In this document: piece after piece, positions 1 through 64,000 of the stretch | Layout of the letters: each line of letters opens with the position of its first letter | Position numbering within the stretch: the first letter of the stretch is position 1 | Assembly (NCBI GenBank): GCA_036262055.1 | Contig: DATAJP010000004.1 | Location: forward strand, 1-64,000 | Source: Ignavibacteria bacterium | Lineage (GTDB): Bacteria; Bacteroidota; Ignavibacteria; Tepidaquicellales; Tepidaquicellaceae | Direction of reading: 5' to 3' | DNA: 64,000 bases | Made by a program: the position numbers and the translations under genes | Notes under the pieces: generated by a model | What the model was told of the DNA's origin: nothing | Database searches by the model: none | The model's input: the letters and a program-made list of their open reading frames with translations, nothing else

Positions 1-2874
1 TCTTGGCGGTCCCCAGTTTCCTCTTACACTGATTCTTTCCTGCCAGTATTCTCTGAAGAATGCATTTGTCTCATATCTTGATGCACCTGTAGGAGTCTGT
101 AAGAATCCGTTATCATTCGGAGTTCCGGTTGACGGATATACCGCATTAATAATCTCACTGTTAAGCAAATTAATTACATAAATATTGAAGTTTAAGCTTG
201 TCTTCCATATATCAACCGTCTTATCTATTCTTAAGTCAACTCTGTATCTCCAGTCTGTATATACTTCATTCTTTGATGAAAGAGGAAGCTCTCCCACACC
301 CGTTCCCGTTGCCGAGGTTGACGGCTGTTTTCTCTGGTATGGTCTGCCGCTGTTGAACGTAAAGAGAACATTTATACCAAAGTTTTTCAATATTTCACCT
401 GCAAAGCCCTTTGGAACGTCAGTTGAACCAAATCTGTAATCCATATTCAAACTTCCTGTATGTCTCTGGTCATAGTCAAGAGGATATACAAATCTTGGAA
501 GTGTCTGTCCCGTTGTCGGGTCAAGATTGTTTGCAAGAAGGAACTTTGAGTTAAAGTCCGAACCTGTTCCGCTTGAGAATGCAAGTGTATATGCAAGGTC
601 AACTGCAAGACGATTGTATCTTCTCATTGACAGATAAAAGTCCATTCCTCTTGCTATTGCAAAGTCATTATTTAAATATGTAGCAAAACCGTTAGGAATC
701 CTGTTTGCAGGTCCTTCAACTCTCCCTGCTCCGATAAGGTCTGTTGATTCTTTATAAAATGCAGTTATTCCCATGTCAATGTAATCACCTGCCTGATGTT
801 TTACACCAATTTCATATTGTGTAACTTTTGTTGGCTGAAGTGATGAGTTCTCTACAACATCTTGTAATGATGTAGATAGGAATCTTCTTAAAGTCTCTTT
901 TGATACATAAAGAAGATTTAACTGAGGCATCTGAATCATCTTTCCGTATTGCGCGACAAATATTGTTCTGTCGGTAACTGGGAATGAAAATCCGAGCCTT
1001 GGCGATACTTCAACCGTTGCTTTTGATTGTGTGAAGTCATCAGGTGATGCAATCTCACCGTCAGGACCCATTACGTCATATGTAATGTCTTTTAATACTT
1101 CATCGTTTACATCAAGAAAATCTATTCTCAGACCGCCGTTGAAATTAAAGTCTGAGAAACTGACTTTGTCTCTGATATAAAAACCACCTGTTAACGGATG
1201 TTTCTCCTGAGTGCCGTCTGTTTCTGTGCCGGTTGCAATTACCGTTCCCGTTGGAGCGTCTGTTATAGCATAGCCATAAGTGTTCAAAGATGCCTGGTTA
1301 GTACCCCACCATCGGTCTCTTGCATCAACTGTTAAGTCAGCAAGCGGAGAAGGTGTAACCTGCATTTTTTTCAAAGTATTATATTTATATTCAGCACCGA
1401 ATTTTATTTCATGGTCACCATAACTCTTTGTAAGAATTGCCCATGTAGCATCCATTTTACCGCCGATATAGCTTATGTCAAGTTTTTGATAAAGATTTCT
1501 GATTGTTCCTTTATAATTGAATAAAGAAGCAAGGTTTGGATCGGCAGCTCCACCGGAACCCTGGACTGTTGCAGCCGGGTTATAATTTGTGTCGCCATAT
1601 AAATAGACATTGTCCCCGAATAACGGGTCAAATTCCTCGTTATAATATTTATAGTAAGAACCTTGTAACTCATAAAAGAACTTATTAGAAACATTATGAA
1701 TAAATCTTCCGAAGAATTGATAATCATCATTAACCTGAACGCCATTTCTGTCTGAATTAGTTGACATCAACCCTGTTACCGGGTCAACGGCAATAACATT
1801 AGCTGTAGAAAATGCGCGTTGTCTTGAATTAAAAATAGATGCACCAAATCTTAAGTCAATTGGAATTTTTGAATCTTTGATTTCTGAAAGATTAAAATTT
1901 AATCTGCCGTTATATGAATATGAAGAAAAATCATCATCATTAACTACGCCGCCCGGATATAATTTTTGGAGATTATTAAATGCCCATGACGGACCGTTTA
2001 TTCTTTGGAATACTCTTTCAAAACTTCCGTAAAAATTAACAACTCTTGCTAAATCCTTTGTCGGGATCAATGGACCGCCCAGTGTAACATTATATAAATT
2101 ATAACCTTGTTTTCTGGTATTGCCCATTTTGGTAATGAGCTCATCTGTAATGGCTTCCACAGATCCAGTGAATCTGTCAGTTCCACCTTTGGTAGATACA
2201 TTGATAACTCCTGAAAGAACGTTACCGTATTCCGCACCAAAACCTCCGGTTAAAACTGAAATTTCCTGTAAAAGAGAATTTGGTACATTTGCTCTGTTTG
2301 TTCCGTCAAGAGGATTGGTTGTCTGAACACCATCAACAATAACGATTGTTTCATTTGTTCTACCACCTCTGACGTTAATAGCGCCGCCGCGCTCATCCTG
2401 AACTACACCGGCGGTTTTGGAAACTATGTTATTAATTCCCCTAATACCGCTGTTATCAATCTGGTCTGATGTAACAATTCTTCCTGATTGTTCTACATCA
2501 ATACCTTTTCTCGGTGCCTCAACAACAATTTCCTCAGTTGTTATTCCTGAAGTAAACTGAAAATTTACTTCACTTCTCTGGTCAACTGAAACCCTAACTC
2601 CGGTTTGTTTGACCGCAGTATAACCAACATAGGATGCTTCAACATTATAAGTACCGACATCGACATTAAGAATTATATATTTTCCTTCATCATCGGTTAT
2701 TGCACCGGAATTTGTTCCTTCTATTCTCACGGATGCACCGGGTAACGGCACACTGTTCTCATCTAAAACAGTACCGCCGATACTACCTGTTGATTGTGCG
2801 AAAGAGATGGAAGGAATGAAAAGTAAACTAAAAATAAAAAGGGAAATAATTTTGTAAAAGGTATTATCCCTCAT
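1..2874 (-). CDS. TonB-dependent outer-membrane receptor, C-terminus outside window
   Basis: Outer-membrane receptor of the TonB-dependent family. The reading frame is open from an ATG at 2874 to the window edge, giving 958 codons without a stop, so the C-terminal end of the barrel lies outside. The start has a strong GGAGG ribosome site five bases upstream. In order: a signal peptide ending near residue 27 (FAQ), a CarboxypepD_reg-like domain (about 30-115), a plug domain (about 130-250, with VRGGRTNE, IVDGV and GVINVSTKGG), then beta-barrel sequence rich in Tyr, Asn and Asp. The substrate cannot be read from the sequence; in such proteins it may be a siderophore, oligosaccharide or peptide. 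No partner lipoprotein (SusD-like) is visible in the window. Family call is firm, substrate unknown. Confidence 0.93.
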   Translation of the reverse strand, partial: MRDNTFYKIISLFIFSLLFIPSISFAQSTGSIGGTVLDENSVPLPGASVRIEGTNSGAITDDEGKYIILNVDVGTYNVEASYVGYTAVKQTGVRVSVDQRSEVNFQFTSGITTEEIVVEAPRKGIDVEQSGRIVTSDQIDNSGIRGINNIVSKTAGVVQDERGGAINVRGGRTNETIVIVDGVQTTNPLDGTNRANVPNSLLQEISVLTGGFGAEYGNVLSGVINVSTKGGTDRFTGSVEAITDELITKMGNTRKQGYNLYNVTLGGPLIPTKDLARVVNFYGSFERVFQRINGPSWAFNNLQKLYPGGVVNDDDFSSYSYNGRLNFNLSEIKDSKIPIDLRFGASIFNSRQRAFSTANVIAVDPVTGLMSTNSDRNGVQVNDDYQFFGRFIHNVSNKFFYELQGSYYKYYNEEFDPLFGDNVYLYGDTNYNPAATVQGSGGAADPNLASLFNYKGTIRNLYQKLDISYIGGKMDATWAILTKSYGDHEIKFGAEYKYNTLKKMQVTPSPLADLTVDARDRWWGTNQASLNTYGYAITDAPTGTVIATGTETDGTQEKHPLTGGFYIRDKVSFSDFNFNGGLRIDFLDVNDEVLKDITYDVMGPDGEIASPDDFTQSKATVEVSPRLGFSFPVTDRTIFVAQYGKMIQMPQLNLLYVSKETLRRFLSTSLQDVVENSSLQPTKVTQYEIGVKHQAGDYIDMGITAFYKESTDLIGAGRVEGPANRIPNGFATYLNNDFAIARGMDFYLSMRRYNRLAVDLAYTLAFSSGTGSDFNSKFLLANNLDPTTGQTLPRFVYPLDYDQRHTGSLNMDYRFGSTDVPKGFAGEILKNFGINVLFTFNSGRPYQRKQPSTSATGTGVGELPLSSKNEVYTDWRYRVDLRIDKTVDIWKTSLNFNIYVINLLNSEIINAVYPSTGTPNDNGFLQTPTGASRYETNAFFREYWQERISVRGNWGPPR

Positions 2875-2913
2875 TTTTTCCTCCAATATATGTTTAAATG
2901 ACTTTTTAAAAAC

Positions 2914-2945
2914 AACCCTCATAAGAATTTCTTATTATGAGGGTT
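2914..2945 (-). terminator. Rho-independent terminator after the T9SS cargo gene
   Basis: A perfect 11-bp inverted repeat (AACCCTCATAA / TTATGAGGGTT) with a 10-base loop lies 34 bases past the stop of the gene at 2979-4868. Read on the minus strand it is followed by a short T-run (GTTGTTTTTAA). It should end that transcript before the TonB receptor gene. Confidence 0.7.
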
Positions 2946-2978
2946 GCTAAATTTAATTTTACAAATTTAAAAATTATT

Positions 2979-4868
2979 TTACTTAATTAACATCATTTTT
3001 TTGGTGTCTTTGAAGTTACCTGCGGTGATTGAGTAGAAGTAAATTCCGCTGGCAAGATTTTTTGCATTAAATGTAACTTCATTTAGTCCTGCTGAAACAA
3101 CTTGATTGTTTATTAATGTAGCAACTTCTTTACCGCTTATGTCATAAATTTTCAATACAACATTAGAAGCATTCGGTAAAGCAAATCTGATAGAAGTTGA
3201 AGGGTTAAACGGATTTGGGAAATTTTGTGCTAAGCTAAAGCTATTTGCAACTCCTGATAAATTTTCAATTCCAACCGGTTTCGGAACTTCAACTCTTAAA
3301 TAATGTGAGTATGCTGAACGAGGAGTAAATCCTGTTCCGTTAACGTTTGAACCAGGAGAAGAAGTTGTAACTGCAGCCATATTCAAGAAATGAGAACTTC
3401 CGGTTTCGTCATTCATTGGAGACATTGACGGCCATACCCAGTCATATTGTGGGGTTGTTGGAGAAATTCTTTCCGGACTTTTCCATGAAGAACCGCCGTT
3501 TCCTGAAGCAGTTAAATATAAAGCTCTGAAGCAGGTTGAGTCTCTATTTGGGTCAACAACACTTGTTGCTACCTGGCATGCCACAAATAATGTTCCGCCT
3601 GATTTTCCGATAACCGGACGGCAAACCGGAGCAAATACGTCATTGATACCTGTATTAGGTGCATAAGGAACACCATTTGGTCCGATAGTTACGTTAGTGT
3701 CTGAAATAATTATCGGGATAGTTCTGTTAGGATCTGCACCAGGTAAAGATGATGACCAGAATCTTATATCATTAGGAAGACCCGGGAAATATGAACCTGA
3801 AGGAGTTTGAGCAACTGTCTCAAAAACCATTTTTGGAGAATTTCCTAAATATGCCAAATTAATTCCTCTTAAACCACCTGCTGATTGTGTATCAGCTTCA
3901 TTTCTATTGAAAACTTTTATAGGTGTTGAAAAAGTTGAACCGTTATCTGTTGACTCCATAAAAAATACGTCACCTTGATCTACAACAGCACCAATATATG
4001 CAATACCGATTCTTCCGTCATCACCTCTTGCAAGAGAATAAGTTTCTGCCTGGTCAGCATCTGTGATTTGCTGGAACCCTGTGAATGCACTTGATGAAAG
4101 TGAAGTAGCAACGTTTCTTGCAGTGTAGTCAGTACCGTTCACTGAACCGATAAATACAAATTTATTTGTCAATGAAACGTTTGCAGTTGCAACCATTCTT
4201 ACCCATATACAACCAAGACTACTTGGGTTTAGACCCGGATCAAGTCTTGTAAAAGAACCTAAGCCAGGGAATGCATCATAGAAAAATTGTCCTCTTGTTG
4301 TAGCCGGAGTGCCTACATTTGTGTGAATACCTATTAATTCAATTCCTTCTGAAGTTCCTGTTACAGAAGCAAAACCTGAAGCAATACCTGTTGGAGGCAC
4401 TATGTCTGCAATAAAGCTCCATGTAACACCTCTATCACTTGAAAAATAATATTTGGTTGTTCTTGTTAAGAAGCTTGTTGAACCTGTTACGCTGTCAGGT
4501 GACCAGGTTTGAACGTAGTGAAGTTCATCCGGGTCTGATGGATTTTGCCAGATTTGCATTGTTGAACCGTTTGAAGCTAAATCATAAAATGATTGCCATT
4601 GAGTCCATTTTGTTGTTACGTTTCCCGTCCAGGTAAGTCCAAAAGTGTAATTTGATGGAACAATTATGTCGGGGGTATTTACTGTACCAGGTATATTTGT
4701 ATGATGAGCATCAAGTCTTTGACCACCATATGAATCCCCTGTTAATTTTATTTGATACCTGATCTGTGAAAAATATTTCATCTGCTCAGGCGTATATCTT
4801 GATCCCGCCTGCAGGCTTCCTACAAGTAGAATCGAGATAAATAATGAGAATAGTAACCTTTTAAACAT
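2979..4868 (-). CDS. Secreted BNR-repeat protein with T9SS sorting domain
   Basis: Secreted protein of 629 residues. It has a signal peptide (residues 1-21, ending LQA) and a body containing Asp-box/BNR-like motifs such as SSDRGVTWS, STDNGSTFS and GNGGSSWKS, which suggest a sialidase-like beta-propeller. The last 80 or so residues form a T9SS type A sorting domain (QNFPNPFNPSTSIRF, then IYDISGKEVATL, SGIYFYSI, KKMMLIK). The domain implies export across the outer membrane by type IX secretion and surface attachment or release. No glycosidase active-site set can be recognised, so enzymatic activity is not claimed. A GGAG ribosome site precedes the ATG. A hairpin terminator follows the gene. Confidence 0.85.
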   Translation of the reverse strand: MFKRLLFSLFISILLVGSLQAGSRYTPEQMKYFSQIRYQIKLTGDSYGGQRLDAHHTNIPGTVNTPDIIVPSNYTFGLTWTGNVTTKWTQWQSFYDLASNGSTMQIWQNPSDPDELHYVQTWSPDSVTGSTSFLTRTTKYYFSSDRGVTWSFIADIVPPTGIASGFASVTGTSEGIELIGIHTNVGTPATTRGQFFYDAFPGLGSFTRLDPGLNPSSLGCIWVRMVATANVSLTNKFVFIGSVNGTDYTARNVATSLSSSAFTGFQQITDADQAETYSLARGDDGRIGIAYIGAVVDQGDVFFMESTDNGSTFSTPIKVFNRNEADTQSAGGLRGINLAYLGNSPKMVFETVAQTPSGSYFPGLPNDIRFWSSSLPGADPNRTIPIIISDTNVTIGPNGVPYAPNTGINDVFAPVCRPVIGKSGGTLFVACQVATSVVDPNRDSTCFRALYLTASGNGGSSWKSPERISPTTPQYDWVWPSMSPMNDETGSSHFLNMAAVTTSSPGSNVNGTGFTPRSAYSHYLRVEVPKPVGIENLSGVANSFSLAQNFPNPFNPSTSIRFALPNASNVVLKIYDISGKEVATLINNQVVSAGLNEVTFNAKNLASGIYFYSITAGNFKDTKKMMLIK

Positions 4869-5107
4869 TTTTTTCTCCTTTGTTTTTAGTTGGATTTATT
4901 AAATTTTAACTAATTAAAATTTAAATTTGTAACAATATAACAGTATTGTAAAATGTTGTCAATATATAATTTAATTATTATAATTTGACATTTTGATAAT
5001 ATTTTATTACAAACCGTCCTATTTTTAAGCTTATTTTAGTTCAATAATATGAGAAAGAAAAATTGTTGTCATTATATATTATTACAAAGAAATTTATTAA
5101 GAAATCG
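4869..5107. other. AT-rich intergenic region
   Basis: About 240 bases of very AT-rich sequence between two minus-strand genes. I see no open frame, tRNA or strong hairpin. It presumably holds the promoter of the T9SS cargo gene, but no convincing -35/-10 or Bacteroidetes-type element can be fixed. Confidence 0.4.
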
Positions 5108-6016
5108 TTAAATATTTTGATAAAGATTTTTTATTCTTATAAATATTTCTTTAGTCATTTTTGAGGAGCTTTCAGTAGTTTTTCCTGCGATATGATTGGT
5201 GAGTAAAACATTCGGTAACCCATAGAATTGCTTGTTAATGAGAGGTTCGTTTTTGAAAACGTCAAGAGCCGCTGATTTTATTTTTTTTGCTTTGAGCAGT
5301 TTAATCAAAAAACTTTCATCTAATACTTCACCGCGGGAAGTATTAATTAAAATTGCCGACGGCTTTAATTTTCTTAATTTATCTTTCGATAAAAAATTCT
5401 TATTGTTTTCAAGTGGTATGTGAACTGTAATGATGTCTGACGCTTCAAGGAGATAATCTAAACTTACAAACTTAAAGTTTTTGTTTTTTACAATGACTTT
5501 TTTATCTGTATCATTTACAAGAATTTTCATTCCAAGCGCTTTGCAGTATTTTCCGACCAGACTTCCTATAGAGCCGAATCCAATGATACCAATAGTTTTC
5601 CCTTCAAGCTCAAATCTTTCATAATCATAAGCAGTAAATCGATTTTCTCTGACACATTTATTCGAAAAAATAATATTTTTTGAAACTGCAAGAAGCAGCG
5701 CCAGCGTATGTTCTGCGGCTGCGAGACTGTTGCCGCGTTCAATATTCAGTACTTTTATTTTTTGTTTTTTTGCTTCGGCTACATCAATATGGTCAGTGCC
5801 TCTCGAGACTGTGGCAATGATTTTAAATTTTGCCTTTGATAAAAATTTCTTGCCGATTTTTCTTATGCTGCGAATGACTAAGACGTCGTAATCATTATAT
5901 TTTTTTATTATTTCGGAATTAGGAATATTATCAAAAGCGGTTATGTGAAATTTATTTTTAGGGAAGAGGGGTAAGTGAGTGAGGTTAATTTTGTCGGCTA
6001 TCAGAATCTTAATCAT
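5108..6016 (-). CDS. D-isomer-specific 2-hydroxyacid dehydrogenase (phosphoglycerate dehydrogenase-like)
   Basis: NAD-dependent 2-hydroxyacid dehydrogenase of 302 residues, probably a 3-phosphoglycerate dehydrogenase-like enzyme. The nucleotide-binding Rossmann motif is GIIGFGSIGSLVG (about 144-156). The catalytic Arg lies in NTSRGEVLDE, the Glu in DVFKNEP and the His in LLTNHIAGKT. There is no C-terminal ACT domain, so it is the short form. It may make phosphohydroxypyruvate for serine synthesis, but substrate choice in this family is not readable from sequence. It follows engB by 16 bases and probably shares its transcript. The start codon sits in a small palindrome and has no clear Shine-Dalgarno sequence. 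Confidence 0.85.
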   Translation of the reverse strand: MIKILIADKINLTHLPLFPKNKFHITAFDNIPNSEIIKKYNDYDVLVIRSIRKIGKKFLSKAKFKIIATVSRGTDHIDVAEAKKQKIKVLNIERGNSLAAAEHTLALLLAVSKNIIFSNKCVRENRFTAYDYERFELEGKTIGIIGFGSIGSLVGKYCKALGMKILVNDTDKKVIVKNKNFKFVSLDYLLEASDIITVHIPLENNKNFLSKDKLRKLKPSAILINTSRGEVLDESFLIKLLKAKKIKSAALDVFKNEPLINKQFYGLPNVLLTNHIAGKTTESSSKMTKEIFIRIKNLYQNI

Positions 6017-6032
6017 TTTTATGAATGATTAA

Positions 6033-6671
6033 TTATGAATCTTCCTCTTCGTCATCTTCAGATGAAGCGTTCTGGCGGAATTTATTTTCGAGAGCATCCT
6101 GAATCAGATTAAGAATCTCATCTTTACCTTCATCGGTAATAATTGAAAAAGGAATATAATCTTTGCAGAGGTCTTCGTTGTTCACAATTTTTGAAGCTCT
6201 GTAAATTTGTTTTTCCATTTTGTTTTTGGAAATCTTATCTGCTTTGGTAAGAATTATAGCGTAAGGAATTTCATAATACTCAAGCCAGCTGACCATAAGC
6301 TCATCGAGATAAGTCGGGTCATGGCGCGAATCAATAAGAACAAAAACCATGTTTACGTTTGCACGCTCGCTGATGTAGTCTTCAACAAGCTTTCTCCAGC
6401 CGGCGCGGATTTGCTCAGGTACTTTTGCATAGCCATAACCCGGCAAATCAACAATATAAAATTCTTTATTGATGAGGAAGTAATTAAGCTGGCGCGTTTT
6501 GCCCGGCACTGAGCCGACCTTTGCGAGTTTTTTCTTATTGCAGATAGTATTTATGAGTGATGACTTACCAACGTTAGACCTTCCGACAAGCACAAATTCG
6601 GACAAAACGGATTTTGGCAGGGTTCTTAAGTCGTATATACTTTCTATAAATTCAGCAGTGGAAATTTTCAT
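6033..6671 (-). CDS. engB: Ribosome biogenesis GTP-binding protein YihA/YsxC (EngB)
   Basis: Small GTPase needed for late assembly of the large ribosomal subunit. The 212-residue protein shows the Walker A/G1 motif GRSNVGKS (30-37), the G3 motif DLPGYGYAKVP (about 74-84) and the G4 motif TKADK (about 141-145), all typical of the TrmE-Era-EngA-EngB group. A family-atypical acidic tail (SSEDDEEEDS) closes the protein. It lies downstream of rplQ in the same direction, 49 bases from its stop, which fits its role in ribosome assembly. Confidence 0.95.
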   Translation of the reverse strand: MKISTAEFIESIYDLRTLPKSVLSEFVLVGRSNVGKSSLINTICNKKKLAKVGSVPGKTRQLNYFLINKEFYIVDLPGYGYAKVPEQIRAGWRKLVEDYISERANVNMVFVLIDSRHDPTYLDELMVSWLEYYEIPYAIILTKADKISKNKMEKQIYRASKIVNNEDLCKDYIPFSIITDEGKDEILNLIQDALENKFRQNASSEDDEEEDS

Positions 6672-6720
6672 TACGGTTTATAACGCCCTGTATGACGCTG
6701 AATGATTACGAAATTTTTAA

Positions 6721-7287
6721 TTAAACTTTTTTACGTGTCTTTCTGGTTTTAACATCAGGTCCTGATTCCTTCTTCACACTTTCTTTCTTAGGAGCTTTTT
6801 TCGATTCTTTTTTTGCTTTTACTTCTTTTTTCGTTTCCTTCTTATCACCCGTTTTTCCTGAATCTTCTGCTTTGGTTTTTTCGTCGATTTGTTTTTCTTT
6901 TTCAACGACGTAATTGAAATCTACAAACTCGATTATGGCTACATCACCGCCATCACCTTTTCTGAAACCTGCTTTCACGACTCTTGTATATCCGCCCGGT
7001 CTGTTGCCGACCATAGGAGCAATATCATTAAATAATTGCGCAACAGCTGCATCATCACGTAAAAATCTTCTTGCAACTCTTCTCAAATGGACACTCTTCG
7101 TAGGGTCGCTGAGAGCATTTTTTGCCTTCGTTACCAACGGTTCAATATAAATCTTCAACTCTTTTGCTTTAGCAACTGTAGTGTTTATTCTTTTTGCCTT
7201 AATCAAAGAAGCTGACATATTAGCCATCATTGCTTTTTTGTGGCTTGCTGTTCTTTTTAGTTTGCGGCCTTTTTTCCTGTGTTCCAT
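6721..7287 (-). CDS. rplQ: 50S ribosomal protein L17 with long basic tail
   Basis: Large-subunit protein lining the exit tunnel area. Residues 1 to about 125 match the usual L17 core (MEHRKKGRKLKRTASHKKAM at the N-terminus; NRPGGYTRVVKAGFRKGD near residue 95). About 60 further residues are almost entirely Lys, Glu, Thr and Ser and look disordered; bacterial L17 is often near 120-130 residues, so this is an extension. It follows rpoA as in the classical alpha operon, but a hairpin with a T-run lies between them. Confidence 0.96.
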   Translation of the reverse strand: MEHRKKGRKLKRTASHKKAMMANMSASLIKAKRINTTVAKAKELKIYIEPLVTKAKNALSDPTKSVHLRRVARRFLRDDAAVAQLFNDIAPMVGNRPGGYTRVVKAGFRKGDGGDVAIIEFVDFNYVVEKEKQIDEKTKAEDSGKTGDKKETKKEVKAKKESKKAPKKESVKKESGPDVKTRKTRKKV

Positions 7288-7326
7288 AATCTATGTGTGT
7301 TTACAAATTACAATTTATTAAAATAA

Positions 7327-7352
7327 AAAAGACAGGCTTGCACCTGTCTTTT
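7327..7352 (-). terminator. Terminator or attenuator between rpoA and rplQ
   Basis: A perfect 10-bp stem (AAAAGACAGG / CCTGTCTTTT) with a six-base loop lies 15 bases after the rpoA stop. On the minus strand it runs straight into TTTTTTATTTTAATA. It has full terminator architecture, so rplQ-engB depend on read-through or on a separate promoter. Confidence 0.75.
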
Positions 7353-7367
7353 AGTTCAGAATTCTTT

Positions 7368-8363
7368 TTACTTTTCTTCTTCTTTGATGTATTTATCTAC
7401 ATCCATTCCGAAATTAAGGTTAAAGCTTTCGATAAGCTCGCCTAACTCAGCAAGAGATTTTCTTCCGAAGTTTCTGTAATGAAGCATCTCTGCCTCATTC
7501 TTGCTTACTAAGTCACCGATTGTTTTTATGTTTGCTGAACGCAGACAGTTTTGTGAACGGACAGATAAATCTAATTCATCAACCGGCATTAATAATATTT
7601 TCTTAACTTTTTCAAATTCTTCATCGTGCTCAGATTCAACTTCTTTCGGTTTTTCTTCTGCTTCCGGTTTCAAATTGATAAACAACTGAACGTGGTCTCT
7701 CAATATTCTTGCTGCCTGGAATAATGCTTCCTCAGGATTGATGGAACCGTCAGTTTCAATTTCAAGAGTTAATTTTTCATAATCTGTTTTTTGCCCTACT
7801 CTTGTATTTTCAAGCGCATAGTTAACTCTCTTTACCGGAGAGAAAATAGAATCAACGGTTATGAAACCTAAAGGCAGGTCAACTTTTTTGTTCTCTTCAG
7901 AAGGAATATATCCGATTCCCTGAGCTAATCTTAATTCAATGTTTAAGTTTGCATCTTTGTTAAGAGTTGCAATATGCTGGTCAGGATTAAGAATTTCAAA
8001 ATCCGCAGTTGCATCTTGAATGTCTTTTGCGGTAAATTCCTTAGCTCCTTTAATGTTCATTTCAATTTTATGACCTTTTCCGGTTATGTCCTTAAATCTA
8101 ACTTCCTTCAGATTAAGGATAATTTCGGATAAATCTTCAACTACACCTTTTAATGTTGTGAATTCATGAGGCGCATCATTAACTTTTATAGCAATAATAG
8201 CGGTACCGGAAAGAGAAGAAATTAAAACTCTTCTTAAAGAATTTCCAAGAGTAATTCCATAACCTCTTTCTAAAGGCTGCATAACAAACCTTCCAAAAGT
8301 ATCGGTAAAAGAAGATTCTTCTTTTATGACGTTTTCCGGTAGTTGTAAGTGATTAATCTTCAT
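7368..8363 (-). CDS. rpoA: DNA-directed RNA polymerase subunit alpha
   Basis: Alpha subunit of RNA polymerase, 331 residues. The N-terminal assembly domain (about 1-235) includes the dimerisation and beta-contact stretch ERGYGITLGNSLRRVLISS. The C-terminal domain (about 258-320; LDLSVRSQNCLRSANIKTIG and RNFGRKSLAELGE) binds UP elements and activators. A Glu-rich linker joins them. It is downstream of rpsD as in the alpha operon, separated by about 100 bases that contain a possible hairpin. Confidence 0.98.
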   Translation of the reverse strand: MKINHLQLPENVIKEESSFTDTFGRFVMQPLERGYGITLGNSLRRVLISSLSGTAIIAIKVNDAPHEFTTLKGVVEDLSEIILNLKEVRFKDITGKGHKIEMNIKGAKEFTAKDIQDATADFEILNPDQHIATLNKDANLNIELRLAQGIGYIPSEENKKVDLPLGFITVDSIFSPVKRVNYALENTRVGQKTDYEKLTLEIETDGSINPEEALFQAARILRDHVQLFINLKPEAEEKPKEVESEHDEEFEKVKKILLMPVDELDLSVRSQNCLRSANIKTIGDLVSKNEAEMLHYRNFGRKSLAELGELIESFNLNFGMDVDKYIKEEEK

Positions 8364-8418
8364 TTCTTAATTTGTCTTTTAATTTTTATTTTTAATCCCT
8401 GTTAAAAATAAAGCAATA

Positions 8419-8451
8419 CCTGTTCCGTCTTATTCTGAAAACGGAATGAGG
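8419..8451 (-). promoter_or_regulatory. Possible RNA hairpin between rpsD and rpoA
   Basis: TTCCGT (8423-8428) and ACGGAA (8441-8446) form a stem that can be extended by CCT/AGG across small bulges. On the minus strand it is not followed by a T-run, so it is not a simple terminator. It could be a processing or autoregulatory site, but this is only inferred from the fold and position. Confidence 0.3.
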
Positions 8452-8469
8452 CATATCATTTTTATAATC

Positions 8470-9102
8470 TTATTTTGAGTATAACTCTACGACTAACTGT
8501 TCGTTTCCTACGAAAGGAACGTCTGTTCTTTCAGGGGCTTTCAGGAATTTGCCTTCCATATTGGCTTTATCAAGCGCTAACCATGGCACAACCATATTGT
8601 CTTTCATTCTTTTCATTGCTTCATGGAAGATTTCCATTTTTTTGCTTTTCTCGCGAACTTTAATTACGTCACCAACTTTCAGCATAAGCGAAGGAATATT
8701 TACAACTCTTCCATTGACAGTAAAATGTCTGTGAGTTATCAGCTGTCTTGCGGCTTTTCTTGAAGGAGCAAGTCCGAGACGGTATAATGTATTGTCAAAT
8801 CTTGTTTCAAGAAGCTGAACTAGATTATCTCCCGTTACACCTTTTCTTCTTGCAGCTTCAACAAAATAATCCCTGAACTGTTTTTCGAGCAGTCCGTAGG
8901 TTCTTCTGATTTTTTGTTTTTCTCTTAACTGAACTGCATAGTCTGTGATTCTTGCTCTTCTTGATTGACCATGCTGACCCGGAGGATAATTCTTATCGCT
9001 TCCAACTGGACATTTGTCAGTATAACATTTTATTCCTTTGAGGAATAGCTTTGTTCTTTCTCTGCGACAAAGCTTGCAGCTTGCATCTGTATATCGAGCC
9101 AT
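8470..9102 (-). CDS. rpsD: 30S ribosomal protein S4
   Basis: Primary 16S-binding protein of the small subunit, 210 residues, close to the usual size. An N-terminal zinc-binding set is present: Cys9, Cys12, Cys26 and Cys31 (CKLCRRER ... CYTDKC), the zinc-containing form of S4. The S4 RNA-binding domain follows (about 98-160; RFDNTLYRLGLAPSRKAARQ). In many bacteria S4 represses translation of its own operon. Part of the rpsM-rpsK-rpsD-rpoA series. Confidence 0.98.
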   Translation of the reverse strand: MARYTDASCKLCRRERTKLFLKGIKCYTDKCPVGSDKNYPPGQHGQSRRARITDYAVQLREKQKIRRTYGLLEKQFRDYFVEAARRKGVTGDNLVQLLETRFDNTLYRLGLAPSRKAARQLITHRHFTVNGRVVNIPSLMLKVGDVIKVREKSKKMEIFHEAMKRMKDNMVVPWLALDKANMEGKFLKAPERTDVPFVGNEQLVVELYSK

Positions 9103-9128
9103 TTATTTTTTCTAACTTCGTTTTGTTA

Positions 9129-9149
9129 AGACAGATAAATTACCTGTCT
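9129..9149 (-). promoter_or_regulatory. Small hairpin between rpsK and rpsD
   Basis: A six-base inverted repeat AGACAG / CTGTCT with a nine-base loop lies in the 75-base spacer. No long T-run follows on the coding strand. It resembles other cagg/cctg hairpins in this operon and may be a decayed short palindromic repeat. Confidence 0.3.
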
Positions 9150-9177
9150 GATAATTTTAAAACTTTTATACTCTTCG

Positions 9178-9564
9178 TTACACTCTTCGTTTCTTCGGAG
9201 GACGGCAACCGTTGTGCGGAAGCGGAGTAATATCTTTTATAGATGTTACTTCTATGCCGACTGTAGCAAGAGACCTGATTGCAGCATCTCTTCCCGAACC
9301 AACACCTTTGATTAATACATCGACTTTTCTTAAACCCGCATCATAAGCTTCCTTACCGCATGATTCTGCTGTCATCTGAGCGGCAAAAGGAGTATTCTTC
9401 TTTGAGCCCTTGAATCCCATCTTGCCTGAAGATGCGCATGAAATCGTATTCCCGTGAGAATCAGTCAATGTAATAATAACATTGTTGAATGTAGCTTTGA
9501 TATGCGCTACACCGTTAGCATCTATGTGAAGTTTTTTCTTAGTTTTTTTGAATGTTTTTGCCAC
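9178..9564 (-). CDS. rpsK: 30S ribosomal protein S11
   Basis: Platform protein of the small subunit, 128 residues. Recognised by [18 protein letters not shown] near the N-terminus and [12 protein letters not shown] at the C-terminus. The best start is a GTG at 9562-9564, giving MAKTFKK; no ATG upstream is in frame close by. It lies 19 bases after rpsM. The N-terminal lysine-rich stretch is usual for the family. Confidence 0.97.
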
Positions 9565-9583
9565 TTGCTATAATTATTATTTG

Positions 9584-9967
9584 TTATTTCTTAGCTGCTA
9601 CTTTCTTTTTGCCTGCAACTGTTTTCCTCTTACCTTTTCTGGTTCTTGAGTTTGTTCTTGTTCTTTGTCCTCGTGACGGCAGTCCTTTTCTGTGTCTCTT
9701 TCCTCTGTATGTTCCTATGTCGGTCAGCCTCTTGATATTCATCGCAACTTCAGACTTTAAAGAACCCTCGACTTTATACTCGTTGGTAATCTCGGTTCTG
9801 ATGTGATTAACTTCATCATCAGTTAAGTTAGCAACTTTCTTGTTGTGGTCTATTCCGACTTTATCGAGAATTTTCTCGGCAGTAGATTTTCCAATGCCAA
9901 AGATGGCGGTCAAACCGATTACTGCTCTTTTATTTTTTGGTAAGTCTATACCTGCTACTCTTGCCAT
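9584..9967 (-). CDS. rpsM: 30S ribosomal protein S13
   Basis: Head protein of the small subunit that contacts the P-site tRNA and forms bridges to the large subunit. The 127-residue protein begins [20 protein letters not shown] and carries the [20 protein letters not shown] block typical of S13, followed by a basic tail that reaches into the decoding region. It starts three bases after rpmJ, implying tight co-translation. Confidence 0.98.
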
Positions 9968-9970
9968 TTA

Positions 9971-10084
9971 TTATCCCTGTCTTTGTTTATGTTTTGGGTT
10001 TGTGCAAATAACACGAATTACACCTTTTCGTTTTATAATTTTGCATTTGTCGCACATCTTTTTTACTGAGCTTCTTACTTTCAT
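9971..10084 (-). CDS. rpmJ: 50S ribosomal protein L36
   Basis: Small zinc-ribbon protein of the large subunit, 37 residues, too short for most gene finders. It starts [20 protein letters not shown] and has the Cys-x2-Cys ... Cys-x4-His zinc set (Cys11, Cys14, Cys27, His32), so it is the zinc-binding (C+) form. It lies between infA and rpsM, the usual place. Confidence 0.96.
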
Positions 10085-10102
10085 ATTTTTATTACCTGCC
10101 TG

Positions 10103-10321
10103 TTATTTATATCTGTAAGTTATTCTGCCTTTTGTTAAATCATAGGGTGAAAGCTCGACAGAAACTTTGTCACCTTGTAAAATTCTTATGAAATTCATTC
10201 TCATCTTTCCCGATATATGCGCCAAAATCTCGTGTCCGTTTTCAAGCTTTACTTTAAATGAAGTATTGGGAAGAATTTCCGTTATTATTCCGTCAACTTT
10301 TATTACGTCCTGTTTACCCAT
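10103..10321 (-). CDS. infA: Translation initiation factor IF-1
   Basis: OB-fold initiation factor that occupies the A site of the small subunit with IF-2 and IF-3. The 72-residue length and the sequence [19 protein letters not shown] ... [17 protein letters not shown] ... [20 protein letters not shown] match the family end to end. Its ATG overlaps the map stop codon by one base (TAATG), a typical translational coupling arrangement. Confidence 0.98.
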
Positions 10322-11079
10322 TAATTAGTAAGTATTACCGGTTTTGAATTTGTTATCAAAACTGTATGCTCAAAATGAGCTGACGGCTCTCCGTCCGATG
10401 TTACCACCGTCCATCCGTCTGATTTTGTGCGGACTCTCGCAGTGCCGTAATTTACCATCGGCTCGATTGCAATCACCATACCCTTTCTTAGTTTGTACTT
10501 GTTACTCGGGCTGTAATAATTAGGAACCGGGGGCTCTTCGTGAAGATTTTTCCCGATACCGTGTCCGATTAACTCGCGCACAATTGAAAATCCTGAACCT
10601 TCAACATAATTCTGAACAGCAACGGAAATATCGTTAACGTCATTTCCTTCAACTGCCTGCTCGATTCCTTTGTATAAAGATTCTTCCGTAATTTTTAAGA
10701 GCTTTTTCTTCTTATCCGAAATTTCACCTACTGCAAAAGTGTAAGCGCTATCACCATAATATCCGTTTTTATAAGCACCTATATCTATCGAAATTATATC
10801 ACCGTTTTTTAAAACAACATTCTTACTCGGAATGCCGTGAACTACTTCATCATTTATCGAGATACAAGCCGATGAAGGAAATCTTTTTCCTTTTACCTTG
10901 TATCCTTTGAATGCAGGCTGCGCACCCAAATTTTTTATCTTTGTCTCAATTAAATCATCGAGCTCGTATGTTGAAACACCTTCACGAACAAAATCTTTTA
11001 TAAAGTCTAACGTATCTTTAACTACTTTACAGCTTTCTGCAATTAAATTTATTTCTCTATCGTTTTTAATCAAACCCAT
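10321..11079 (-). CDS. map: Methionine aminopeptidase, type I
   Basis: Removes the initiator methionine from nascent proteins in the cytoplasm. The 252-residue protein has the five metal ligands of the family: Asp in [12 protein letters not shown] (both Asp), His in ELIGHGIG, Glu in AIEPMV and Glu in HFEHTVLIT. No N-terminal zinc-finger extension is present. It sits between secY and infA, a common placement outside the gamma-proteobacteria, 15 bases after secY. Confidence 0.97.
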
Positions 11080-11094
11080 TATGCGAAGAGATTA

Positions 11095-12429
11095 TTATCT
11101 TCTTCCCTTAAGTTTTCCGCCCTTCATAAATCCGTCATAGTGTCTCATTAGCAAATGCGATTCAATCTGCTGCAATGTATCAAGCGCAACACCAACGATA
11201 ATTAGAAGACTTGTTCCGCCAAAAAACTGCGCTAAACCTGTAGTAACTCCCATCATCATCAAAAATGTCGGAATGATTGCAATAATTGCAAGAAATATCG
11301 AACCCGGCAAAGTAATTTTTGTCAGAATATTATCAATATAATCTGAAGTCGGTTTACCCGGTCTAACTCCCGGAATAAATCCACCCTGCTTTTTCATGTT
11401 ATCTGCAACGTCTTTCGGATTGAAAGCAATTGCGGTATAGAAATAAGTAAAGAAGATAATCAATAAAGCAAACACCAATGAATATGTTAAGCTTGTCGGG
11501 TCAAAATATTTTGATATACCCTGCATAAATGCACTGTCAGGAAAAAATGACAACACCGTGCTTGGGATAAACATAATTGACTGAGCAAATATAATAGGCA
11601 TAACACCTGCCTGATTAACTTTCATCGGTATATACTGCGTAACACCTCCAAATACTTTTCTTCCAACAACCCTCTTTGCATACTGAACAGGAATTTTTCT
11701 TGTTGCGACTGTAACCGCAATAACTCCTGCTATTATTAATAAGAATAACGCTACATATAAAATCTCTATTATGATGTTTCTTACACCTGAAGCAACTATC
11801 TGATACTCATCAAATAATGCGAATGGGAAATCTGCAATGATACCGATGAAGATAATCAGCGATATACCGTTTCCGATACCGCGGTCGGTTATCTGTTCGC
11901 CAAGCCACATCATAAAAATCGTACCCGCAGTCAGAAATATAACAGTCGAGATTGTAAATAACATTCCCGACATTTCCGGACTTATTATGCTGATACCGTT
12001 AACTTCCCTGCTTGCAAGAGAAACACTCACGCCCCATGCCTGAAGCGCAGCAATCGGAACAGTTCCGACTCTTGTAAGCTGTGTGATTTTCTTTCTTCCC
12101 TCTTCACCTTCTTTCTGAAGCTTCTGGAAATAAGGAAACACAGCGCCAAGAAGCTGGATAATAATCGAAGCACTGATGTAAGGCATAATTCCCAATGCAA
12201 AAACGGCTGCATTGTTGAATGCACCTCCCACAAACATATCATAAAGACCAAACAAAGTATTATTTGCCTGGTTCAGGTTTGCCTGAGTTAAAAGCGAAGC
12301 ATTGATTCCCGGCAAAGTTATGTGAGCACCGATACGAACAACAATTAAAATCGCAAGAGTGAAAAAAATTCGTGTCCTTAATTCTTCAATCTTAAATATA
12401 TTCCTGAAACTCTCTACAAAACCACTCAT
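11095..12429 (-). CDS. secY: Preprotein translocase subunit SecY
   Basis: Central channel of the Sec translocon in the inner membrane, 444 residues with ten expected transmembrane helices. The start MSGFVESFRNIFKIEELRTR and the cytoplasmic-loop sequence QYAKRVVGRKVFGGVTQYIPMKVNQAGVMPIIFA identify it. It overlaps the end of rplO by four bases (ATGA), so the two are translationally coupled as in the standard spc operon. SecE and SecG are not in the window. Confidence 0.98.
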   Translation of the reverse strand: MSGFVESFRNIFKIEELRTRIFFTLAILIVVRIGAHITLPGINASLLTQANLNQANNTLFGLYDMFVGGAFNNAAVFALGIMPYISASIIIQLLGAVFPYFQKLQKEGEEGRKKITQLTRVGTVPIAALQAWGVSVSLASREVNGISIISPEMSGMLFTISTVIFLTAGTIFMMWLGEQITDRGIGNGISLIIFIGIIADFPFALFDEYQIVASGVRNIIIEILYVALFLLIIAGVIAVTVATRKIPVQYAKRVVGRKVFGGVTQYIPMKVNQAGVMPIIFAQSIMFIPSTVLSFFPDSAFMQGISKYFDPTSLTYSLVFALLIIFFTYFYTAIAFNPKDVADNMKKQGGFIPGVRPGKPTSDYIDNILTKITLPGSIFLAIIAIIPTFLMMMGVTTGLAQFFGGTSLLIIVGVALDTLQQIESHLLMRHYDGFMKGGKLKGRR

Positions 12430-12884
12430 AAGGTTATGGCTTTTCCTCCAAGATTTTCTATTTTTTCTTTTGCAGATTTACTGAAAGAATCGGCAGTAAT
12501 CTCTATTTTAGCTTTAAACTCACCTTCACCTAAAATTTTCAACGGAACGTTCTTTCCTGATAATACTTTGCTCTTTAATAAATATTCTTTATCGATTTTT
12601 GTCTCGGAAATTTTTCCGCTGTCGATAAGCTTTTGTAACTTTCCTAAGTTAATAATGTTTACTTCAACTCTGTTAACATTCTTGAATCCGAACTTCGGAA
12701 GTCTTCTTTGAAGAGGCATTTGACCACCTTCAAACCATGCTCTGTTCTTATAACCTGAACGCGACTTCGCACCTTTGTGACCTCTTGTGGAAGTTCCACC
12801 GTGTCCCGAACCCTGACCTCTTCCGACTCTCTTTATTTTCCTGCGTGAACCTTCTGCAGGTTTTAAATTACTTAGTATGTCCAT
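12426..12884 (-). CDS. rplO: 50S ribosomal protein L15
   Basis: Large-subunit assembly protein of 152 residues. The Gly-rich N-terminus (GRGQGSGHGGTSTRGHKGAKSRSG) and the block GGQMPLQRRLPKFGF are diagnostic. It follows rpmD by 35 bases and overlaps secY by four. Confidence 0.97.
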   Translation of the reverse strand: MDILSNLKPAEGSRRKIKRVGRGQGSGHGGTSTRGHKGAKSRSGYKNRAWFEGGQMPLQRRLPKFGFKNVNRVEVNIINLGKLQKLIDSGKISETKIDKEYLLKSKVLSGKNVPLKILGEGEFKAKIEITADSFSKSAKEKIENLGGKAITL

Positions 12885-12919
12885 TATTATAATATTATAA
12901 TCTATTAATCGTGTATTAT

Positions 12920-13099
12920 TTATTTTACTTCCTCAACTTTGACAAGATGATTTACTTTTCTAATCATCCCTCTTATCTGAGGAGTATCTTTTTTAATGAC
13001 AGAATTATTTAACTTTCTGATGCCAAGCGCTTCAATAGTTGCTTTCTGGTCTTTTGGTCTGTCAATAGCGCTTCTGATTTGTGTGATTTTAAGATTCAT
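12920..13099 (-). CDS. rpmD: 50S ribosomal protein L30
   Basis: Small large-subunit protein of 59 residues, found by translating the gap between rpsE and rplO. It reads [20 protein letters not shown], continues [23 protein letters not shown] and ends VKVEEVK. Length and ferredoxin-like pattern fit L30, as does its place between S5 and L15. Confidence 0.95.
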
Positions 13100-13128
13100 A
13101 TAGTCTTAAATAAAAAATTAATTATAAA

Positions 13129-13647
13129 TTAATTATTGAAAAGCTCAGCAAGAGTCATTCCTCTTTGCTCAGCAGTTGTCTTTGCATCTTTTAGATTTCT
13201 CAATGCATCTATGGTAGCTTTAACTACATTATGATGATTTGAAGAACCGAGAAGCTTTGTCAAAACGTCCTGCACACCAACTGATTCAAGAACAGCTCTG
13301 ACACCACCGCCTGCAATAATTCCCGTTCCGGGTGCAGCCGGTTTCAACATAACTTTTGCCGCGCCGTATTTTCCGATGATTTCATGAGGGACCGTTCCTT
13401 TTCTGATTGGAACTTTGATTAAATTCTTTCTTGCATCTTCAACGCTCTTTTTAATTGCATCGGTAACTTCGTTTGCTTTTCCAAGACCGACACCAACGTA
13501 ACCGGAACCGTTTCCGACAACGCTGACTGCATTAAAGCTGAATCTTCTTCCGCCTTTTACTACTTTTGCAACTCTGCCAACCTTAACAAGTTTTTCTTTT
13601 AACTCGAGCTCAGCGGGTTTAACAGTAAGTTTTTTTATTTTTGCCAT
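13129..13647 (-). CDS. rpsE: 30S ribosomal protein S5
   Basis: Small-subunit protein that supports decoding accuracy, 172 residues. The double-stranded-RNA-binding-like N-domain contains [20 protein letters not shown], followed by the C-domain with [19 protein letters not shown]. It comes after the tRNA-Gln gene and its terminator-like hairpin, with only 33 bases free upstream, so it is probably reached by read-through. Confidence 0.97.
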
Positions 13648-13680
13648 TAAATATTAAATAGAATATCTGTTATTACTAAT

Positions 13681-13713
13681 AAAAAAATCCTCAATTATTT
13701 TTTATAATTGCGG
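13681..13713 (-). terminator. Terminator-like hairpin directly after tRNA-Gln
   Basis: CCTCAATTAT (13689-13698) and ATAATTGCGG (13704-13713) pair with one mismatch around a five-base loop. On the minus strand the stem is followed almost at once by seven T (13687-13681). It lies six bases past the encoded CCA end of tRNA-Gln and 33 bases before the rpsE start. It may end or process the tRNA transcript. Confidence 0.6.
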
Positions 13714-13719
13714 GAAAAT

Positions 13720-13793
13720 TGGTTCTCAGGGGAGGATTCGAACCTCCACGTACGGCTCCAAAGGCCGCTGTCCTGCCATTAGACGACCCGAGA
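13720..13793 (-). tRNA. tRNA-Gln (anticodon TTG), CCA encoded
   Basis: Complete cloverleaf on the minus strand. The acceptor stem TCTCGGG pairs with CCTGAGA (one G-T), the T arm is GGAGG TTCGAAT CCTCC, and the anticodon loop CTTTGGA gives TTG for glutamine CAA codons. Discriminator A is followed by CCA in the DNA. The gene is inserted between rplR and rpsE inside the spc ribosomal-protein operon, an unusual location. Confidence 0.93.
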
Positions 13794-13821
13794 AAGCAAA
13801 CATTAAAAATAGCGATTTTTT

Positions 13822-14193
13822 TCAAAATTTTAAACCACCTTCTCTGGCTCCATCGGCAAGAGCTTTTACTCTTCCGTGATACAAATATCCGTTTCTGTCG
13901 AAGACAACGTTTGTAATTTTAAGTCCTGAAGCTTTTTCGGCAATCATTTTACCAATGGCTTTGCTTTTCTCAACACTTCCTTTTGAAGATGATAATTTTT
14001 CCTGGATTTCCTTTGAATTAGAACCCATGCCGAAAAGAGTTTTCGAGTTTACATCATCAATTAACTGCGCATAAATATGCTTTGCGCTTCTATATACTAC
14101 AAGTCTTGGTCTGTCAGAATTACCCGATACAGTCTTTCTGATTTTATATTTTATTCTTTCGCGTCTTTTTTTTAGTTTATCTACTTTTTGCAT
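13822..14193 (-). CDS. rplR: 50S ribosomal protein L18
   Basis: 5S rRNA-binding protein, 123 residues. Recognised by RPRLVVYRSAKHIYAQLIDD and the C-terminal VVFDRNGYLYHGRVKALADGAREGGLKF. It lies between rplF and, unusually, a tRNA-Gln gene that starts 28 bases after its stop codon. Confidence 0.97.
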   Translation of the reverse strand: MQKVDKLKKRRERIKYKIRKTVSGNSDRPRLVVYRSAKHIYAQLIDDVNSKTLFGMGSNSKEIQEKLSSSKGSVEKSKAIGKMIAEKASGLKITNVVFDRNGYLYHGRVKALADGAREGGLKF

Positions 14194-14240
14194 GACTATC
14201 TAAAATTATTAATTAATGATATAAATTATAAATGTTATAA

Positions 14241-14780
14241 TTATTTTGAAGCGGTCTTACCGGCTTTTCTTCTGATTCTTTCATCAGAATATTTAATACC
14301 TTTTCCTTTATACGGCTCAGGCGGTCTCAACTCGCGAATTTTCGCGGCAACCAGACCGACTAACTGCTTATCAATACCCGAAACAACTACATTGTTCGGT
14401 GCAGGTAATTCAATTTTAATATCAGAAGGAGCTGTGAAAACTATAGGATGTGAATACCCTAAAGCAAAAACAATATTGTTTCCTTTTAACTCGGCTTTGT
14501 ATCCGATACCAACCAAATCAAGCTTCTTTGAAAATCCTTCGGTTACACCGGTAATCATATTCTGAAGCAAAGCTCTGTATAATCCGTGCAATGCTCTTAC
14601 ATTTTTGTTTTCACTGCTTCTTGAAAAAATAATTTCATTGTCCTTTATCTCCATCTTTATATCATCTCTCATTTCCATCTGAAGCTTTCCTTTCGGACCT
14701 GAAACTTCAACTATGCTACCGTTTTTTGTAACCTGATATTCTTTTGCTAAAGCTATCGGTTTTTTTCCTATACGACTCAT
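14241..14780 (-). CDS. rplF: 50S ribosomal protein L6
   Basis: Two-domain protein near the factor-binding site of the large subunit, 179 residues. Begins MSRIGKKPIALAKEYQVTKN and ends with RPPEPYKGKGIKYSDERIRR plus a short basic tail, the diagnostic L6 C-terminus. Standard place between rpsH and rplR. Confidence 0.98.
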   Translation of the reverse strand: MSRIGKKPIALAKEYQVTKNGSIVEVSGPKGKLQMEMRDDIKMEIKDNEIIFSRSSENKNVRALHGLYRALLQNMITGVTEGFSKKLDLVGIGYKAELKGNNIVFALGYSHPIVFTAPSDIKIELPAPNNVVVSGIDKQLVGLVAAKIRELRPPEPYKGKGIKYSDERIRRKAGKTASK

Positions 14781-14819
14781 GATGCTCTTATTTTATAAAT
14801 TAATACTGTTTAATATTTA

Positions 14820-15218
14820 TTACCAGACTTCACAAACAACTTCACCGCCAACGCCAAGCTTTCTCGCCTGCGAGTCGGTCATCAAACCCTTTGATGTTGA
14901 GATTAAGGCAATGCCCAGGCCGTTTCTGACTCTCGGAATGCTGGCATGCTCAACATATCTTCTTATACCCGGTTTGCTGATTCTTTTTAAACCGGTTATT
15001 ACACTCTCACCGCCTGAATACTTCAGCTTAATCGAAATGAATGACCTCTTGTTTTCGGTATCAATCATTTTGTAATCATCTATGTACTTTGTATTCTTTA
15101 ATATCTCGGCAATTTCTTTTTTGAATTTAGATGCCGGAATATCAACGGTTTTCTTTTCAGCTTTTATTGCATTTCTTACTCTTGTAAGAAAATCTGAAAT
15201 TGGGTCGGTCATTGACAT
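14820..15218 (-). CDS. rpsH: 30S ribosomal protein S8
   Basis: Binds the central domain of 16S rRNA early in assembly, 132 residues. N-terminus MTDPISDFLTRVRNAIKA and C-terminal STSKGLMTDSQARKLGVGGE are typical. In E. coli S8 represses the spc operon; no matching leader structure can be assigned here. The upstream ATG at 15218 (MSMTDP) or the ATG two codons later could serve as start. Confidence 0.97.
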   Translation of the reverse strand: MSMTDPISDFLTRVRNAIKAEKKTVDIPASKFKKEIAEILKNTKYIDDYKMIDTENKRSFISIKLKYSGGESVITGLKRISKPGIRRYVEHASIPRVRNGLGIALISTSKGLMTDSQARKLGVGGEVVCEVW

Positions 15219-15250
15219 ATATATACTTCGATTTTTATTGTTTTAATTTT

Positions 15251-15520
15251 TTACCAGCTTGCTTTTCTTACTCCAGGGATTTTACCGGAAAGCGCAAGTT
15301 CTCTTAATACTAATCTTGATACACCAAACTTTCTGTAATATGCTCTCGCTCTTCCTGTTACGTTGCATCTGTTATGCAATCTTGTAGGACTGCTGTTTCT
15401 CGGAAGTTTTTGTAATCCTTCGTAATCACCTGCTTTCTTAAGCTCTTTTCTCTTTTCGTTATACTGCTTTACTAAAGCTATTCTTTTATTCTGTCTTGCG
15501 ACTATTGATTTCTTTGCCAT
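15251..15520 (-). CDS. rpsN: 30S ribosomal protein S14, zinc-free form
   Basis: Small-subunit head protein of 89 residues. This is the long form without the four zinc cysteines; only one Cys is present ([16 protein letters not shown]). In contrast, S4 and L36 in the same block retain their zinc sites. Its ATG overlaps the rplE stop by one base (TAATG). Confidence 0.97.
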
Positions 15521-16176
15521 TAGTTTTTGTTTTTATTAACAAACGGAACTCCGAACTGCTTCAGAAGCTCGTATGATTCTTCATCGCTTTTTGCGGATGT
15601 AACAAAAGTTAAGTCCATACCGGAAATTCTGTTCACGTTATCTACATTTATCTCAGGAAATATAACCTGCTCTTTAATACCTATTGTATAATTTCCTCTG
15701 CCATCAAAGCTTTTATCAGGCAGCCCCCTGAAATCTCTTATTCTAGGAACTGCAATGCTGATGAACCTGTCAAGGAATTCATACATTCTTGCATTTCTCA
15801 AAGTTACTCTAACACCGATATTCACACCTTCACGAAGCTTAAAGTTAGAAACCGATTTTTTTGCTTTTACAACTGCAGGCTTTTGACCTGTAATTGCTTC
15901 GATTTCTTTTACAGTTGTCTCAATTAACTTCTGGTCTTGCATTGCCTGGCCTACACCAACATTGATGCAGATTTTTTCAAGCTTAGGAGTTTGATTCGGA
16001 TTTGTATAACCGAATTTTTTCATAAGCTCTGGAACAACTTTCTTCTGATAAGTTTCGAGCAATCTTGCAGGAACTTTCTCTTCTACAAAATTTCCTTCGT
16101 CAGCTTTTTTACCTTCGCCTTGTTTAGACTTTTTTACTTCGTCGTCTTTTTTACGATCTTGTTTTGTTTTAGCCAT
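15520..16176 (-). CDS. rplE: 50S ribosomal protein L5 with charged N-terminal extension
   Basis: 5S rRNA-associated protein. The core from about residue 36 ([20 protein letters not shown] ... [11 protein letters not shown] ... [19 protein letters not shown]) is a full L5. The first 35 or so residues ([20 protein letters not shown] onward) are a Lys/Glu/Asp-rich extension not seen in the common 178-187-residue forms. A later start is possible, but no internal ATG lies near the core. Coupled to rpsN by a one-base overlap. Confidence 0.96.
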
Positions 16177-16213
16177 ATTGTTTACTTACTGCTTCTCGTT
16201 TCAGTTAAATAAT

Positions 16214-16585
16214 TTATGAAAGAATGATTTCATCTGATTTCTTTCCGTATCTCATTCTCTTGGTTTTTCCTGTTGTCTCATCATCAATCAAACGCATCCC
16301 GATTCTTGTCGGCTCATTTGATTTAGGGTCCATCAGCATCACGTTTGAAATATGAATCGGCGCTTCTCTTTTTACAATCCCACCCTGCTGATTTTTTTGA
16401 TTCGGTCTTGTGTGCCTGCTTATTATGTTTACACCTTCAACAATAACTCTTCCTTTTTCTCTGTCTATATATAAAATCTTTCCGGTAGCATTTCTGTCGT
16501 TGCCGGAAATAACCTTAACGGTATCATTTTTCTTCAGCTTAGTTTTAAGTCTTGGTTTCGTGCTGTTTTGTATTCTCTTTTTCAT
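16214..16585 (-). CDS. rplX: 50S ribosomal protein L24
   Basis: Assembly-initiator protein near the tunnel exit, 123 residues. The KOW motif KKNDTVKVISGNDRNATGKI and the block GVNIISRHTRPNQKNQQGGI identify it. It follows rplN by 20 bases. Confidence 0.97.
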   Translation of the reverse strand: MKKRIQNSTKPRLKTKLKKNDTVKVISGNDRNATGKILYIDREKGRVIVEGVNIISRHTRPNQKNQQGGIVKREAPIHISNVMLMDPKSNEPTRIGMRLIDDETTGKTKRMRYGKKSDEIILS

Positions 16586-16605
16586 CTTTCGATTCTATTT
16601 CAAAT

Positions 16606-16974
16606 TTATATTACTTCAGGAGCAAGCGAGATAATCTTCATAAAAGATTTTTCTCTTAACTCTCTTGCTACAGGTCCGAAAATTCTCGTTCCCTTCGGTT
16701 CATTCTGATTATTTATCAATACCGCTGCGTTTTCATCAAACTTTATGAAACTTCCGTCTCTTCTTTTAGTCTCTTTAGCTGTTCTTACGATTACAGCTCT
16801 TGAAACTTCGCCTTTTTTCACTGTTCCGCCCGGAATTGCAGATTTCACCGACACTACTATTATATCACCAACTCCCGCATATCTTCTGTCGGAGCCGCCT
16901 AAAACTCTTATACATCTGACTGATTTTGCCCCCGAGTTATCAGCCACTACGAGATTTGTTTCTTCCTGTATCAT
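16606..16974 (-). CDS. rplN: 50S ribosomal protein L14
   Basis: Large-subunit protein at the subunit interface, 122 residues, the standard length. Begins [20 protein letters not shown] and contains [15 protein letters not shown] and [17 protein letters not shown]. It is preceded by an unusually long spacer (123 bases) that carries a hairpin followed by a T-run. Confidence 0.98.
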
Positions 16975-17012
16975 TTTAAACTTACTTTTATTCTTCGTTA
17001 AATTTTTACAGA

Positions 17013-17036
17013 TAAAAAAGCAGGTGATTACCTGCG
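17013..17036 (-). terminator. Terminator-like hairpin between rpsQ and rplN
   Basis: GCAGGT (17020-17025) and ACCTGC (17030-17035) pair around a four-base loop. On the minus strand the stem runs directly into TTTTTTATC. This is a compact terminator or attenuator inside the ribosomal-protein operon. Confidence 0.6.
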
Positions 17037-17097
17037 CTTTATCTAACCTGTCCGAACTTTTCAGAAAAAGCCGATACAGGAGTATCTTTTTAAATAT

Positions 17098-17388
17098 CTA
17101 TTTAGCTTTTTCTATGATTTCAACCAGCCGCCATCTTTTATCTTTGCTTAGCGGTCTTGTTTCCATAATCTTCACAGTGTCGCCGATTCCGCATTCGTTC
17201 TTTTCATCATGAGCTTTAAACTTTGTAGTCTTCTTGAAAAACTTTTTATACAAAGGATGCTGAACGCGAATTTCAAAAGCAACTGTAATGGTTTTATCCA
17301 TTTTATTGCTTGTAACTTTTCCTATCCTGGTTTTTCTCTGGCTTCTTTTTACAGTAGTATCTTTAGTATTTGTTGTTGCTTCAGTCAT
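17098..17388 (-). CDS. rpsQ: 30S ribosomal protein S17
   Basis: 16S-binding OB-fold protein, 96 residues. The core [20 protein letters not shown] and [28 protein letters not shown] identify it. A 16-residue Thr/Lys-rich N-terminal segment precedes the core. It starts six bases after rpmC. Confidence 0.97.
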
Positions 17389-17394
17389 TTATGA

Positions 17395-17775
17395 TTAATT
17401 TTCTGATTTCGCTTTTTTTGTTTTAGCTTTTGTTTCGGTCTTTTCTGATTTCTTTGCAGCCGGCTTTCTTGTTTTCTTTGGCTTTTCCTCATCTGATGAA
17501 GATGATGAAGCTTTTACTTCCTCAGTTTTCGTTTTCTCTTTCTTCGGCTTCGGTTTCGGTTCTTTTGTTGCCAAATCTTTGTTTAGTCCGAGCTCTCTTT
17601 CTTTTAATATTGTAAGCATTCTTGCAATGTCTCTTTTGGTGTTCATCAGAGATTTGTAATTCTCGAGCTGGCTTGTGGCTTTCTGAAATCTGAAATTTTC
17701 CAGAGCATCATAGTTGTCCTGTATGGCGTTTCTTAAATCTTCCGTGGACAATTCTCTTATTTGATAAATTTTCAT
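17395..17775 (-). CDS. rpmC: 50S ribosomal protein L29 with long charged tail
   Basis: Residues 1 to about 65 form the L29 coiled coil (MKIYQIRELSTEDLRNAIQD ... NTKRDIARMLTILKERELGL). The remaining 60 residues are Lys, Glu, Pro, Thr and Ser only in large part, including a run of five Ser and repeated KKT/KPK patterns, and look disordered. Normal L29 ends near 65-70 residues, so the protein is almost doubled. The tail would sit near the tunnel exit where signal recognition particle and trigger factor dock. Confidence 0.93.
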   Translation of the reverse strand: MKIYQIRELSTEDLRNAIQDNYDALENFRFQKATSQLENYKSLMNTKRDIARMLTILKERELGLNKDLATKEPKPKPKKEKTKTEEVKASSSSSDEEKPKKTRKPAAKKSEKTETKAKTKKAKSEN

Positions 17776-17802
17776 CTTAAAACTTTGATAACTTTTAGTC
17801 TA

Positions 17803-18213
17803 TTAGTCTATTCTTTTTACAAACTTTGTTTTGATTGCGAGTTTATGCGCAGCAAGCTTTAATGCTTCCGAAGCAATTGTTTCCGAAACACCGTCAACTT
17901 CAAACATAATTCTGCCCGGTAAAATCACTGCTACCCAGTACTCAGGTGCTCCTTTACCTTTACCCATACGGGTTTCAGCAGGTTTCTTTGTTACGGGCTT
18001 ATCCGGAAATATTCTTATCCATACTTTTCCGTCTCTTTTCATGTGACGAGTCAAAGCCACTCTTGCTGCTTCGATTTGTCTGTCGGTTACCCATCCTGCT
18101 TCAAGGGCTTTTAAGCCATAGCTTCCGAAATCAACCATCGAACCTCTCTGAGCGTTTCCTCTTCTGTTTCCTCTGTGGGCTTTTCTGAATTTTACCCTTT
18201 TGGGCATTAACAT
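17803..18213 (-). CDS. rplP: 50S ribosomal protein L16
   Basis: Organises the A-site region of the large subunit, 136 residues. N-terminus [20 protein letters not shown] and the stretch [25 protein letters not shown] are diagnostic. The 59-base spacer from rpsC contains a copy of a palindromic repeat that also occurs next to korA. Confidence 0.97.
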
Positions 18214-18230
18214 AATCTATAGTCTCCTTA

Positions 18231-18256
18231 GACAGACAGGAATGTCTGTCCTACTA
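18231..18256. repeat. Short palindromic repeat, family A (copy 1)
   Basis: A 26-base element with a GACAGAC ... GTCTGTC stem followed by CTACTA. An identical 26-base copy is at 32833-32858. It lies in the rplP-rpsC spacer inside the ribosomal-protein operon. Confidence 0.75.
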
Positions 18257-18272
18257 AATATTAATTTCTTAT

Positions 18273-18914
18273 TTACTGATAAGTATTTTTAGTTAGCTTT
18301 TCGCCTCTGCAAATCCAAACTTTTATACCGATAATTCCATAAACAGTCTGTGCACCAACCGATGCATAATCAATATCGGCTCTTAATGTCTGAAGCGGAA
18401 TTCTTCCGTCTTTATACTGCTCGGCTCTTGCTATTTCAGCACCGCCTAAACGACCGCTGCACATCACTTTAATTCCCTGCGCACCCATTTTCATCGAAGT
18501 AGAAATTGCCATCTTCATTGCTCTTCTGAATGACACTCTATTAGAAAGCTGGTTGCCGATATTTTCCGCAACAAGCTGAGCGCTTAGTTCGGGTTTTTTA
18601 ATTTCAAAAACGTTAATCTTCACATCCTTGTTTGTGATGGATTTAATTTCGCTTTCAAGCTGTGTAATTTCCTTACCGCTTTTTCCAATAACAAACCCCG
18701 GTCTTGAAGTATGAATCGTTAAAGTAATTTTCTTTAAAGTTCTTTCGATAACAACTTTAGCAATTCCTGCTTTTTCAAGACGTTTCTTTAAGTAGTTTCT
18801 TATTAAAGAATCTTCCTTAAGCTTCTGTGCGAATGATTTTTCGTCGTACCAATTAGAATCCCACGTATTAATTACGCCTAATCTAAACCCGACCGGATGT
18901 GTTTTTTGACCCAA
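18273..18914 (-). CDS. rpsC: 30S ribosomal protein S3
   Basis: Small-subunit protein at the mRNA entry site, 213 residues. N-terminus [20 protein letters not shown] and the KH-domain GxxG in [17 protein letters not shown] are typical. The start codon is TTG (18912-18914), supported by an AAGGAG ribosome site just upstream and by the conserved N-terminal sequence. Confidence 0.97.
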
Positions 18915-18923
18915 CTAAACTCC

Positions 18924-19316
18924 TTATGAATTTTTTGTTTTATTATTAGTAGTAGTTACAGCAACAGTTTCTTGTTCGTTGTTTTCAACTATAAGAGTTA
19001 AATGCGCTGTTCTTTTTCTTATTCTGAAAGCTCTTCCCTGAGGAGCAGGAAGCATTCTCTTTAAAACGGGTCCGCCGTCAACAAATGCTTCTTTAACAAT
19101 CACCTCATTTTTACTAACCTTACCTGTATCAAGCTTGTTAACCAAATTAGAGTATGCAGAAAGCAATACACTTGAGACAATTCCCGCTGAATATTTTTTT
19201 GAAAACTTCAAAATTCCTTCAGCTTCTTCTACATTCTTATTCCTGATGAGGTCAACAATTAATCTCATCTTGCGCGGTGAGCTTCTTACAAATCTTTTAA
19301 TTGCACGTGCTTCCAT
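18924..19316 (-). CDS. rplV: 50S ribosomal protein L22
   Basis: Contacts the narrow part of the exit tunnel, 130 residues. Recognised by RSSPRKMRLIVDLIRNKNVE and the hairpin-loop sequence GPVLKRMLPAPQGRAFRIRK. A short Thr/Asn-rich tail follows. Six bases separate it from rpsS. Confidence 0.97.
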   Translation of the reverse strand: MEARAIKRFVRSSPRKMRLIVDLIRNKNVEEAEGILKFSKKYSAGIVSSVLLSAYSNLVNKLDTGKVSKNEVIVKEAFVDGGPVLKRMLPAPQGRAFRIRKRTAHLTLIVENNEQETVAVTTTNNKTKNS

Positions 19317-19322
19317 TGTTTA

Positions 19323-19604
19323 TTATCCTCCCTTTTCTTCTTTTCTTCCGCCTGAGTGAGCTCTGAAAGTTCTTGTATGAGAAAATTCGCCGAGCTTGTG
19401 TCCTACCATATTTTCGGTTACATAAACAGGAATAAATTTATTTCCGTTATGAACTGCGAAAGTGTGTCCGATAAATTCGGGAGTTATGGTGCAGGCACGC
19501 GACCAGGTTTTAATAACTTTTTTCTGATTTTGCTTATTGAGAACATCTACTTTCTCAACGAGCTTATAATCAACATGCGGTCCTTTTTTAAGAGATCGAG
19601 ACAT
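19323..19604 (-). CDS. rpsS: 30S ribosomal protein S19
   Basis: Small-subunit head protein of 93 residues. Begins [20 protein letters not shown] and contains [20 protein letters not shown], the family signature. It lies five bases after rplB. Confidence 0.98.
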
Positions 19605-19609
19605 TTATA

Positions 19610-20431
19610 TTATTTACGCTTTTTAACGATTAATTTATTTGAAATATTTTTCTTCTTTCTTGTCTTATAACCTTTTGCAGGCAAGCCCCATGGTGATACG
19701 GGATGTCCGCCGCCTGAAGTTTTACCTTCACCACCACCCATCGGGTGGTCAACAGGGTTCATCGCAACACCTCTTACGTGAGGTCTTTTACCCATCCATC
19801 TTGAACGACCTGCTTTACCAATGCTGATATTCTCGTGGTCTGGATTGCTTACTACTCCGAGAGTTGCTTTACATTCACCTAATATTAATCTTACTTCACC
19901 TGAAGGTAATTTTACCTGACAGTATTTTTCATCTTTTGCAATTATCTGCGCTGAAGAGCCTGCGCTTCTAACAATTTGCCCGCCTTTGCCCGGTTTCAAT
20001 TCAACATTGTGAATGAACGTTCCGACAGGAATGCTTTTCAATTGAAGAGTGTTGCCCGGTTTCAAATCTGCATCGTTAGATGAGTTAAGAATTTCACCAA
20101 CTTTCAAACCATCAGGAGCAATGATGTATGTCTTCGCGCCGTCAGGATATTGAACTAATGCAATTCTTGCAGTTCTGTTCGGGTCATATTCAATTGAAAT
20201 AACTTTTGCATCTTCGGCATTGATTCTTTTAAAATCAATAACGCGGTATCTTCTTTTATGACCTCCGCCTCTGTGTCTTGAAGTTACACGACCAAGATTA
20301 TTTCTTCCGCCTGATTTTTTTAATGGAGCAAGAAGTGATTTCTCCGGAGTTGATTTTGTAATCTCCTCGAATGAAGATATAGAATAGAATCTCGTTGCCG
20401 GTGTTACCGGTTTCAGTTTTCGTAAAGCCAT
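19610..20431 (-). CDS. rplB: 50S ribosomal protein L2
   Basis: Core 23S-binding protein needed for peptidyl-transferase assembly, 273 residues, normal length. The C-terminal block [20 protein letters not shown] contains the conserved His. It is the first gene of the minus-strand block; the usual upstream genes rpsJ, rplC, rplD and rplW are absent, and a divergent lipoprotein gene begins 277 bases away. Confidence 0.98.
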
Positions 20432-20708
20432 CGCTGTAATTTAAGGGAGATTTAAAGTCCCATTTTTTGGCAAAACATCAAATTACTCAAAATATCCACG
20501 AAAGTCAAACCATCTATCATGGGTTATTGCCAAGATATTATCTAATTTTTAAATGATTATTAAGGGTGTCATTCTGAAGGAAGCGATGAATTTCTTTTTC
20601 TTTATTTGACACCAATTTCGTTTAAAAATTGAAGTTTTTATTTATTAAAAAATGTTTAAAAACAAATTGATTTTAGCTATATTTGAGGCATCAAATAAAC
20701 CCTTTAAA
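20432..20708. promoter_or_regulatory. Divergent upstream region of rplB and a lipoprotein gene
   Basis: About 277 AT-rich bases that must hold the rplB promoter and leader. TTGGCAA (20467-20473) and TTGCCAA (20526-20532) could pair at a distance in a leader RNA. A repeat-like segment with the GTCATTCTGA...GAAGCGATGAAT pattern lies at 20565-20613 and is bounded by GGTGTC and GACACC. No promoter can be fixed with confidence. Confidence 0.4.
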
Positions 20709-21248
20709 ATGCGAAACTTAATCATTCTTTTCGTAATGTCTTTGCTCATAAGTTCTTGTAAATTTTCGTGTGGGTCAGATATGAATAAACCATCGAGCGA
20801 CAATACTTCAAGCTCAGGACAAAATCAAACTCAGCAGAATAATTCCTCACAAACGCAAACTCAAAATAATACACCTCAACAAACACAACAGACTAACGAA
20901 AAAAAGCCAACTCCAAAACTGGAGTGGGTTTTCAAAGAGGTTGGCGAAGCGGAGTTCGGTGCGCCGATAACTGAAGTTTATCTCGTTGTAAACGGTCAGA
21001 AAAATTTTATTATAAAAGAAAATATGTTAGTCTCGGAAACACCGGCAGAAATTTACAAAGATTATGAAATTCCAAGCAACGCGCTTGTATCTTGCCGCGG
21101 ATGGTGGGCAGGCGGTGGAAATGATTATTGGGTAACTCAAGGTAACGGTGAACTGGAAGTTTATGTGCGGTGGATTGAAGAAGGTTCAGGTCCCGACAAT
21201 CCCGCGCAAGTCGGCAAACCCGAGCTGGTGAAGAAGATAAAGATGTAA
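20709..21248 (+). CDS. Lipoprotein of unknown function
   Basis: Predicted lipoprotein of 179 residues. The start chosen (MRNLIILFVMSLLISSC) places a lipobox, LISSC, directly after a hydrophobic segment; an upstream in-frame ATG at 20652 would put 19 odd residues before it. A Gln/Asn/Ser/Thr-rich low-complexity linker follows (about 25-65), then a compact domain with LEWVFKEVGEAEFGAPITEV and RGWWAGGGNDYWVTQGNGEL. I do not recognise the domain. It is divergent from rplB. Confidence 0.7.
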   Translation: MRNLIILFVMSLLISSCKFSCGSDMNKPSSDNTSSSGQNQTQQNNSSQTQTQNNTPQQTQQTNEKKPTPKLEWVFKEVGEAEFGAPITEVYLVVNGQKNFIIKENMLVSETPAEIYKDYEIPSNALVSCRGWWAGGGNDYWVTQGNGELEVYVRWIEEGSGPDNPAQVGKPELVKKIKM

Positions 21249-21256
21249 AAAACTAT

Positions 21257-21718
21257 TTAATCAAATTGTATATAACCCGAACATTCCTGTCCTGCGCTTG
21301 TTTTTATATACAACTTCTTAACGGTATTTTTATAATCGAACTTCCTTCCATCAATTAAGAATGTATAAAAGTTATAACCGTAATTACTATTGTATGCAAT
21401 ATTTCCATCTTCGAAGTAAAGAGTCATTCTCACGTCCTGATTATTGATAACATATATCTGTGTCTTACCGTCCTTAGTTGGATTTGGATATGCAAACTGA
21501 ACAGCAAATATTGTATAAGACGGATTTGTTGTTTTGCACCATGCAGTTGTATCCCCTCCTAAAATATTCCCATTTGCATCTGTAATCATAATTCTTGGAT
21601 CAAAGTAACCCGTTTCTAATGGGTTTTCACAACCGTTAATTGATACAAAAATGCCGGCGGATACTAAAATGATAAAAATAAAATTTTTGATTAATATTTT
21701 AAAATTGTATTCCTGCAT
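21257..21718 (-). CDS. Lipoprotein of unknown function
   Basis: Predicted lipoprotein of 153 residues. A hydrophobic N-terminal segment ends in the lipobox SINGC near residue 30. The mature part (ENPLETGYFDPRIMITDANG, then QFAYPNPTKDGKTQIYVIN) has a PNPT turn like those in sorting-domain beta-sandwiches but no clear T9SS domain. It overlaps the end of the upstream outer-membrane gene by 20 bases, so the two are probably co-expressed. Confidence 0.7.
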   Translation of the reverse strand: MQEYNFKILIKNFIFIILVSAGIFVSINGCENPLETGYFDPRIMITDANGNILGGDTTAWCKTTNPSYTIFAVQFAYPNPTKDGKTQIYVINNQDVRMTLYFEDGNIAYNSNYGYNFYTFLIDGRKFDYKNTVKKLYIKTSAGQECSGYIQFD

Positions 21719-22424
21719 TTATTAAAGCGCAATCATATCGTATTTTAAATTTAACTCCCTGACTTTCATAATCAACTGCCTGATAATAATATGATATGTC
21801 AGTAAGAATTGAAAATACAGTAGTCAATTGATATCTGACACCTGCACCCATAGCAAACATACCGCCTTTTTTTCCATCTGAACCTAATCCATAACCTGTG
21901 TTAACAAAAAAGAAGGGCTTTATTGCTGTATAATTAAAAGTATATCTGCCATCTAGATAAATAGGGAAAATTTGATTTTTTTCAATTTTGGAATACATGC
22001 CGCCTACACCAATCGAAAAGTTTTTTATGCTGTATGAAGCTATAATATTAAAATTAACATTATTGGAAACTGCATTCATAACACGCATAAATCCACCTTT
22101 AAGAATAAGTGAATATGGTTTATTCAGCGCTGATGAATCAATATAATTTTTCGCATATCCCAAAAATCTTTCTTTAGTATAATTATCTTTTTCTATACGG
22201 TCTATTTCAGCCCACTCAATTGAATATTCTCTACCATATATATCAATAATCTTAAATTTTTCGTTCGTTGAACCGGAAATAATCAATCCTTTTATATACT
22301 GTCCATTCTTTAACCAGACAATATCAAGAAATTGAGATTGTGAGGAAGTATCTTTAAATGAAAATAAAAAAATGAAAAATGAAATTACGATTAAAAGAAT
22401 TTTACCGGGTAAAATTTGACGCAT
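21699..22424 (-). CDS. Outer-membrane beta-barrel protein, unknown function
   Basis: Protein of 241 residues with a signal peptide (about 1-29). Its first part resembles a small beta domain (LKNGQYIKGLIISGSTNEKFKIIDIYGREYS), and the rest alternates polar and aromatic residues as in an eight-strand-type barrel (FSIGVGGMYSKIEKNQIFPI, GAGVRYQLTTVFSILTDISY), ending in an aromatic residue (GIQF). It overlaps the downstream lipoprotein gene, suggesting a joint envelope role. Confidence 0.7.
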   Translation of the reverse strand: MRQILPGKILLIVISFFIFLFSFKDTSSQSQFLDIVWLKNGQYIKGLIISGSTNEKFKIIDIYGREYSIEWAEIDRIEKDNYTKERFLGYAKNYIDSSALNKPYSLILKGGFMRVMNAVSNNVNFNIIASYSIKNFSIGVGGMYSKIEKNQIFPIYLDGRYTFNYTAIKPFFFVNTGYGLGSDGKKGGMFAMGAGVRYQLTTVFSILTDISYYYQAVDYESQGVKFKIRYDCALINAGIQF

Positions 22425-22490
22425 AATTTAATTTTGCATAAAATGAAAAATAAATTTATTTTTTTCAACAATAAATTTAATGCAGAAATT

Positions 22491-23471
22491 TTATGCAAAC
22501 AATCTATCTATCAAATCCAGCACGTTCACTCCGTCGGCTTCGGCGTTGAAGTTTGCGATGAGACGATGGCGAAGAACTGGCTTTGAGACTTTCTTCACGT
22601 CGTCTATGCTTGGTGAGTATCTGCCGTCGAGAACGGCAACTGTTTTTGCTCCGAGTATTAGGTACTGCGATGCTCTCGGACCTGCACCCCAGCTTATATA
22701 TTTTTTCATGAAATCGAGAGATTCGGGATTTCCCGGACGGGTTTTTGAAACTTGGTTTACGGTGTATTTAATCACATCATCAGCAACAGGAACTTTCTTT
22801 ACAAGCTGTTGAAATTTTATAATCTCTTCCTTTGAGAAAATATGTTTAACCTGCGGGACATACGAGCTTGTAGTCTTCTGAACGATTTCGATTTCCTGTT
22901 CGGATGTCGGATAGTCAAGACGAATGTCAAACATAAACCTGTCGAGCTGTGCTTCGGGAAGCGGATATGTTCCTTCGTGTTCAATCGGGTTTTGTGTTGC
23001 AAGAACAAAGAAAGGTTCATCGAGAGTATATGTAACTCCCGCGGCAGTTACCTTATGTTCCTGCATCGCTTCAAGAAGCGCCGATTGTGTCTTCGGCGGA
23101 GTTCTATTTATTTCATCTGCAAGAAGTAAGTTTGCAAAAATTGGTCCTTGAATAAATTTAAATGCTTTTTCACCTTCGCGGGTTGACTCAAGAATTTCCA
23201 TACCTGTAATATCAGACGGCATCAAATCAGGTGTGAACTGAATGCGGTTGAACTTCAAATCAAGAACATCAGAAAGCGTTTTTACGATAAGAGTTTTTGC
23301 AAGACCGGGAACACCAATTAACATGCAATGCCCCTGCGAAAGAATGGCAATGAAAATCTGCTCTATAATGGACTCCTGCCCTACTATTACTTTCGCAATT
23401 TCTTTTTTAAGCTCTGAATATTTTAAATTGAGTTCTTTTACAAGCTGAACATCGGAAGTGTTTGACTGCAT
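22491..23471 (-). CDS. MoxR-family AAA+ ATPase
   Basis: Cytoplasmic chaperone-like ATPase of 326 residues. Walker A is GVPGLAKT (about 58-65) and Walker B with sensor region is LLADEINRTPPKTQSALLEAMQEHKVT, the MoxR signature. Family members often help maturation of metalloproteins or envelope complexes together with a DUF58 and von Willebrand A-domain protein; no such partners are adjacent here. It lies 91 bases after the M16 peptidase cluster in the same direction. Confidence 0.93.
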   Translation of the reverse strand: MQSNTSDVQLVKELNLKYSELKKEIAKVIVGQESIIEQIFIAILSQGHCMLIGVPGLAKTLIVKTLSDVLDLKFNRIQFTPDLMPSDITGMEILESTREGEKAFKFIQGPIFANLLLADEINRTPPKTQSALLEAMQEHKVTAAGVTYTLDEPFFVLATQNPIEHEGTYPLPEAQLDRFMFDIRLDYPTSEQEIEIVQKTTSSYVPQVKHIFSKEEIIKFQQLVKKVPVADDVIKYTVNQVSKTRPGNPESLDFMKKYISWGAGPRASQYLILGAKTVAVLDGRYSPSIDDVKKVSKPVLRHRLIANFNAEADGVNVLDLIDRLFA

Positions 23472-23562
23472 TCGTTGATTTTATTTTTCAATTCCTTGCC
23501 ACGAAGACTCTAAGTCGCAAAGTTTTAATATTAATATTTTGCTTTTTTACTTTTGCCTTTTG

Positions 23563-24936
23563 TTATATAGTTACTACTTCAATATCACCGAATTGTTTCA
23601 TTTGTTTTTCAAGTTCTTTCACGTTGCCTGCAATGGATAAGACAAGATTATCGGGATGCAGGTATTCCTCAGCGGCTTTTTTCACGTCTTCTTTCGTAAC
23701 TGCGTTTACGTTTGAAATATATTTTTGATAATAATCATCTTCCAAATCGAACAGTTTCAAAGCAATTACACGTGATGCAATCGCTCCGGGAGTTTCAAGC
23801 TGAAGCGGAAAATTTCCAGTGATGTAATTTTTCATAATTGACAGCTCAGCATCACTAACATACTCATCACGCATCCGTTTTATTTCAAATATTATTTCAT
23901 TAACGGCATTAGCAGTTATATCACCTTTGACTTCGGTCTCAACGGAAAAATCACCGGAATATTTTTTCAGTTCAAAATATGAACGCGCACCGTATGTATA
24001 TCCATTTCTTTCACGAAGATTAGAGTTTATTCTCGAAGTGAATGAACCTCCGAGAATATTATTCATAATAGTGAGCGGAAAGAAGTCCACATCACTCCTG
24101 CTTTTTGATATACGGCCGACTTTCAATGATGATTGAACCGCGTCGCGTTTATTAACAAGCAAAACTTTTGAACGTGAATTGTTTATTGTCAACTGTGAAT
24201 CTGTTTTTGTTTCATGTTTCACGTTCGAGGTTTGGCTTCCCTGCTCTAATCTCTCAACATATTTCAACGCTTCATCAGGAGAAATATCACCGACAAACGC
24301 AATTATCAAATTTTCAGAAGTAAAAAAGTTCTTGTTAAAGTTTATGAGTGATTCTCTGTTTATTTGCTTGAGAGTATGCTCATCACCTTCAACAGGATTT
24401 GCATAAGTATTTTTTCCATACACAAATTTTTTGAAAGCTCTCGAAGCAAGATACTCGCCTTCATCTTTAAAGCTGAGTATTGAATTTATTTTTTGTGTTC
24501 TCAAACGGTCTATTTCTTCATCACTGAAGATTGCATCATTTATAATATCACTCGTGATATTATATACATTATCAAAATATTTTTTTAAAGTATATATGCT
24601 GACATAATTAACATCATAGTCACTTCCATAAGACAATGTTGCGCCGTAAAAATCAATCTTTGAAGCAATCTCAGTTGCAGTCATTTTCGATGTGCCTTTT
24701 GAAAGCATATCAACGGTAAATGCAGATACGCCGGGAATGCTGTCATGAAATGAACCCGCCTTAAAAACAAATCGAACGTTTACAACGGGCAGCATATTGT
24801 CCTGAATAACAAGCACTGTAATGCCGCTTGCAGTTTTGGTCTCAAAAAATTCCGGAAACTTTACATCCTTTGGAATGCCCGGTTTCGGCGGCTTGCTCCT
24901 GTCAAGATGATACTCGTTCATATTTTCAAAATTCAT
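23563..24936 (-). CDS. M16-family peptidase-like protein, non-catalytic subunit
   Basis: Member of the M16B peptidase family, 457 residues, lacking the zinc motif HxxEH: the equivalent region reads FKAGSFHDSIPGVSAFTVDM. It keeps the Arg/Tyr-type substrate-binding segment RERNGYTYGARSYFELK (about 330), the mark of the partner subunit in heterodimeric M16B proteases. It is the last of three M16 genes, nine bases after a catalytic copy, and likely pairs with one of them. Confidence 0.88.
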   Translation of the reverse strand: MNFENMNEYHLDRSKPPKPGIPKDVKFPEFFETKTASGITVLVIQDNMLPVVNVRFVFKAGSFHDSIPGVSAFTVDMLSKGTSKMTATEIASKIDFYGATLSYGSDYDVNYVSIYTLKKYFDNVYNITSDIINDAIFSDEEIDRLRTQKINSILSFKDEGEYLASRAFKKFVYGKNTYANPVEGDEHTLKQINRESLINFNKNFFTSENLIIAFVGDISPDEALKYVERLEQGSQTSNVKHETKTDSQLTINNSRSKVLLVNKRDAVQSSLKVGRISKSRSDVDFFPLTIMNNILGGSFTSRINSNLRERNGYTYGARSYFELKKYSGDFSVETEVKGDITANAVNEIIFEIKRMRDEYVSDAELSIMKNYITGNFPLQLETPGAIASRVIALKLFDLEDDYYQKYISNVNAVTKEDVKKAAEEYLHPDNLVLSIAGNVKELEKQMKQFGDIEVVTI

Positions 24937-24945
24937 AAATTTATT

Positions 24946-26208
24946 TTAATCTTTTGGAAGGTAAGTTAAAACTACGCGTTTCGAATTATCGAGATACTTG
25001 TTTGACATTTCAACAATATCATCTTTCGTAACGTTCAGATATTTTTTTATTTCCGTATTTATCAAACCTGGGTTATCAAGCACCGTCGAATAATAACATA
25101 GCTTATCCGATATGCTTCTTTGCAGATAATTTGTTTTGTATAAATCGGTTTCAATCTTATTTTTTGCTTTTACAAGATGTTCATCTGAAAAATCACCCGA
25201 TTTAATCTTTGAAACATACTTATCTATTTCAGTTATAACCTCATCCGGATTTGAGCTCAAATCCAGGAATCCGTTAATCGAGAATATGCTCACGTCTTCA
25301 ATACCCATTGCGTGAATAAAAATTTCATTCAGCATCTGAGAATCATAAACCAATGCTTTGTTCAAAAACGAGCTGTCGCCTTCTGCAAGAATTTTTGCAA
25401 TTAGTTTAAACGAGTACCACTCCTTGCTTCCAAACTTCGGCACTCTATATATTATGAATACGGCAGGAAGCTGAATATTGTCATAAATTACATCACGAAT
25501 TTCACCGTTTATTTCTTTTTCAAAATATGATTTTTTGTTCAGCTTATCTGAATTTTTTAAATTCGAATAATATTTATAAACAAGCTCAGTAGCGTTATCA
25601 TAATCAATATCTCCCGAAATTGAAAGCACCGCATTATTTGCCGAGTAGTTTGTTTCAAAAAAATCTTTTAAATCTTTAAGCGTCAATTTATCAACATCAT
25701 TCATATATCCGATAATCGGACGTCTGTACCCTGATGTAGTGAATAATCTTTTTGCGCTCTCTTCTTCAAGTGAGCCATAAGGCGAGTTATCGATGTGAGT
25801 ATTCTTTTCCTCACGCACAACTTTCTTCTGAGTCTCAAGTTCAGTTTCATTTATGTTAAATCCATAATACCTGTCCGTATCCAGCCATAATGCAAACTCA
25901 AGTTCCTGCGAAGGTAGAGTTAAATGATAGCTGGTAACATCCCATGTCGTATATGCATTGCTGTCACCGCCCCGCTGATTTAACAACATATCGAATTGTC
26001 CCGCAGGAATGTTAGGACTTCCCTCAAACATCAGATGCTCGAACAAATGAGCAAGTCCCGATTTGTTTTCTGCTTCATCCTTTGAACCGACATGGAACAT
26101 TGTCTGCACAGTCACAACCGGAATTTTTTTGTCCTGATGTAAAAGCACCTTTAACCCGTTAGGAAGTGTGAAATGCTTAAAATTTATTTGCGGAAAATTT
26201 GGAGTCAA
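24946..26208 (-). CDS. M16-family zinc peptidase, catalytic subunit
   Basis: Zinc metallopeptidase of 420 residues with the inverted zinc motif HLFEHLMFEG (about residues 50-59) and a downstream Glu-rich helix (EEKNTHIDNSPYGSLEEESA). No signal peptide is visible. The start is TTG at 26206-26208; no nearby ATG would preserve the conserved N-terminal beta-strand (FTLPNGLKVLLHQDKKIPVV). Nine bases separate its stop from the next, non-catalytic gene. Confidence 0.9.
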   Translation of the reverse strand: MTPNFPQINFKHFTLPNGLKVLLHQDKKIPVVTVQTMFHVGSKDEAENKSGLAHLFEHLMFEGSPNIPAGQFDMLLNQRGGDSNAYTTWDVTSYHLTLPSQELEFALWLDTDRYYGFNINETELETQKKVVREEKNTHIDNSPYGSLEEESAKRLFTTSGYRRPIIGYMNDVDKLTLKDLKDFFETNYSANNAVLSISGDIDYDNATELVYKYYSNLKNSDKLNKKSYFEKEINGEIRDVIYDNIQLPAVFIIYRVPKFGSKEWYSFKLIAKILAEGDSSFLNKALVYDSQMLNEIFIHAMGIEDVSIFSINGFLDLSSNPDEVITEIDKYVSKIKSGDFSDEHLVKAKNKIETDLYKTNYLQRSISDKLCYYSTVLDNPGLINTEIKKYLNVTKDDIVEMSNKYLDNSKRVVLTYLPKD

Positions 26209-26229
26209 TTAAATTAATATAAATTAATA

Positions 26230-27489
26230 TTACTTTTTGTCAGGAAGATAATGCATCACAAAATTATTTTTCTTCACAAGCCAGTCATTAACTGTTTTTT
26301 TAATGTCATCAATTTTCACTTCCAGAAACTTATCTATTTTTGTATTAATTAAATCAGGGTCATTAAAATATAAAGTATTAATCAGATTGTTGAGTGAAAT
26401 TGATTTCAATGTAAAAAGATTTGTCACGTTTTGAAACTCTATTTCATTTTTAACTTTCTCAAACTCTTCTTCTGAAACACCATTTTCTGCTATTGAGTTT
26501 AATTCTTCATAAATTGATTTTTCAACATAATCCATATCTTTCGGGTCATTGACAATGCTTCTGAAAAACAAAACACCGCAATGTTTCAGCATCATTTTTG
26601 CCGTATAAATGGATTTCACAATATTTTTTTCATAGACAAGTTTTTTATATAACCGGCTGCTCCTGCTGTTTGATATTATCGTTGTAAGATATTCTAATGT
26701 ATACTCCTCAAATGAACCGTACTCAGGAATCTTATAACACATATACAATCCCGGTAATGTAATTTTGTCTTTCACTATTATCTTCTTTGATTCTTTTAAT
26801 TCTCTATTTGAAAACTTACCCACTTCATCGGGATTATCTTTGTTCTTTATATTACCGAAATACGCGTCGATTGTTTTTAAAATCTTGTCATCATCAAAAT
26901 CACCTGTCAGAAACAACACTGCGTTCTGCGGCGAATAATATTTGTTATGAAAGGTTATTGCTTCGTCAACACTAAAAGAATTAATATCTTCTTCGAAACC
27001 AATCACCGGCGATTCATAAGGTGAATCCGTAAAAACATTTTTATATATATTTAATAACGCAGTTCCATAGGGCGAGTTATCGTATCTTTGCTTTTTTTCT
27101 TCAATCACAACCTGCTTTTGATTCGAAAGATTATCTTCAGAAATATTTAAAGAGTTCATTCTGTCGGATTCAAGCCAGAGAGCAGTTTCAATTTGATTAG
27201 ATGGCAAAGTTTCATGATATGCGGTCAAATCCTGCATTGTAAAAGCGTTGCAGTTGCCTCCGAGTTTCTGAATGTATGTAAAATGTTCGGTTTTTGAGAT
27301 ATTTTCTGATCCTTGAAACATCATATGCTCAAACAAATGAGCAATTCCCTTTTTCCCGGGCAGTTCATCTTTGGAACCAACCTTATAACCGAGTGTTAGA
27401 TTTATTAGAGGGTTCTTGGAGTTCTTATGCAGGATGCAAGTGAGACCATTATCCAGAATATGTTCGTCAAATTCTATTTTTCTTACCAT
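26230..27489 (-). CDS. M16-family zinc peptidase, catalytic subunit
   Basis: First of three tandem M16 genes, 419 residues. The zinc motif is HLFEHMMFQG (about 47-56), and the third ligand should lie in VVIEEKKQRYDNSPYG. No signal peptide is visible. It resembles the second copy along its whole length (same order of GDxDD, YKIPEYGSFE-type strands), so the pair arose by duplication. Start ATG at 27489 gives MVRKIEFDEHILDNGLTCIL. Confidence 0.9.
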   Translation of the reverse strand: MVRKIEFDEHILDNGLTCILHKNSKNPLINLTLGYKVGSKDELPGKKGIAHLFEHMMFQGSENISKTEHFTYIQKLGGNCNAFTMQDLTAYHETLPSNQIETALWLESDRMNSLNISEDNLSNQKQVVIEEKKQRYDNSPYGTALLNIYKNVFTDSPYESPVIGFEEDINSFSVDEAITFHNKYYSPQNAVLFLTGDFDDDKILKTIDAYFGNIKNKDNPDEVGKFSNRELKESKKIIVKDKITLPGLYMCYKIPEYGSFEEYTLEYLTTIISNSRSSRLYKKLVYEKNIVKSIYTAKMMLKHCGVLFFRSIVNDPKDMDYVEKSIYEELNSIAENGVSEEEFEKVKNEIEFQNVTNLFTLKSISLNNLINTLYFNDPDLINTKIDKFLEVKIDDIKKTVNDWLVKKNNFVMHYLPDKK

Positions 27490-27693
27490 TATTGAAAATC
27501 AGGATGCAATATTAGAATGGACAATTTACTTTTATTTTAATAAAAAATCAGTGTATTTTTGTTTTAAAAGTGTTAAATTACCAAAGTTTTAAAGAATTTT
27601 TTAAACTAAACATATGTTCTTTATGTCAAAGGAAAGGATAATTATAGATAAATAAATACTTGTTAAATTAATTGTAAGTATAAAATTAAAAAA

Positions 27694-30600
27694 ATGAAAT
27701 CGAAATTCTTATTAATCTTTCTGTTAACAATTTCAACCCTCTTAATTTCTCAATCACCCGCATATTCCCAATTCGGCAAAAATAAAGTCCAATACATGGA
27801 ATTTGAATGGAAATATATTCAGTCAAAACATTTTGATATTTATTTTTACCAGGGTGGTAACTACATAGCAGAATATACAGCTCAGGTTGCAGAAAGCTCA
27901 TTAGTCCAATTGAGCACAAACTTAGATTACCGTATATCAAACAGAATTCCTATTATATTATTTAACTCTCATAATGAGTTTCAACAAAATAACGTAGTTG
28001 ATGAATTCCTTCCCGAAGGTGTCGGCGGTGTTACAGAGCTTTTCAAAAACCGCGTTGTAGTTCCGTTTGAAGGTGATTACGAAAAGTTCAGGCATGTTAT
28101 CCATCACGAATTAGTTCACGCATTTATGAATGACATGTTTTATGGAGGCTCTATTCAGAATATTATTTCAAGAAACATTACTTTGGTATTTCCCCTCTGG
28201 TTTAGTGAGGGAATGGCGGAAGTTCAGAGTTTGTATGGTCTGGATAAAGCGACGGATATGTATATACGTGACCTTGTGATAAATAATTATCTGCCTCCTA
28301 TTGAGTACGCAAACGGCTATCTTGCTTACAGAGCAGGACAAAGTTTTTTTGCATTTCTTGCCGATAATTACGGAAATGATAAGATTGGTGATTTGATGAA
28401 CAACATAAAAGCAATGGGTGATGTCGAAGCCGGCTTCGAGGAAACCTATAAGATGGGAACCGAAAAGTTATCGGAAAAATGGCATAAAGATTTAAAGAAA
28501 AGATACTGGCCTGAAATAGATACACGTGAAGAGGTTACAGACTTCGCGCAGAGATTAACCGACCATGAAAAAGATGGAGGATTTTATAACATTGCTCCGA
28601 CAATTTCACCTGATGGTCAGATGTTTGCTTTCATTTCAAACAGAGACGGGTTGTTCGATGTTTGGCTGGCAAGAACCTCAACAGGTCAGATAATTGAAAA
28701 AGTTTTATCAGGAAATACTTCCACTGATTTTGAAGAATTAAATATCCTTACCCCCGGTCTTACATGGTCACCTGACGGAAAATATCTTGCAATCAGCTCA
28801 AAAACCCAAAGTAAAGATGCAGTTTATTTAATAGATATAAAAAACTCCGACGAAACACGTCTTCCTATTGAAAGTCTTGAAATAGCTAATTTAAGCTGGG
28901 CGCCTTCCGGGGGGAAAATTGCTTATATCGGAATGACTTCTAAACAAACTGACGTATATGTTTATGATATGGCGACGAAGAAATCGGTTAATTTAACCAA
29001 TGATGTTTTTTCAGATGAAAAACCAACATGGTCACCTGATGGAAGATTTATTTACTGGACTTCAGATAGAAACGGTTATACAAACTTAAATGAAATCCCT
29101 GCTAATTTTAATATGGCAAACTATGAATATGACGGCAAGGATATATATAAAATCGATATCAGCACAAGAGAAGTAACAAGAGAAACAAATATAGAATATT
29201 CAGTTCAGACTGATGCACAAATCAGTGCAGACGGAAAGAAAATGTTATACGTTTCGGATGTAAACGGAATCACAAATTTATATTTAAGAGAAACCGATTC
29301 CTTGGGAAATTCGGTTGACAGACCCGTTACAAATTCTTTAAATCCCATTGACCAGATAACAGTTTCAAAAGACGGGAAAAGAATGCTCTTTGTTTCTTTG
29401 AACAAAGGCGGTTATGATATTTTTTCAATGTCCAATCCATTTGACAAAACATTGCCAATTAGTGAATTGCCTCCAACAGAGTTTGTGAAAGAAAGATTTG
29501 TAATGGAAGGATTGTTTGGAAAAGAAACCGAAGTTACTGCAATTGTTGATTCAACCGGAAAAGAAAAAGATACCTTATATCAGGTAATGGAATCAAGTGA
29601 CAGTGCTGAGCTCATTATCGATACTTTAAAATTAATAAAAGGAACTGATTCAACCACTCTTTATGGTCAGGATATTGAAATTAAATTTGCTAATTCAGAT
29701 ACGATTGCTCAGAATAAGGTTGTTGATTCCGTTTATGCTACAAATATGAATTTTTATGTAGAGAATAACGTGAATCCTGATGGTTCATTCAGAATTCATA
29801 AATATAAAGTAAAGTTTTCACCTGACTTGGTTTATGGAAATGCCGATTATTCAAGTTTTTATGGTGTTCAGGGAGTTGCGCAAATATCTCTCAGTGACAT
29901 GCTTGGAAATCACAGGATAAATATTATTACGTCAATGGTGATTGACCTGAAGAATAGCGATTATGCAGTGGCATATTATTATTTGCCAAAAAGAATTGAC
30001 TATGGAGCTGCTCTGTTCCATACTGCGAGATTTGTTTTATACAACAATGGTTTGGGAAGAGGCGATGAATTATACAGGTACAGAAATTTCGGCGGAACAG
30101 TTATGGCAAGTTATCCCTTCAGCAGATTCAAAAGAATCGAAGGAAGTCTTGGATTAAGCCATATATCAAGAGAGAATCTTGACAACTCTAATGAACCTTT
30201 GACAGAAAAAACGTTTTTAGTTCCTTCGGTAAGTTTTGTGCATGATAATACCGAGTTTAGTTATTATACTTATGCACCCGAAAGAGGAACACGATATAAT
30301 TTAAGCGCATTTGCGTCGCCTAAATTTGGTGAAAATGGAATTGGTTTTGTAACCGGAACACTTGATTACAGAACATATTTTAAAATGGGTGATGATTATA
30401 GCTTCGCGGCTCGTTTTGCGGGAGGAGCAAGTTACGGACCGAATCCGGTCAGATTTTATATCGGCGGAACTCCAAACTGGATTAACCGCTCTTTTGAGAA
30501 CTCAAATGTTCCTATCAGCAACATAGAAGAATTTGCATTCTCTTCAGCAGGTCTTCCGCTTAGAGGATATAATTATGATGCTAAGTCAGGCTCAAAGTAC

Positions 30601-30915
30601 GCATTGATGAATCTTGAATTTAGATATCCAATATTTAAATATATTGTATTGGGATTGCTGCCTATCGGATTTCAGAATATCCAAGGTGTTGCATTCGTCG
30701 ATGTTGGAACAGCCTGGAGTGATGATAAATCTTTAAAATTTTTTGAAAAAGGTCCGACAGGAAGCTTCCAGACAAAAGATTTATTAATTGGTACAGGGCT
30801 TGGAACACGTCTTATATTCCTGAATTTTCCGTTAAAATTTGATGTTGCATGGAGTACAAATCTTCATAAATGGAGTAAGCCGAAATATTATATTTCATTA
30901 GGATTTGATTTCTAA
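27694..30915 (+). CDS. Outer-membrane fusion: HExxH metallopeptidase, beta-propeller and beta-barrel
   Basis: A 1073-residue envelope protein. The signal peptide ends near residue 26 (AYSQ). The N-terminal part (about 30-280) carries the gluzincin-like zinc motif HHELVHAFMND (about 148) with the downstream SEGMAE that could supply the third ligand. Residues about 290-600 hold TolB/WD40-like propeller repeats (ISPDGQMFAFISNRDG, WSPDGKYLAISS, WSPDGRFIYWTSDRNG). After a linker, residues about 700-1073 look like a BamA/TamA-type barrel (GLPLRGYNYDAKSG, VAFVDVGTAWSDD) and end in Phe. It probably sits in the outer membrane with the peptidase and propeller in the periplasm. The substrate is unknown. 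Confidence 0.87.
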   Translation: MKSKFLLIFLLTISTLLISQSPAYSQFGKNKVQYMEFEWKYIQSKHFDIYFYQGGNYIAEYTAQVAESSLVQLSTNLDYRISNRIPIILFNSHNEFQQNNVVDEFLPEGVGGVTELFKNRVVVPFEGDYEKFRHVIHHELVHAFMNDMFYGGSIQNIISRNITLVFPLWFSEGMAEVQSLYGLDKATDMYIRDLVINNYLPPIEYANGYLAYRAGQSFFAFLADNYGNDKIGDLMNNIKAMGDVEAGFEETYKMGTEKLSEKWHKDLKKRYWPEIDTREEVTDFAQRLTDHEKDGGFYNIAPTISPDGQMFAFISNRDGLFDVWLARTSTGQIIEKVLSGNTSTDFEELNILTPGLTWSPDGKYLAISSKTQSKDAVYLIDIKNSDETRLPIESLEIANLSWAPSGGKIAYIGMTSKQTDVYVYDMATKKSVNLTNDVFSDEKPTWSPDGRFIYWTSDRNGYTNLNEIPANFNMANYEYDGKDIYKIDISTREVTRETNIEYSVQTDAQISADGKKMLYVSDVNGITNLYLRETDSLGNSVDRPVTNSLNPIDQITVSKDGKRMLFVSLNKGGYDIFSMSNPFDKTLPISELPPTEFVKERFVMEGLFGKETEVTAIVDSTGKEKDTLYQVMESSDSAELIIDTLKLIKGTDSTTLYGQDIEIKFANSDTIAQNKVVDSVYATNMNFYVENNVNPDGSFRIHKYKVKFSPDLVYGNADYSSFYGVQGVAQISLSDMLGNHRINIITSMVIDLKNSDYAVAYYYLPKRIDYGAALFHTARFVLYNNGLGRGDELYRYRNFGGTVMASYPFSRFKRIEGSLGLSHISRENLDNSNEPLTEKTFLVPSVSFVHDNTEFSYYTYAPERGTRYNLSAFASPKFGENGIGFVTGTLDYRTYFKMGDDYSFAARFAGGASYGPNPVRFYIGGTPNWINRSFENSNVPISNIEEFAFSSAGLPLRGYNYDAKSGSKYALMNLEFRYPIFKYIVLGLLPIGFQNIQGVAFVDVGTAWSDDKSLKFFEKGPTGSFQTKDLLIGTGLGTRLIFLNFPLKFDVAWSTNLHKWSKPKYYISLGFDF

Positions 30916-30943
30916 AAACCCTCTCTCCGGAATTTATTAAATA

Positions 30944-30972
30944 AAAAGCCCGCTCACAAAGCGGGTTTTTTA
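30944..30972 (+). terminator. Rho-independent terminator
   Basis: CCCGC (30949-30953) pairs with GCGGG (30961-30965), extended by flanking A and T runs, followed by TTTTTT. It is 30-odd bases past the stop of the peptidase/propeller/barrel gene. Confidence 0.85.
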
Positions 30973-31126
30973 TTATCTGATTTATAAATTTCTTCCTGAT
31001 ATTTAATGAACCAGTCAAGTTTTTGATATTAAATTTCATTCACAATTAGCAAAATTTCTGATTGCAGGATATTATGTTTAAAAGTAATTTTGAGACATCA
31101 TTTATTAATTAAAACATGAAATAAAA

Positions 31127-31627
31127 ATGAAAGTAAAAATTAAGATTTTAAATTATCTCCTGATTTGTTTTATTCTCGCCGGCTTTATCGGGTTAGCTGC
31201 ATGCGATAAGAATAATCCTTTGACTCCAATACTAGGGGCTTGCAGCGGTTCGAATCTCTGTTTCAAAATGAATGGGACACAATATACGATGAATGCTAAC
31301 TGGACAACACCACCTTCACGTAACAGGATACCTTGGGAAGAAGGCAGCGGAGCTAACTACAAAAATATTGAACTTGATATATATGGCAATTCAACAGGAG
31401 CATATAATGTGGATACGTCATCGTCTGCAAGTAATAGAGCAACTTTTCAATATTTTATCAATGACGGAGGAAGTGTCACGAATATACAAGGGCTTTCAGG
31501 CACTGTAAATCTTACAGAAATAACTACTACGACTATAAGCGGTAATTTTACTATTACTGCAAAAGACCAGACAGGAGTTGATTATACAATTACCGAAGGA
31601 AATTTTGTAAGCGTTCCAAAACCATAA
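31127..31627 (+). CDS. Lipoprotein of unknown function
   Basis: Predicted lipoprotein of 166 residues with a hydrophobic segment and lipobox LAAC near residue 26. The mature part (CFKMNGTQYTMNANWTT ... LSGTVNLTEITTTTISGNFT) resembles small beta-sandwich lipoproteins of Bacteroidetes-type bacteria that begin with a short 'MNG' strand and end with a 'SGTFSFTA'-like strand, but I cannot name a family with certainty. It is followed by a strong terminator. Confidence 0.7.
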   Translation: MKVKIKILNYLLICFILAGFIGLAACDKNNPLTPILGACSGSNLCFKMNGTQYTMNANWTTPPSRNRIPWEEGSGANYKNIELDIYGNSTGAYNVDTSSSASNRATFQYFINDGGSVTNIQGLSGTVNLTEITTTTISGNFTITAKDQTGVDYTITEGNFVSVPKP

Positions 31628-31654
31628 GATATTTTTTTAATATATATAAAATAA

Positions 31655-31686
31655 AAAAGCCCTGCCGATTTCTCAGCAGGGCTTTT
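31655..31686. terminator. Bidirectional terminator between convergent genes
   Basis: Perfect 11-bp stem AAAAGCCCTGC / GCAGGGCTTTT with a 10-base loop. The A-rich and T-rich arms make it work on both strands, between the lipoprotein gene and korB. Confidence 0.85.
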
Positions 31687-31708
31687 CAATTAATAGTCAA
31701 AATTATTG

Positions 31709-32749
31709 TTAATTAATCGTCCAGGTGGTAGTTCCTCTAAGAATCTCATCGAGATTGCCTTGACCTTTCGAACTGATGTGTCTTTCAATCTGATGATAAA
31801 GTTCCTGTTCGTAAGTCGGTCTTTCAATGTCTAAGAAAACTCCAACAGGCGCAGGGAAACCGGTATGCTCGGCGAATGAACTTAATATGAACGCAAGATC
31901 GCGTGATTTCTCATCATGAACAAGAACATCATTGATGCTCCATTTACCGTCTGTTAAGTCTATTATTACAGGTGTGAAACCGTCAAGCTTTATTCCTTTA
32001 TCTTTATTCGTTCCAAAGACTAAAGGCTTGCCATGTTCAAGATATAAAACATTGTCGGCTTTTGTTTCTTTTTCAGTATATAGGAAAAATGCTCCGTCAT
32101 TAAAAATGTTGCAGTTCTGAAAAATTTCGAGGAAGGAAGTCCCTTTATGCTTAGCAACTCTCGTAATTATATCCTGCAAATGTTTCGGGTCTCTGTCCAT
32201 CGAACGCGCAATGAAAGTTCCATTTGCTCCAAGCGCAAGTGATACGGGATTAAGAGGAGCATCGATTGTTCCGTAAGGTGATGACTTGGTAATTTTTCCA
32301 AGCTCCGAGGTTGGCGAGTATTGTCCTTTAGTTAAACCGTAAATTCTATTATTAAAAAGCAAAAGATTAACATCAACGTTTCTTCTAAGTATATGCAAGA
32401 AATGATTACCGCCAATGCTGAGCAAATCACCATCACCAGCGACAATCCATACCGATAAATCGGGGTTCATGCATTTAATTCCGGTTCCGACTGCTGTTGC
32501 GCGACCGTGAATTGTATGGAAGCCATAGGTATTCATATAATATGGAAAACGGCTCGAACATCCAATACCTGCAACAAATACGAGTTTTTCTTTTGTAATG
32601 CCGAGAGCAGGTAAAGTTCTTTGGACCTGCGCAAGAATTGAGTAATCACCGCAGCCAGGACACCATCTTACGTCCTGGTCTGATGAAAAATCTTTTGCAG
32701 TATAAACTTTTGTTTCTATTGCCGGTTTATTTTCTGTTGTGTCTGCCAT
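31709..32749 (-). CDS. korB: 2-oxoacid:ferredoxin oxidoreductase subunit beta (KorB-like)
   Basis: Thiamine-diphosphate subunit of a 2-oxoacid (probably 2-oxoglutarate):ferredoxin oxidoreductase, 346 residues. The start of the domain has WCPGCGDYSILAQVQ and the diphosphate-binding motif GDGDLLSIGGNHFLHILRRN followed by LLLFNNRIYGLTKGQYSPTS. With KorA it makes or uses succinyl-CoA in an oxidative or reductive citric acid cycle, passing electrons to ferredoxin. It lies about 105 bases after korA, a spacer filled by palindromic repeats. The substrate is inferred from overall likeness to two-subunit Kor enzymes. Confidence 0.92.
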   Translation of the reverse strand: MADTTENKPAIETKVYTAKDFSSDQDVRWCPGCGDYSILAQVQRTLPALGITKEKLVFVAGIGCSSRFPYYMNTYGFHTIHGRATAVGTGIKCMNPDLSVWIVAGDGDLLSIGGNHFLHILRRNVDVNLLLFNNRIYGLTKGQYSPTSELGKITKSSPYGTIDAPLNPVSLALGANGTFIARSMDRDPKHLQDIITRVAKHKGTSFLEIFQNCNIFNDGAFFLYTEKETKADNVLYLEHGKPLVFGTNKDKGIKLDGFTPVIIDLTDGKWSINDVLVHDEKSRDLAFILSSFAEHTGFPAPVGVFLDIERPTYEQELYHQIERHISSKGQGNLDEILRGTTTWTIN

Positions 32750-32774
32750 ATATTTTACTTCTTATTTTTTATAC

Positions 32775-32858
32775 TGTAGCCGAAACCTTCAGGTTTCGTT
32801 TTATTAGTACGACAGGCATTCTTGCCTGTCGGGACAGACAGGAATGTCTGTCCTACTA
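32775..32858. repeat. Cluster of three short palindromes between korA and korB
   Basis: Three hairpins lie head to tail: GAAACC...GGTTTC (in 32775-32798, family B, beginning TGTAGCCGAA), GACAGGC...GCCTGTC (about 32811-32830), and the family A element GACAGAC...GTCTGTC (32833-32858). The last copy is identical over 26 bases to 18231-18256 and its end supplies the korA stop codon TAG. Confidence 0.75.
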
Positions 32859-34730
32859 ACCTAAAATCTCTGTTATTTTTTGTTCTATTTCTTTTGCTTT
32901 GAACGGAAGCCCCTGCACTTTATTCATGCTGATTGCATCGACTAAAAACTCTGCTCTTATTATTTTGCTTAACTGCCCTAAATTCATTTCAGGAATTAAA
33001 ACTTTTTTAAACTTTCTCACTACTTCACCAATGTTTGCAGGCATCGGATTTAAATATCTTAAATGTGCATAAGAAACTTTCTTTCCTTTTGCTTTTGTGT
33101 TCTCACAGGCAGCGACAATAGGACCGTAAGTACTTCCCCATCCGAGAACAAGCAACTCGCCTTCCTGTTCACCATGAACTTCAAGCTTCGGAATTATGTT
33201 CTGAATGTTTTTTATTTTCTGCGCGCGAATCTTAACCATCGCTTCGTGATTATCGGGGTCATAATTCACATTACCTGTAATGTTTTGTTTTTCAAGTCCC
33301 CCGATTCTGTGTTCAAGTCCCGGAGTTCCCGGCACTGCCCATGGACGAGCAAGGTTTTCATCACGCAGATACGGGAAAAATCCTTCCGTCTCCGTTCTGA
33401 AATTTACTTTTAATTCAGGAAGTGAATCCGACGTTATAACTTTCCACGGCTCGGAGCCATTTGCAAGAAATCCATCCGATAAATACATAACCGGAGTCAT
33501 AAACTGTGTTGCAATTCTTACTGCTTCATAAGCCATATAAAAACAATCCGAAGGAGTTGCCGGAGCAATGACAGCAACAGGACATTCGCCGTTACGACCA
33601 TAAATTGCCTGCATTAAATCCGCCTGTTCGGTTTTTGTCGGAAGACCTGTCGATGGTCCGCCGCGCTGAACGTTTATAATCAATAACGGAAGTTCCGTCA
33701 TTACTGCAAGACCAATTGCCTCGGTTTTCAATGCAACACCCGGACCGCTTGTTGATGTAACACCAAGCCCCCCTGCAAAAGATGCTCCAATCGCTGCAGT
33801 AACGCTTGCAATTTCATCTTCCGCCTGAAAAGTTATAATTCCAAAATTTTTATATTTAGATAAGTAATGAAGAATATCCGAAGCCGGAGTAATAGGATAC
33901 GTTGCAAGCAAAAGCTTTAGTCCGCTTTTGACTGAAGCTGATACTAAACCCAATGCAAGCGCTTCGTTCCCGCTTATGCTTCTGTAAGTCCCTGAAGGAA
34001 GCTTAGCCGCCCGCACCTGATATCTTGCGGAAAATATTTCAGATGTTTCCCCGAAGTTATATCCTGCTCTTAAAGCGCGTTTGTTTGCTTCTGCAATTAA
34101 AGGGTCTTTAGAAAATTTTGAATCTATCCAGTTCAGAGTTCCTTCCATAGAGCGTTCATACAACCAGTACATTAAACCCAATGCAAAAAAGTTTTTACAT
34201 TTGACTGCCGCTTTCTGGGAAAGATGAAGTTCCTTCAGAACTTCGAGCGTTGTTTTAGTTATGGGTATTGAATGAACTTCATAATCATCCAAAGTTTCAT
34301 CTTCAAGCGGGTTTACGGTGTAGCCTGCAAGCTGAAGACCTTTATTGTCAAATGAATCGGAGTTAACAATTACCACTCCGCCTTTTTTCAAATCTTTTAT
34401 GTTAACTTTCAAAGCAGCGGGATTCATTGCAACCAAAACATCTACCTCGTCACCGGGGGTAAAAATATCATTGCTGGAAAACTGAAGCTGAAAACCGCTC
34501 ACTCCGTATGTCGTTCCGACTGGAGCGCGAATTTCTGCCGGGAAATCAGGAAGCGTTCCGACATCGTTTCCGAAAATTGCCGTTGTATTTGTAAACTGAC
34601 TGCCTGTGAGCTGCATTCCATCACCGGAATCACCTGCAAAGCGTATTGTTACTGCGGAAAGTTCTTTTGATTGTGTATGCCCGTTGCTTGCGCCATTAGT
34701 CACCGAAGTGACTTCTTCGTTGTTACTCAT
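32856..34730 (-). CDS. korA: 2-oxoacid:ferredoxin oxidoreductase subunit alpha, gamma-alpha fusion (KorA-like)
   Basis: Fused gamma and alpha subunit, 624 residues. The gamma domain (about 25-205) begins [20 protein letters not shown]. The alpha pyrimidine-binding domain starts near residue 225 ([36 protein letters not shown]) and has [20 protein letters not shown] and [18 protein letters not shown] transketolase C-terminal-like domain follows ([15 protein letters not shown]). It works with KorB as a heterotetramer. The gene ends in two consecutive TAG codons whose sequence is part of a palindromic repeat. Confidence 0.93.
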
Positions 34731-34786
34731 ATAAACAAAAATACTATAATTAATATTTATTTAATATGGAAAATTTTAAAACCTTC

Positions 34787-34850
34787 GTGTCACTCTGAGC
34801 GGAGCGAAGAGTCCCCCTTCGTTTGGGGATCCTTCACTGTTCAAGATGAC
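34787..34850. repeat. Dispersed repeat, 'GTCACTCTGAGC' family (family C)
   Basis: Element beginning GTGTCACTCTGAGCGGAGCG, followed by a small hairpin (CCCCC...GGGG) and ending TCAAGATGACA. A diverged copy is at 20566-20593. Translated in one frame it gives the familiar 'CHSERSEES' pseudo-peptide, a sign of a non-coding repeat. Confidence 0.65.
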
Positions 34851-34857
34851 AATAAGT

Positions 34858-35109
34858 TTATCTATCTTCTAAAATCAGTTTCCTACTTCTTGGATCGAAA
34901 GTATGCATATTATCCTCAGAATAAATTGTCCCTGTAATTTCTTTATATCCAGTATTTCCTTCATCAATTGCTCTGCAGTGAAAATGATGATATTCAGGAT
35001 GTTCTAATAAATGTTGCAAATAATTTATTAAACTTTCTACTTCCTCTTTTGTCAGGTATATCCCAACATCTTTGATTGCTTCGTCAGTATCTCTATTTAG
35101 AATTCTCAT
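34858..35109 (-). CDS. Small protein of unknown function
   Basis: Protein of 83 residues starting at ATG 35109 (MRILNRDTDEAIKDVGIYLT); an in-frame TTG two codons upstream is less likely. It has a predicted helix KEEVESLINYLQHLLEHPE followed by HHFHCRAIDEG, a His/Cys cluster that could bind metal, and a charged C-terminus. No family is recognised. It lies alone between korA and rplI, with a repeat at its 3' end. Confidence 0.6.
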   Translation of the reverse strand: MRILNRDTDEAIKDVGIYLTKEEVESLINYLQHLLEHPEYHHFHCRAIDEGNTGYKEITGTIYSEDNMHTFDPRSRKLILEDR

Positions 35110-35163
35110 AATCAATTATTTAATTAGATTCATACCTCGCAGGAATGAGAGCAAGTATAAAAC

Positions 35164-35196
35164 AAAAAAGGGTTTGCTCCTCTCGGAACAAACCCT
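35164..35196 (-). terminator. Rho-independent terminator of the rpsF-ssb-rplI operon
   Basis: AGGGTTTG (35169-35176) pairs with CAAACCCT (35189-35196) around a 12-base loop. On the minus strand the stem is followed by six T. It lies 26 bases after the rplI stop. Confidence 0.85.
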
Positions 35197-35221
35197 CTGA
35201 ATTATTTCAAATTTATTTAAT

Positions 35222-35767
35222 TTATTCCTGAACGGATGCCGGTGTTTCTTTTTCTGAAGTCTCGCCTGTCTGTTCATTAACTTCAGCAGCTTCTTCAGTT
35301 ACACCGTTTCCCATCTCGTGTCCTTCTTTTTTCACGTTCACCTTAATCTTTGCCACCACTGAATGATGAAGCTTAATGTCAACTTCATGCTCACCGAGTT
35401 TTTTAATCGGTTCTCCGATAGAGATTTTTCTTTTATCGAGAGAAGAATATCCTTTTTCAACAAGCGCATCATGAACCATCTGCGAAGTTACAGAACCAAA
35501 AAGTCTGTCCTCTTCACCTGTCTTAACAACTATGTCAACAGAAACATTGGATAAATCACCTGCGAGCTTTTTGGCTTCATCAAGTTCTTTTTCTCTTTTC
35601 CTTGATTGCTGTCTCGTAACTTCTTCTGAATGTCTTTTGTTTGAATCGTTTGCAATTACAGCAATGCCGTTCGGGATAAGGAAGTTGCTCGCATATCCTT
35701 TTTTTACTTCAACAACCTGACCTGTTTGTCCAAGATGTTCGTAGTCTTTTCTTAATATAACTTTCAT
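35222..35767 (-). CDS. rplI: 50S ribosomal protein L9 with acidic tail
   Basis: Large-subunit protein with two RNA-binding domains joined by a long helix. The N-domain MKVILRKDYEHLGQTGQVVE ... GYASNFLIPNGIA is diagnostic, and the C-domain ends near residue 150. A tail of about 30 residues rich in Glu, Thr and Ser follows (EEAAEVNEQTGETSEKETPA), beyond the usual ~149. It follows ssb directly; the expected rpsR gene is not between them. Confidence 0.96.
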   Translation of the reverse strand: MKVILRKDYEHLGQTGQVVEVKKGYASNFLIPNGIAVIANDSNKRHSEEVTRQQSRKREKELDEAKKLAGDLSNVSVDIVVKTGEEDRLFGSVTSQMVHDALVEKGYSSLDKRKISIGEPIKKLGEHEVDIKLHHSVVAKIKVNVKKEGHEMGNGVTEEAAEVNEQTGETSEKETPASVQE

Positions 35768-35836
35768 AATATATAATCCCTCTTTTATTTTAATTTAAGA
35801 GGATATGGTTTTAATAACTAAATTTATTTATAAAAA

Positions 35837-36289
35837 TTAGTGTTTAATCAAATCTGAATCTTCAGGAGAAAGCAGCTGGTCAAAGCTGTCATCAGAGAAA
35901 ACTGAAGGTTCATCGTGTGATGCAGCATCTCCGCCTTGAGCGCCTCTTTTGTTGAGGAACTGAATTCTTCTTGCTTTGATTTCAACTACTGTTCGGCTTG
36001 CACCGTCTTCAGTTTTGAAGGTTCTGCTCTGAAGCTCTCCGTCAACAAGAACAGCATTTCCTTTTTTGAGTTTGTCTCTGCAGCTTTCAGCAAGCTTGTT
36101 CCATGCAACAATTCCAACATAACAAACATCTTCTTTCCATTCGTCATTTTTATCTCTAAATCTTCTGTTGCTTGCGATATGGAAATTCACAACCGGAGTT
36201 CCGGTAGTAGTCTGTCTGAAAACAGGGTCTTTGGTAAGGTTTCCTGCTACGATAACAGAGTTCAGTTCAGGCATCTTAAATTCAGCCAT
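35837..36289 (-). CDS. ssb: Single-stranded DNA-binding protein
   Basis: OB-fold protein of 150 residues that coats single-stranded DNA in replication and repair. Recognised by LNSVIVAGNLTKDPVFRQTTTGTPVVNFHIASNRRF and the acidic C-terminal region. The canonical DDDIPF-type tip is altered: the protein ends SPEDSDLIKH, so contact with SSB-interacting proteins may differ, or this may be an accessory paralogue. It lies between rpsF and rplI, a usual position. Confidence 0.93.
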   Translation of the reverse strand: MAEFKMPELNSVIVAGNLTKDPVFRQTTTGTPVVNFHIASNRRFRDKNDEWKEDVCYVGIVAWNKLAESCRDKLKKGNAVLVDGELQSRTFKTEDGASRTVVEIKARRIQFLNKRGAQGGDAASHDEPSVFSDDSFDQLLSPEDSDLIKH

Positions 36290-36365
36290 TGTTTACCTCC
36301 AAAAAAATATGGTAGTTTTAATTAGTTATTCAGTTAATTCAAAAAAATCATATTACATACCTAGC

Positions 36366-36824
36366 TTAAGAAACAGAGACAGCGTCGCCTGATTTTGCCT
36401 GAGATGTTTCAGTGGAAGTTTGGGAGGTAAGTTTTTCAGCGTCTCCGGCTTCCTTAGCAGCAGCGTCATTCTGTAACTTCGCCAAGTACTGAGCTTTCCT
36501 GGTGAAGTGATCGTTCCTTTCTTTCAGTGTCTTAGAATCCAAATATAATGTCAAATATCTCATAACATTTTCATCAATTCTGAAGGTTTTATCAAGTATG
36601 GCAACAACATTTGCAGGAGCATTATACTCTATGCAAACGTAATAGCCGTTTTGTTTATTGTTGATCGGATAAGCAAGACGTTTTCTTCCTATCCTCTCGG
36701 TATTAATTATTTCAGCTTTGTTTTTCTTGAGTAAGTTTGAGTATTTTGAAATAATTTCTTCAACTGCGGCATCTTCAAAGTTACCGTCTGCGATGATGTA
36801 GGTCTCGTAATGTTTGTTAGTCAA
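36366..36824 (-). CDS. rpsF: 30S ribosomal protein S6
   Basis: Small-subunit protein, 152 residues. Core: HYETYIIADGNFEDAAVEEI, RIGRKRLAYPINNKQNGYYV and ENVMRYLTLYLDSK. A Ser/Thr/Ala-rich tail of about 35 residues extends past the normal end. The start codon is TTG (36822-36824), supported by the conserved N-terminus; no close ATG is in frame. First gene of the rpsF-ssb-rplI operon. Confidence 0.95.
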   Translation of the reverse strand: MTNKHYETYIIADGNFEDAAVEEIISKYSNLLKKNKAEIINTERIGRKRLAYPINNKQNGYYVCIEYNAPANVVAILDKTFRIDENVMRYLTLYLDSKTLKERNDHFTRKAQYLAKLQNDAAAKEAGDAEKLTSQTSTETSQAKSGDAVSVS

Positions 36825-36908
36825 TTGTGTAAATTAAATATTAACTTTTTGCAAAGGGATTAAAATATGTAGAAAATACAACATATTCAAGGGAAATAAA
36901 TGAAAATC

Positions 36909-37568
36909 TTATCTATAATTAGGTATATTTAATCCTAAAATCAGGTCTCTTTTTCCCATCCATACTCCATTTTCGTTTTTGGCAACCTTTATAATCCCAT
37001 TTCCGGCGCGGTTCTGTATATATGAAGGCAGCCCTCCTTTCATCAACGGGTCGTCCTCAAATAAATAATCATCAATCCAGTATTCGGTTTTGTAGGGTTC
37101 TTTTATGATTGGGTGTATGTGCTGGGGATTATTGCTGTTAGGATATGATGCAGGACGGATTGTTGTGAATTTATATTTCCCTTCTTTGTCTGTTTTCATC
37201 CAGCCGCGCAAATGACCGTGCCGCTTTCCGACAGTCTGGGTATCCCATTGTGAATAAAGACCCTTATTGTCAGTATGATAAATATATAATAAAATATCAG
37301 GCGCAGGAGTTTTGCCATCCGGCATAAAAATCGTTCCGCTGATTTCAAGCGGTTCACCCGGTTCATTTGAATTTGCAATTGAAGTTTCAGAAAGCATATT
37401 CTCAAACGATGGCATTCCTTCAAAAATCAGAGTACAGTCTTCACAGCCGTCACTGATTCTTATTTCCCGCGATAAAATCGGTGAGGTTGAATCCGTTTTA
37501 TTTGTCTGACCACATCCGCTTGCAAATGCAGTTAAGCTTAACACTAAAAATGAAATTATCTTTAGCAT
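36909..37568 (-). CDS. Intradiol ring-cleavage dioxygenase-like lipoprotein
   Basis: Protein of 219 residues. A lipoprotein signal ends in SGC (Cys19), so it should be anchored in the envelope. The rest fits the intradiol dioxygenase fold: GTIFMPDGKTPAPDILLYIYHTDNKGLY holds the first Tyr ligand; TTIRPASYPNSNNPQHIHPI holds the second Tyr and both His ligands of the ferric iron site. Known relatives include protocatechuate 3,4-dioxygenase, but lipoprotein forms are of uncertain substrate. A tRNA-Leu gene lies upstream. Confidence 0.8.
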   Translation of the reverse strand: MLKIISFLVLSLTAFASGCGQTNKTDSTSPILSREIRISDGCEDCTLIFEGMPSFENMLSETSIANSNEPGEPLEISGTIFMPDGKTPAPDILLYIYHTDNKGLYSQWDTQTVGKRHGHLRGWMKTDKEGKYKFTTIRPASYPNSNNPQHIHPIIKEPYKTEYWIDDYLFEDDPLMKGGLPSYIQNRAGNGIIKVAKNENGVWMGKRDLILGLNIPNYR

Positions 37569-37587
37569 AATCTATAAATTTATTTTA

Positions 37588-37655
37588 TGTAGCCGAACCC
37601 TTTAGGGTTCGTTGAACGAAAGCTCAGCAAAACCGTCCCTGGAAAATGCTTTCGA
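37588..37655. repeat. Short palindromic repeat, family B (copy 2) with a second hairpin
   Basis: TGTAGCCGAACCC / GGGTTCG hairpin at 37588-37611 matches the family B copy at 32775-32798. A longer-range GAAAGC...GCTTTC pair (about 37617-37653) follows. The element lies upstream of the dioxygenase-like gene. Confidence 0.6.
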
Positions 37656-37730
37656 CTACGAATATAATTTACGGAACTTGTAAAACTATTGTTATTAATT
37701 AGGAAAATAAGAGAAAAGATGGGAAAAGAG

Positions 37731-37812
37731 TGCGGAAAGAGGGATTTGAACCCTCACGCCAAACGGCGCCACCCCCTCAAGATGGTGCGTCTACCAATTT
37801 CGCCATTTCCGC
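37731..37812 (-). tRNA. tRNA-Leu (anticodon GAG)
   Basis: Cloverleaf on the minus strand with acceptor GCGGAAA / TTTCCGC and discriminator A, D stem GCG/CGC, anticodon stem CCATC/GGTGG with loop TTGAGGG (anticodon GAG), a long variable arm typical of class II tRNAs, and a T arm GAGGG TTCAAAT CCCTC. CCA is not encoded. Confidence 0.93.
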
Positions 37813-37943
37813 AGGTGTAATTTAAAAATAGTCAAATTGAAAAAAATATAAAAGGAAGAAAACTTTTGCCGCAGAGAAAATCCGGTTAAATTTATAAAAT
37901 CCTTAGAATATTAAAACAATAGATTCTATAAATCATTAATCTT

Positions 37944-37970
37944 TGGATTCCCGCCTGCGCGGGAATGACA
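37944..37970. repeat. Short palindromic repeat, family D
   Basis: GGATTCCCGCCTGCGCGGGA hairpin followed by ATGACA. Similar elements are at 43041-43067 and 54485-54508. Non-coding. Confidence 0.6.
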
Positions 37971-37991
37971 AGACTAACGTAATAATTTTAT

Positions 37992-38513
37992 TTACTTCCC
38001 AACTCTCGCCCAAGACTGAGGAGAGAAAAACTGGAATGAACGGGTACGGTAACCGTTATAATATGCCCACCCCCAAACCGGAGTTTTCTGATAATAATAA
38101 ATATTCGATGTGCTTAAATCTAACACAGAGGGGAATTCCGCTGCGGCGAAATGCTTTGGACAATAATCCGTCGAGAATCTATACTGCTCCTGAGAAATTT
38201 TCTCAACTAAAAACAAGTTAAACACTACGAGCATTGAGCCGATTCCACGCACCCCGTCATTATAATGCGACATTAAAGTTCCTGCAGCATAACTGAAATT
38301 TGTTGAACTGATTTGTGACAGCTCATTGTATGTGATAGTTTCAGGAACGTGATTTACAAAACAATAGACAGCTTCATTTCCAAATTTTGTTGCTTCAAAT
38401 TTAGTGCGTCTGAAAATTTTTAAAGCATTGAATTGAGGGTGAACCGGAACTTCTTCAAACCCGAAATACTTCATCCAGCCGGGTAGGACATTAGTGTATT
38501 CTTGTAGAGTCAT
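37992..38513 (-). CDS. Protein of unknown function next to a DnaJ-like gene
   Basis: Protein of 173 residues, no signal peptide or membrane segment. Aromatic-rich: VLPGWMKYFGFEEVPVHPQF, HVPETITYNELSQISSTNFS, then VWGWAYYNGYRTRSFQFFSP at the end. No family recognised. Its ATG lies one base after the stop of the DnaJ-like gene, so the two are translationally linked and it may be a client or partner of that co-chaperone (inference from position only). Confidence 0.7.
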   Translation of the reverse strand: MTLQEYTNVLPGWMKYFGFEEVPVHPQFNALKIFRRTKFEATKFGNEAVYCFVNHVPETITYNELSQISSTNFSYAAGTLMSHYNDGVRGIGSMLVVFNLFLVEKISQEQYRFSTDYCPKHFAAAEFPSVLDLSTSNIYYYQKTPVWGWAYYNGYRTRSFQFFSPQSWARVGK

Positions 38514-38514
38514 T

Positions 38515-39483
38515 TTATTTTCTTAGATTTTGGAGTTCTGTAAACAATTGAATTTCTTTCTCGGATAAATTTTCAGGGACACGGATGTTTATTTTCAAGA
38601 ATAAATTTCCTGAATTCATCGGGTTATTGTAATCAGGCATTCCCAAACCCTGAAGCTTTAAAGTTTTTCCCGATTGAGTCCCTTTCGGGATATTAACTTT
38701 GATTGTTCCCTTCAATGTCTTAAAATCTACTTTGCCTCCAAGCACCGCAGTATAAACATCCACATCTAAGTTTGCATAAAGGTCATCTCCTTTTCGTTCA
38801 AAGACAGGGTCCCGCATAATGTTAACTGTAATCAACAAGTCCCCGTTAGGTCCGCCGTTCATTCCCGGACCGCCTTTGCCTGTCATTTTAAGAACATGCC
38901 CGTCCTTTATTCCGGGTTTTATCTTGAGCTTAATGGTCTGTCCTTCGAGATTAAAAACTTTTTCCGTTCCTGTAAATGCTTCCTGCAAAGTAACTTCAAG
39001 ACTTGCGGACATATCCTGTCCTTGATATGCCATACTCGAACGACCGCCTGCTCGTCTGCCTCGTGCTCCGCCGCCCATTCCTCCAAACCCGCCTCCGCCA
39101 AAAATGGATTCAAAGAAATCAGAGAAATCTGCTCCGCCTCCGCCGAACATATCATTCGGGTCGCCCTGATAAGTATATGTTCTACCGCCTTGTCCTCGTC
39201 CGCCCTGCGCATATTGCGACCAGTCAAAATCTTGCGCATTGCCTCCCGACTGCTGATAATATTTCCAGTTCTCTCCGAGCTGGTCATATTTTTTTCTGTT
39301 CTCAGCATTTGAAAGAACTTCGTTTGCTTCGTTTATCTCTTTGAATTTTTCTTCTGCAGCTTTGTCACCTTTTGTTTTATCAGGATGATATTTCATCGCC
39401 AGCTTTCTGTATGCTGATTTTATTTGGTCGGCGGTTGCGTTTTTATCTACTCCGAGAATTTTATAATAATCTTTGTATTCCAA
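38515..39483 (-). CDS. DnaJ-like co-chaperone (CbpA type, no zinc finger)
   Basis: J-domain protein of 322 residues. Residues 1-70 form the J domain with the HPD motif (KYHPDKTKGDK, about 33). A Gly-rich stretch (about 90-150, GGGGFGGMGGGARGRRAGG) follows, then the DnaJ C-terminal substrate-binding beta domains (LEVTLQEAFTGTEKVFNLEG ... GGPNGDLLITVNI ... YTAVLGGKVDFKTLKG). The four CxxCxGxG zinc repeats are missing, as in CbpA. It stimulates a DnaK ATPase. Start is TTG (39481-39483), set by the conserved N-terminus. An unknown gene follows after one base. Confidence 0.93.
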   Translation of the reverse strand: MEYKDYYKILGVDKNATADQIKSAYRKLAMKYHPDKTKGDKAAEEKFKEINEANEVLSNAENRKKYDQLGENWKYYQQSGGNAQDFDWSQYAQGGRGQGGRTYTYQGDPNDMFGGGGADFSDFFESIFGGGGFGGMGGGARGRRAGGRSSMAYQGQDMSASLEVTLQEAFTGTEKVFNLEGQTIKLKIKPGIKDGHVLKMTGKGGPGMNGGPNGDLLITVNIMRDPVFERKGDDLYANLDVDVYTAVLGGKVDFKTLKGTIKVNIPKGTQSGKTLKLQGLGMPDYNNPMNSGNLFLKINIRVPENLSEKEIQLFTELQNLRK

Positions 39484-39500
39484 TTAGTTTCTTTTAAACT

Positions 39501-39947
39501 TTATTGTTTTGAGATGGCTTTGATTTGTCTTATTCTGTTTTTTGCTCCATTTGAATTTGTCTTGTCATAAAAATATCCGTTATAGCTTCCCTCCGTTACA
39601 TAAAATCCTTTATCCCCGCTTATACCAATGATAAATTTCCCGGTGAATAAATTTGTTTTAACCGTATTGCCTGAAATTGATTGAATAGTAACGTTCTGGA
39701 TTACTCCTGCTTGCTGGTCCATCATAGCAATCTGCAAGGAATCATTTTTATAAGTAAAAATTACATAAAAATAAATTTTATTACCCGAACCCATTTGATT
39801 TTCTGTCCAATATTGGTAAATTCCTGCGTAATTTTTCAATGAAGTATTCCAGTCTGTATATTCATTATTTGAAGTTTGCGCGAATGAATTTGAGAAAACA
39901 GACACTGTAAAAACAATCAGGAAAAATGAGAAAATTTTGGTTTTCAT
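39501..39947 (-). CDS. Secreted or periplasmic protein of unknown function
   Basis: Protein of 148 residues with a signal peptide ending near residue 23 (NSFAQ). The mature part (YTDWNTSLKNYAGIYQYWTE ... MGSGNKIYFYVIFTYKNDSL ... GKFIIGISGDKGFYVTEGSY) is probably an all-beta fold resembling lipocalin-like envelope proteins, but no family can be named. It lies upstream of the dnaJ-like gene in the same direction, 17 bases away. Confidence 0.65.
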   Translation of the reverse strand: MKTKIFSFFLIVFTVSVFSNSFAQTSNNEYTDWNTSLKNYAGIYQYWTENQMGSGNKIYFYVIFTYKNDSLQIAMMDQQAGVIQNVTIQSISGNTVKTNLFTGKFIIGISGDKGFYVTEGSYNGYFYDKTNSNGAKNRIRQIKAISKQ

Positions 39948-40039
39948 TTATATAAGTGGTTTAAAGTTGTTTTATGATAATTGATTTTAGAGATATTAAA
40001 AAGTAAATTAATAATATTGAATAACAATTTAAAAGTAAA

Positions 40040-40225
40040 ATGCGGTATAAAATAGTTGCAGCTGAAACAATCGAAGAGCTTGAATTGAGAGTAAATGAAC
40101 TTATGGATGATGACTGGGAACCTGAAGGCGGTATGATAATCTCAAAAGACGGGGAAAAGTTTTACCAAACAATGATGTTTTATGAATATGACAGTGATGG
40201 ATATGACGAAGAAGACGGCTTTTAA
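40040..40225 (+). CDS. Small DUF1737-like acidic protein
   Basis: Protein of 61 residues starting MRYKIVAAETIEELELRVNE. The pattern of YKIV..ETIEELE..VNELM.DDWEPEGG resembles the DUF1737 family of small cytoplasmic proteins of unknown function. The C-terminus is strongly acidic (YDSDGYDEEDGF). It is a single plus-strand gene between two minus-strand units. Confidence 0.65.
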   Translation: MRYKIVAAETIEELELRVNELMDDDWEPEGGMIISKDGEKFYQTMMFYEYDSDGYDEEDGF

Positions 40226-40326
40226 CCAATTTGCAATTAACAGTTAGCAATTAACAATTAAATCCGGTTTAGCTTTTAATTAATATTGTTTTTCATTGCT
40301 CATTGTAAATTGCACATTGCCAATTA
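40226..40326. repeat. Short AT-rich direct repeats
   Basis: The segment contains GCAATTAACA twice in close succession near 40232-40256 and further related AT-rich blocks (GTAAATTGCACATTGCCAATT). No gene or hairpin of note. Confidence 0.4.
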
Positions 40327-41079
40327 TTAAATGAGGTTTTTTTCTTTGAAGCTGAAGTAAGATGTTTTTGAAAAGATAATATGGTCAATAAGTTCTATAC
40401 CTAAAATCTTTCCTGCATCAAATAATCTTTTGGTAATGTTTATATCTTCCTTTGAGGGCGAAGTGTCTCCTGAAGGATGATTATGCGCGACAATTATTCT
40501 TGCCGCATGTTTTTTTATTGCAGACTCGAATGTTTCTCTCGGATGAACAACGCTTGCGCTTAAGCTTCCTTCCGAAATCCTGTCATAACCAATCAATCTG
40601 TTTCTGACATCAAAGGACAGCACATAAAAATATTCTTTATTGTCACTGGGTAAAGAATTTTTAAGCAGCTCAACAGCATCTTCCGGACAGGTGATGCCGT
40701 CTTTGTCCAATCTTAATTTTTCTTTTTCGATTTTATCGCGATGATATTTTTTCGCAATCGAGAATAACGCAATAAGCTGGCAGGCTTTTGCCTGCCCTAT
40801 TCCTTTTATTGAAGTAAGCTGTTCAAATGACGCTTCAAGAATTGCGTTTAATGAACCGAATTTTGTAAGAAGTTTCTGCGCTGTTGTCATCACAGACTCG
40901 CCTTTTATGCCGCGACCGAGGATTACAGCCAGAAGTTCAACAGATGATAAGCTGTCAGCGCCATTTTCAATTAATCTTTCACGAGGACGTTCGCTTTTTG
41001 GCAAATCGTGAACAGTGAATGATGCTCTATCTGACTTTTGTTCTGTATAAATTTTCTCTGCCGTATTTTTTTCGGACAT
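40327..41079 (-). CDS. radC: RadC-family protein (JAB1/MPN domain)
   Basis: Protein of 250 residues. The helix-hairpin-helix-like N-terminal half (DLPKSERPRERLIENGADSLSSVELLAVILGRG; LTSIKGIGQAKACQLIALF) is followed by the JAB domain with metal-site motif VAHNHPSGDTSPSKEDINIT and an upstream Glu. RadC was linked to DNA repair, though the role in most bacteria is unsettled. It follows the CatE-like gene by nine bases in the same direction. Confidence 0.95.
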   Translation of the reverse strand: MSEKNTAEKIYTEQKSDRASFTVHDLPKSERPRERLIENGADSLSSVELLAVILGRGIKGESVMTTAQKLLTKFGSLNAILEASFEQLTSIKGIGQAKACQLIALFSIAKKYHRDKIEKEKLRLDKDGITCPEDAVELLKNSLPSDNKEYFYVLSFDVRNRLIGYDRISEGSLSASVVHPRETFESAIKKHAARIIVAHNHPSGDTSPSKEDINITKRLFDAGKILGIELIDHIIFSKTSYFSFKEKNLI

Positions 41080-41088
41080 TATTCGGGT

Positions 41089-41976
41089 TTATTCTGAGAG
41101 TGTTTTTACAAGTATTCTGTTATTCAAAATATCTCTTAATTCAATTTCGTTGTCATTAATTCCTATGTTCGGCTGAAGCTTTGAAACTCTTCTTTTGAAT
41201 GATTCGAAAATTGTCGGGTCCGGAATTGTAATGTCAAATGCTCTTAGTCCGGCAACGTTATCATCTGATTGAGCAATTCCTTTAGTGTGCCAATTATTTA
41301 AACCGATATGATGATGATAACCATCGGCGGCTAAAAATAATGCTCCAGGAAAAGTGCTTGTTAAATTCAAGCCGAGAGTTTTCGTGTAAAAATCTTCTGC
41401 TGTTTTTAAATCAGGAACCTGCAAATGAATATGTCCGATTTTCGTTCCGGCCGGAACGCCATCCCAGACATCGTTTATGTCTTCAATTTCATCAAGCAAA
41501 ACATCGATATCTATTGGCAAGGTATCCATTTTTACTTTGTCATTTTCCCAAACCCATTCAGAGCTTGGTTTGTCCCAATAAACTTCTATCCCAAGTCCAT
41601 CGGAATCATATAGATAAATCGCTTCGCTCACGAGATGGTCAGCGCTGGCAAATCTGATATTTGAATCAATGAGCATCTGCACAAATTTGGCAAGGTCGCG
41701 GCGCTCGGGAAGTAAAATTGCAATGTGATATAACCCTGCATCGGTCGGTGCTTTGGCGCGCGCATCAGGGTCGATTTTAAAATTCAGAATTTCTTTTCCG
41801 TCGAGACCAAATGAGATATAATCATCATCTTGCTTTAAGATTTCAAACCCGAGAAAATCAGAATAAGCGTTTATTGTTCTTTCCAAATTTCTCGAGACAA
41901 GATAAACAGGGCCAAGTGAAATGTCAGTGAACGTCAGCTCTGAAATACTATCAGGATTGAAATCATCCGTTGTCAT
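41089..41976 (-). CDS. VOC-family extradiol dioxygenase (CatE-like)
   Basis: Two-module vicinal-oxygen-chelate protein of 295 residues. The N-terminal module has GLYHIAILLPERRDLAKFV, SADHLVSEAIYLYDSDGLGI and EVYWDKP; the C-terminal module has GHIHLQVPDLKTAEDFYTKTLGLN and GYHHHIGLNNWHTKG. This matches catechol-2,3-dioxygenase CatE-type enzymes. The last module ends LRDILNNRILVKT, where a metal-binding Glu would usually be expected, so which module holds the metal is uncertain. Substrate not readable. Confidence 0.85.
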   Translation of the reverse strand: MTTDDFNPDSISELTFTDISLGPVYLVSRNLERTINAYSDFLGFEILKQDDDYISFGLDGKEILNFKIDPDARAKAPTDAGLYHIAILLPERRDLAKFVQMLIDSNIRFASADHLVSEAIYLYDSDGLGIEVYWDKPSSEWVWENDKVKMDTLPIDIDVLLDEIEDINDVWDGVPAGTKIGHIHLQVPDLKTAEDFYTKTLGLNLTSTFPGALFLAADGYHHHIGLNNWHTKGIAQSDDNVAGLRAFDITIPDPTIFESFKRRVSKLQPNIGINDNEIELRDILNNRILVKTLSE

Positions 41977-41990
41977 TGCTTACTTATATT

Positions 41991-42383
41991 TTACTGATTA
42001 TACTTTTCTAAAACTTTTTCAGGGTCTTTCTCGAATTTTTCTTTGCATCCTTTAGTGCAAAAATAATAAGCTGTCTCATTATAGGTTGAAGTAATAGACT
42101 CTTTACCGTCATCGTGATTGCAGATAGGACAAATGGCTTTACCATCTGTATATTTAATTGATGCCGCTTTGAACTCACCGACGCACCCTTCGCAACAGAA
42201 ATTGTATTCTTTGCCAAGATACATCAGCTTTGTACCTTTGCCGTCCTCGATAGTTTCACCCGATACAACACAGATTGCACTATCGCCTGACTGCGGTTTA
42301 TCGAAATTAATTTTTGCAGTTGAAGATGAGCTAAGCGCTACCATAGCAAGAAATAATAGTGCTAATAATGATAGGTTTTTCAT
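41991..42383 (-). CDS. Exported protein with two YHS/TRASH-like metal-binding domains
   Basis: Protein of 130 residues. The start at 42383 gives a signal peptide (MKNLSLLALLFLAMVALSSS); a longer reading from 42443 would overlap tRNA-Pro. Two short domains follow: the first has AICVVSGETIED, GKEYNFCCEGCVGEF; the second CPICNHDDGKE, AYYFCTKGCKEKFEKDPEKVL. Such Cys pairs resemble YHS/TRASH domains linked to copper or other heavy metals. Likely periplasmic metal binding; the exact metal is unknown. Confidence 0.8.
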   Translation of the reverse strand: MKNLSLLALLFLAMVALSSSSTAKINFDKPQSGDSAICVVSGETIEDGKGTKLMYLGKEYNFCCEGCVGEFKAASIKYTDGKAICPICNHDDGKESITSTYNETAYYFCTKGCKEKFEKDPEKVLEKYNQ

Positions 42384-42410
42384 TAGATTTGACTTTGTTT
42401 TATAATTTTG

Positions 42411-42484
42411 TCGGGATGAGTGGACTCGAACCACCGGCCTCACGCCCCCCAGACGTGCGATCTAACCAACTGATCTACATCCCG
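42411..42484 (-). tRNA. tRNA-Pro (anticodon GGG)
   Basis: Cloverleaf on the minus strand: acceptor CGGGATG / CATCCCG with discriminator A, D stem GATC/GATC, anticodon stem CACGT/GCGTG with loop CTGGGGG (anticodon GGG), T arm GGTGG TTCGAGT CCACT. CCA is not encoded. The exported YHS-domain gene begins 27 bases downstream. Confidence 0.93.
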
Positions 42485-42512
42485 AATTGAATAAATATCC
42501 CTAATTTACTTT

Positions 42513-43025
42513 TTATTTTAAAGTTATATATTCCTTCATATACTCATTAAACCTTTGCACATCTTCCTCCCGCATTTTGGCTTCATAAATCTGACCGAGA
42601 TTATATAATTTTATTTCAAGTGAACTTATTTTTTGCAAAAGCGATAAAATATTTTGCGGATAGTCAAAATGAATCCAGTTGTTATAAGTAGTGTCCTTAA
42701 AAAATGCATCCACATAAACGCTTTTTAATGCGAAGGATATGTTTTTATTGATTGTAAATATGCAGCTGTCTCTTTCAACAAAGCTTAAAACACTGCCTGT
42801 CGAAACTTTTAATATTAACGCATATAATGTCTGAGTCCGGCTTGAATACCTATCAAAGTCAAATGAAATCCCCAAGATATCACCTTTTGTAACTTGAAGC
42901 TCGATTGACTGAACCATTGAAGTGAGTTTGTCATTATTAGCGGAATCAATTTCAACTTTGCCGACCTGTGCAAATGAAACTTTACTTAAAAAAAGTATAA
43001 AGAATAAAAGCGATAAAAACTTCAT
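42513..43025 (-). CDS. Secreted protein of unknown function
   Basis: Protein of 170 residues with a signal peptide (MKFLSLLFFILFLSKVSFAQ). The mature part is predicted mixed alpha/beta and contains no recognised motif (KVEIDSANNDKLTSMVQSIE; SISSLEIKLYNLGQ-like C-terminal helix, EEDVQRFNEYMKEYITLK). It lies upstream of tRNA-Pro on the same strand. Confidence 0.65.
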   Translation of the reverse strand: MKFLSLLFFILFLSKVSFAQVGKVEIDSANNDKLTSMVQSIELQVTKGDILGISFDFDRYSSRTQTLYALILKVSTGSVLSFVERDSCIFTINKNISFALKSVYVDAFFKDTTYNNWIHFDYPQNILSLLQKISSLEIKLYNLGQIYEAKMREEDVQRFNEYMKEYITLK

Positions 43026-43040
43026 AAAAGGTTATGTAAT

Positions 43041-43067
43041 GGGATTCCTGCTTTCGCAGGAATGACA
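43041..43067. repeat. Short palindromic repeat, family D
   Basis: GGGATTCCTGCTTTCGCAGG hairpin followed by AATGACA; second member of the family at 37944-37970. It lies in the 185-base divergent spacer upstream of a TonB-type receptor gene. Confidence 0.6.
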
Positions 43068-43210
43068 AATGGAGCCGGATTTTTTAACCCTAATTTTTGG
43101 TTTTAAAATTAAACTAAAAGTATGGAAATTTGTCTATATTATATATCCAATTCTATATTAAGAAAGAATTTTTTATAACTTAAATTGTAACTGAAATTAA
43201 TATCAACTAA

Positions 43211-45634
43211 ATGAAATCGACCCTACTAATTCTGTTTTTAACTTTATGCTTCTCAAATCTTTATTCCCAAAATTCATTTAATGACGGCGTCATAAAAGGA
43301 TATGTCTATGACAACATCAGCAAGACACCTCTTGAAGGAGTTTCAGTGCAATTAATAAAACCTGATTCGTCGATTTCAGGTGGAGCAGGAACTGATGCAA
43401 CGGGATATTTTATTATCGAGAACATCGCGCAGGGAAGGTATCGCCTCATACTCAGCATTGCAGGATATAACCGCAAAGGGACCAATATAAACCTGACGGA
43501 TGCTTCACAAAAAATAATTAACCTTGATACGATTTATATGAACTCAGGAACAGAGACTGAAGAAATTGTCGTCGAAGGCGAAAAAAGCTTCATAGAGTTC
43601 GATGCCGAGAAGAAAATCTTTAATGTTGAAAACAACATGAATGTAACCGGCGGAACGGTGATAGACGTTCTTAAAAATTTGCCCTCAATAAGTGTCGACA
43701 TAGATAACAACGTGAGCTTGCGCGGAGGTCAAAAAATAAAATTTATGATTAACGGCAGACCTGTTCATGGAAATATTACAAGGATTCTAGAACAAATGCC
43801 TGCAGACCAGCTTTCATCTGTTGAAGTGATTACAAATCCATCTGCTAAATTCGAAGCTGAAGGTTCAACAGGTGTTATAAATTTAGTTCTGAAGAAGTTT
43901 GATGATTCAGGTGTTAACGGTCAGATAGGTTTAAACGGCGGGACGGGCGATAAATATGGTTCGAATTTTAATATGAACTATAGAAAAACAAACCAATATA
44001 ATTTATCCGGTTCGTATGATTACAGGATAAGGAACATGCCTTTTTCAGGTACTTCATCGCGCACAAGTTTTTTTAATCCTGATGAGTATTTATCAAATCA
44101 AAATTCCGACGGAAGAATGCGGCGTGAAGGACATAATGCGCGGGCAGAATTTGAGTATTTCTTAAGCCCAAATGACATTCTATCACTCGGTGGAAACTAC
44201 GGAAAGAGCAACCGCAAAAATGGTGACACGGATAACCTGTTCATATATAATACAAGCAATGCTCTGACCGAAAATTCAATTACTAAGTCAGAAGGAACCG
44301 ATGATGGAGAAGATTACGGCGCTAATATTACCTTTAACAAGTTATTTAAAAACCCAAAGCAGACTTTCATAACAGACTTAAGTTATTCATTTGATAAGGA
44401 CAATGATTTAGAAACAAAAACGACTCAATATATTTTTCCTACAGGTCAGCAGAATGAAATTACACAAAATAACTCAACCGATAAAAATAATCAGGTTGTT
44501 TTGCAGAGCGATTATGTTCATCCGTTCAGCAAAGAAACACGGTTCGAAACGGGTATAAGATATAACTGGAGAGACCGTGAAGGTCAGAATTTTTATTATA
44601 ATTTTGATAACACAACAAGCCAGTATGTTTTAGACCCGGCATTATCAGATAATTTTAAGTTTACTGAAAACATCGGAGCGGTTTATGGAATTTATACAAG
44701 CAGATTAGATAACTTTGCATATTCAGTCGGACTTCGCGGCGAATATTCTACATTTAAAGTCCAGCAGTTTAATTTTAATTCCGAAGCCAGCAGAAACAGA
44801 TTCGATGTCTTTCCGAGCATAAGCTTATCGCAAACTTTGGGCATGACCGAAGAAGTAAACCTAAGTTATTCAAGAAGAGTCAGAAGACCGGGTTACCGTG
44901 AACTTTCACCTGTCACAAGAATTCAGAGTCCCATTTCGCAGTCGAGAGGCAATCCCGATTTGACTCCTGAATTTGTAAATTCATTTGAACTTAACTTTTC
45001 GAAATTTTTTAACACTGTTGCCGTAATTCCTTCCGTATTTTATAAATGGACGACAGATAAAATCACGAGAGTAACCGAGCTTATCGACAGTAATGTTATA
45101 CTTAGCTATCCTATTAACGCATCAGAAGAAAAATCATACGGAGGAGAATTAATTTTAAATGCTTCAATTGCGAAAATAATTAATTTGAATGGTAGTGTTA
45201 GTTATTATAAACAGGAAATTGAATCCGACACTCTCGGCACTAACAGCGGATTCACCTTTAGCGGAAGAATGTTTGCAAATGTGACTTTACCCTGGGATGC
45301 GGGTTTGCAGATAACTTATTTTTATACAGGTGACAGAATAACACCGCAGGGACAAATGGATGGTTTCAATATATTTGATGTTGCTTTAAGAAAAGATTTT
45401 CTTGACAAAAAATTGAGCTTCAATTTCCGTGTTTCAGATTTGTTTAATGCAGGGAATTTCAACAGCACAATTAATACAGGATTATATTCACAAACATTTT
45501 CGAGACTGCGCGATTCAAGAGTGTTTACTTTATCGGTAACTTATAAATTCGGAACCGAAGACAAGAACCGCACAAGAACAAAAAAACCAAGACGTGAGCA
45601 GCAAGAACAAGAACCGGACATAGAAGAGTTCTAA
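43211..45634 (+). CDS. TonB-dependent-receptor-like outer-membrane protein
   Basis: Outer-membrane protein of 807 residues. Signal peptide (about 1-19, LYSQ), a CarboxypepD_reg-like domain (about 28-105; GVIKGYVYDNISKTPLEGVS), a plug domain (about 115-225; DVLKNLPSISVDIDNNVSLR, FMINGRPVHGN, AEGSTGVINLVLKK), then a long barrel of the 'outer membrane beta-barrel family' type (SYSRRVRRPGYRELSPV, SRGNPDLTPEFVNSFELNFS). The last 25 residues are unusually charged (RTRTKKPRREQQEQEPDIEE), so the barrel ends before them. Substrate unknown. Its stop is ten bases from that of the convergent TPR gene. Confidence 0.9.
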   Translation: MKSTLLILFLTLCFSNLYSQNSFNDGVIKGYVYDNISKTPLEGVSVQLIKPDSSISGGAGTDATGYFIIENIAQGRYRLILSIAGYNRKGTNINLTDASQKIINLDTIYMNSGTETEEIVVEGEKSFIEFDAEKKIFNVENNMNVTGGTVIDVLKNLPSISVDIDNNVSLRGGQKIKFMINGRPVHGNITRILEQMPADQLSSVEVITNPSAKFEAEGSTGVINLVLKKFDDSGVNGQIGLNGGTGDKYGSNFNMNYRKTNQYNLSGSYDYRIRNMPFSGTSSRTSFFNPDEYLSNQNSDGRMRREGHNARAEFEYFLSPNDILSLGGNYGKSNRKNGDTDNLFIYNTSNALTENSITKSEGTDDGEDYGANITFNKLFKNPKQTFITDLSYSFDKDNDLETKTTQYIFPTGQQNEITQNNSTDKNNQVVLQSDYVHPFSKETRFETGIRYNWRDREGQNFYYNFDNTTSQYVLDPALSDNFKFTENIGAVYGIYTSRLDNFAYSVGLRGEYSTFKVQQFNFNSEASRNRFDVFPSISLSQTLGMTEEVNLSYSRRVRRPGYRELSPVTRIQSPISQSRGNPDLTPEFVNSFELNFSKFFNTVAVIPSVFYKWTTDKITRVTELIDSNVILSYPINASEEKSYGGELILNASIAKIINLNGSVSYYKQEIESDTLGTNSGFTFSGRMFANVTLPWDAGLQITYFYTGDRITPQGQMDGFNIFDVALRKDFLDKKLSFNFRVSDLFNAGNFNSTINTGLYSQTFSRLRDSRVFTLSVTYKFGTEDKNRTRTKKPRREQQEQEPDIEEF

Positions 45635-45644
45635 GCTTTCTAAG

Positions 45645-47642
45645 CTATTGAGAAAGAGAATCCAGCCGCTGTTTTGCATAAGCATCGGTTGGATTTATCT
45701 CTAAAACTTTTTTGTAATAATTAATTGCCTCGCTTTTTTTGCCTCTCCGCAAAAGTACTTCGGCAAGCCCATTAATTGCATTAACATTTTTTTCGTCAAG
45801 CGATAATGCTTCATTAAAACACTTTTCTGCATTATCTAAATCACCCATTTCTCTATAGCATAAGCCCATATTATTCAGGTATCCCGATTTTTTACTCGGG
45901 TCAAGCTTTATTAATTCTTCAAGATAGCTTATTGCTTCTGTATATTTTTGCTGCTGATAACTTTCAAAAGATTTTCTTTCAAGATTGAATATCTGCATCT
46001 GATCTGAATTCATATCAAAATATTTCGTAGTTGAATCTTGAGGCACTCTTCTGAGTGTCTCGATAAGCATAATGGATTCTTTGTAATTTGGCGAGAAGCT
46101 CTGAAGCCGTTCAAGTTGTTCAATAGCTTTATCAATTTTTCCCTGTGTCTTGTAAATCTGCGCAAGCTGAAAATAACCGTCAGGCGCAAGTGAATCTATT
46201 TCAATTCCTTTTTTAATTTCCATCTCGGCAGAATCAAGCTGGTTTCTCAATAAATATACTAATCCGAGATTATGGTGAGCGAGAACTGAATTATATCTAA
46301 CCTCAATTGCCTTTCTAAAACGTTTTTCAGCTTCATCATACTGCTGTTTATTTGCGTATAAGTTCCCGGCATTGACAAGCAAAACGGAACCATCAATTCC
46401 TTCTCCCGTTGCGTATAAAGTATCATTGTCTTTCCAATCCATATTTCGCTGGACAGTTAAATAAAAATATATTCCGGATATAATCAGAACAATCACAACT
46501 AAAACATTTTTATTTTCATTATTGATGACCTTGGCAAATATATATGCAATCAGTAAAGAAACTGCAAATGACGTAATATATAAAAATCTTTCCGCCATTA
46601 AATTCATTGTCGGAATGATATTCATAACCGGCAGCAGTGATATAATGAAAAATATAATACAAAAAGAAATTTCCGGGAATTTTTTATATAAAATAACAGC
46701 TCCTATGATAAGATTCAGAAGGAATACAAACGAGAGTATAACAGTTAGTTCAGAAAATGAATTTGCGTCGGATAGAACACCGTTATAATGATAAAGCATC
46801 GGATGCGGATAAAACAATAGCTTAAAATAAAGCGGAACTGTTTTCAGCATCGTTCCCGCCACAGTTACAAAATTATCATTAATGAAATACATATAATTCA
46901 ACCTGTCCGGAACATTTGCCAGAGCGAAATAACGGACAATAAGATAAACAATTGAAAGTACTATAAAATACAAATACGTCTTGAAATTTTTTAATACACT
47001 GCTTAATGGTTGTTGTCTGTAAATCCAATCAAATAAAATAATTACAACCGGAAACGTTATTATCATTTCTTTGGTAAGCAAACCCAACGCGTAAAAAATC
47101 AGCGAGAGCGCCAGATATTTCGGCTCATCCTGTTTGTTTGTGTTATCAAAGTTTATGTATTTAAGATAATATAAAAACGCTGCGAAGAAAAACAGCGTTA
47201 CGAAGGAGTCAGTCCTTCCGCTTACCCAGCTTACTGCTTCGGTATGAATGGGATGAACCGCAAAAATGATTGTGCCAAGCAAAGCTGCTAATGCGCCGTA
47301 TTTATATTTATAAAATAAAATCTGAAGCAACCTGAATAAAATTAATGTAGCGATTAAATGAATGAGCAGGTTTGTAAGATGATACCCAAACGGATTTAAC
47401 TGCCATATTGCATAATCAATATTATATGAAGATGAAACTATAGGACGGTAATATTTCCCTATTATCTTATGAAACCCTTCTTCTCCGGTGAAAAATTTCG
47501 GAATGTTTGATAAGGAAGTCAATGACTGGTTACCGAGAATTACGCTTTCATCGTCAAATACGAAAGTATTCTGAAGCGAATTATAATAAGCGGCAACAAC
47601 GCAAACAATGATTATGAGATAATTATAAATATTTTTTTTCAT
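45645..47642 (-). CDS. Membrane protein with C-terminal TPR repeats (TMTC/O-mannosyltransferase-like)
   Basis: Protein of 665 residues. The first half has about ten hydrophobic segments with an early lumenal-type loop containing FVFDDESVILGNQSLTSLSN and HPIHTEAVSWVSGRTDSFVT, the pattern of the TMTC-like GT-C glycosyltransferase-related family (Asp-Asp near the N-terminus). From about residue 400, TPR repeats follow (YANKQQYDEAEKRFRKAIEV, HHNLGLVYLLRNQLDSAEME, NNMGLCYREMGDLDNAEKCF). It may modify exported proteins or lipids with sugar, but activity is inferred from fold likeness only. Confidence 0.8.
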   Translation of the reverse strand: MKKNIYNYLIIIVCVVAAYYNSLQNTFVFDDESVILGNQSLTSLSNIPKFFTGEEGFHKIIGKYYRPIVSSSYNIDYAIWQLNPFGYHLTNLLIHLIATLILFRLLQILFYKYKYGALAALLGTIIFAVHPIHTEAVSWVSGRTDSFVTLFFFAAFLYYLKYINFDNTNKQDEPKYLALSLIFYALGLLTKEMIITFPVVIILFDWIYRQQPLSSVLKNFKTYLYFIVLSIVYLIVRYFALANVPDRLNYMYFINDNFVTVAGTMLKTVPLYFKLLFYPHPMLYHYNGVLSDANSFSELTVILSFVFLLNLIIGAVILYKKFPEISFCIIFFIISLLPVMNIIPTMNLMAERFLYITSFAVSLLIAYIFAKVINNENKNVLVVIVLIISGIYFYLTVQRNMDWKDNDTLYATGEGIDGSVLLVNAGNLYANKQQYDEAEKRFRKAIEVRYNSVLAHHNLGLVYLLRNQLDSAEMEIKKGIEIDSLAPDGYFQLAQIYKTQGKIDKAIEQLERLQSFSPNYKESIMLIETLRRVPQDSTTKYFDMNSDQMQIFNLERKSFESYQQQKYTEAISYLEELIKLDPSKKSGYLNNMGLCYREMGDLDNAEKCFNEALSLDEKNVNAINGLAEVLLRRGKKSEAINYYKKVLEINPTDAYAKQRLDSLSQ

Positions 47643-47758
47643 TCAAATAATTTCGGTTAAAAATTCATTTATTACAGTTAATTACGCTTAATTTTACATT
47701 GAAGCGGAACAAAATAATTAACAATTTAATATTAATATTTAAGAAATAATATTTACTT

Positions 47759-48616
47759 ATGAAGCGAACTTCTAATATTTTTTTATCCCTTTTTCTTCTC
47801 CTATTGTTTTTTCAGGATGCATCGGCGCAGCAATATGCCGTTGCAAAAATTTTTACGCCTGTTTTGAATACACCTGATTTTGAGTCGGTATTCGGCGGAA
47901 ATAAAGGCAATCGTGTCAAGCTTGATAACAAAGGGTTGATACGTGAAATGGAATTTATTGCATTTCCCAATACCGTATTTAACATTCTCGAAGTTATTCC
48001 CAAAAACGGATATGATATGTATAGAGTGACAACGGACGATTATCAATATAAAGGAGATTTTTATATTGACAGCAGATTTGTTACCTTAATTGATACCAAA
48101 ATTCAGGATAGAGAACAGCTTCGTCCAAAAAATGAAATTATACTTGAAAATCTGAAAACAATGGATGGTTACCCGTATATGTGGGGCGGAAATGTTGCAG
48201 ACGGAATTTCAGAAATGCTTGAATATTACCAGCCGAAAACAAATTTATCCGAGAATACAGAATCCCTGTGGAAACTTCGCGGAGTTGACTGTTCGGGATT
48301 AATCTATCAGGCAACGGGCGGAACTACGCCAAGAAATACTTCTTCATTGATAACCTATGGTTCACCTGTCGAAATTCAGGGACTATCGGCAAGCGAAATT
48401 AAATCAAAGCTTCGACCCCTTGATTTAATTGTGTGGAACGGTCATGTCATAATCGTTCTCGATGAAAACACAGTAATCGAAAGCACACCTGACCCGGGAG
48501 TTCATAAATCAGATTTGCTCTCACGCTTGCAGAGCGTTATGAGTGAACGAACAGCTGTAAATGATTGGGAAACAACTTCAGGAAAGAGATTTGTAATCAG
48601 AAGATGGGCGGAATAA
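47759..48616 (+). CDS. Exported NlpC/P60-like cysteine hydrolase
   Basis: Protein of 285 residues with a signal peptide (about 1-23, ASAQ). An SH3-like N-terminal region (about 25-115) is followed by an NlpC/P60-like domain: MWGGNVADGI, the catalytic Cys in RGVDCSGLIYQATGG (about 178), His in IVWNGHVIIV and a third polar residue near VIESTPDPGVHKS. Such enzymes cleave peptidoglycan peptides. The convergent BI-1 gene lies beyond a 30-base palindrome. Confidence 0.85.
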   Translation: MKRTSNIFLSLFLLLLFFQDASAQQYAVAKIFTPVLNTPDFESVFGGNKGNRVKLDNKGLIREMEFIAFPNTVFNILEVIPKNGYDMYRVTTDDYQYKGDFYIDSRFVTLIDTKIQDREQLRPKNEIILENLKTMDGYPYMWGGNVADGISEMLEYYQPKTNLSENTESLWKLRGVDCSGLIYQATGGTTPRNTSSLITYGSPVEIQGLSASEIKSKLRPLDLIVWNGHVIIVLDENTVIESTPDPGVHKSDLLSRLQSVMSERTAVNDWETTSGKRFVIRRWAE

Positions 48617-48621
48617 AAATG

Positions 48622-48651
48622 TAGAGACGCAAAATTTTGCGTCTCTACAAA
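48622..48651. terminator. Perfect 30-base palindrome between convergent genes
   Basis: TGTAGAGACGCAAAA is followed at once by its reverse complement. No loop bases are left. The position between two convergent stop codons (48616 and 48660) fits a bidirectional terminator; it also looks like a dispersed palindromic repeat (family E). Confidence 0.6.
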
Positions 48652-48659
48652 AAATAGTT

Positions 48660-49379
48660 TTATCTTCTGTCACCCATTATTCTGAGTAACAACAAGAACA
48701 GGTTAATGAAATCGAGATAAAGTTTTAATGCTCCGAAAATCGCAGCTCTTTTCCCGGTATCTGAATCAGCATCGATATTCATAGACATTTTTTTAATCTG
48801 CTGTGTATCATATGCTGTCAAGCCGACAAAAATTAAAACTCCCGCATAAGAAATAATCCAGTAAAGTGTTGAACTGCTTAGGAATATATTAACAACCGAA
48901 GCTAAGATTAAACCAATCAATGCCATGAAAAGAAATGTTCCCATTCCTGACAAATCCATTTTGGTTATGTATCCGAATACACTCACTCCTGCAAACATTC
49001 CTGCGCAGATAAAAAACGTCGAAGCTATAGATGCGCCGGTATAAACAATAAACAGTGACGCAAAAGTTATCCCTGTCAATGCGGCATAAAAGAAAAATGC
49101 TGCCACCGCAGCAACCGGCGGAATTTTATTTAATGCAAAACTCAGCGCAAGCACAACTACAAACTGCATTATTATAACACCGATTAACAATACAGGATTT
49201 CCAAAAAATAAGGTCATTAATGTTTCGCTTCGCGCAACGAAATACGAAATAAGAGCTGTGATAGCCAGACCCAGAGCCATCCAGTTATATACGTTGAATA
49301 AGAAAGTTCTCGATACGGTTGAGCTTGCCAGTACTTGTCCCGGCGCTTCATAACGTGTTGTTCCAAAATTTTCTGCCAT
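48660..49379 (-). CDS. Bax inhibitor-1/YccA-family membrane protein
   Basis: Inner-membrane protein of 239 residues with seven hydrophobic segments. The family marks are the N-terminal FLFNVYNWMALGLAITALIS, the central ALTGITFASLFIVYTGASIA and the C-terminal YDTQQIKKM ... ALKLYLDFINLFLLLLRIMG. BI-1 proteins are proposed pH-sensitive ion (calcium) leak channels or regulators of membrane proteases. Confidence 0.95.
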   Translation of the reverse strand: MAENFGTTRYEAPGQVLASSTVSRTFLFNVYNWMALGLAITALISYFVARSETLMTLFFGNPVLLIGVIIMQFVVVLALSFALNKIPPVAAVAAFFFYAALTGITFASLFIVYTGASIASTFFICAGMFAGVSVFGYITKMDLSGMGTFLFMALIGLILASVVNIFLSSSTLYWIISYAGVLIFVGLTAYDTQQIKKMSMNIDADSDTGKRAAIFGALKLYLDFINLFLLLLRIMGDRR

Positions 49380-49422
49380 AATTAATTTTTATTTTATAAT
49401 ACTAACAATTTATTTGTGAATT

Positions 49423-49923
49423 TTATTCCATCGCGGGCATACCCATTTCTGCCCATTCTTCTTTTGCAGGACCATACATTCCAACAACTTTCAATCCTGC
49501 CTGTCTCATTAATACGGTCATTTGTCCGCGGTGGTGAGTTTGGTGAAGAATAAGACAATACAAAGTATATCCCCTCTTCCATATTTCACCATACATATTG
49601 TCTTCTTGTTCCAATGTTTTATCGTTCCAGTTCTTTTTAATCTCCTCGATTAAGGAATCCGATGCCTTTTTATAAATTTCGGCAATCTCTTTAGCAGAAG
49701 ATGGCGGCTCTGTGGCCGAGCAATCAACTTTAACCTTTATTCCGGTAAGAGCAGGCATCTCGACAATTGTATGCGCAAGATGATTGGCAAGAAATCCTAG
49801 TGAGCGGCTGTCAGGAGTTACCCGCTGATTTAACGACTCATCAGTTAGCAAATTCAACAACTTTAATGTAGCCGAGCTTTCATAAGCCCAATCCTTATAA
49901 AATTCTTCGAGAGAATGATACAT
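49423..49923 (-). CDS. DinB-family protein
   Basis: Protein of 166 residues forming the four-helix DinB fold. His ligands fit LANHLAHTIVEM (about 46-50) and CLILHQTHHRGQMTVLMRQA (about 135). DinB-like proteins are metal-dependent, often thiol-related or damage-responsive enzymes of varied function. It is upstream of the BI-1 gene, 43 bases away, same strand. Confidence 0.88.
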   Translation of the reverse strand: MYHSLEEFYKDWAYESSATLKLLNLLTDESLNQRVTPDSRSLGFLANHLAHTIVEMPALTGIKVKVDCSATEPPSSAKEIAEIYKKASDSLIEEIKKNWNDKTLEQEDNMYGEIWKRGYTLYCLILHQTHHRGQMTVLMRQAGLKVVGMYGPAKEEWAEMGMPAME

Positions 49924-50145
49924 TTTTTAAAATTTAATTTTAATAAATATAAAGATTTTAAAACACAACTAAACTTCTTTAAAAATTCTTATTAGTAGTC
50001 AATTTTTATATTAAGGAAGCTATTTATAATAATTTAAAAGGATTGTATAATTTATTAAAAAGCAGTAGTTTAATCGGAATAACTAATTAAAAACAACCTT
50101 TAACCTGTTAAAAGCCTAACCTATTTTAACTACTCTCTTTAATCT
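49924..50145. other. AT-rich divergent intergenic region
   Basis: About 220 bases between divergent genes. No hairpin, tRNA or open frame is apparent. It should contain promoters for both flanking genes, but none can be fixed. Confidence 0.3.
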
Positions 50146-52368
50146 ATGAAAAAAATCATTCTTATTTTAGTGCTGCTGATTTCCGGAAGTACATATGGTC
50201 AGCAGGCATCATTTTCACAATTCTTTACAATTAATTCTTCGTCAAGTCCTGTATTTAATGAATTAAATCAATATGCGGATGATTATAAAATCATCAGTGT
50301 AAACATTTCCGATAAAAATTCAATTTTAAATACGAAACCCGAAAACATTAACGTTAATTTTCCTGTTTCTTCAACTGAGTCAATAAATATCACTCTTCAA
50401 AAATTCAATGTTTTTACTCATGATGCAAAAGTCGTGGAAAAATCTTCTGAAGGTGAAACTGAAGCTGATGTTAAAAACAGCTTTGTTGCATATACCGGAA
50501 ATATACCGGGATTTGAAAATTCCCTCGTTACCCTAACAATCGGCAATGATGAGGTAAGAGGTATTTTAATTACTAAATCTGCGACGTTTGTATTGGGGAA
50601 AATTAAAGACAACCGCACTTCTGAAAACGATTATGTTTTTTATCAGGCAAATAAAATGAAGGTTAACAATCCTTTCATTTGTTATGCAGGAGAAGATAAC
50701 ATAAGCGCTGATGTCGGGAAAAAATTACAAGAAATGCGCGATAGCGAAATGGGTAATAATATTCTTACCGCAAAAATTGCGCTTGAGATAGATAATTTTA
50801 CTTATTCAATGTATAACAGCTCCACGGTTAACGTAACTAATTATGTTATGTCTATTATGTCAACCGTTTCTGCTATTTACCTGAGAGAAGCGCGGGTGAA
50901 ACTCGAAGTACCTTATATAAGAATCTGGACTACTGCAGACCCTTATACCGCGACTACATCAAATGCGTATCTTAACCAGTTCAGAACACAATGGAATTCT
51001 ACGCAGCAAGGTGTTCAAAGAACCGTTGCACATATGATTTCAAGAAAATTTGGCGGATTGGGAGGGATTGCCTGGTTAAATGTGTTATGCGCTTCGACAT
51101 CAACAGGAATGGGATACGGTTACAGCAACACAACGGGAACTGTCAGCAACTTCCCGGTTTATTCATGGGATATAATGGTAGTTGCACACGAACTTGGTCA
51201 TAACTTCGGCTCACCTCATACCCATAGCTGCAGCTGGCCAGGCGGTGCAATTGATTCATGCTATGAAGTAGAAGGAAGTTGTTATTCAGGACCTCCGATT
51301 GCAAGAGTCGGCACGATAATGAGCTATTGCCATTTAACTGCAGCAGGTATTGACCTTGATAAAGGATTCGGTCCGTTGCCAAAAGAGCTTATAAGATTGA
51401 GAGCTGAATCAGCTCCCTGCATGACAACTGCCTCAGAGCAAATTATTCTATCTTATCCGGTTGCTAATTTACAATTGGGAGTCAATAGTTCTTGCAGAAT
51501 TATGTGGGTTACAGCTGCAGCAGGTGGAACGGTTAACCTGTTCTTTTCATCCGATAACGGAAATAACTGGAACCCAATTGCTTCCAATGTAAATGCAGAT
51601 TTAGGATTTTATAACTGGACTGCTCCTTATATTGCAACGTCTAATCAGTGTAAAATCAGAATTGTTAATTCATCTAATCCATCAATTGCAGACACAAGCG
51701 ATGCTTTTACTGTAAAATTCCAATTTTCATCTTTCGGAATTGTTACACCGACACAGTTTACACAAATACAAACATCTCCGAATAACTCAACATTGGTTCA
51801 TTTTATCTGGACAAAACCGGGCACACTTTCGGGATTCACATATAAACTGAGATTAAGAAAAGCAGGAAACAATCCAGACTATGAATACACAAGCAACAAT
51901 AATGGAAATGATACAATAGCAAGTTTAAGAATCAGCCAGTTGGATTCACTCGCAGCAGCAATCGGAACGGTTGGTGATTCCGTATGGATTTCAAGCAGGG
52001 CATGGGTATTTACAAGTCTCGACTCCAGTCAAACCAACAATACCATAATCGTTTCTCTTAAGAGAACAAGCGTTGGCATTCAGCAAATTTCGGAATTAAT
52101 ACCTGATAAGTTTGCGTTATATCATAACTATCCGAATCCTTTTAATCCGACTACAAATATTAAATTTGATGTTCCTGAATTATCAAATGTAAAAATAAGC
52201 ATCTATGACATAAACGGAAGAGAAATTGCAACATTGGTGAATAATCAAATGAATCCGGGCAGTTATACTGCCGACTGGAACGCAACAAATATTTCATCAG
52301 GAATTTACTTCTACAGAATGACGACCGACAAATTTGTTGAGACACGGAAAATGATGTTGATTAAATAA
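50146..52368 (+). CDS. Secreted reprolysin-like (M12B) zinc metalloprotease with T9SS domain
   Basis: Secreted protease of 740 residues. Signal peptide (about 1-18, TYGQ), a propeptide-like region, then the metzincin catalytic domain with zinc motif VAHELGHNFGSPHTHSC (about 347) and Met-turn GTIMSYC about 40 residues later. Two beta-rich segments follow, and the final 75 residues are a T9SS type A domain (HNYPNPFNPTTNIKF, IYDINGREIATLV, SGIYFYRM, RKMMLIK). It should act on extracellular protein. A terminator follows the stop, before a second cargo gene. Confidence 0.92.
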   Translation: MKKIILILVLLISGSTYGQQASFSQFFTINSSSSPVFNELNQYADDYKIISVNISDKNSILNTKPENINVNFPVSSTESINITLQKFNVFTHDAKVVEKSSEGETEADVKNSFVAYTGNIPGFENSLVTLTIGNDEVRGILITKSATFVLGKIKDNRTSENDYVFYQANKMKVNNPFICYAGEDNISADVGKKLQEMRDSEMGNNILTAKIALEIDNFTYSMYNSSTVNVTNYVMSIMSTVSAIYLREARVKLEVPYIRIWTTADPYTATTSNAYLNQFRTQWNSTQQGVQRTVAHMISRKFGGLGGIAWLNVLCASTSTGMGYGYSNTTGTVSNFPVYSWDIMVVAHELGHNFGSPHTHSCSWPGGAIDSCYEVEGSCYSGPPIARVGTIMSYCHLTAAGIDLDKGFGPLPKELIRLRAESAPCMTTASEQIILSYPVANLQLGVNSSCRIMWVTAAAGGTVNLFFSSDNGNNWNPIASNVNADLGFYNWTAPYIATSNQCKIRIVNSSNPSIADTSDAFTVKFQFSSFGIVTPTQFTQIQTSPNNSTLVHFIWTKPGTLSGFTYKLRLRKAGNNPDYEYTSNNNGNDTIASLRISQLDSLAAAIGTVGDSVWISSRAWVFTSLDSSQTNNTIIVSLKRTSVGIQQISELIPDKFALYHNYPNPFNPTTNIKFDVPELSNVKISIYDINGREIATLVNNQMNPGSYTADWNATNISSGIYFYRMTTDKFVETRKMMLIK

Positions 52369-52389
52369 AATATTTTCCTGAACTTCTTT

Positions 52390-52430
52390 AAACCCTCTTT
52401 TTTAAAATTCGCAAAAAAGAGGGTTTTTTA
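52390..52430 (+). terminator. Rho-independent terminator
   Basis: A 14-bp stem AAACCCTCTTTTTT / AAAAAAGAGGGTTT with a nine-base loop and a T-run, 22 bases past the metalloprotease stop. Confidence 0.85.
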
Positions 52431-52473
52431 TTTTACTCTTTTAATCTTTTTATTAACTAAACCCCGTAAAACA

Positions 52474-54468
52474 ATGAAAAGGTTATTAATTCTTTTAGCA
52501 GTTCTTTTTATCACTTCAACTTCATACTCTCAATGGGAACAGGCAACGGGAATACCCGGCGGCAGCGCAACTTGTTTCGCAGCAATTGGAAATAAAATTT
52601 TTGCCGGCACAAAAAGCGGAGGAGGAGTTTCGTATTCTTCTGATAACGGAGTGACGTGGATACAGAAAGGAATGTATAACCTTGCAGCAAATTGCATGAC
52701 CATAATGGGCAATAAACTATTTATCGGCACGGATGCAAACGGAATATATACCTCAACAAACGAAGGACAGACCTGGGACCAGTCATCTTTAAACAATGTA
52801 AGTGTTTTTTGCTTTGCAATTTCAGGCTCTAATATTTTTGCAGGCACCTATAACAACGGAATTCTATATACTTCTGATATGGGAATAAGCTGGCATCAAA
52901 CTTCATTGGCAAGCGGCATGATTAACTCTCTTACAGTTTCAGGTTCAACTATTTTTGCAGGAACTCCCGGAGGTGTAAAAAAATCCGATAACGGCTTAGA
53001 TTGGACTTCAACTTCTTTAAATTCTTTTAATGTTTTATGCATTACCGCAACAAATTCCATATTATATGCCGGAACTTATGGAGACGGTTTGTTTTATTCT
53101 ACAAACAATGGAGCTAATTGGTCAGATGCGAATGCTCCAACTAGTTTCATAAAATCATTAACATCAAATGGTCCAAATATATTAATGGGAGGCATTCACC
53201 CGGGAATTTATGTATCGACAAATTATGGTCTAAACTGGAAAACTTCAATAATTGGTTCATCTGTTAACCAGGTTTATATTCATAATAATGTTTTTTTTGG
53301 CGGAACTAATTTTGGAATATTTTTTTCGTCGAACAATGGAGTTAACTGGTCGCAGACTTCATTAAATAATCAGAGCGTATATTCACTTGCTCAAACTAAT
53401 GGATTGATTTATGCAGGTACATATAACCGAGGTGTATATACTTCTAAAGACAATGGGTTATCATGGGTAAACAATACACACTGGTACTATGGAGTTGGGG
53501 ATGGACCGATTAAATCGTTACTTACAACAGAATCAAAAATATTTGCCGCTTCTAATTTAGGCATGTATAGTTCTACAAATTATGGTTATACCTGGGTGGG
53601 ATCCGGAATTCCATTTGTAAATCAAATTATCAAAAATGGTCCCGACATATATTATTGTACTGAACTTTGGGGTATACGCAAAAGCACAGACGGAGGAACT
53701 CAATGGTCATGGACAATTATTCCACTTCCTGATATTATAATAAAAACTATTTGCATTTCGGGAAATAAATTATTTGCAGGAACACCGAACGGAATCCTTG
53801 CAACTACAAATGAGGGTGTGAACTGGTTTTCATCCGGATTAAATGATAAATGGATAAACTATTTACTTGTATTCGGCGGTAATATTTTTGCAGGGACAAG
53901 AGAAGGTTTATATTTTTCTCAAGATAATGGTTCAACATGGATTCCGAGAGGATTGAGCAATATGTCGGTGCTTACATTTGCAACCTACGGTTCTACCATT
54001 TTTACAGGAACAAGCACGGGAGTTTATTTATCAAAGAACAACGGTGAGAGCTGGATTCAAAAAAATCAGGGAATAGAAGATAAAACCATTAACAGCTTAT
54101 TAATAAACGAAGGATACATAATTGCAGGAACAATGGGAAGCTCGGTCTGGCGAAGAGAATATACTGATATTGTCGGCATTGACCCGGTAAGCAATGTTGT
54201 GCCTGATAAGCATTCCTTATATCAGAATTATCCAAATCCTTTTAACCCTACAACAAACATAAAATTTGATTTAAAAGAAAAATCGAATGTTAAACTTGCT
54301 GTATATAATTCATTAGGAAAAGAAGTTGCAGTATTAATCAATAAAGAATTAACTGCCGGAAGCTATAGCTTCGACTGGAACGCTGAAAACTTTTCATCGG
54401 GAATTTATTTCTACAGAATGACGACGGATAAGTTCGTTGAAACGAAAAAGATGTTGTTGATTAAATAA
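52474..54468 (+). CDS. Secreted BNR/photosystem-II-like propeller protein with T9SS domain
   Basis: Secreted protein of 664 residues. Signal peptide (about 1-20). The body repeats a unit of about 43 residues, each with a variant of SSDNGVTW (YSSDNGVTWIQ, TSTNEGQTWDQ, YTSDMGISWHQ, YSTNNGANWSD, YVSTNYGLNWK and more) followed by NxLxxxGxxIFAGTxxGV, the pattern of Ycf48/BNR-like propellers. The last 75 residues are a T9SS type A domain almost identical to that of the preceding gene. No catalytic residues are visible; likely adhesion or binding. Confidence 0.85.
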   Translation: MKRLLILLAVLFITSTSYSQWEQATGIPGGSATCFAAIGNKIFAGTKSGGGVSYSSDNGVTWIQKGMYNLAANCMTIMGNKLFIGTDANGIYTSTNEGQTWDQSSLNNVSVFCFAISGSNIFAGTYNNGILYTSDMGISWHQTSLASGMINSLTVSGSTIFAGTPGGVKKSDNGLDWTSTSLNSFNVLCITATNSILYAGTYGDGLFYSTNNGANWSDANAPTSFIKSLTSNGPNILMGGIHPGIYVSTNYGLNWKTSIIGSSVNQVYIHNNVFFGGTNFGIFFSSNNGVNWSQTSLNNQSVYSLAQTNGLIYAGTYNRGVYTSKDNGLSWVNNTHWYYGVGDGPIKSLLTTESKIFAASNLGMYSSTNYGYTWVGSGIPFVNQIIKNGPDIYYCTELWGIRKSTDGGTQWSWTIIPLPDIIIKTICISGNKLFAGTPNGILATTNEGVNWFSSGLNDKWINYLLVFGGNIFAGTREGLYFSQDNGSTWIPRGLSNMSVLTFATYGSTIFTGTSTGVYLSKNNGESWIQKNQGIEDKTINSLLINEGYIIAGTMGSSVWRREYTDIVGIDPVSNVVPDKHSLYQNYPNPFNPTTNIKFDLKEKSNVKLAVYNSLGKEVAVLINKELTAGSYSFDWNAENFSSGIYFYRMTTDKFVETKKMLLIK

Positions 54469-54484
54469 GAAAATCATATAGACA

Positions 54485-54508
54485 GAAATCCCGACTTGGC
54501 GGGAATGT
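54485..54508. repeat. Short palindromic repeat, family D variant
   Basis: AATCCCGACTTGGCGGGAAT hairpin. It is flanked by a 14-base direct repeat (TGTTGATTAAATAA at 54455-54468 and 54506-54519), the first copy being the end of the upstream coding sequence with its stop. Confidence 0.5.
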
Positions 54509-54555
54509 TGATTAAATAAAATTGTTAGATTAAAAATTTAATCTATAGAAAACAT

Positions 54556-54578
54556 AAAAGCGGTGATGTGCCGCTTTT
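54556..54578. terminator. Bidirectional terminator between convergent genes
   Basis: AAAAGCGG / CCGCTTTT stem with a seven-base loop and T-rich 3' side on both strands, between the T9SS cargo gene and the restriction endonuclease-like gene. Confidence 0.75.
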
Positions 54579-54588
54579 GTTTGTTGAA

Positions 54589-55200
54589 CTATGTAAAATT
54601 AATAATTTCTTTTAATAAAGATTTTCGAGCATAGAAAGCTCTAGATTTAGAACCGTGTCCGGGACCTTTCGTTCTAGCTTGAATCCATTTTCCATCCCTG
54701 CCAGTTAATGCATCAAACCCTTGAGTAATTAATTTATTTCTTATAAAATCATAATCTGCTTTTATCTCATCTAATAATAATCTTGAATCCGCAAAATCGA
54801 ATGATGTAACTTTTAATAATTCAGAACATATATTATGTTTACCATTCCATCTACAAGCGCAAAAGACAATTGATTTTAATTTTTTCCAACAAGCACTTTC
54901 ATAAAATTCATATTTTTCTAACTCGCTTGGATTTATCATAGTTATAGCCATTGTTTCTTTTGGAATTAATATCCCATTTTTTTCAATATATGCAACTGAT
55001 TTTAATTCAAAATCTAATCCATTAGGCGCTCTTGAACTATTGTTTGTTAATCCTGCTAATAATTCTAACGTATGCCCTTTCCATCCCTTATTTATCTTGT
55101 CACCTTTTTGAACTGTTACACCAAAGGATTGAGCTTTTTCATATAAATCGATTCCAATCAGACCGTTTAATATTTCTACAGCTTTAACTCTTGTTATCAT
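54589..55200 (-). CDS. MutH/Sau3AI/MvaI-type restriction endonuclease
   Basis: Protein of 203 residues with a PD-(D/E)xK nuclease core of the MutH-like branch: GWKGHTLELLAG (Glu46), then PNGLDFELKSV (Asp63, Glu65, Lys67), then a strand-rich ETMAITMINPSE and KGPGHGSKSRAFYARK near the C-terminus. The Asp-to-ExK spacing is shorter than in MutH, so the exact catalytic Asp is uncertain. It overlaps the upstream adenine methyltransferase by one base (TAATG), so it is the restriction partner of that enzyme. Target site not proven. Confidence 0.82.
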   Translation of the reverse strand: MITRVKAVEILNGLIGIDLYEKAQSFGVTVQKGDKINKGWKGHTLELLAGLTNNSSRAPNGLDFELKSVAYIEKNGILIPKETMAITMINPSELEKYEFYESACWKKLKSIVFCACRWNGKHNICSELLKVTSFDFADSRLLLDEIKADYDFIRNKLITQGFDALTGRDGKWIQARTKGPGHGSKSRAFYARKSLLKEIINFT

Positions 55201-56117
55201 TATGCAGACTTAAAATTTAATGAGCTTTCTTCATTAAATGATAATTCATTATATCTTTTTATAGTTATGTCAATAAAATTCTTCTCTAACTCAACTCCAA
55301 TATATTTTCTTTCTCCAATAATCTTACTCGCAATTCCGGTTGTTCCTGAACCGTTAAAGGGATCAAGAATTATATTATCTTTTTTGGTTGAAGCTAATAT
55401 AATACGAGTTAGTAATTCCAACGGTTTTTGAGTATTATGTTTTCCAAATTTTTTTTCTTCAGGTTTTGTAGTACCTATTGCCCAGACAGATCGCATTTGT
55501 TTATCCTGAATTTTTAAAAAATCTTTCCCAAACTTACCATTCTTCATTACTTCATAATTAAAAATATGTTTTGCTTTTATATCTTTCCGAGCCCAAATTA
55601 AAGTTTCGTGACTTGCTGTAAAAAACCTACAACTCAAATTCGGGGCAGCATTTGGTTTAAACCAACTTATATCATTTAAAATGTGATAACCTAATTTTTG
55701 CAACAAAAAACCACATTGATATATACTATGGTAAGTACCACTTACCCATATTGTCCCTTCGGGCTTTAAAACTCTTTTACAATCACTTAACCAAGCTTCA
55801 TGAAATTTTAAATCTTCTTCAAACCCTTTACTCTTATCCCATTTTCCTTTATTAACAGAAACCATCCGTCCCGCTTGACATGTAAAACCATCATTTGAAA
55901 GCATATAAGGTGGATCGGCAAATATCATATCAACATAATTATCAGGGAAATGAGCAAGAACATTTAAACAATCGGAATTATATAAACAAAAATCTGAAGT
56001 TTTAAAAACAGGTACACATTTTTCTTTGTTTTCGTTTGCATTATGACTTACATAAGCAACCAATTGCTCCATCACAGAAAATTCTGTCAAATTATTATTT
56101 ATATATTTTTTCTTCAT
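55200..56117 (-). CDS. Site-specific adenine DNA methyltransferase (beta class, DpnA-like)
   Basis: Type II adenine-N6 methyltransferase of 305 residues. The catalytic motif is FADPPYMLSND (DPPY near residue 70), followed by SVNKGKWDKSKGFEED; the AdoMet-binding motif DPFNGSGTTG comes late (about 257). This order is the beta class. The sequence AGRMVSVNKGKWDKS and NPAPNLSCR-like segment (NAAPNLSCRFFTASHETLIWAR) resembles DpnA/M2.DpnII-type enzymes that methylate GATC, so GATC is a working guess for the target. It starts three bases after guaB. Confidence 0.9.
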   Translation of the reverse strand: MKKKYINNNLTEFSVMEQLVAYVSHNANENKEKCVPVFKTSDFCLYNSDCLNVLAHFPDNYVDMIFADPPYMLSNDGFTCQAGRMVSVNKGKWDKSKGFEEDLKFHEAWLSDCKRVLKPEGTIWVSGTYHSIYQCGFLLQKLGYHILNDISWFKPNAAPNLSCRFFTASHETLIWARKDIKAKHIFNYEVMKNGKFGKDFLKIQDKQMRSVWAIGTTKPEEKKFGKHNTQKPLELLTRIILASTKKDNIILDPFNGSGTTGIASKIIGERKYIGVELEKNFIDITIKRYNELSFNEESSLNFKSA

Positions 56118-56120
56118 AAT

Positions 56121-57590
<1,470 letters not shown>

Positions 57591-57644
57591 TTATATAAAA
57601 TTTCTTACAAAGATAATCAAATTTTTCACCATTTTAAAGGTGAA

Positions 57645-58505
57645 TTACTCGACTACTTTAGCATTTAAAAGATGTGAATAAAGATTAACAGGACGCAAAT
57701 CACCATCGTAAGATTTTACATACATTATATGAAGATGGGTTGGAGAACGCGAGGGGTATGCATTTTTACCCGTCCGTCCCATAGTTCCAAGAACTGTTGC
57801 GGGATAAACAATGTCGCCAACATTAACATTAACAACATCGAGATGTGCATAATAGAAAAATCCGTTTGAATGCGCATCATAGACGTAAACTATATTGCCT
57901 CCTTTTATGTCGGTCATTTCGGGAGTCCAGTTTTTGCGGGTTTCGACTACAATGCCGCCTGTCATCGATAAAATTTCAACAGGCATGCCGGTTGCATCAT
58001 CTAAATTATCCTGATTGCCATCGTTTATAAAAATATCATGCGCAGGATGACCTCCCGTGTTCAAGTCAAAGAAATCAAAATTACTGACGACATAACCATT
58101 TCCTCCGCGTCCTCCTATTGAAGATGCAGTGTATCCTTTTACCGGGAATACCCATTGCTCTTCCGAAATGTTTACGACATCTTTATTTGCAAGAAAAGTT
58201 TTTAATTCATTGATAAATAAATTCATTTGAGATATTGCTTCGGATTTTTCAAGTTCAAAGTTACGGACTTTTGTCATCAACGGCGTCCAGCTTTGGGCAG
58301 GATTTTTTATAAAAGATTTATCCTCAGAAAGTTCATTTATGTTAAATGCCAACGCCAGAAGTGAAGGATAAATTTCTTTCTGCTTAACCGTTTGTTGTTT
58401 CTTTTTGCTGCGGGTTTTTGAAGTGTCGGTAGTGATATTAAAAGCAGAAGCTGCATCGCAAACAACTAAAAATAAAATAAGTACACTAAGTAAAAAAATT
58501 TTCAT
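57645..58505 (-). CDS. Exported M23-family (LytM-like) peptidase
   Basis: Protein of 286 residues with a signal peptide (about 1-21). The zinc site of M23 metallopeptidases is visible: [12 protein letters not shown] (His and Asp), a central [20 protein letters not shown], and [12 protein letters not shown] (HxH). Also [20 protein letters not shown]. Such enzymes cut peptidoglycan cross-links, or act as regulators when the site is degenerate; here the ligands look intact. Confidence 0.88.
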
Positions 58506-58532
58506 CCGTAAAATAGAATAAATTAAGTCGAA

Positions 58533-58952
58533 TTAGTTAATTATAGTAACCTCATTACTTATAATAACAGTTCCATCCGGTCTCAAAACCGAAACGCGGT
58601 ATTGAGACGGATATTCAAACGGAATATTTTCGAAATAAATTTTTTTGAGTGCATTATTTACACTAAACTCAAATGTATTTATGACCTTGTTGGTTTTAAC
58701 ATCGGTAATATTAATATTAACATCATCAACCCCAATACCCGAATACAAATCAATAAGCACCGTCAGCTTACCTGTTTTGAACGATGCACCCTGATTTTCA
58801 CAAATATCCTCTGAGGGATTATACTTCACACAAAAAACCATTTTGCCTTTCATTCCAAGCCAATCGGATAGAAACGGAATTTTATCACACCCACTTACAG
58901 CAATAGAGGTTAAAAATAAAAATGCTATGATACCTGTTTTCATTTTATTCAT
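58533..58952 (-). CDS. Lipoprotein of unknown function
   Basis: Protein of 139 residues with lipobox VSGC near residue 22 (ATG at 58952, or at 58943 three codons on). The mature region (GKMVFCVKYNPSEDICENQG ... LTVLIDLYSGIGVDDVNINI ... YRVSVLRPDGTVIISNEVTI) looks like a beta-sandwich of the Ig-like type. No named family. It is four bases after the nucleoside phosphorylase stop. Confidence 0.7.
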   Translation of the reverse strand: MNKMKTGIIAFLFLTSIAVSGCDKIPFLSDWLGMKGKMVFCVKYNPSEDICENQGASFKTGKLTVLIDLYSGIGVDDVNINITDVKTNKVINTFEFSVNNALKKIYFENIPFEYPSQYRVSVLRPDGTVIISNEVTIIN

Positions 58953-58956
58953 TAGC

Positions 58957-60264
58957 TTATTGAATTATGTCTTTTATTAAAACTCTTTCTTTGGGCTTTT
59001 TCTCAGAAACTTTTATTGACTCTGCAAGCTGAAATAGTGCTTTGTTAATTTTTTCTTTTGTTGACGCATAAAGCTCGCAGATTACTTCACCTTGCTTCAC
59101 TTTATCACCGACCTTTTTCTTCAAATCAATACCCGCAAGAAAATCTATTGTATCGGCTGATTTTTTTCTCCCTGCGCCAAGCTCTATTGAGGCATATCCA
59201 AAATCTATTGCTTTCAATTCAGAGACATAACCATCAGCTTCAGCTTTAATATCGTGTTTAATCCCGGAACGTTTTTTGTTTTTCCAATCTGTAATGTAAT
59301 CAATTCTTCCGTATTGATTTGAAATAAGTTCTTTAAATTTTTCAAAAGTATTAATATCTGCAATTTTATCTTTTGCAATTTTTTCTCCTTCATCTATCGA
59401 TGAAGCAATTCCCGACATATAAAGCATTGCACCTGAAAGCACCGCGGTAACTTTATTCAAATCAGGAATATCAACTCCGCTCATTGCTTCAATGCACTCT
59501 TCGACCTCATTCCAGTTACCGACTTTATAACCAAGCGGTTCATTCATATCGGTTAAAACCGCAATAGCTTTCTTCCCGAATTTTTTTGTAACCGTTACAA
59601 GTTCCTTAGCGAGCTTCATTGCTTCTTCATCATCCGGAAGATTTGAACCGTTGCCAATTTTAACATCATAAACTAAAGCATCTGCGCCTTCGGCAATTTT
59701 TTTGCTCACAATGCTTGAAACAAATAAAGGAATACAATCAACCGTTGCAGTTACATCACGAATAGCATAAATCTTTTTATCGGCAGGAACAATTTCTGAA
59801 GTCTGACCGATTAAACAAACTTTTGATTTCTGTAAATTTTTCTTGAACTCGGCAATAGAAATGTTTGCTGAAAAACCCGGAATCGCTTCCAGCTTATCAA
59901 GCGTCCCGCCTGTATGCCCAAGTCCCCTGCCTGCAATCATGGGAACAAGCAAATCAAATGTCGCAATTAGCGGAGCAATAATAAGCGAAGTTTTGTCACC
60001 GACTCCGCCAATGGAATGTTTATCTACTTTTGGAAGAGGAAATTCTGAAAGGTCAATTGTTTTTCCGCTGTTAATAAAAGCTTCAGTAAGATGGAATGTT
60101 TCTTCATCAGTCATTCCATTGAAATGAACGCTCATAAGAAACGCCGCCATCTGATAATCCGTAACATCACCTTTGAGAAATCCGTCGATGAAATGATTTA
60201 TGTTTTCCTTCGTTAACTCTTTATGGTGACGCTTAGCTTTTATTATCTGAACAGGTGAAAGCAA
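58957..60264 (-). CDS. Pyrimidine-nucleoside (thymidine) phosphorylase
   Basis: Phosphorolysis of thymidine or uridine in nucleoside salvage, 435 residues. The N-terminal IIKAKRHHKELTKENINHFIDGFLKGDVTDYQMAAFLMSV, KHSIGGVGDKTSLIIAPL (phosphate binding) and MIAGRGLGHTGGTLDKLEAI identify the family, and the C-terminal domain (about 345-435) carries the usual beta-rich module. Start is TTG (60262-60264), chosen from the conserved N-terminus. A structured region lies upstream. Confidence 0.93.
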   Translation of the reverse strand: MLSPVQIIKAKRHHKELTKENINHFIDGFLKGDVTDYQMAAFLMSVHFNGMTDEETFHLTEAFINSGKTIDLSEFPLPKVDKHSIGGVGDKTSLIIAPLIATFDLLVPMIAGRGLGHTGGTLDKLEAIPGFSANISIAEFKKNLQKSKVCLIGQTSEIVPADKKIYAIRDVTATVDCIPLFVSSIVSKKIAEGADALVYDVKIGNGSNLPDDEEAMKLAKELVTVTKKFGKKAIAVLTDMNEPLGYKVGNWNEVEECIEAMSGVDIPDLNKVTAVLSGAMLYMSGIASSIDEGEKIAKDKIADINTFEKFKELISNQYGRIDYITDWKNKKRSGIKHDIKAEADGYVSELKAIDFGYASIELGAGRKKSADTIDFLAGIDLKKKVGDKVKQGEVICELYASTKEKINKALFQLAESIKVSEKKPKERVLIKDIIQ

Positions 60265-60539
60265 TTTATATAGATGAGTTATTTTGCAATCAAAATACTT
60301 AAAATTGGATGCTTATTAAAGAATATTTATTATGCATAAAACAAAAGGAGATTGAACCGAAATTCAATCTCCCTTATAAATAAGAAATCCTGTAACCCTC
60401 ATTAACAGAACTTCTTATACTATCTTCTGATGTTTATATTTATTTGAAATTTTGTTAGTTCAATCATTTACTACAATATTGCAATATAAAAATATAAAAG
60501 TCAAGTGCTAAAAATATATAATTTTACTATTTTTTGTTT
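60265..60539 (-). promoter_or_regulatory. Structured upstream region: two hairpins ending in a T-run
   Basis: On the minus strand: a possible promoter (TTGACT at 60504-60499), then a long imperfect hairpin at 60417-60381 (TAAGAA / TTCTTA ends, CTGT/ACAG core), then a perfect 10-bp hairpin GGAGATTGAA / TTCAATCTCC (60372-60347) followed by TTTTGTTTTATG. The last element looks like a terminator. The whole may be an attenuator leader of the phosphorylase gene or a separate small RNA. A 12-base palindrome ATATTGCAATAT lies at 60476-60487. Confidence 0.45.
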
Positions 60540-62729
60540 ATGAAATTTGAGAAGTGGCTCGAAACAGTTCCTGCTTTAAAATTCTGCATCGCATTAATTA
60601 TCGGAATTTTAATTGGCTCATCACTTCAATTCAATATTTTTGTTTTATTTATATTGTTAGTTCTTTTAATCATTTTGAATGTTGCAACTAAAAATCAGAT
60701 TTATATTTTTGTTTTGATTTTTCTATTTGGAATATTCAAAGCTAATTTAGACTTCCATCAATTTTCTAAAACTACTCTTCACGAAATTCCCGATTCAAAA
60801 AATTTTGAATATACATTCAGAGGAACCATCGCTGATTATCCTCAATATCTTGATGACAACGTAAGATTTATATTTGAAAGTGCCTATCTTATTTCAGAAA
60901 ATGACAGCATTAAAATTACGGGCAACATACTTGCAACATTATGGAAAAATAAATTTTCAAAAGAAGAGCAACCAATGCCGCAGCTTCAGATTGGCGATTA
61001 TGTGGAGTTAACGGGAAAATTTTCGTCACCAAAGCCGCCGTCAAATCCTTTTGAGTTCAATTACAGAAAATATTTATATATGCATGACATATATAAAACA
61101 TTGACACTTTCAAGTTTCGATAACGTAAAAGTTCTTGACCATAACAGAGGAAGTTTTATTTTTTCCAAAATCATTAATCCCGCCAGAAATTATTCAGAAC
61201 AAATACTCGATAAAAATTATAAAGGTGATAACAGAGGGTTCATAAAAGGTTTAATAACCGGCAACAGAACCGGCATATCCGATGAGATGAAAACAAGTTT
61301 TATTGATACGGGCATAATGCATATAATTGCCGTTTCAGGTTTAAACGTGGCATATGTCATTTTACTCATAACTTTATGTCTGTCAATTTTGCGTCTCCCT
61401 AAAAATTATATTTTAGTTACAACAATTCCTCTTTTAATTTTATATTGTTTGTTCACAGGCGCAACTCCATCAATTGTCCGTGCAACAACTATGGGAATAT
61501 TGTTCATTATTGCATATCTCATTGAAAAGAAGATTGTATTTTATAATATCGTTGCAGTATCCGCAATAGTAATTCTGGTTTATGATTCTAAGCAGCTTTT
61601 TGATGCAGGGTTTATTTTATCTTTTGTTTCTTTAATCTCAATGGTATTCATTTATGAAACCGTTTTCAGACAGGTTGAAAATAAAATTTTCAAATACAGG
61701 TTCACAAACAATTTTTTATTCAGGTGGTTGTTTTTGTTAATAGTCATTTCGACTGCTGCAATCATAGGGACAATTCCCGTCAGCGCATCATATTTCGGAA
61801 AAATCTCAATTGTTTCAATTGCTGCCAATATCATTGCAGTTCCTGTTTCAAATTTTGTGCTTGCAACAGGATTTTTACAGATTCTTGTCAGTTTATTTTC
61901 GGATTATTTATCGAACATTATTTCGTATACGAATAATTTCGCAATGAATATTTTATCTTTCATTATTGATTGGCTGTCATCGTTAAAATTCGCTTTCATC
62001 GAGTTTTATAAATTCAATATTGTAAATTTAATATTTACTTACATAATATTGATTTTGCTTGCAACAATGAGAAAAGAAAATTTTGTGTTTCGTTTGTCGG
62101 TTACGGTAATTTTGTGCGCAGGAATATTTTTAAGTAATTATAATTTTAATAAAACAGAATCAATAACGTTTCTCGATGCCAAAAATGACGATGCTGTTGT
62201 GGTCAATGCAGATACTAAAAATCTAATACTATATTCGGATAAAGATAAAAATAGCTTTGATAGAGTTGTTATTCCCTATCTGAAAAAATCAGAAAACGGT
62301 AATTCAAACATTTTTATTAATGTGAATAAACCCAATTCTTTATCTGTCGGTACAATTTATAATCTTTCTGATGATTTGAAAATATATATGCTGTCTCCTG
62401 CACAAGGTGAAATAAATAATGCTTCAGCCATAATAAAATACCGGAATGAAAATATTCTTTATTTAAATAGCATTAATCCTGCTTCAACGAAATATTTTTT
62501 TGTTTCATACAAAGATTTGTTGACTGATAATATTACATATATCTCCAAAAATGATTCTTTGTTTTCATATGACTTAGTGCAAAGCGATATTTATTTTACT
62601 TCGAATAATAAATTGAATGGTAAATTAAGTATTGAGGAAAATACAAGTTTTATAAATCTTAATGAAACAGGAGCAGTAGTTTTAAAAATGAATGATGGGG
62701 AAATGAAATTCTATGATTGGAGAAATTAG
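60540..62729 (+). CDS. ComEC/Rec2-like DNA-uptake channel with degenerate C-terminal domain
   Basis: Inner-membrane protein of 729 residues starting at ATG 60540. N-terminal hydrophobic segments are followed by an OB-like domain (about 90-200; FRGTIADYPQYLDDNVRFIF; LQIGDYVELTGKFSSPKPPS), then the Competence domain (about 235-500; GLITGNRTGISDEMKTSFID, IMHIIAVSGLNVAYVILLIT, GATPSIVRATTMGILFIIAY). The C-terminus (about 545-729) starts ITFLDAKNDDAVVV, like a metallo-beta-lactamase domain, but has no HxHxDH zinc motif. It probably still forms the channel for single-stranded DNA uptake. Confidence 0.87.
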   Translation: MKFEKWLETVPALKFCIALIIGILIGSSLQFNIFVLFILLVLLIILNVATKNQIYIFVLIFLFGIFKANLDFHQFSKTTLHEIPDSKNFEYTFRGTIADYPQYLDDNVRFIFESAYLISENDSIKITGNILATLWKNKFSKEEQPMPQLQIGDYVELTGKFSSPKPPSNPFEFNYRKYLYMHDIYKTLTLSSFDNVKVLDHNRGSFIFSKIINPARNYSEQILDKNYKGDNRGFIKGLITGNRTGISDEMKTSFIDTGIMHIIAVSGLNVAYVILLITLCLSILRLPKNYILVTTIPLLILYCLFTGATPSIVRATTMGILFIIAYLIEKKIVFYNIVAVSAIVILVYDSKQLFDAGFILSFVSLISMVFIYETVFRQVENKIFKYRFTNNFLFRWLFLLIVISTAAIIGTIPVSASYFGKISIVSIAANIIAVPVSNFVLATGFLQILVSLFSDYLSNIISYTNNFAMNILSFIIDWLSSLKFAFIEFYKFNIVNLIFTYIILILLATMRKENFVFRLSVTVILCAGIFLSNYNFNKTESITFLDAKNDDAVVVNADTKNLILYSDKDKNSFDRVVIPYLKKSENGNSNIFINVNKPNSLSVGTIYNLSDDLKIYMLSPAQGEINNASAIIKYRNENILYLNSINPASTKYFFVSYKDLLTDNITYISKNDSLFSYDLVQSDIYFTSNNKLNGKLSIEENTSFINLNETGAVVLKMNDGEMKFYDWRN

Positions 62730-62745
62730 ATGAATCAGTCAAAAA

Positions 62746-62784
62746 AAGAAAAGCCGTTTAATAAAATTAAACGGCTCTTTTTAA
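62746..62784. terminator. Bidirectional terminator between convergent genes
   Basis: AGCCGTTTA (62752-62760) pairs with TAAACGGCT (62768-62776), with A-rich and T-rich flanks on the two sides. It lies between the ComEC-like gene and the truncated repeat protein. Confidence 0.8.
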
Positions 62785-62804
62785 TATATCAAAGTAATTT
62801 TAAT

Positions 62805-64000
62805 TTAGTTCAAATCTATAGAAACCTGGTAAATATCCTTTCCTCTCTGCCCGAGAAATGAAACTGTATTTGATTCTTTATCATAATTCAGGAAGCTAAG
62901 CATCCCATAAACCTGTCCTGTCGGCTTACTATCAATAACAATTTCATTTTCTGAGTAACTTGATTCAGGATTATTGCCATACAAGGAACCTACATAAAGC
63001 AATTTACCGTTTGTTGAATAAAACATATTAGTAATATAATTATAACCTTTTGCATCGGTCGAAATAGTTGTTGCAAAAGGAAGCTTGCCATTATTTGTCA
63101 TTACATAGCTGACATTCGTATATGTTACTGTATCCAATAGTTTATTTTCCGCAAAAGCATAGTCGCCGTTTTTGCCGAAACAAATATAACCTGTAGTCAT
63201 TGCATCACCAAAATATGAAACACTCTGGCATTCATAATTTTTATTATTAACATTCACAATTGTTCTGTTCAGCAAAGGTGCATATGAATCCTGATACTCG
63301 CCGTACTTATCCATTATGTAATAAAATTGTCCATCAGGTGAATAGCCATAATCAAGCAGGTAATTATAAGTTGAGTTGGAATATTTTGTAACTGCTCCGT
63401 TTGAATATTCCATTATATAATATTTTTTCTTTTCAGGTTTATATGTTGACTGATCAACAGCAGAATAAAGATAACCGCCTGAAGAAGTTTTTTTGAACTG
63501 CCCTATGCCGACACCAAGTTCAAGGGCATTATTATTTGTAACATCATAAGTCATATAATCATATCCATATTCGGTTTCCATCGGAGATATTGTAGCAGGA
63601 TAAACTGAAGTTGCACTATATTTTATATCGCCTGAAGCATCGATCCTTAAATCGTAAATATAACCTGTAAAGCCGTCAATGGCAGTTCCGTTCGCCATCG
63701 GAGTCTGTCTTTCACTTCCGATGACCGGATAATATTTATAAATGTACATATCAATAGAATCTGAAACCACATAAACAGGTTTATTATCCGATGTAAATAC
63801 AATCGGAGTAATTATTGTTTTAAATGTACCGTATTGTGTATTGTTAGCTACAACGAACTCGCCTATTCCGGGATTATCATAATCGTAAAATTTTCCGGTG
63901 GTCTTTGCCACGTAAGCTAGATTTCCATTATTATCATAAACAACACTGCTTTCATTTATATCTGAATAATCCGTCATCCCCATCTGCTGGTCGCCAAACC
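62805..64000 (-). CDS. Probable beta-propeller-like protein, N-terminus outside window
   Basis: The frame is open from its stop at 62805 to the window edge (398 codons), so the start lies beyond. Repeated units of the type YDNNGNLAYVAKTTGKFYDY, FGKNGDYAFAENKLLD, YSTNGKLLYVGSLYGN and YSPDGQFYYIMDKYGEY suggest a propeller of the TolB-like kind. No T9SS domain is at the C-terminus, which ends YQVSIDLN. Localisation cannot be judged without the N-terminus. Confidence 0.7.
   Translation of the reverse strand, partial: FGDQQMGMTDYSDINESSVVYDNNGNLAYVAKTTGKFYDYDNPGIGEFVVANNTQYGTFKTIITPIVFTSDNKPVYVVSDSIDMYIYKYYPVIGSERQTPMANGTAIDGFTGYIYDLRIDASGDIKYSATSVYPATISPMETEYGYDYMTYDVTNNNALELGVGIGQFKKTSSGGYLYSAVDQSTYKPEKKKYYIMEYSNGAVTKYSNSTYNYLLDYGYSPDGQFYYIMDKYGEYQDSYAPLLNRTIVNVNNKNYECQSVSYFGDAMTTGYICFGKNGDYAFAENKLLDTVTYTNVSYVMTNNGKLPFATTISTDAKGYNYITNMFYSTNGKLLYVGSLYGNNPESSYSENEIVIDSKPTGQVYGMLSFLNYDKESNTVSFLGQRGKDIYQVSIDLN

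Follow-up and report, generated by a model that had tools for sequence, protein, structure and literature searches.

A tRNA-Gln gene retained between rplR and rpsE in the spc operon of an Ignavibacteria clade

The spc ribosomal-protein operon of an Ignavibacteria bacterium contains a tRNA gene between two of its protein genes, rplR and rpsE, and this tRNA is followed by a hairpin and a run of T. The locus raises the question of whether the tRNA entered the operon recently and with a terminator of its own, as was originally predicted, and of how the ribosomal-protein genes behind it are expressed. We studied a window of 64,000 nucleotides (the whole stretch of DNA that was analysed) and the corresponding junction in other genomes. 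The features of the locus are listed in Table 1.

Table 1. Features at the rplR-rpsE junction, in coordinates of the window
Feature	Position	Strand	Basis
tRNA-Gln, anticodon TTG, CCA encoded, sole tRNA-Gln found in the genome	13720..13793	-	ARAGORN, Rfam and tRNA models
Predicted tRNA-type promoter	13804..13834	-	Held-out motif model, shuffles, family conservation
AT-rich hairpin 3′ of the tRNA, -7.1 kcal/mol	13689..13713	-	Folding; not found in relatives
Seven-T run; a single A lies between hairpin and T run	13681..13687	-	Sequence
rplR (L18), upstream gene; 3′ end bears the predicted -33 element	13822..14193	-
rpsE (S5), downstream gene	13129..13647	-

The tRNA is called by both ARAGORN and Rfam (60.8 bits). 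It has a cloverleaf with the anticodon TTG, and its 3′ end consists of A73 and an encoded CCA. Six bases (13719-13714) separate this end from the hairpin, and 33 bases (13680-13648) are left between the T run and the ATG of rpsE. Gene calls and sequence thus agree with the original prediction as to a complete tRNA-Gln(TTG) with CCA, on the same strand as its neighbors, and as to the 33 bases before rpsE. At 20431-20652 of the window, the run of ribosomal-protein genes starts at rplB. The usual genes rpsJ, rplC, rplD and rplW are not upstream of rplB, and a plus-strand gene occupies this place, which leaves the S10 cluster divided at this point.

Known examples of bacterial tRNAs inside translation operons are those of tufB and secE. 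According to excerpts of a study of these clusters, tRNA-Thr, Tyr, Gly and Thr precede tufB, while tRNA-Trp adjoins secE in the same operon cluster; in the same excerpts, which cover a reconstruction for Gammaproteobacteria and Bacilli, tRNAs are mentioned for the tufB and secE operons only (PMC8046335). The locus studied here has the composite layout of tufB, in that tRNA and protein genes are co-directional with short gaps, and the Tyr, Thr, Gly and Trp tRNAs of the window genome are also close together (L173). However, the tRNAs described in those excerpts stand with tufB or secE, whereas the tRNA-Gln is flanked by two ribosomal-protein genes of the spc operon. A literature search found no paper that joins tRNA-Gln, rpsE and rplR, and no tRNA at the rplR-rpsE junction in the papers it covered, which is weak evidence of novelty since subscription literature was mostly outside its reach.

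The tRNA is present in the rplR-rpsE gap of every genome that we inspected in five families (51 of 51). All 24 genomes of the window's own family and all 12 of a sister family have tRNA-Gln(TTG) there, and the same tRNA occupies the gap in the 15 inspected genomes of three further families (12 of 12 in the third family, 2 of 2, one of these with the anticodon GTG, and 1 of 1). By contrast, a further 37 genomes of the phylum, 13 from other families of the same class and 24 from other classes, have a gap of 3 to 59 bases that contains no tRNA. We also examined 70 named loci beyond the two closest groups (in Flavobacteria, Bacteroidales, Neomarinimicrobiota and others), and 69 of them lack the tRNA, which bears out the view that a tRNA in this operon is not a general feature of bacteria. 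The sole bearer among these loci, L043, groups with the third family. As sampled, the tRNA is therefore confined to one clade and is not spread over many distant phyla.

In a tree of L18 and S5, the tRNA bearers cluster together with two non-bearing families. This tree, built on two short proteins only, suggests one gain and two losses at the level of families. Judged by these comparisons, the tRNA-Gln gene is an old, clade-wide resident of the gap in these Ignavibacteria and not the recent entry that the original prediction described. On this comparative evidence, an ancestor of the clade gained a tRNA-Gln(UUG) gene between rplR and rpsE, and the gene has remained in place since.

The gap also varies among the bearers. 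Two family members (loci L009 and L014) have an extra tRNA-Gln(CTG) in the gap that looks like a local duplicate; both also have a promoter-like site directly before rpsE (10.9 and 13.4 bits). In the third family (L115-L129), rpsE apparently starts with TTG and has a longer leader, with an AGGAG-like site ahead of it in several cases. In the genome G053, the spc-operon tRNA has a Gln body with the anticodon GTG, i.e., T34 is changed to G (L220:3348-3419, which equals L123:948-1019). Among the 45 tRNAs of this genome, we found no tRNA-Gln(TTG), only a CTG copy, and only 2 of 56 Gln codons are CAA in a set of seven genes, ribosomal-protein genes and secY. The anticodon may reflect an assembly error, a strain variant or a real change.

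The original prediction saw a sign of a different history in the encoded CCA, and it is correct that the tRNA-Leu and tRNA-Pro of the window do not encode CCA. CCA is encoded in 5 of the 38 tRNAs of the window genome, and nearly all carry C74 only. However, the tRNA in the same gap of the two nearest relatives has a body that is identical except for one base, and it has no CCA. Given this shared body and the four other tRNAs of the window genome that encode CCA, the CCA is no mark of a separate origin. The body of the spc tRNA-Gln does differ in type from the usual bacterial tRNA-Gln of class members without the spc copy. Near-identical copies occur ahead of prs, a gene named from its translation, in three other families of the phylum Bacteroidota. 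These are of nearly the same type (98-101 bits with the model) but lie before prs, outside the spc operon, and the type therefore also exists away from the spc location. It is extremely improbable that a foreign tRNA and its terminator were recently inserted together. The CCA, which most tRNAs of this genome lack, and a hairpin seen in the window genome only would fit such an insertion, but for the tRNA gene itself it is refuted by the presence of the tRNA in the same gap throughout its own family and four others, and the near-identical body without CCA in the nearest relatives also contradicts it.

We looked for a promoter of the tRNA with a motif of two blocks, trained on the sequences that precede the 37 other tRNAs of the window genome, with tRNA-Gln held out. 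A one-block search recovered only a block resembling a -33 element, and the two-block search was needed. The resulting motif is TTGAAA-N16-NTATTTTTA, with a log-likelihood of 76.7 as compared to 13-28 in shuffled sets. The held-out tRNA-Gln scores as a typical member of this motif, with its site at the usual distance. The site consists of TTTAAA (13834-13829) and CTATTTTTA (13812-13804), separated by 16 bases, and it ends 10 bases before the tRNA. The -33 block lies within the final codons of rplR, and the second block directly follows the rplR stop codon. At 13.4 bits, this is the top-scoring site on both strands of the 64-kb window, and none of 3000 shuffled upstream regions matched its score.

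In the window's own family, the top-scoring site falls within one base of this position in 18 of 24 genomes, although some of these sites are weak; in the two nearest relatives, the score is low (4.7 and 2.2 bits). The -33 block is coding sequence, and its conservation may partly reflect the protein, whereas the second block is non-coding. A junction site of at least 8 bits is present in 16 of the 24 family members and in none of 30 genomes without the tRNA, few of which are equally AT-rich. The model from the window genome did not detect the site in other families, whose base composition differs.

The primary promoters of Bacteroidetes have the -33/-7 consensus TTTG / TAnnTTTG (PMC6847099). 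The predicted site resembles them in its TAnnTTTG-like -7 element, TATTTTTA, which stands 16-17 bases after TTTAAA and whose last base is off the consensus, and, in the held-out test, in an upstream element at fixed spacing. Unlike them, the motif was learned from regions upstream of tRNAs, has a TTGAAA-like -33 block and is a prediction from sequence. In the window's own family, the tRNA-Gln gene looks like the bearer of its own tRNA-type promoter, whose predicted start lies in the 3′-terminal codons of rplR.

For the sister family, we derived a motif by the same procedure from the genome G025 (TTGAAT, 16 bases, TTATATTTG), and it revealed nothing consistent before the tRNA in the 12 genomes. 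Downstream of the tRNA, 11 of the 12 have TGGATT or TAGATT, 15-16 bases and (A/T)TATATTTG, located 21-32 bases before rpsE, and the same block is recognizable by eye in the twelfth (L025), a locus that the promoter and terminator scans probably read on the wrong strand. Shuffle controls for individual genomes are modest (0.01 to 0.21). The block is near-identical across three genera, while its flanks differ, and TATATTTG is close to TAnnTTTG (PMC6847099). Both families thus have a promoter-like element at the junction, which precedes the tRNA in the window's own family and follows it in the sister family. In most of the sister family (L025-L030, L163-L168), the stretch that separates rplR from the tRNA also contains a conserved block similar to AGCGGCCCTAACTCC.

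The hairpin behind the tRNA (CC.CAATTAT / AAAAA / ATAATTG.GG) has a stem of 9 mostly A-T pairs with a G.A mismatch. It is modest, though better than expected by chance: its folding z-score is -2.3 to -2.8, and among 1500 Markov-shuffled copies of the 72-base spacer, only 6 had an equally good hairpin at most 2 bases from a T6 run. All elements of the originally predicted signal, a hairpin and seven T within six bases of the tRNA, are present, but an A is interposed before the T run, and the stem is mismatched and AT-rich. The good tRNA terminators of this genome combine an A-tract, a G+C-containing stem and a T-tract, and fold at -10.7 to -16.9 kcal/mol. A scan for the terminator consensus did not list the hairpin.

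The hairpin is absent in the nearest relatives, where tRNA and rpsE are just 24-25 bases apart, and neither a terminator finder nor a reading of the spacers revealed it in relatives at large. The finder requires T directly after the stem and misses the window's own hairpin on account of the intervening A, so its absence in relatives rests also on the reading of spacers. A terminator as part of the arrangement, as first proposed, is thus mostly unsupported: it is weak in the window genome and lacking from the nearest relatives and almost all the rest. We regard the hairpin as a weak addition, found only in the window genome, that at most would trim or partly end transcripts behind the tRNA.

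Two other explanations concern how tRNA and operon are transcribed. The hairpin could efficiently terminate the tRNA transcript, in which case rpsE and the genes beyond it would depend on a promoter missed by our model. A hairpin with T7 that is this rare in shuffles might work well, a tRNA with its own promoter-like site would make sense as a self-contained unit, and a promoter-like site does precede rpsE in the sister family. Nonetheless, we consider efficient termination unlikely, given the weak stem, the A before the T run, a fold considerably less stable than those of this genome's good terminators and the absence of the hairpin in the nearest relatives. Moreover, no promoter-like site was found in the 72 bases before rpsE, where the best match has 5.4 bits and is equaled in 29% of shuffles. 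It is quite improbable, too, that the tRNA is a passenger of the spc messenger, produced by transcript processing with no promoter of its own. In favor of a passenger, no promoter is visible ahead of the tRNA in the sister and third families, and the third family often has only a few bases between rplR and the tRNA. In the window's own family, however, the held-out site tops the whole window and keeps one position in 18 of 24 genomes.

With no promoter-like site before rpsE, the distal genes of the window genome seem to need transcription across the hairpin. If the hairpin terminated efficiently, rpsE and the ten genes that follow it, as far as rplQ, would lose this transcription, which makes partial read-through the likelier state. 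Transcripts from the predicted tRNA promoter and from the upstream operon promoter most likely cross the tRNA and extend to rpsE and the distal spc and alpha genes. RNase P and 3′ processing would excise the tRNA and thereby split the messenger, and the hairpin with its T7 would at most contribute trimming or partial ending 3′ of the tRNA. The question originally posed, whether the hairpin is read through or tRNA processing and operon expression are linked, is supported as the right one to ask.

The assembly of the window genome comprises 2.87 Mb in 4 contigs and is 95% complete. Of the 38 tRNAs that ARAGORN found, one is tRNA-Gln. We searched the genome with R1, a model of the spc tRNA, and with R2, a broader tRNA-Gln model, and there was no second tRNA-Gln among the matches scored, the next matches being tRNA-Arg. 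As a positive control, R2 does detect a second, CTG, copy in G025, and it found no second tRNA-Gln among the matches typed in four other family members. A second copy could be missed given the genome's completeness and a tRNA list that is short of a few others. Within these limits, the cell appears to depend on a single locus for reading CAA and CAG, and the same locus would also be needed for making ribosomes.

Since the window genome has gatB but lacks a full-length glnS, we expect this tRNA to receive its glutamine by the Glu-tRNA (transamidation) route. Two family members have glutaminyl-tRNA synthetase and no full gatB. Specifically, G008 and G023 have a full glnS and no full gatB, and G000 (the window genome), G003, G006 and G011 show the reverse; the route switches within the family while the tRNA remains in the spc operon. 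We rejected the idea that the tRNA type is tied to glutaminyl-tRNA synthetase, as most genomes sampled in the two families, that of the window included, have gatB and no glnS.

Taken as a whole, we consider it probable that an old tRNA-Gln gene, the sole copy found, has its own putative promoter and is followed by a weak hairpin that is read through. A more far-reaching possibility, which we put forward tentatively and with some doubt, is that the insertion re-cut the spc operon. An internal promoter, brought along or acquired, would then drive the distal ribosomal-protein genes, from upstream of the tRNA in the window's own family and from downstream of it in the sister family. In the former, one promoter would set the levels of both the sole tRNA-Gln and the distal proteins.

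In other sampled Bacteroidota, rplR and rpsE are separated by a few to a few tens of bases. The present clade keeps a tRNA there, which in several genomes is the sole tRNA-Gln found, with promoter-like sites on either side. These Ignavibacteria are a natural test of how a highly conserved operon accommodates an insert, and of whether excision of a tRNA divides ribosomal-protein messengers.
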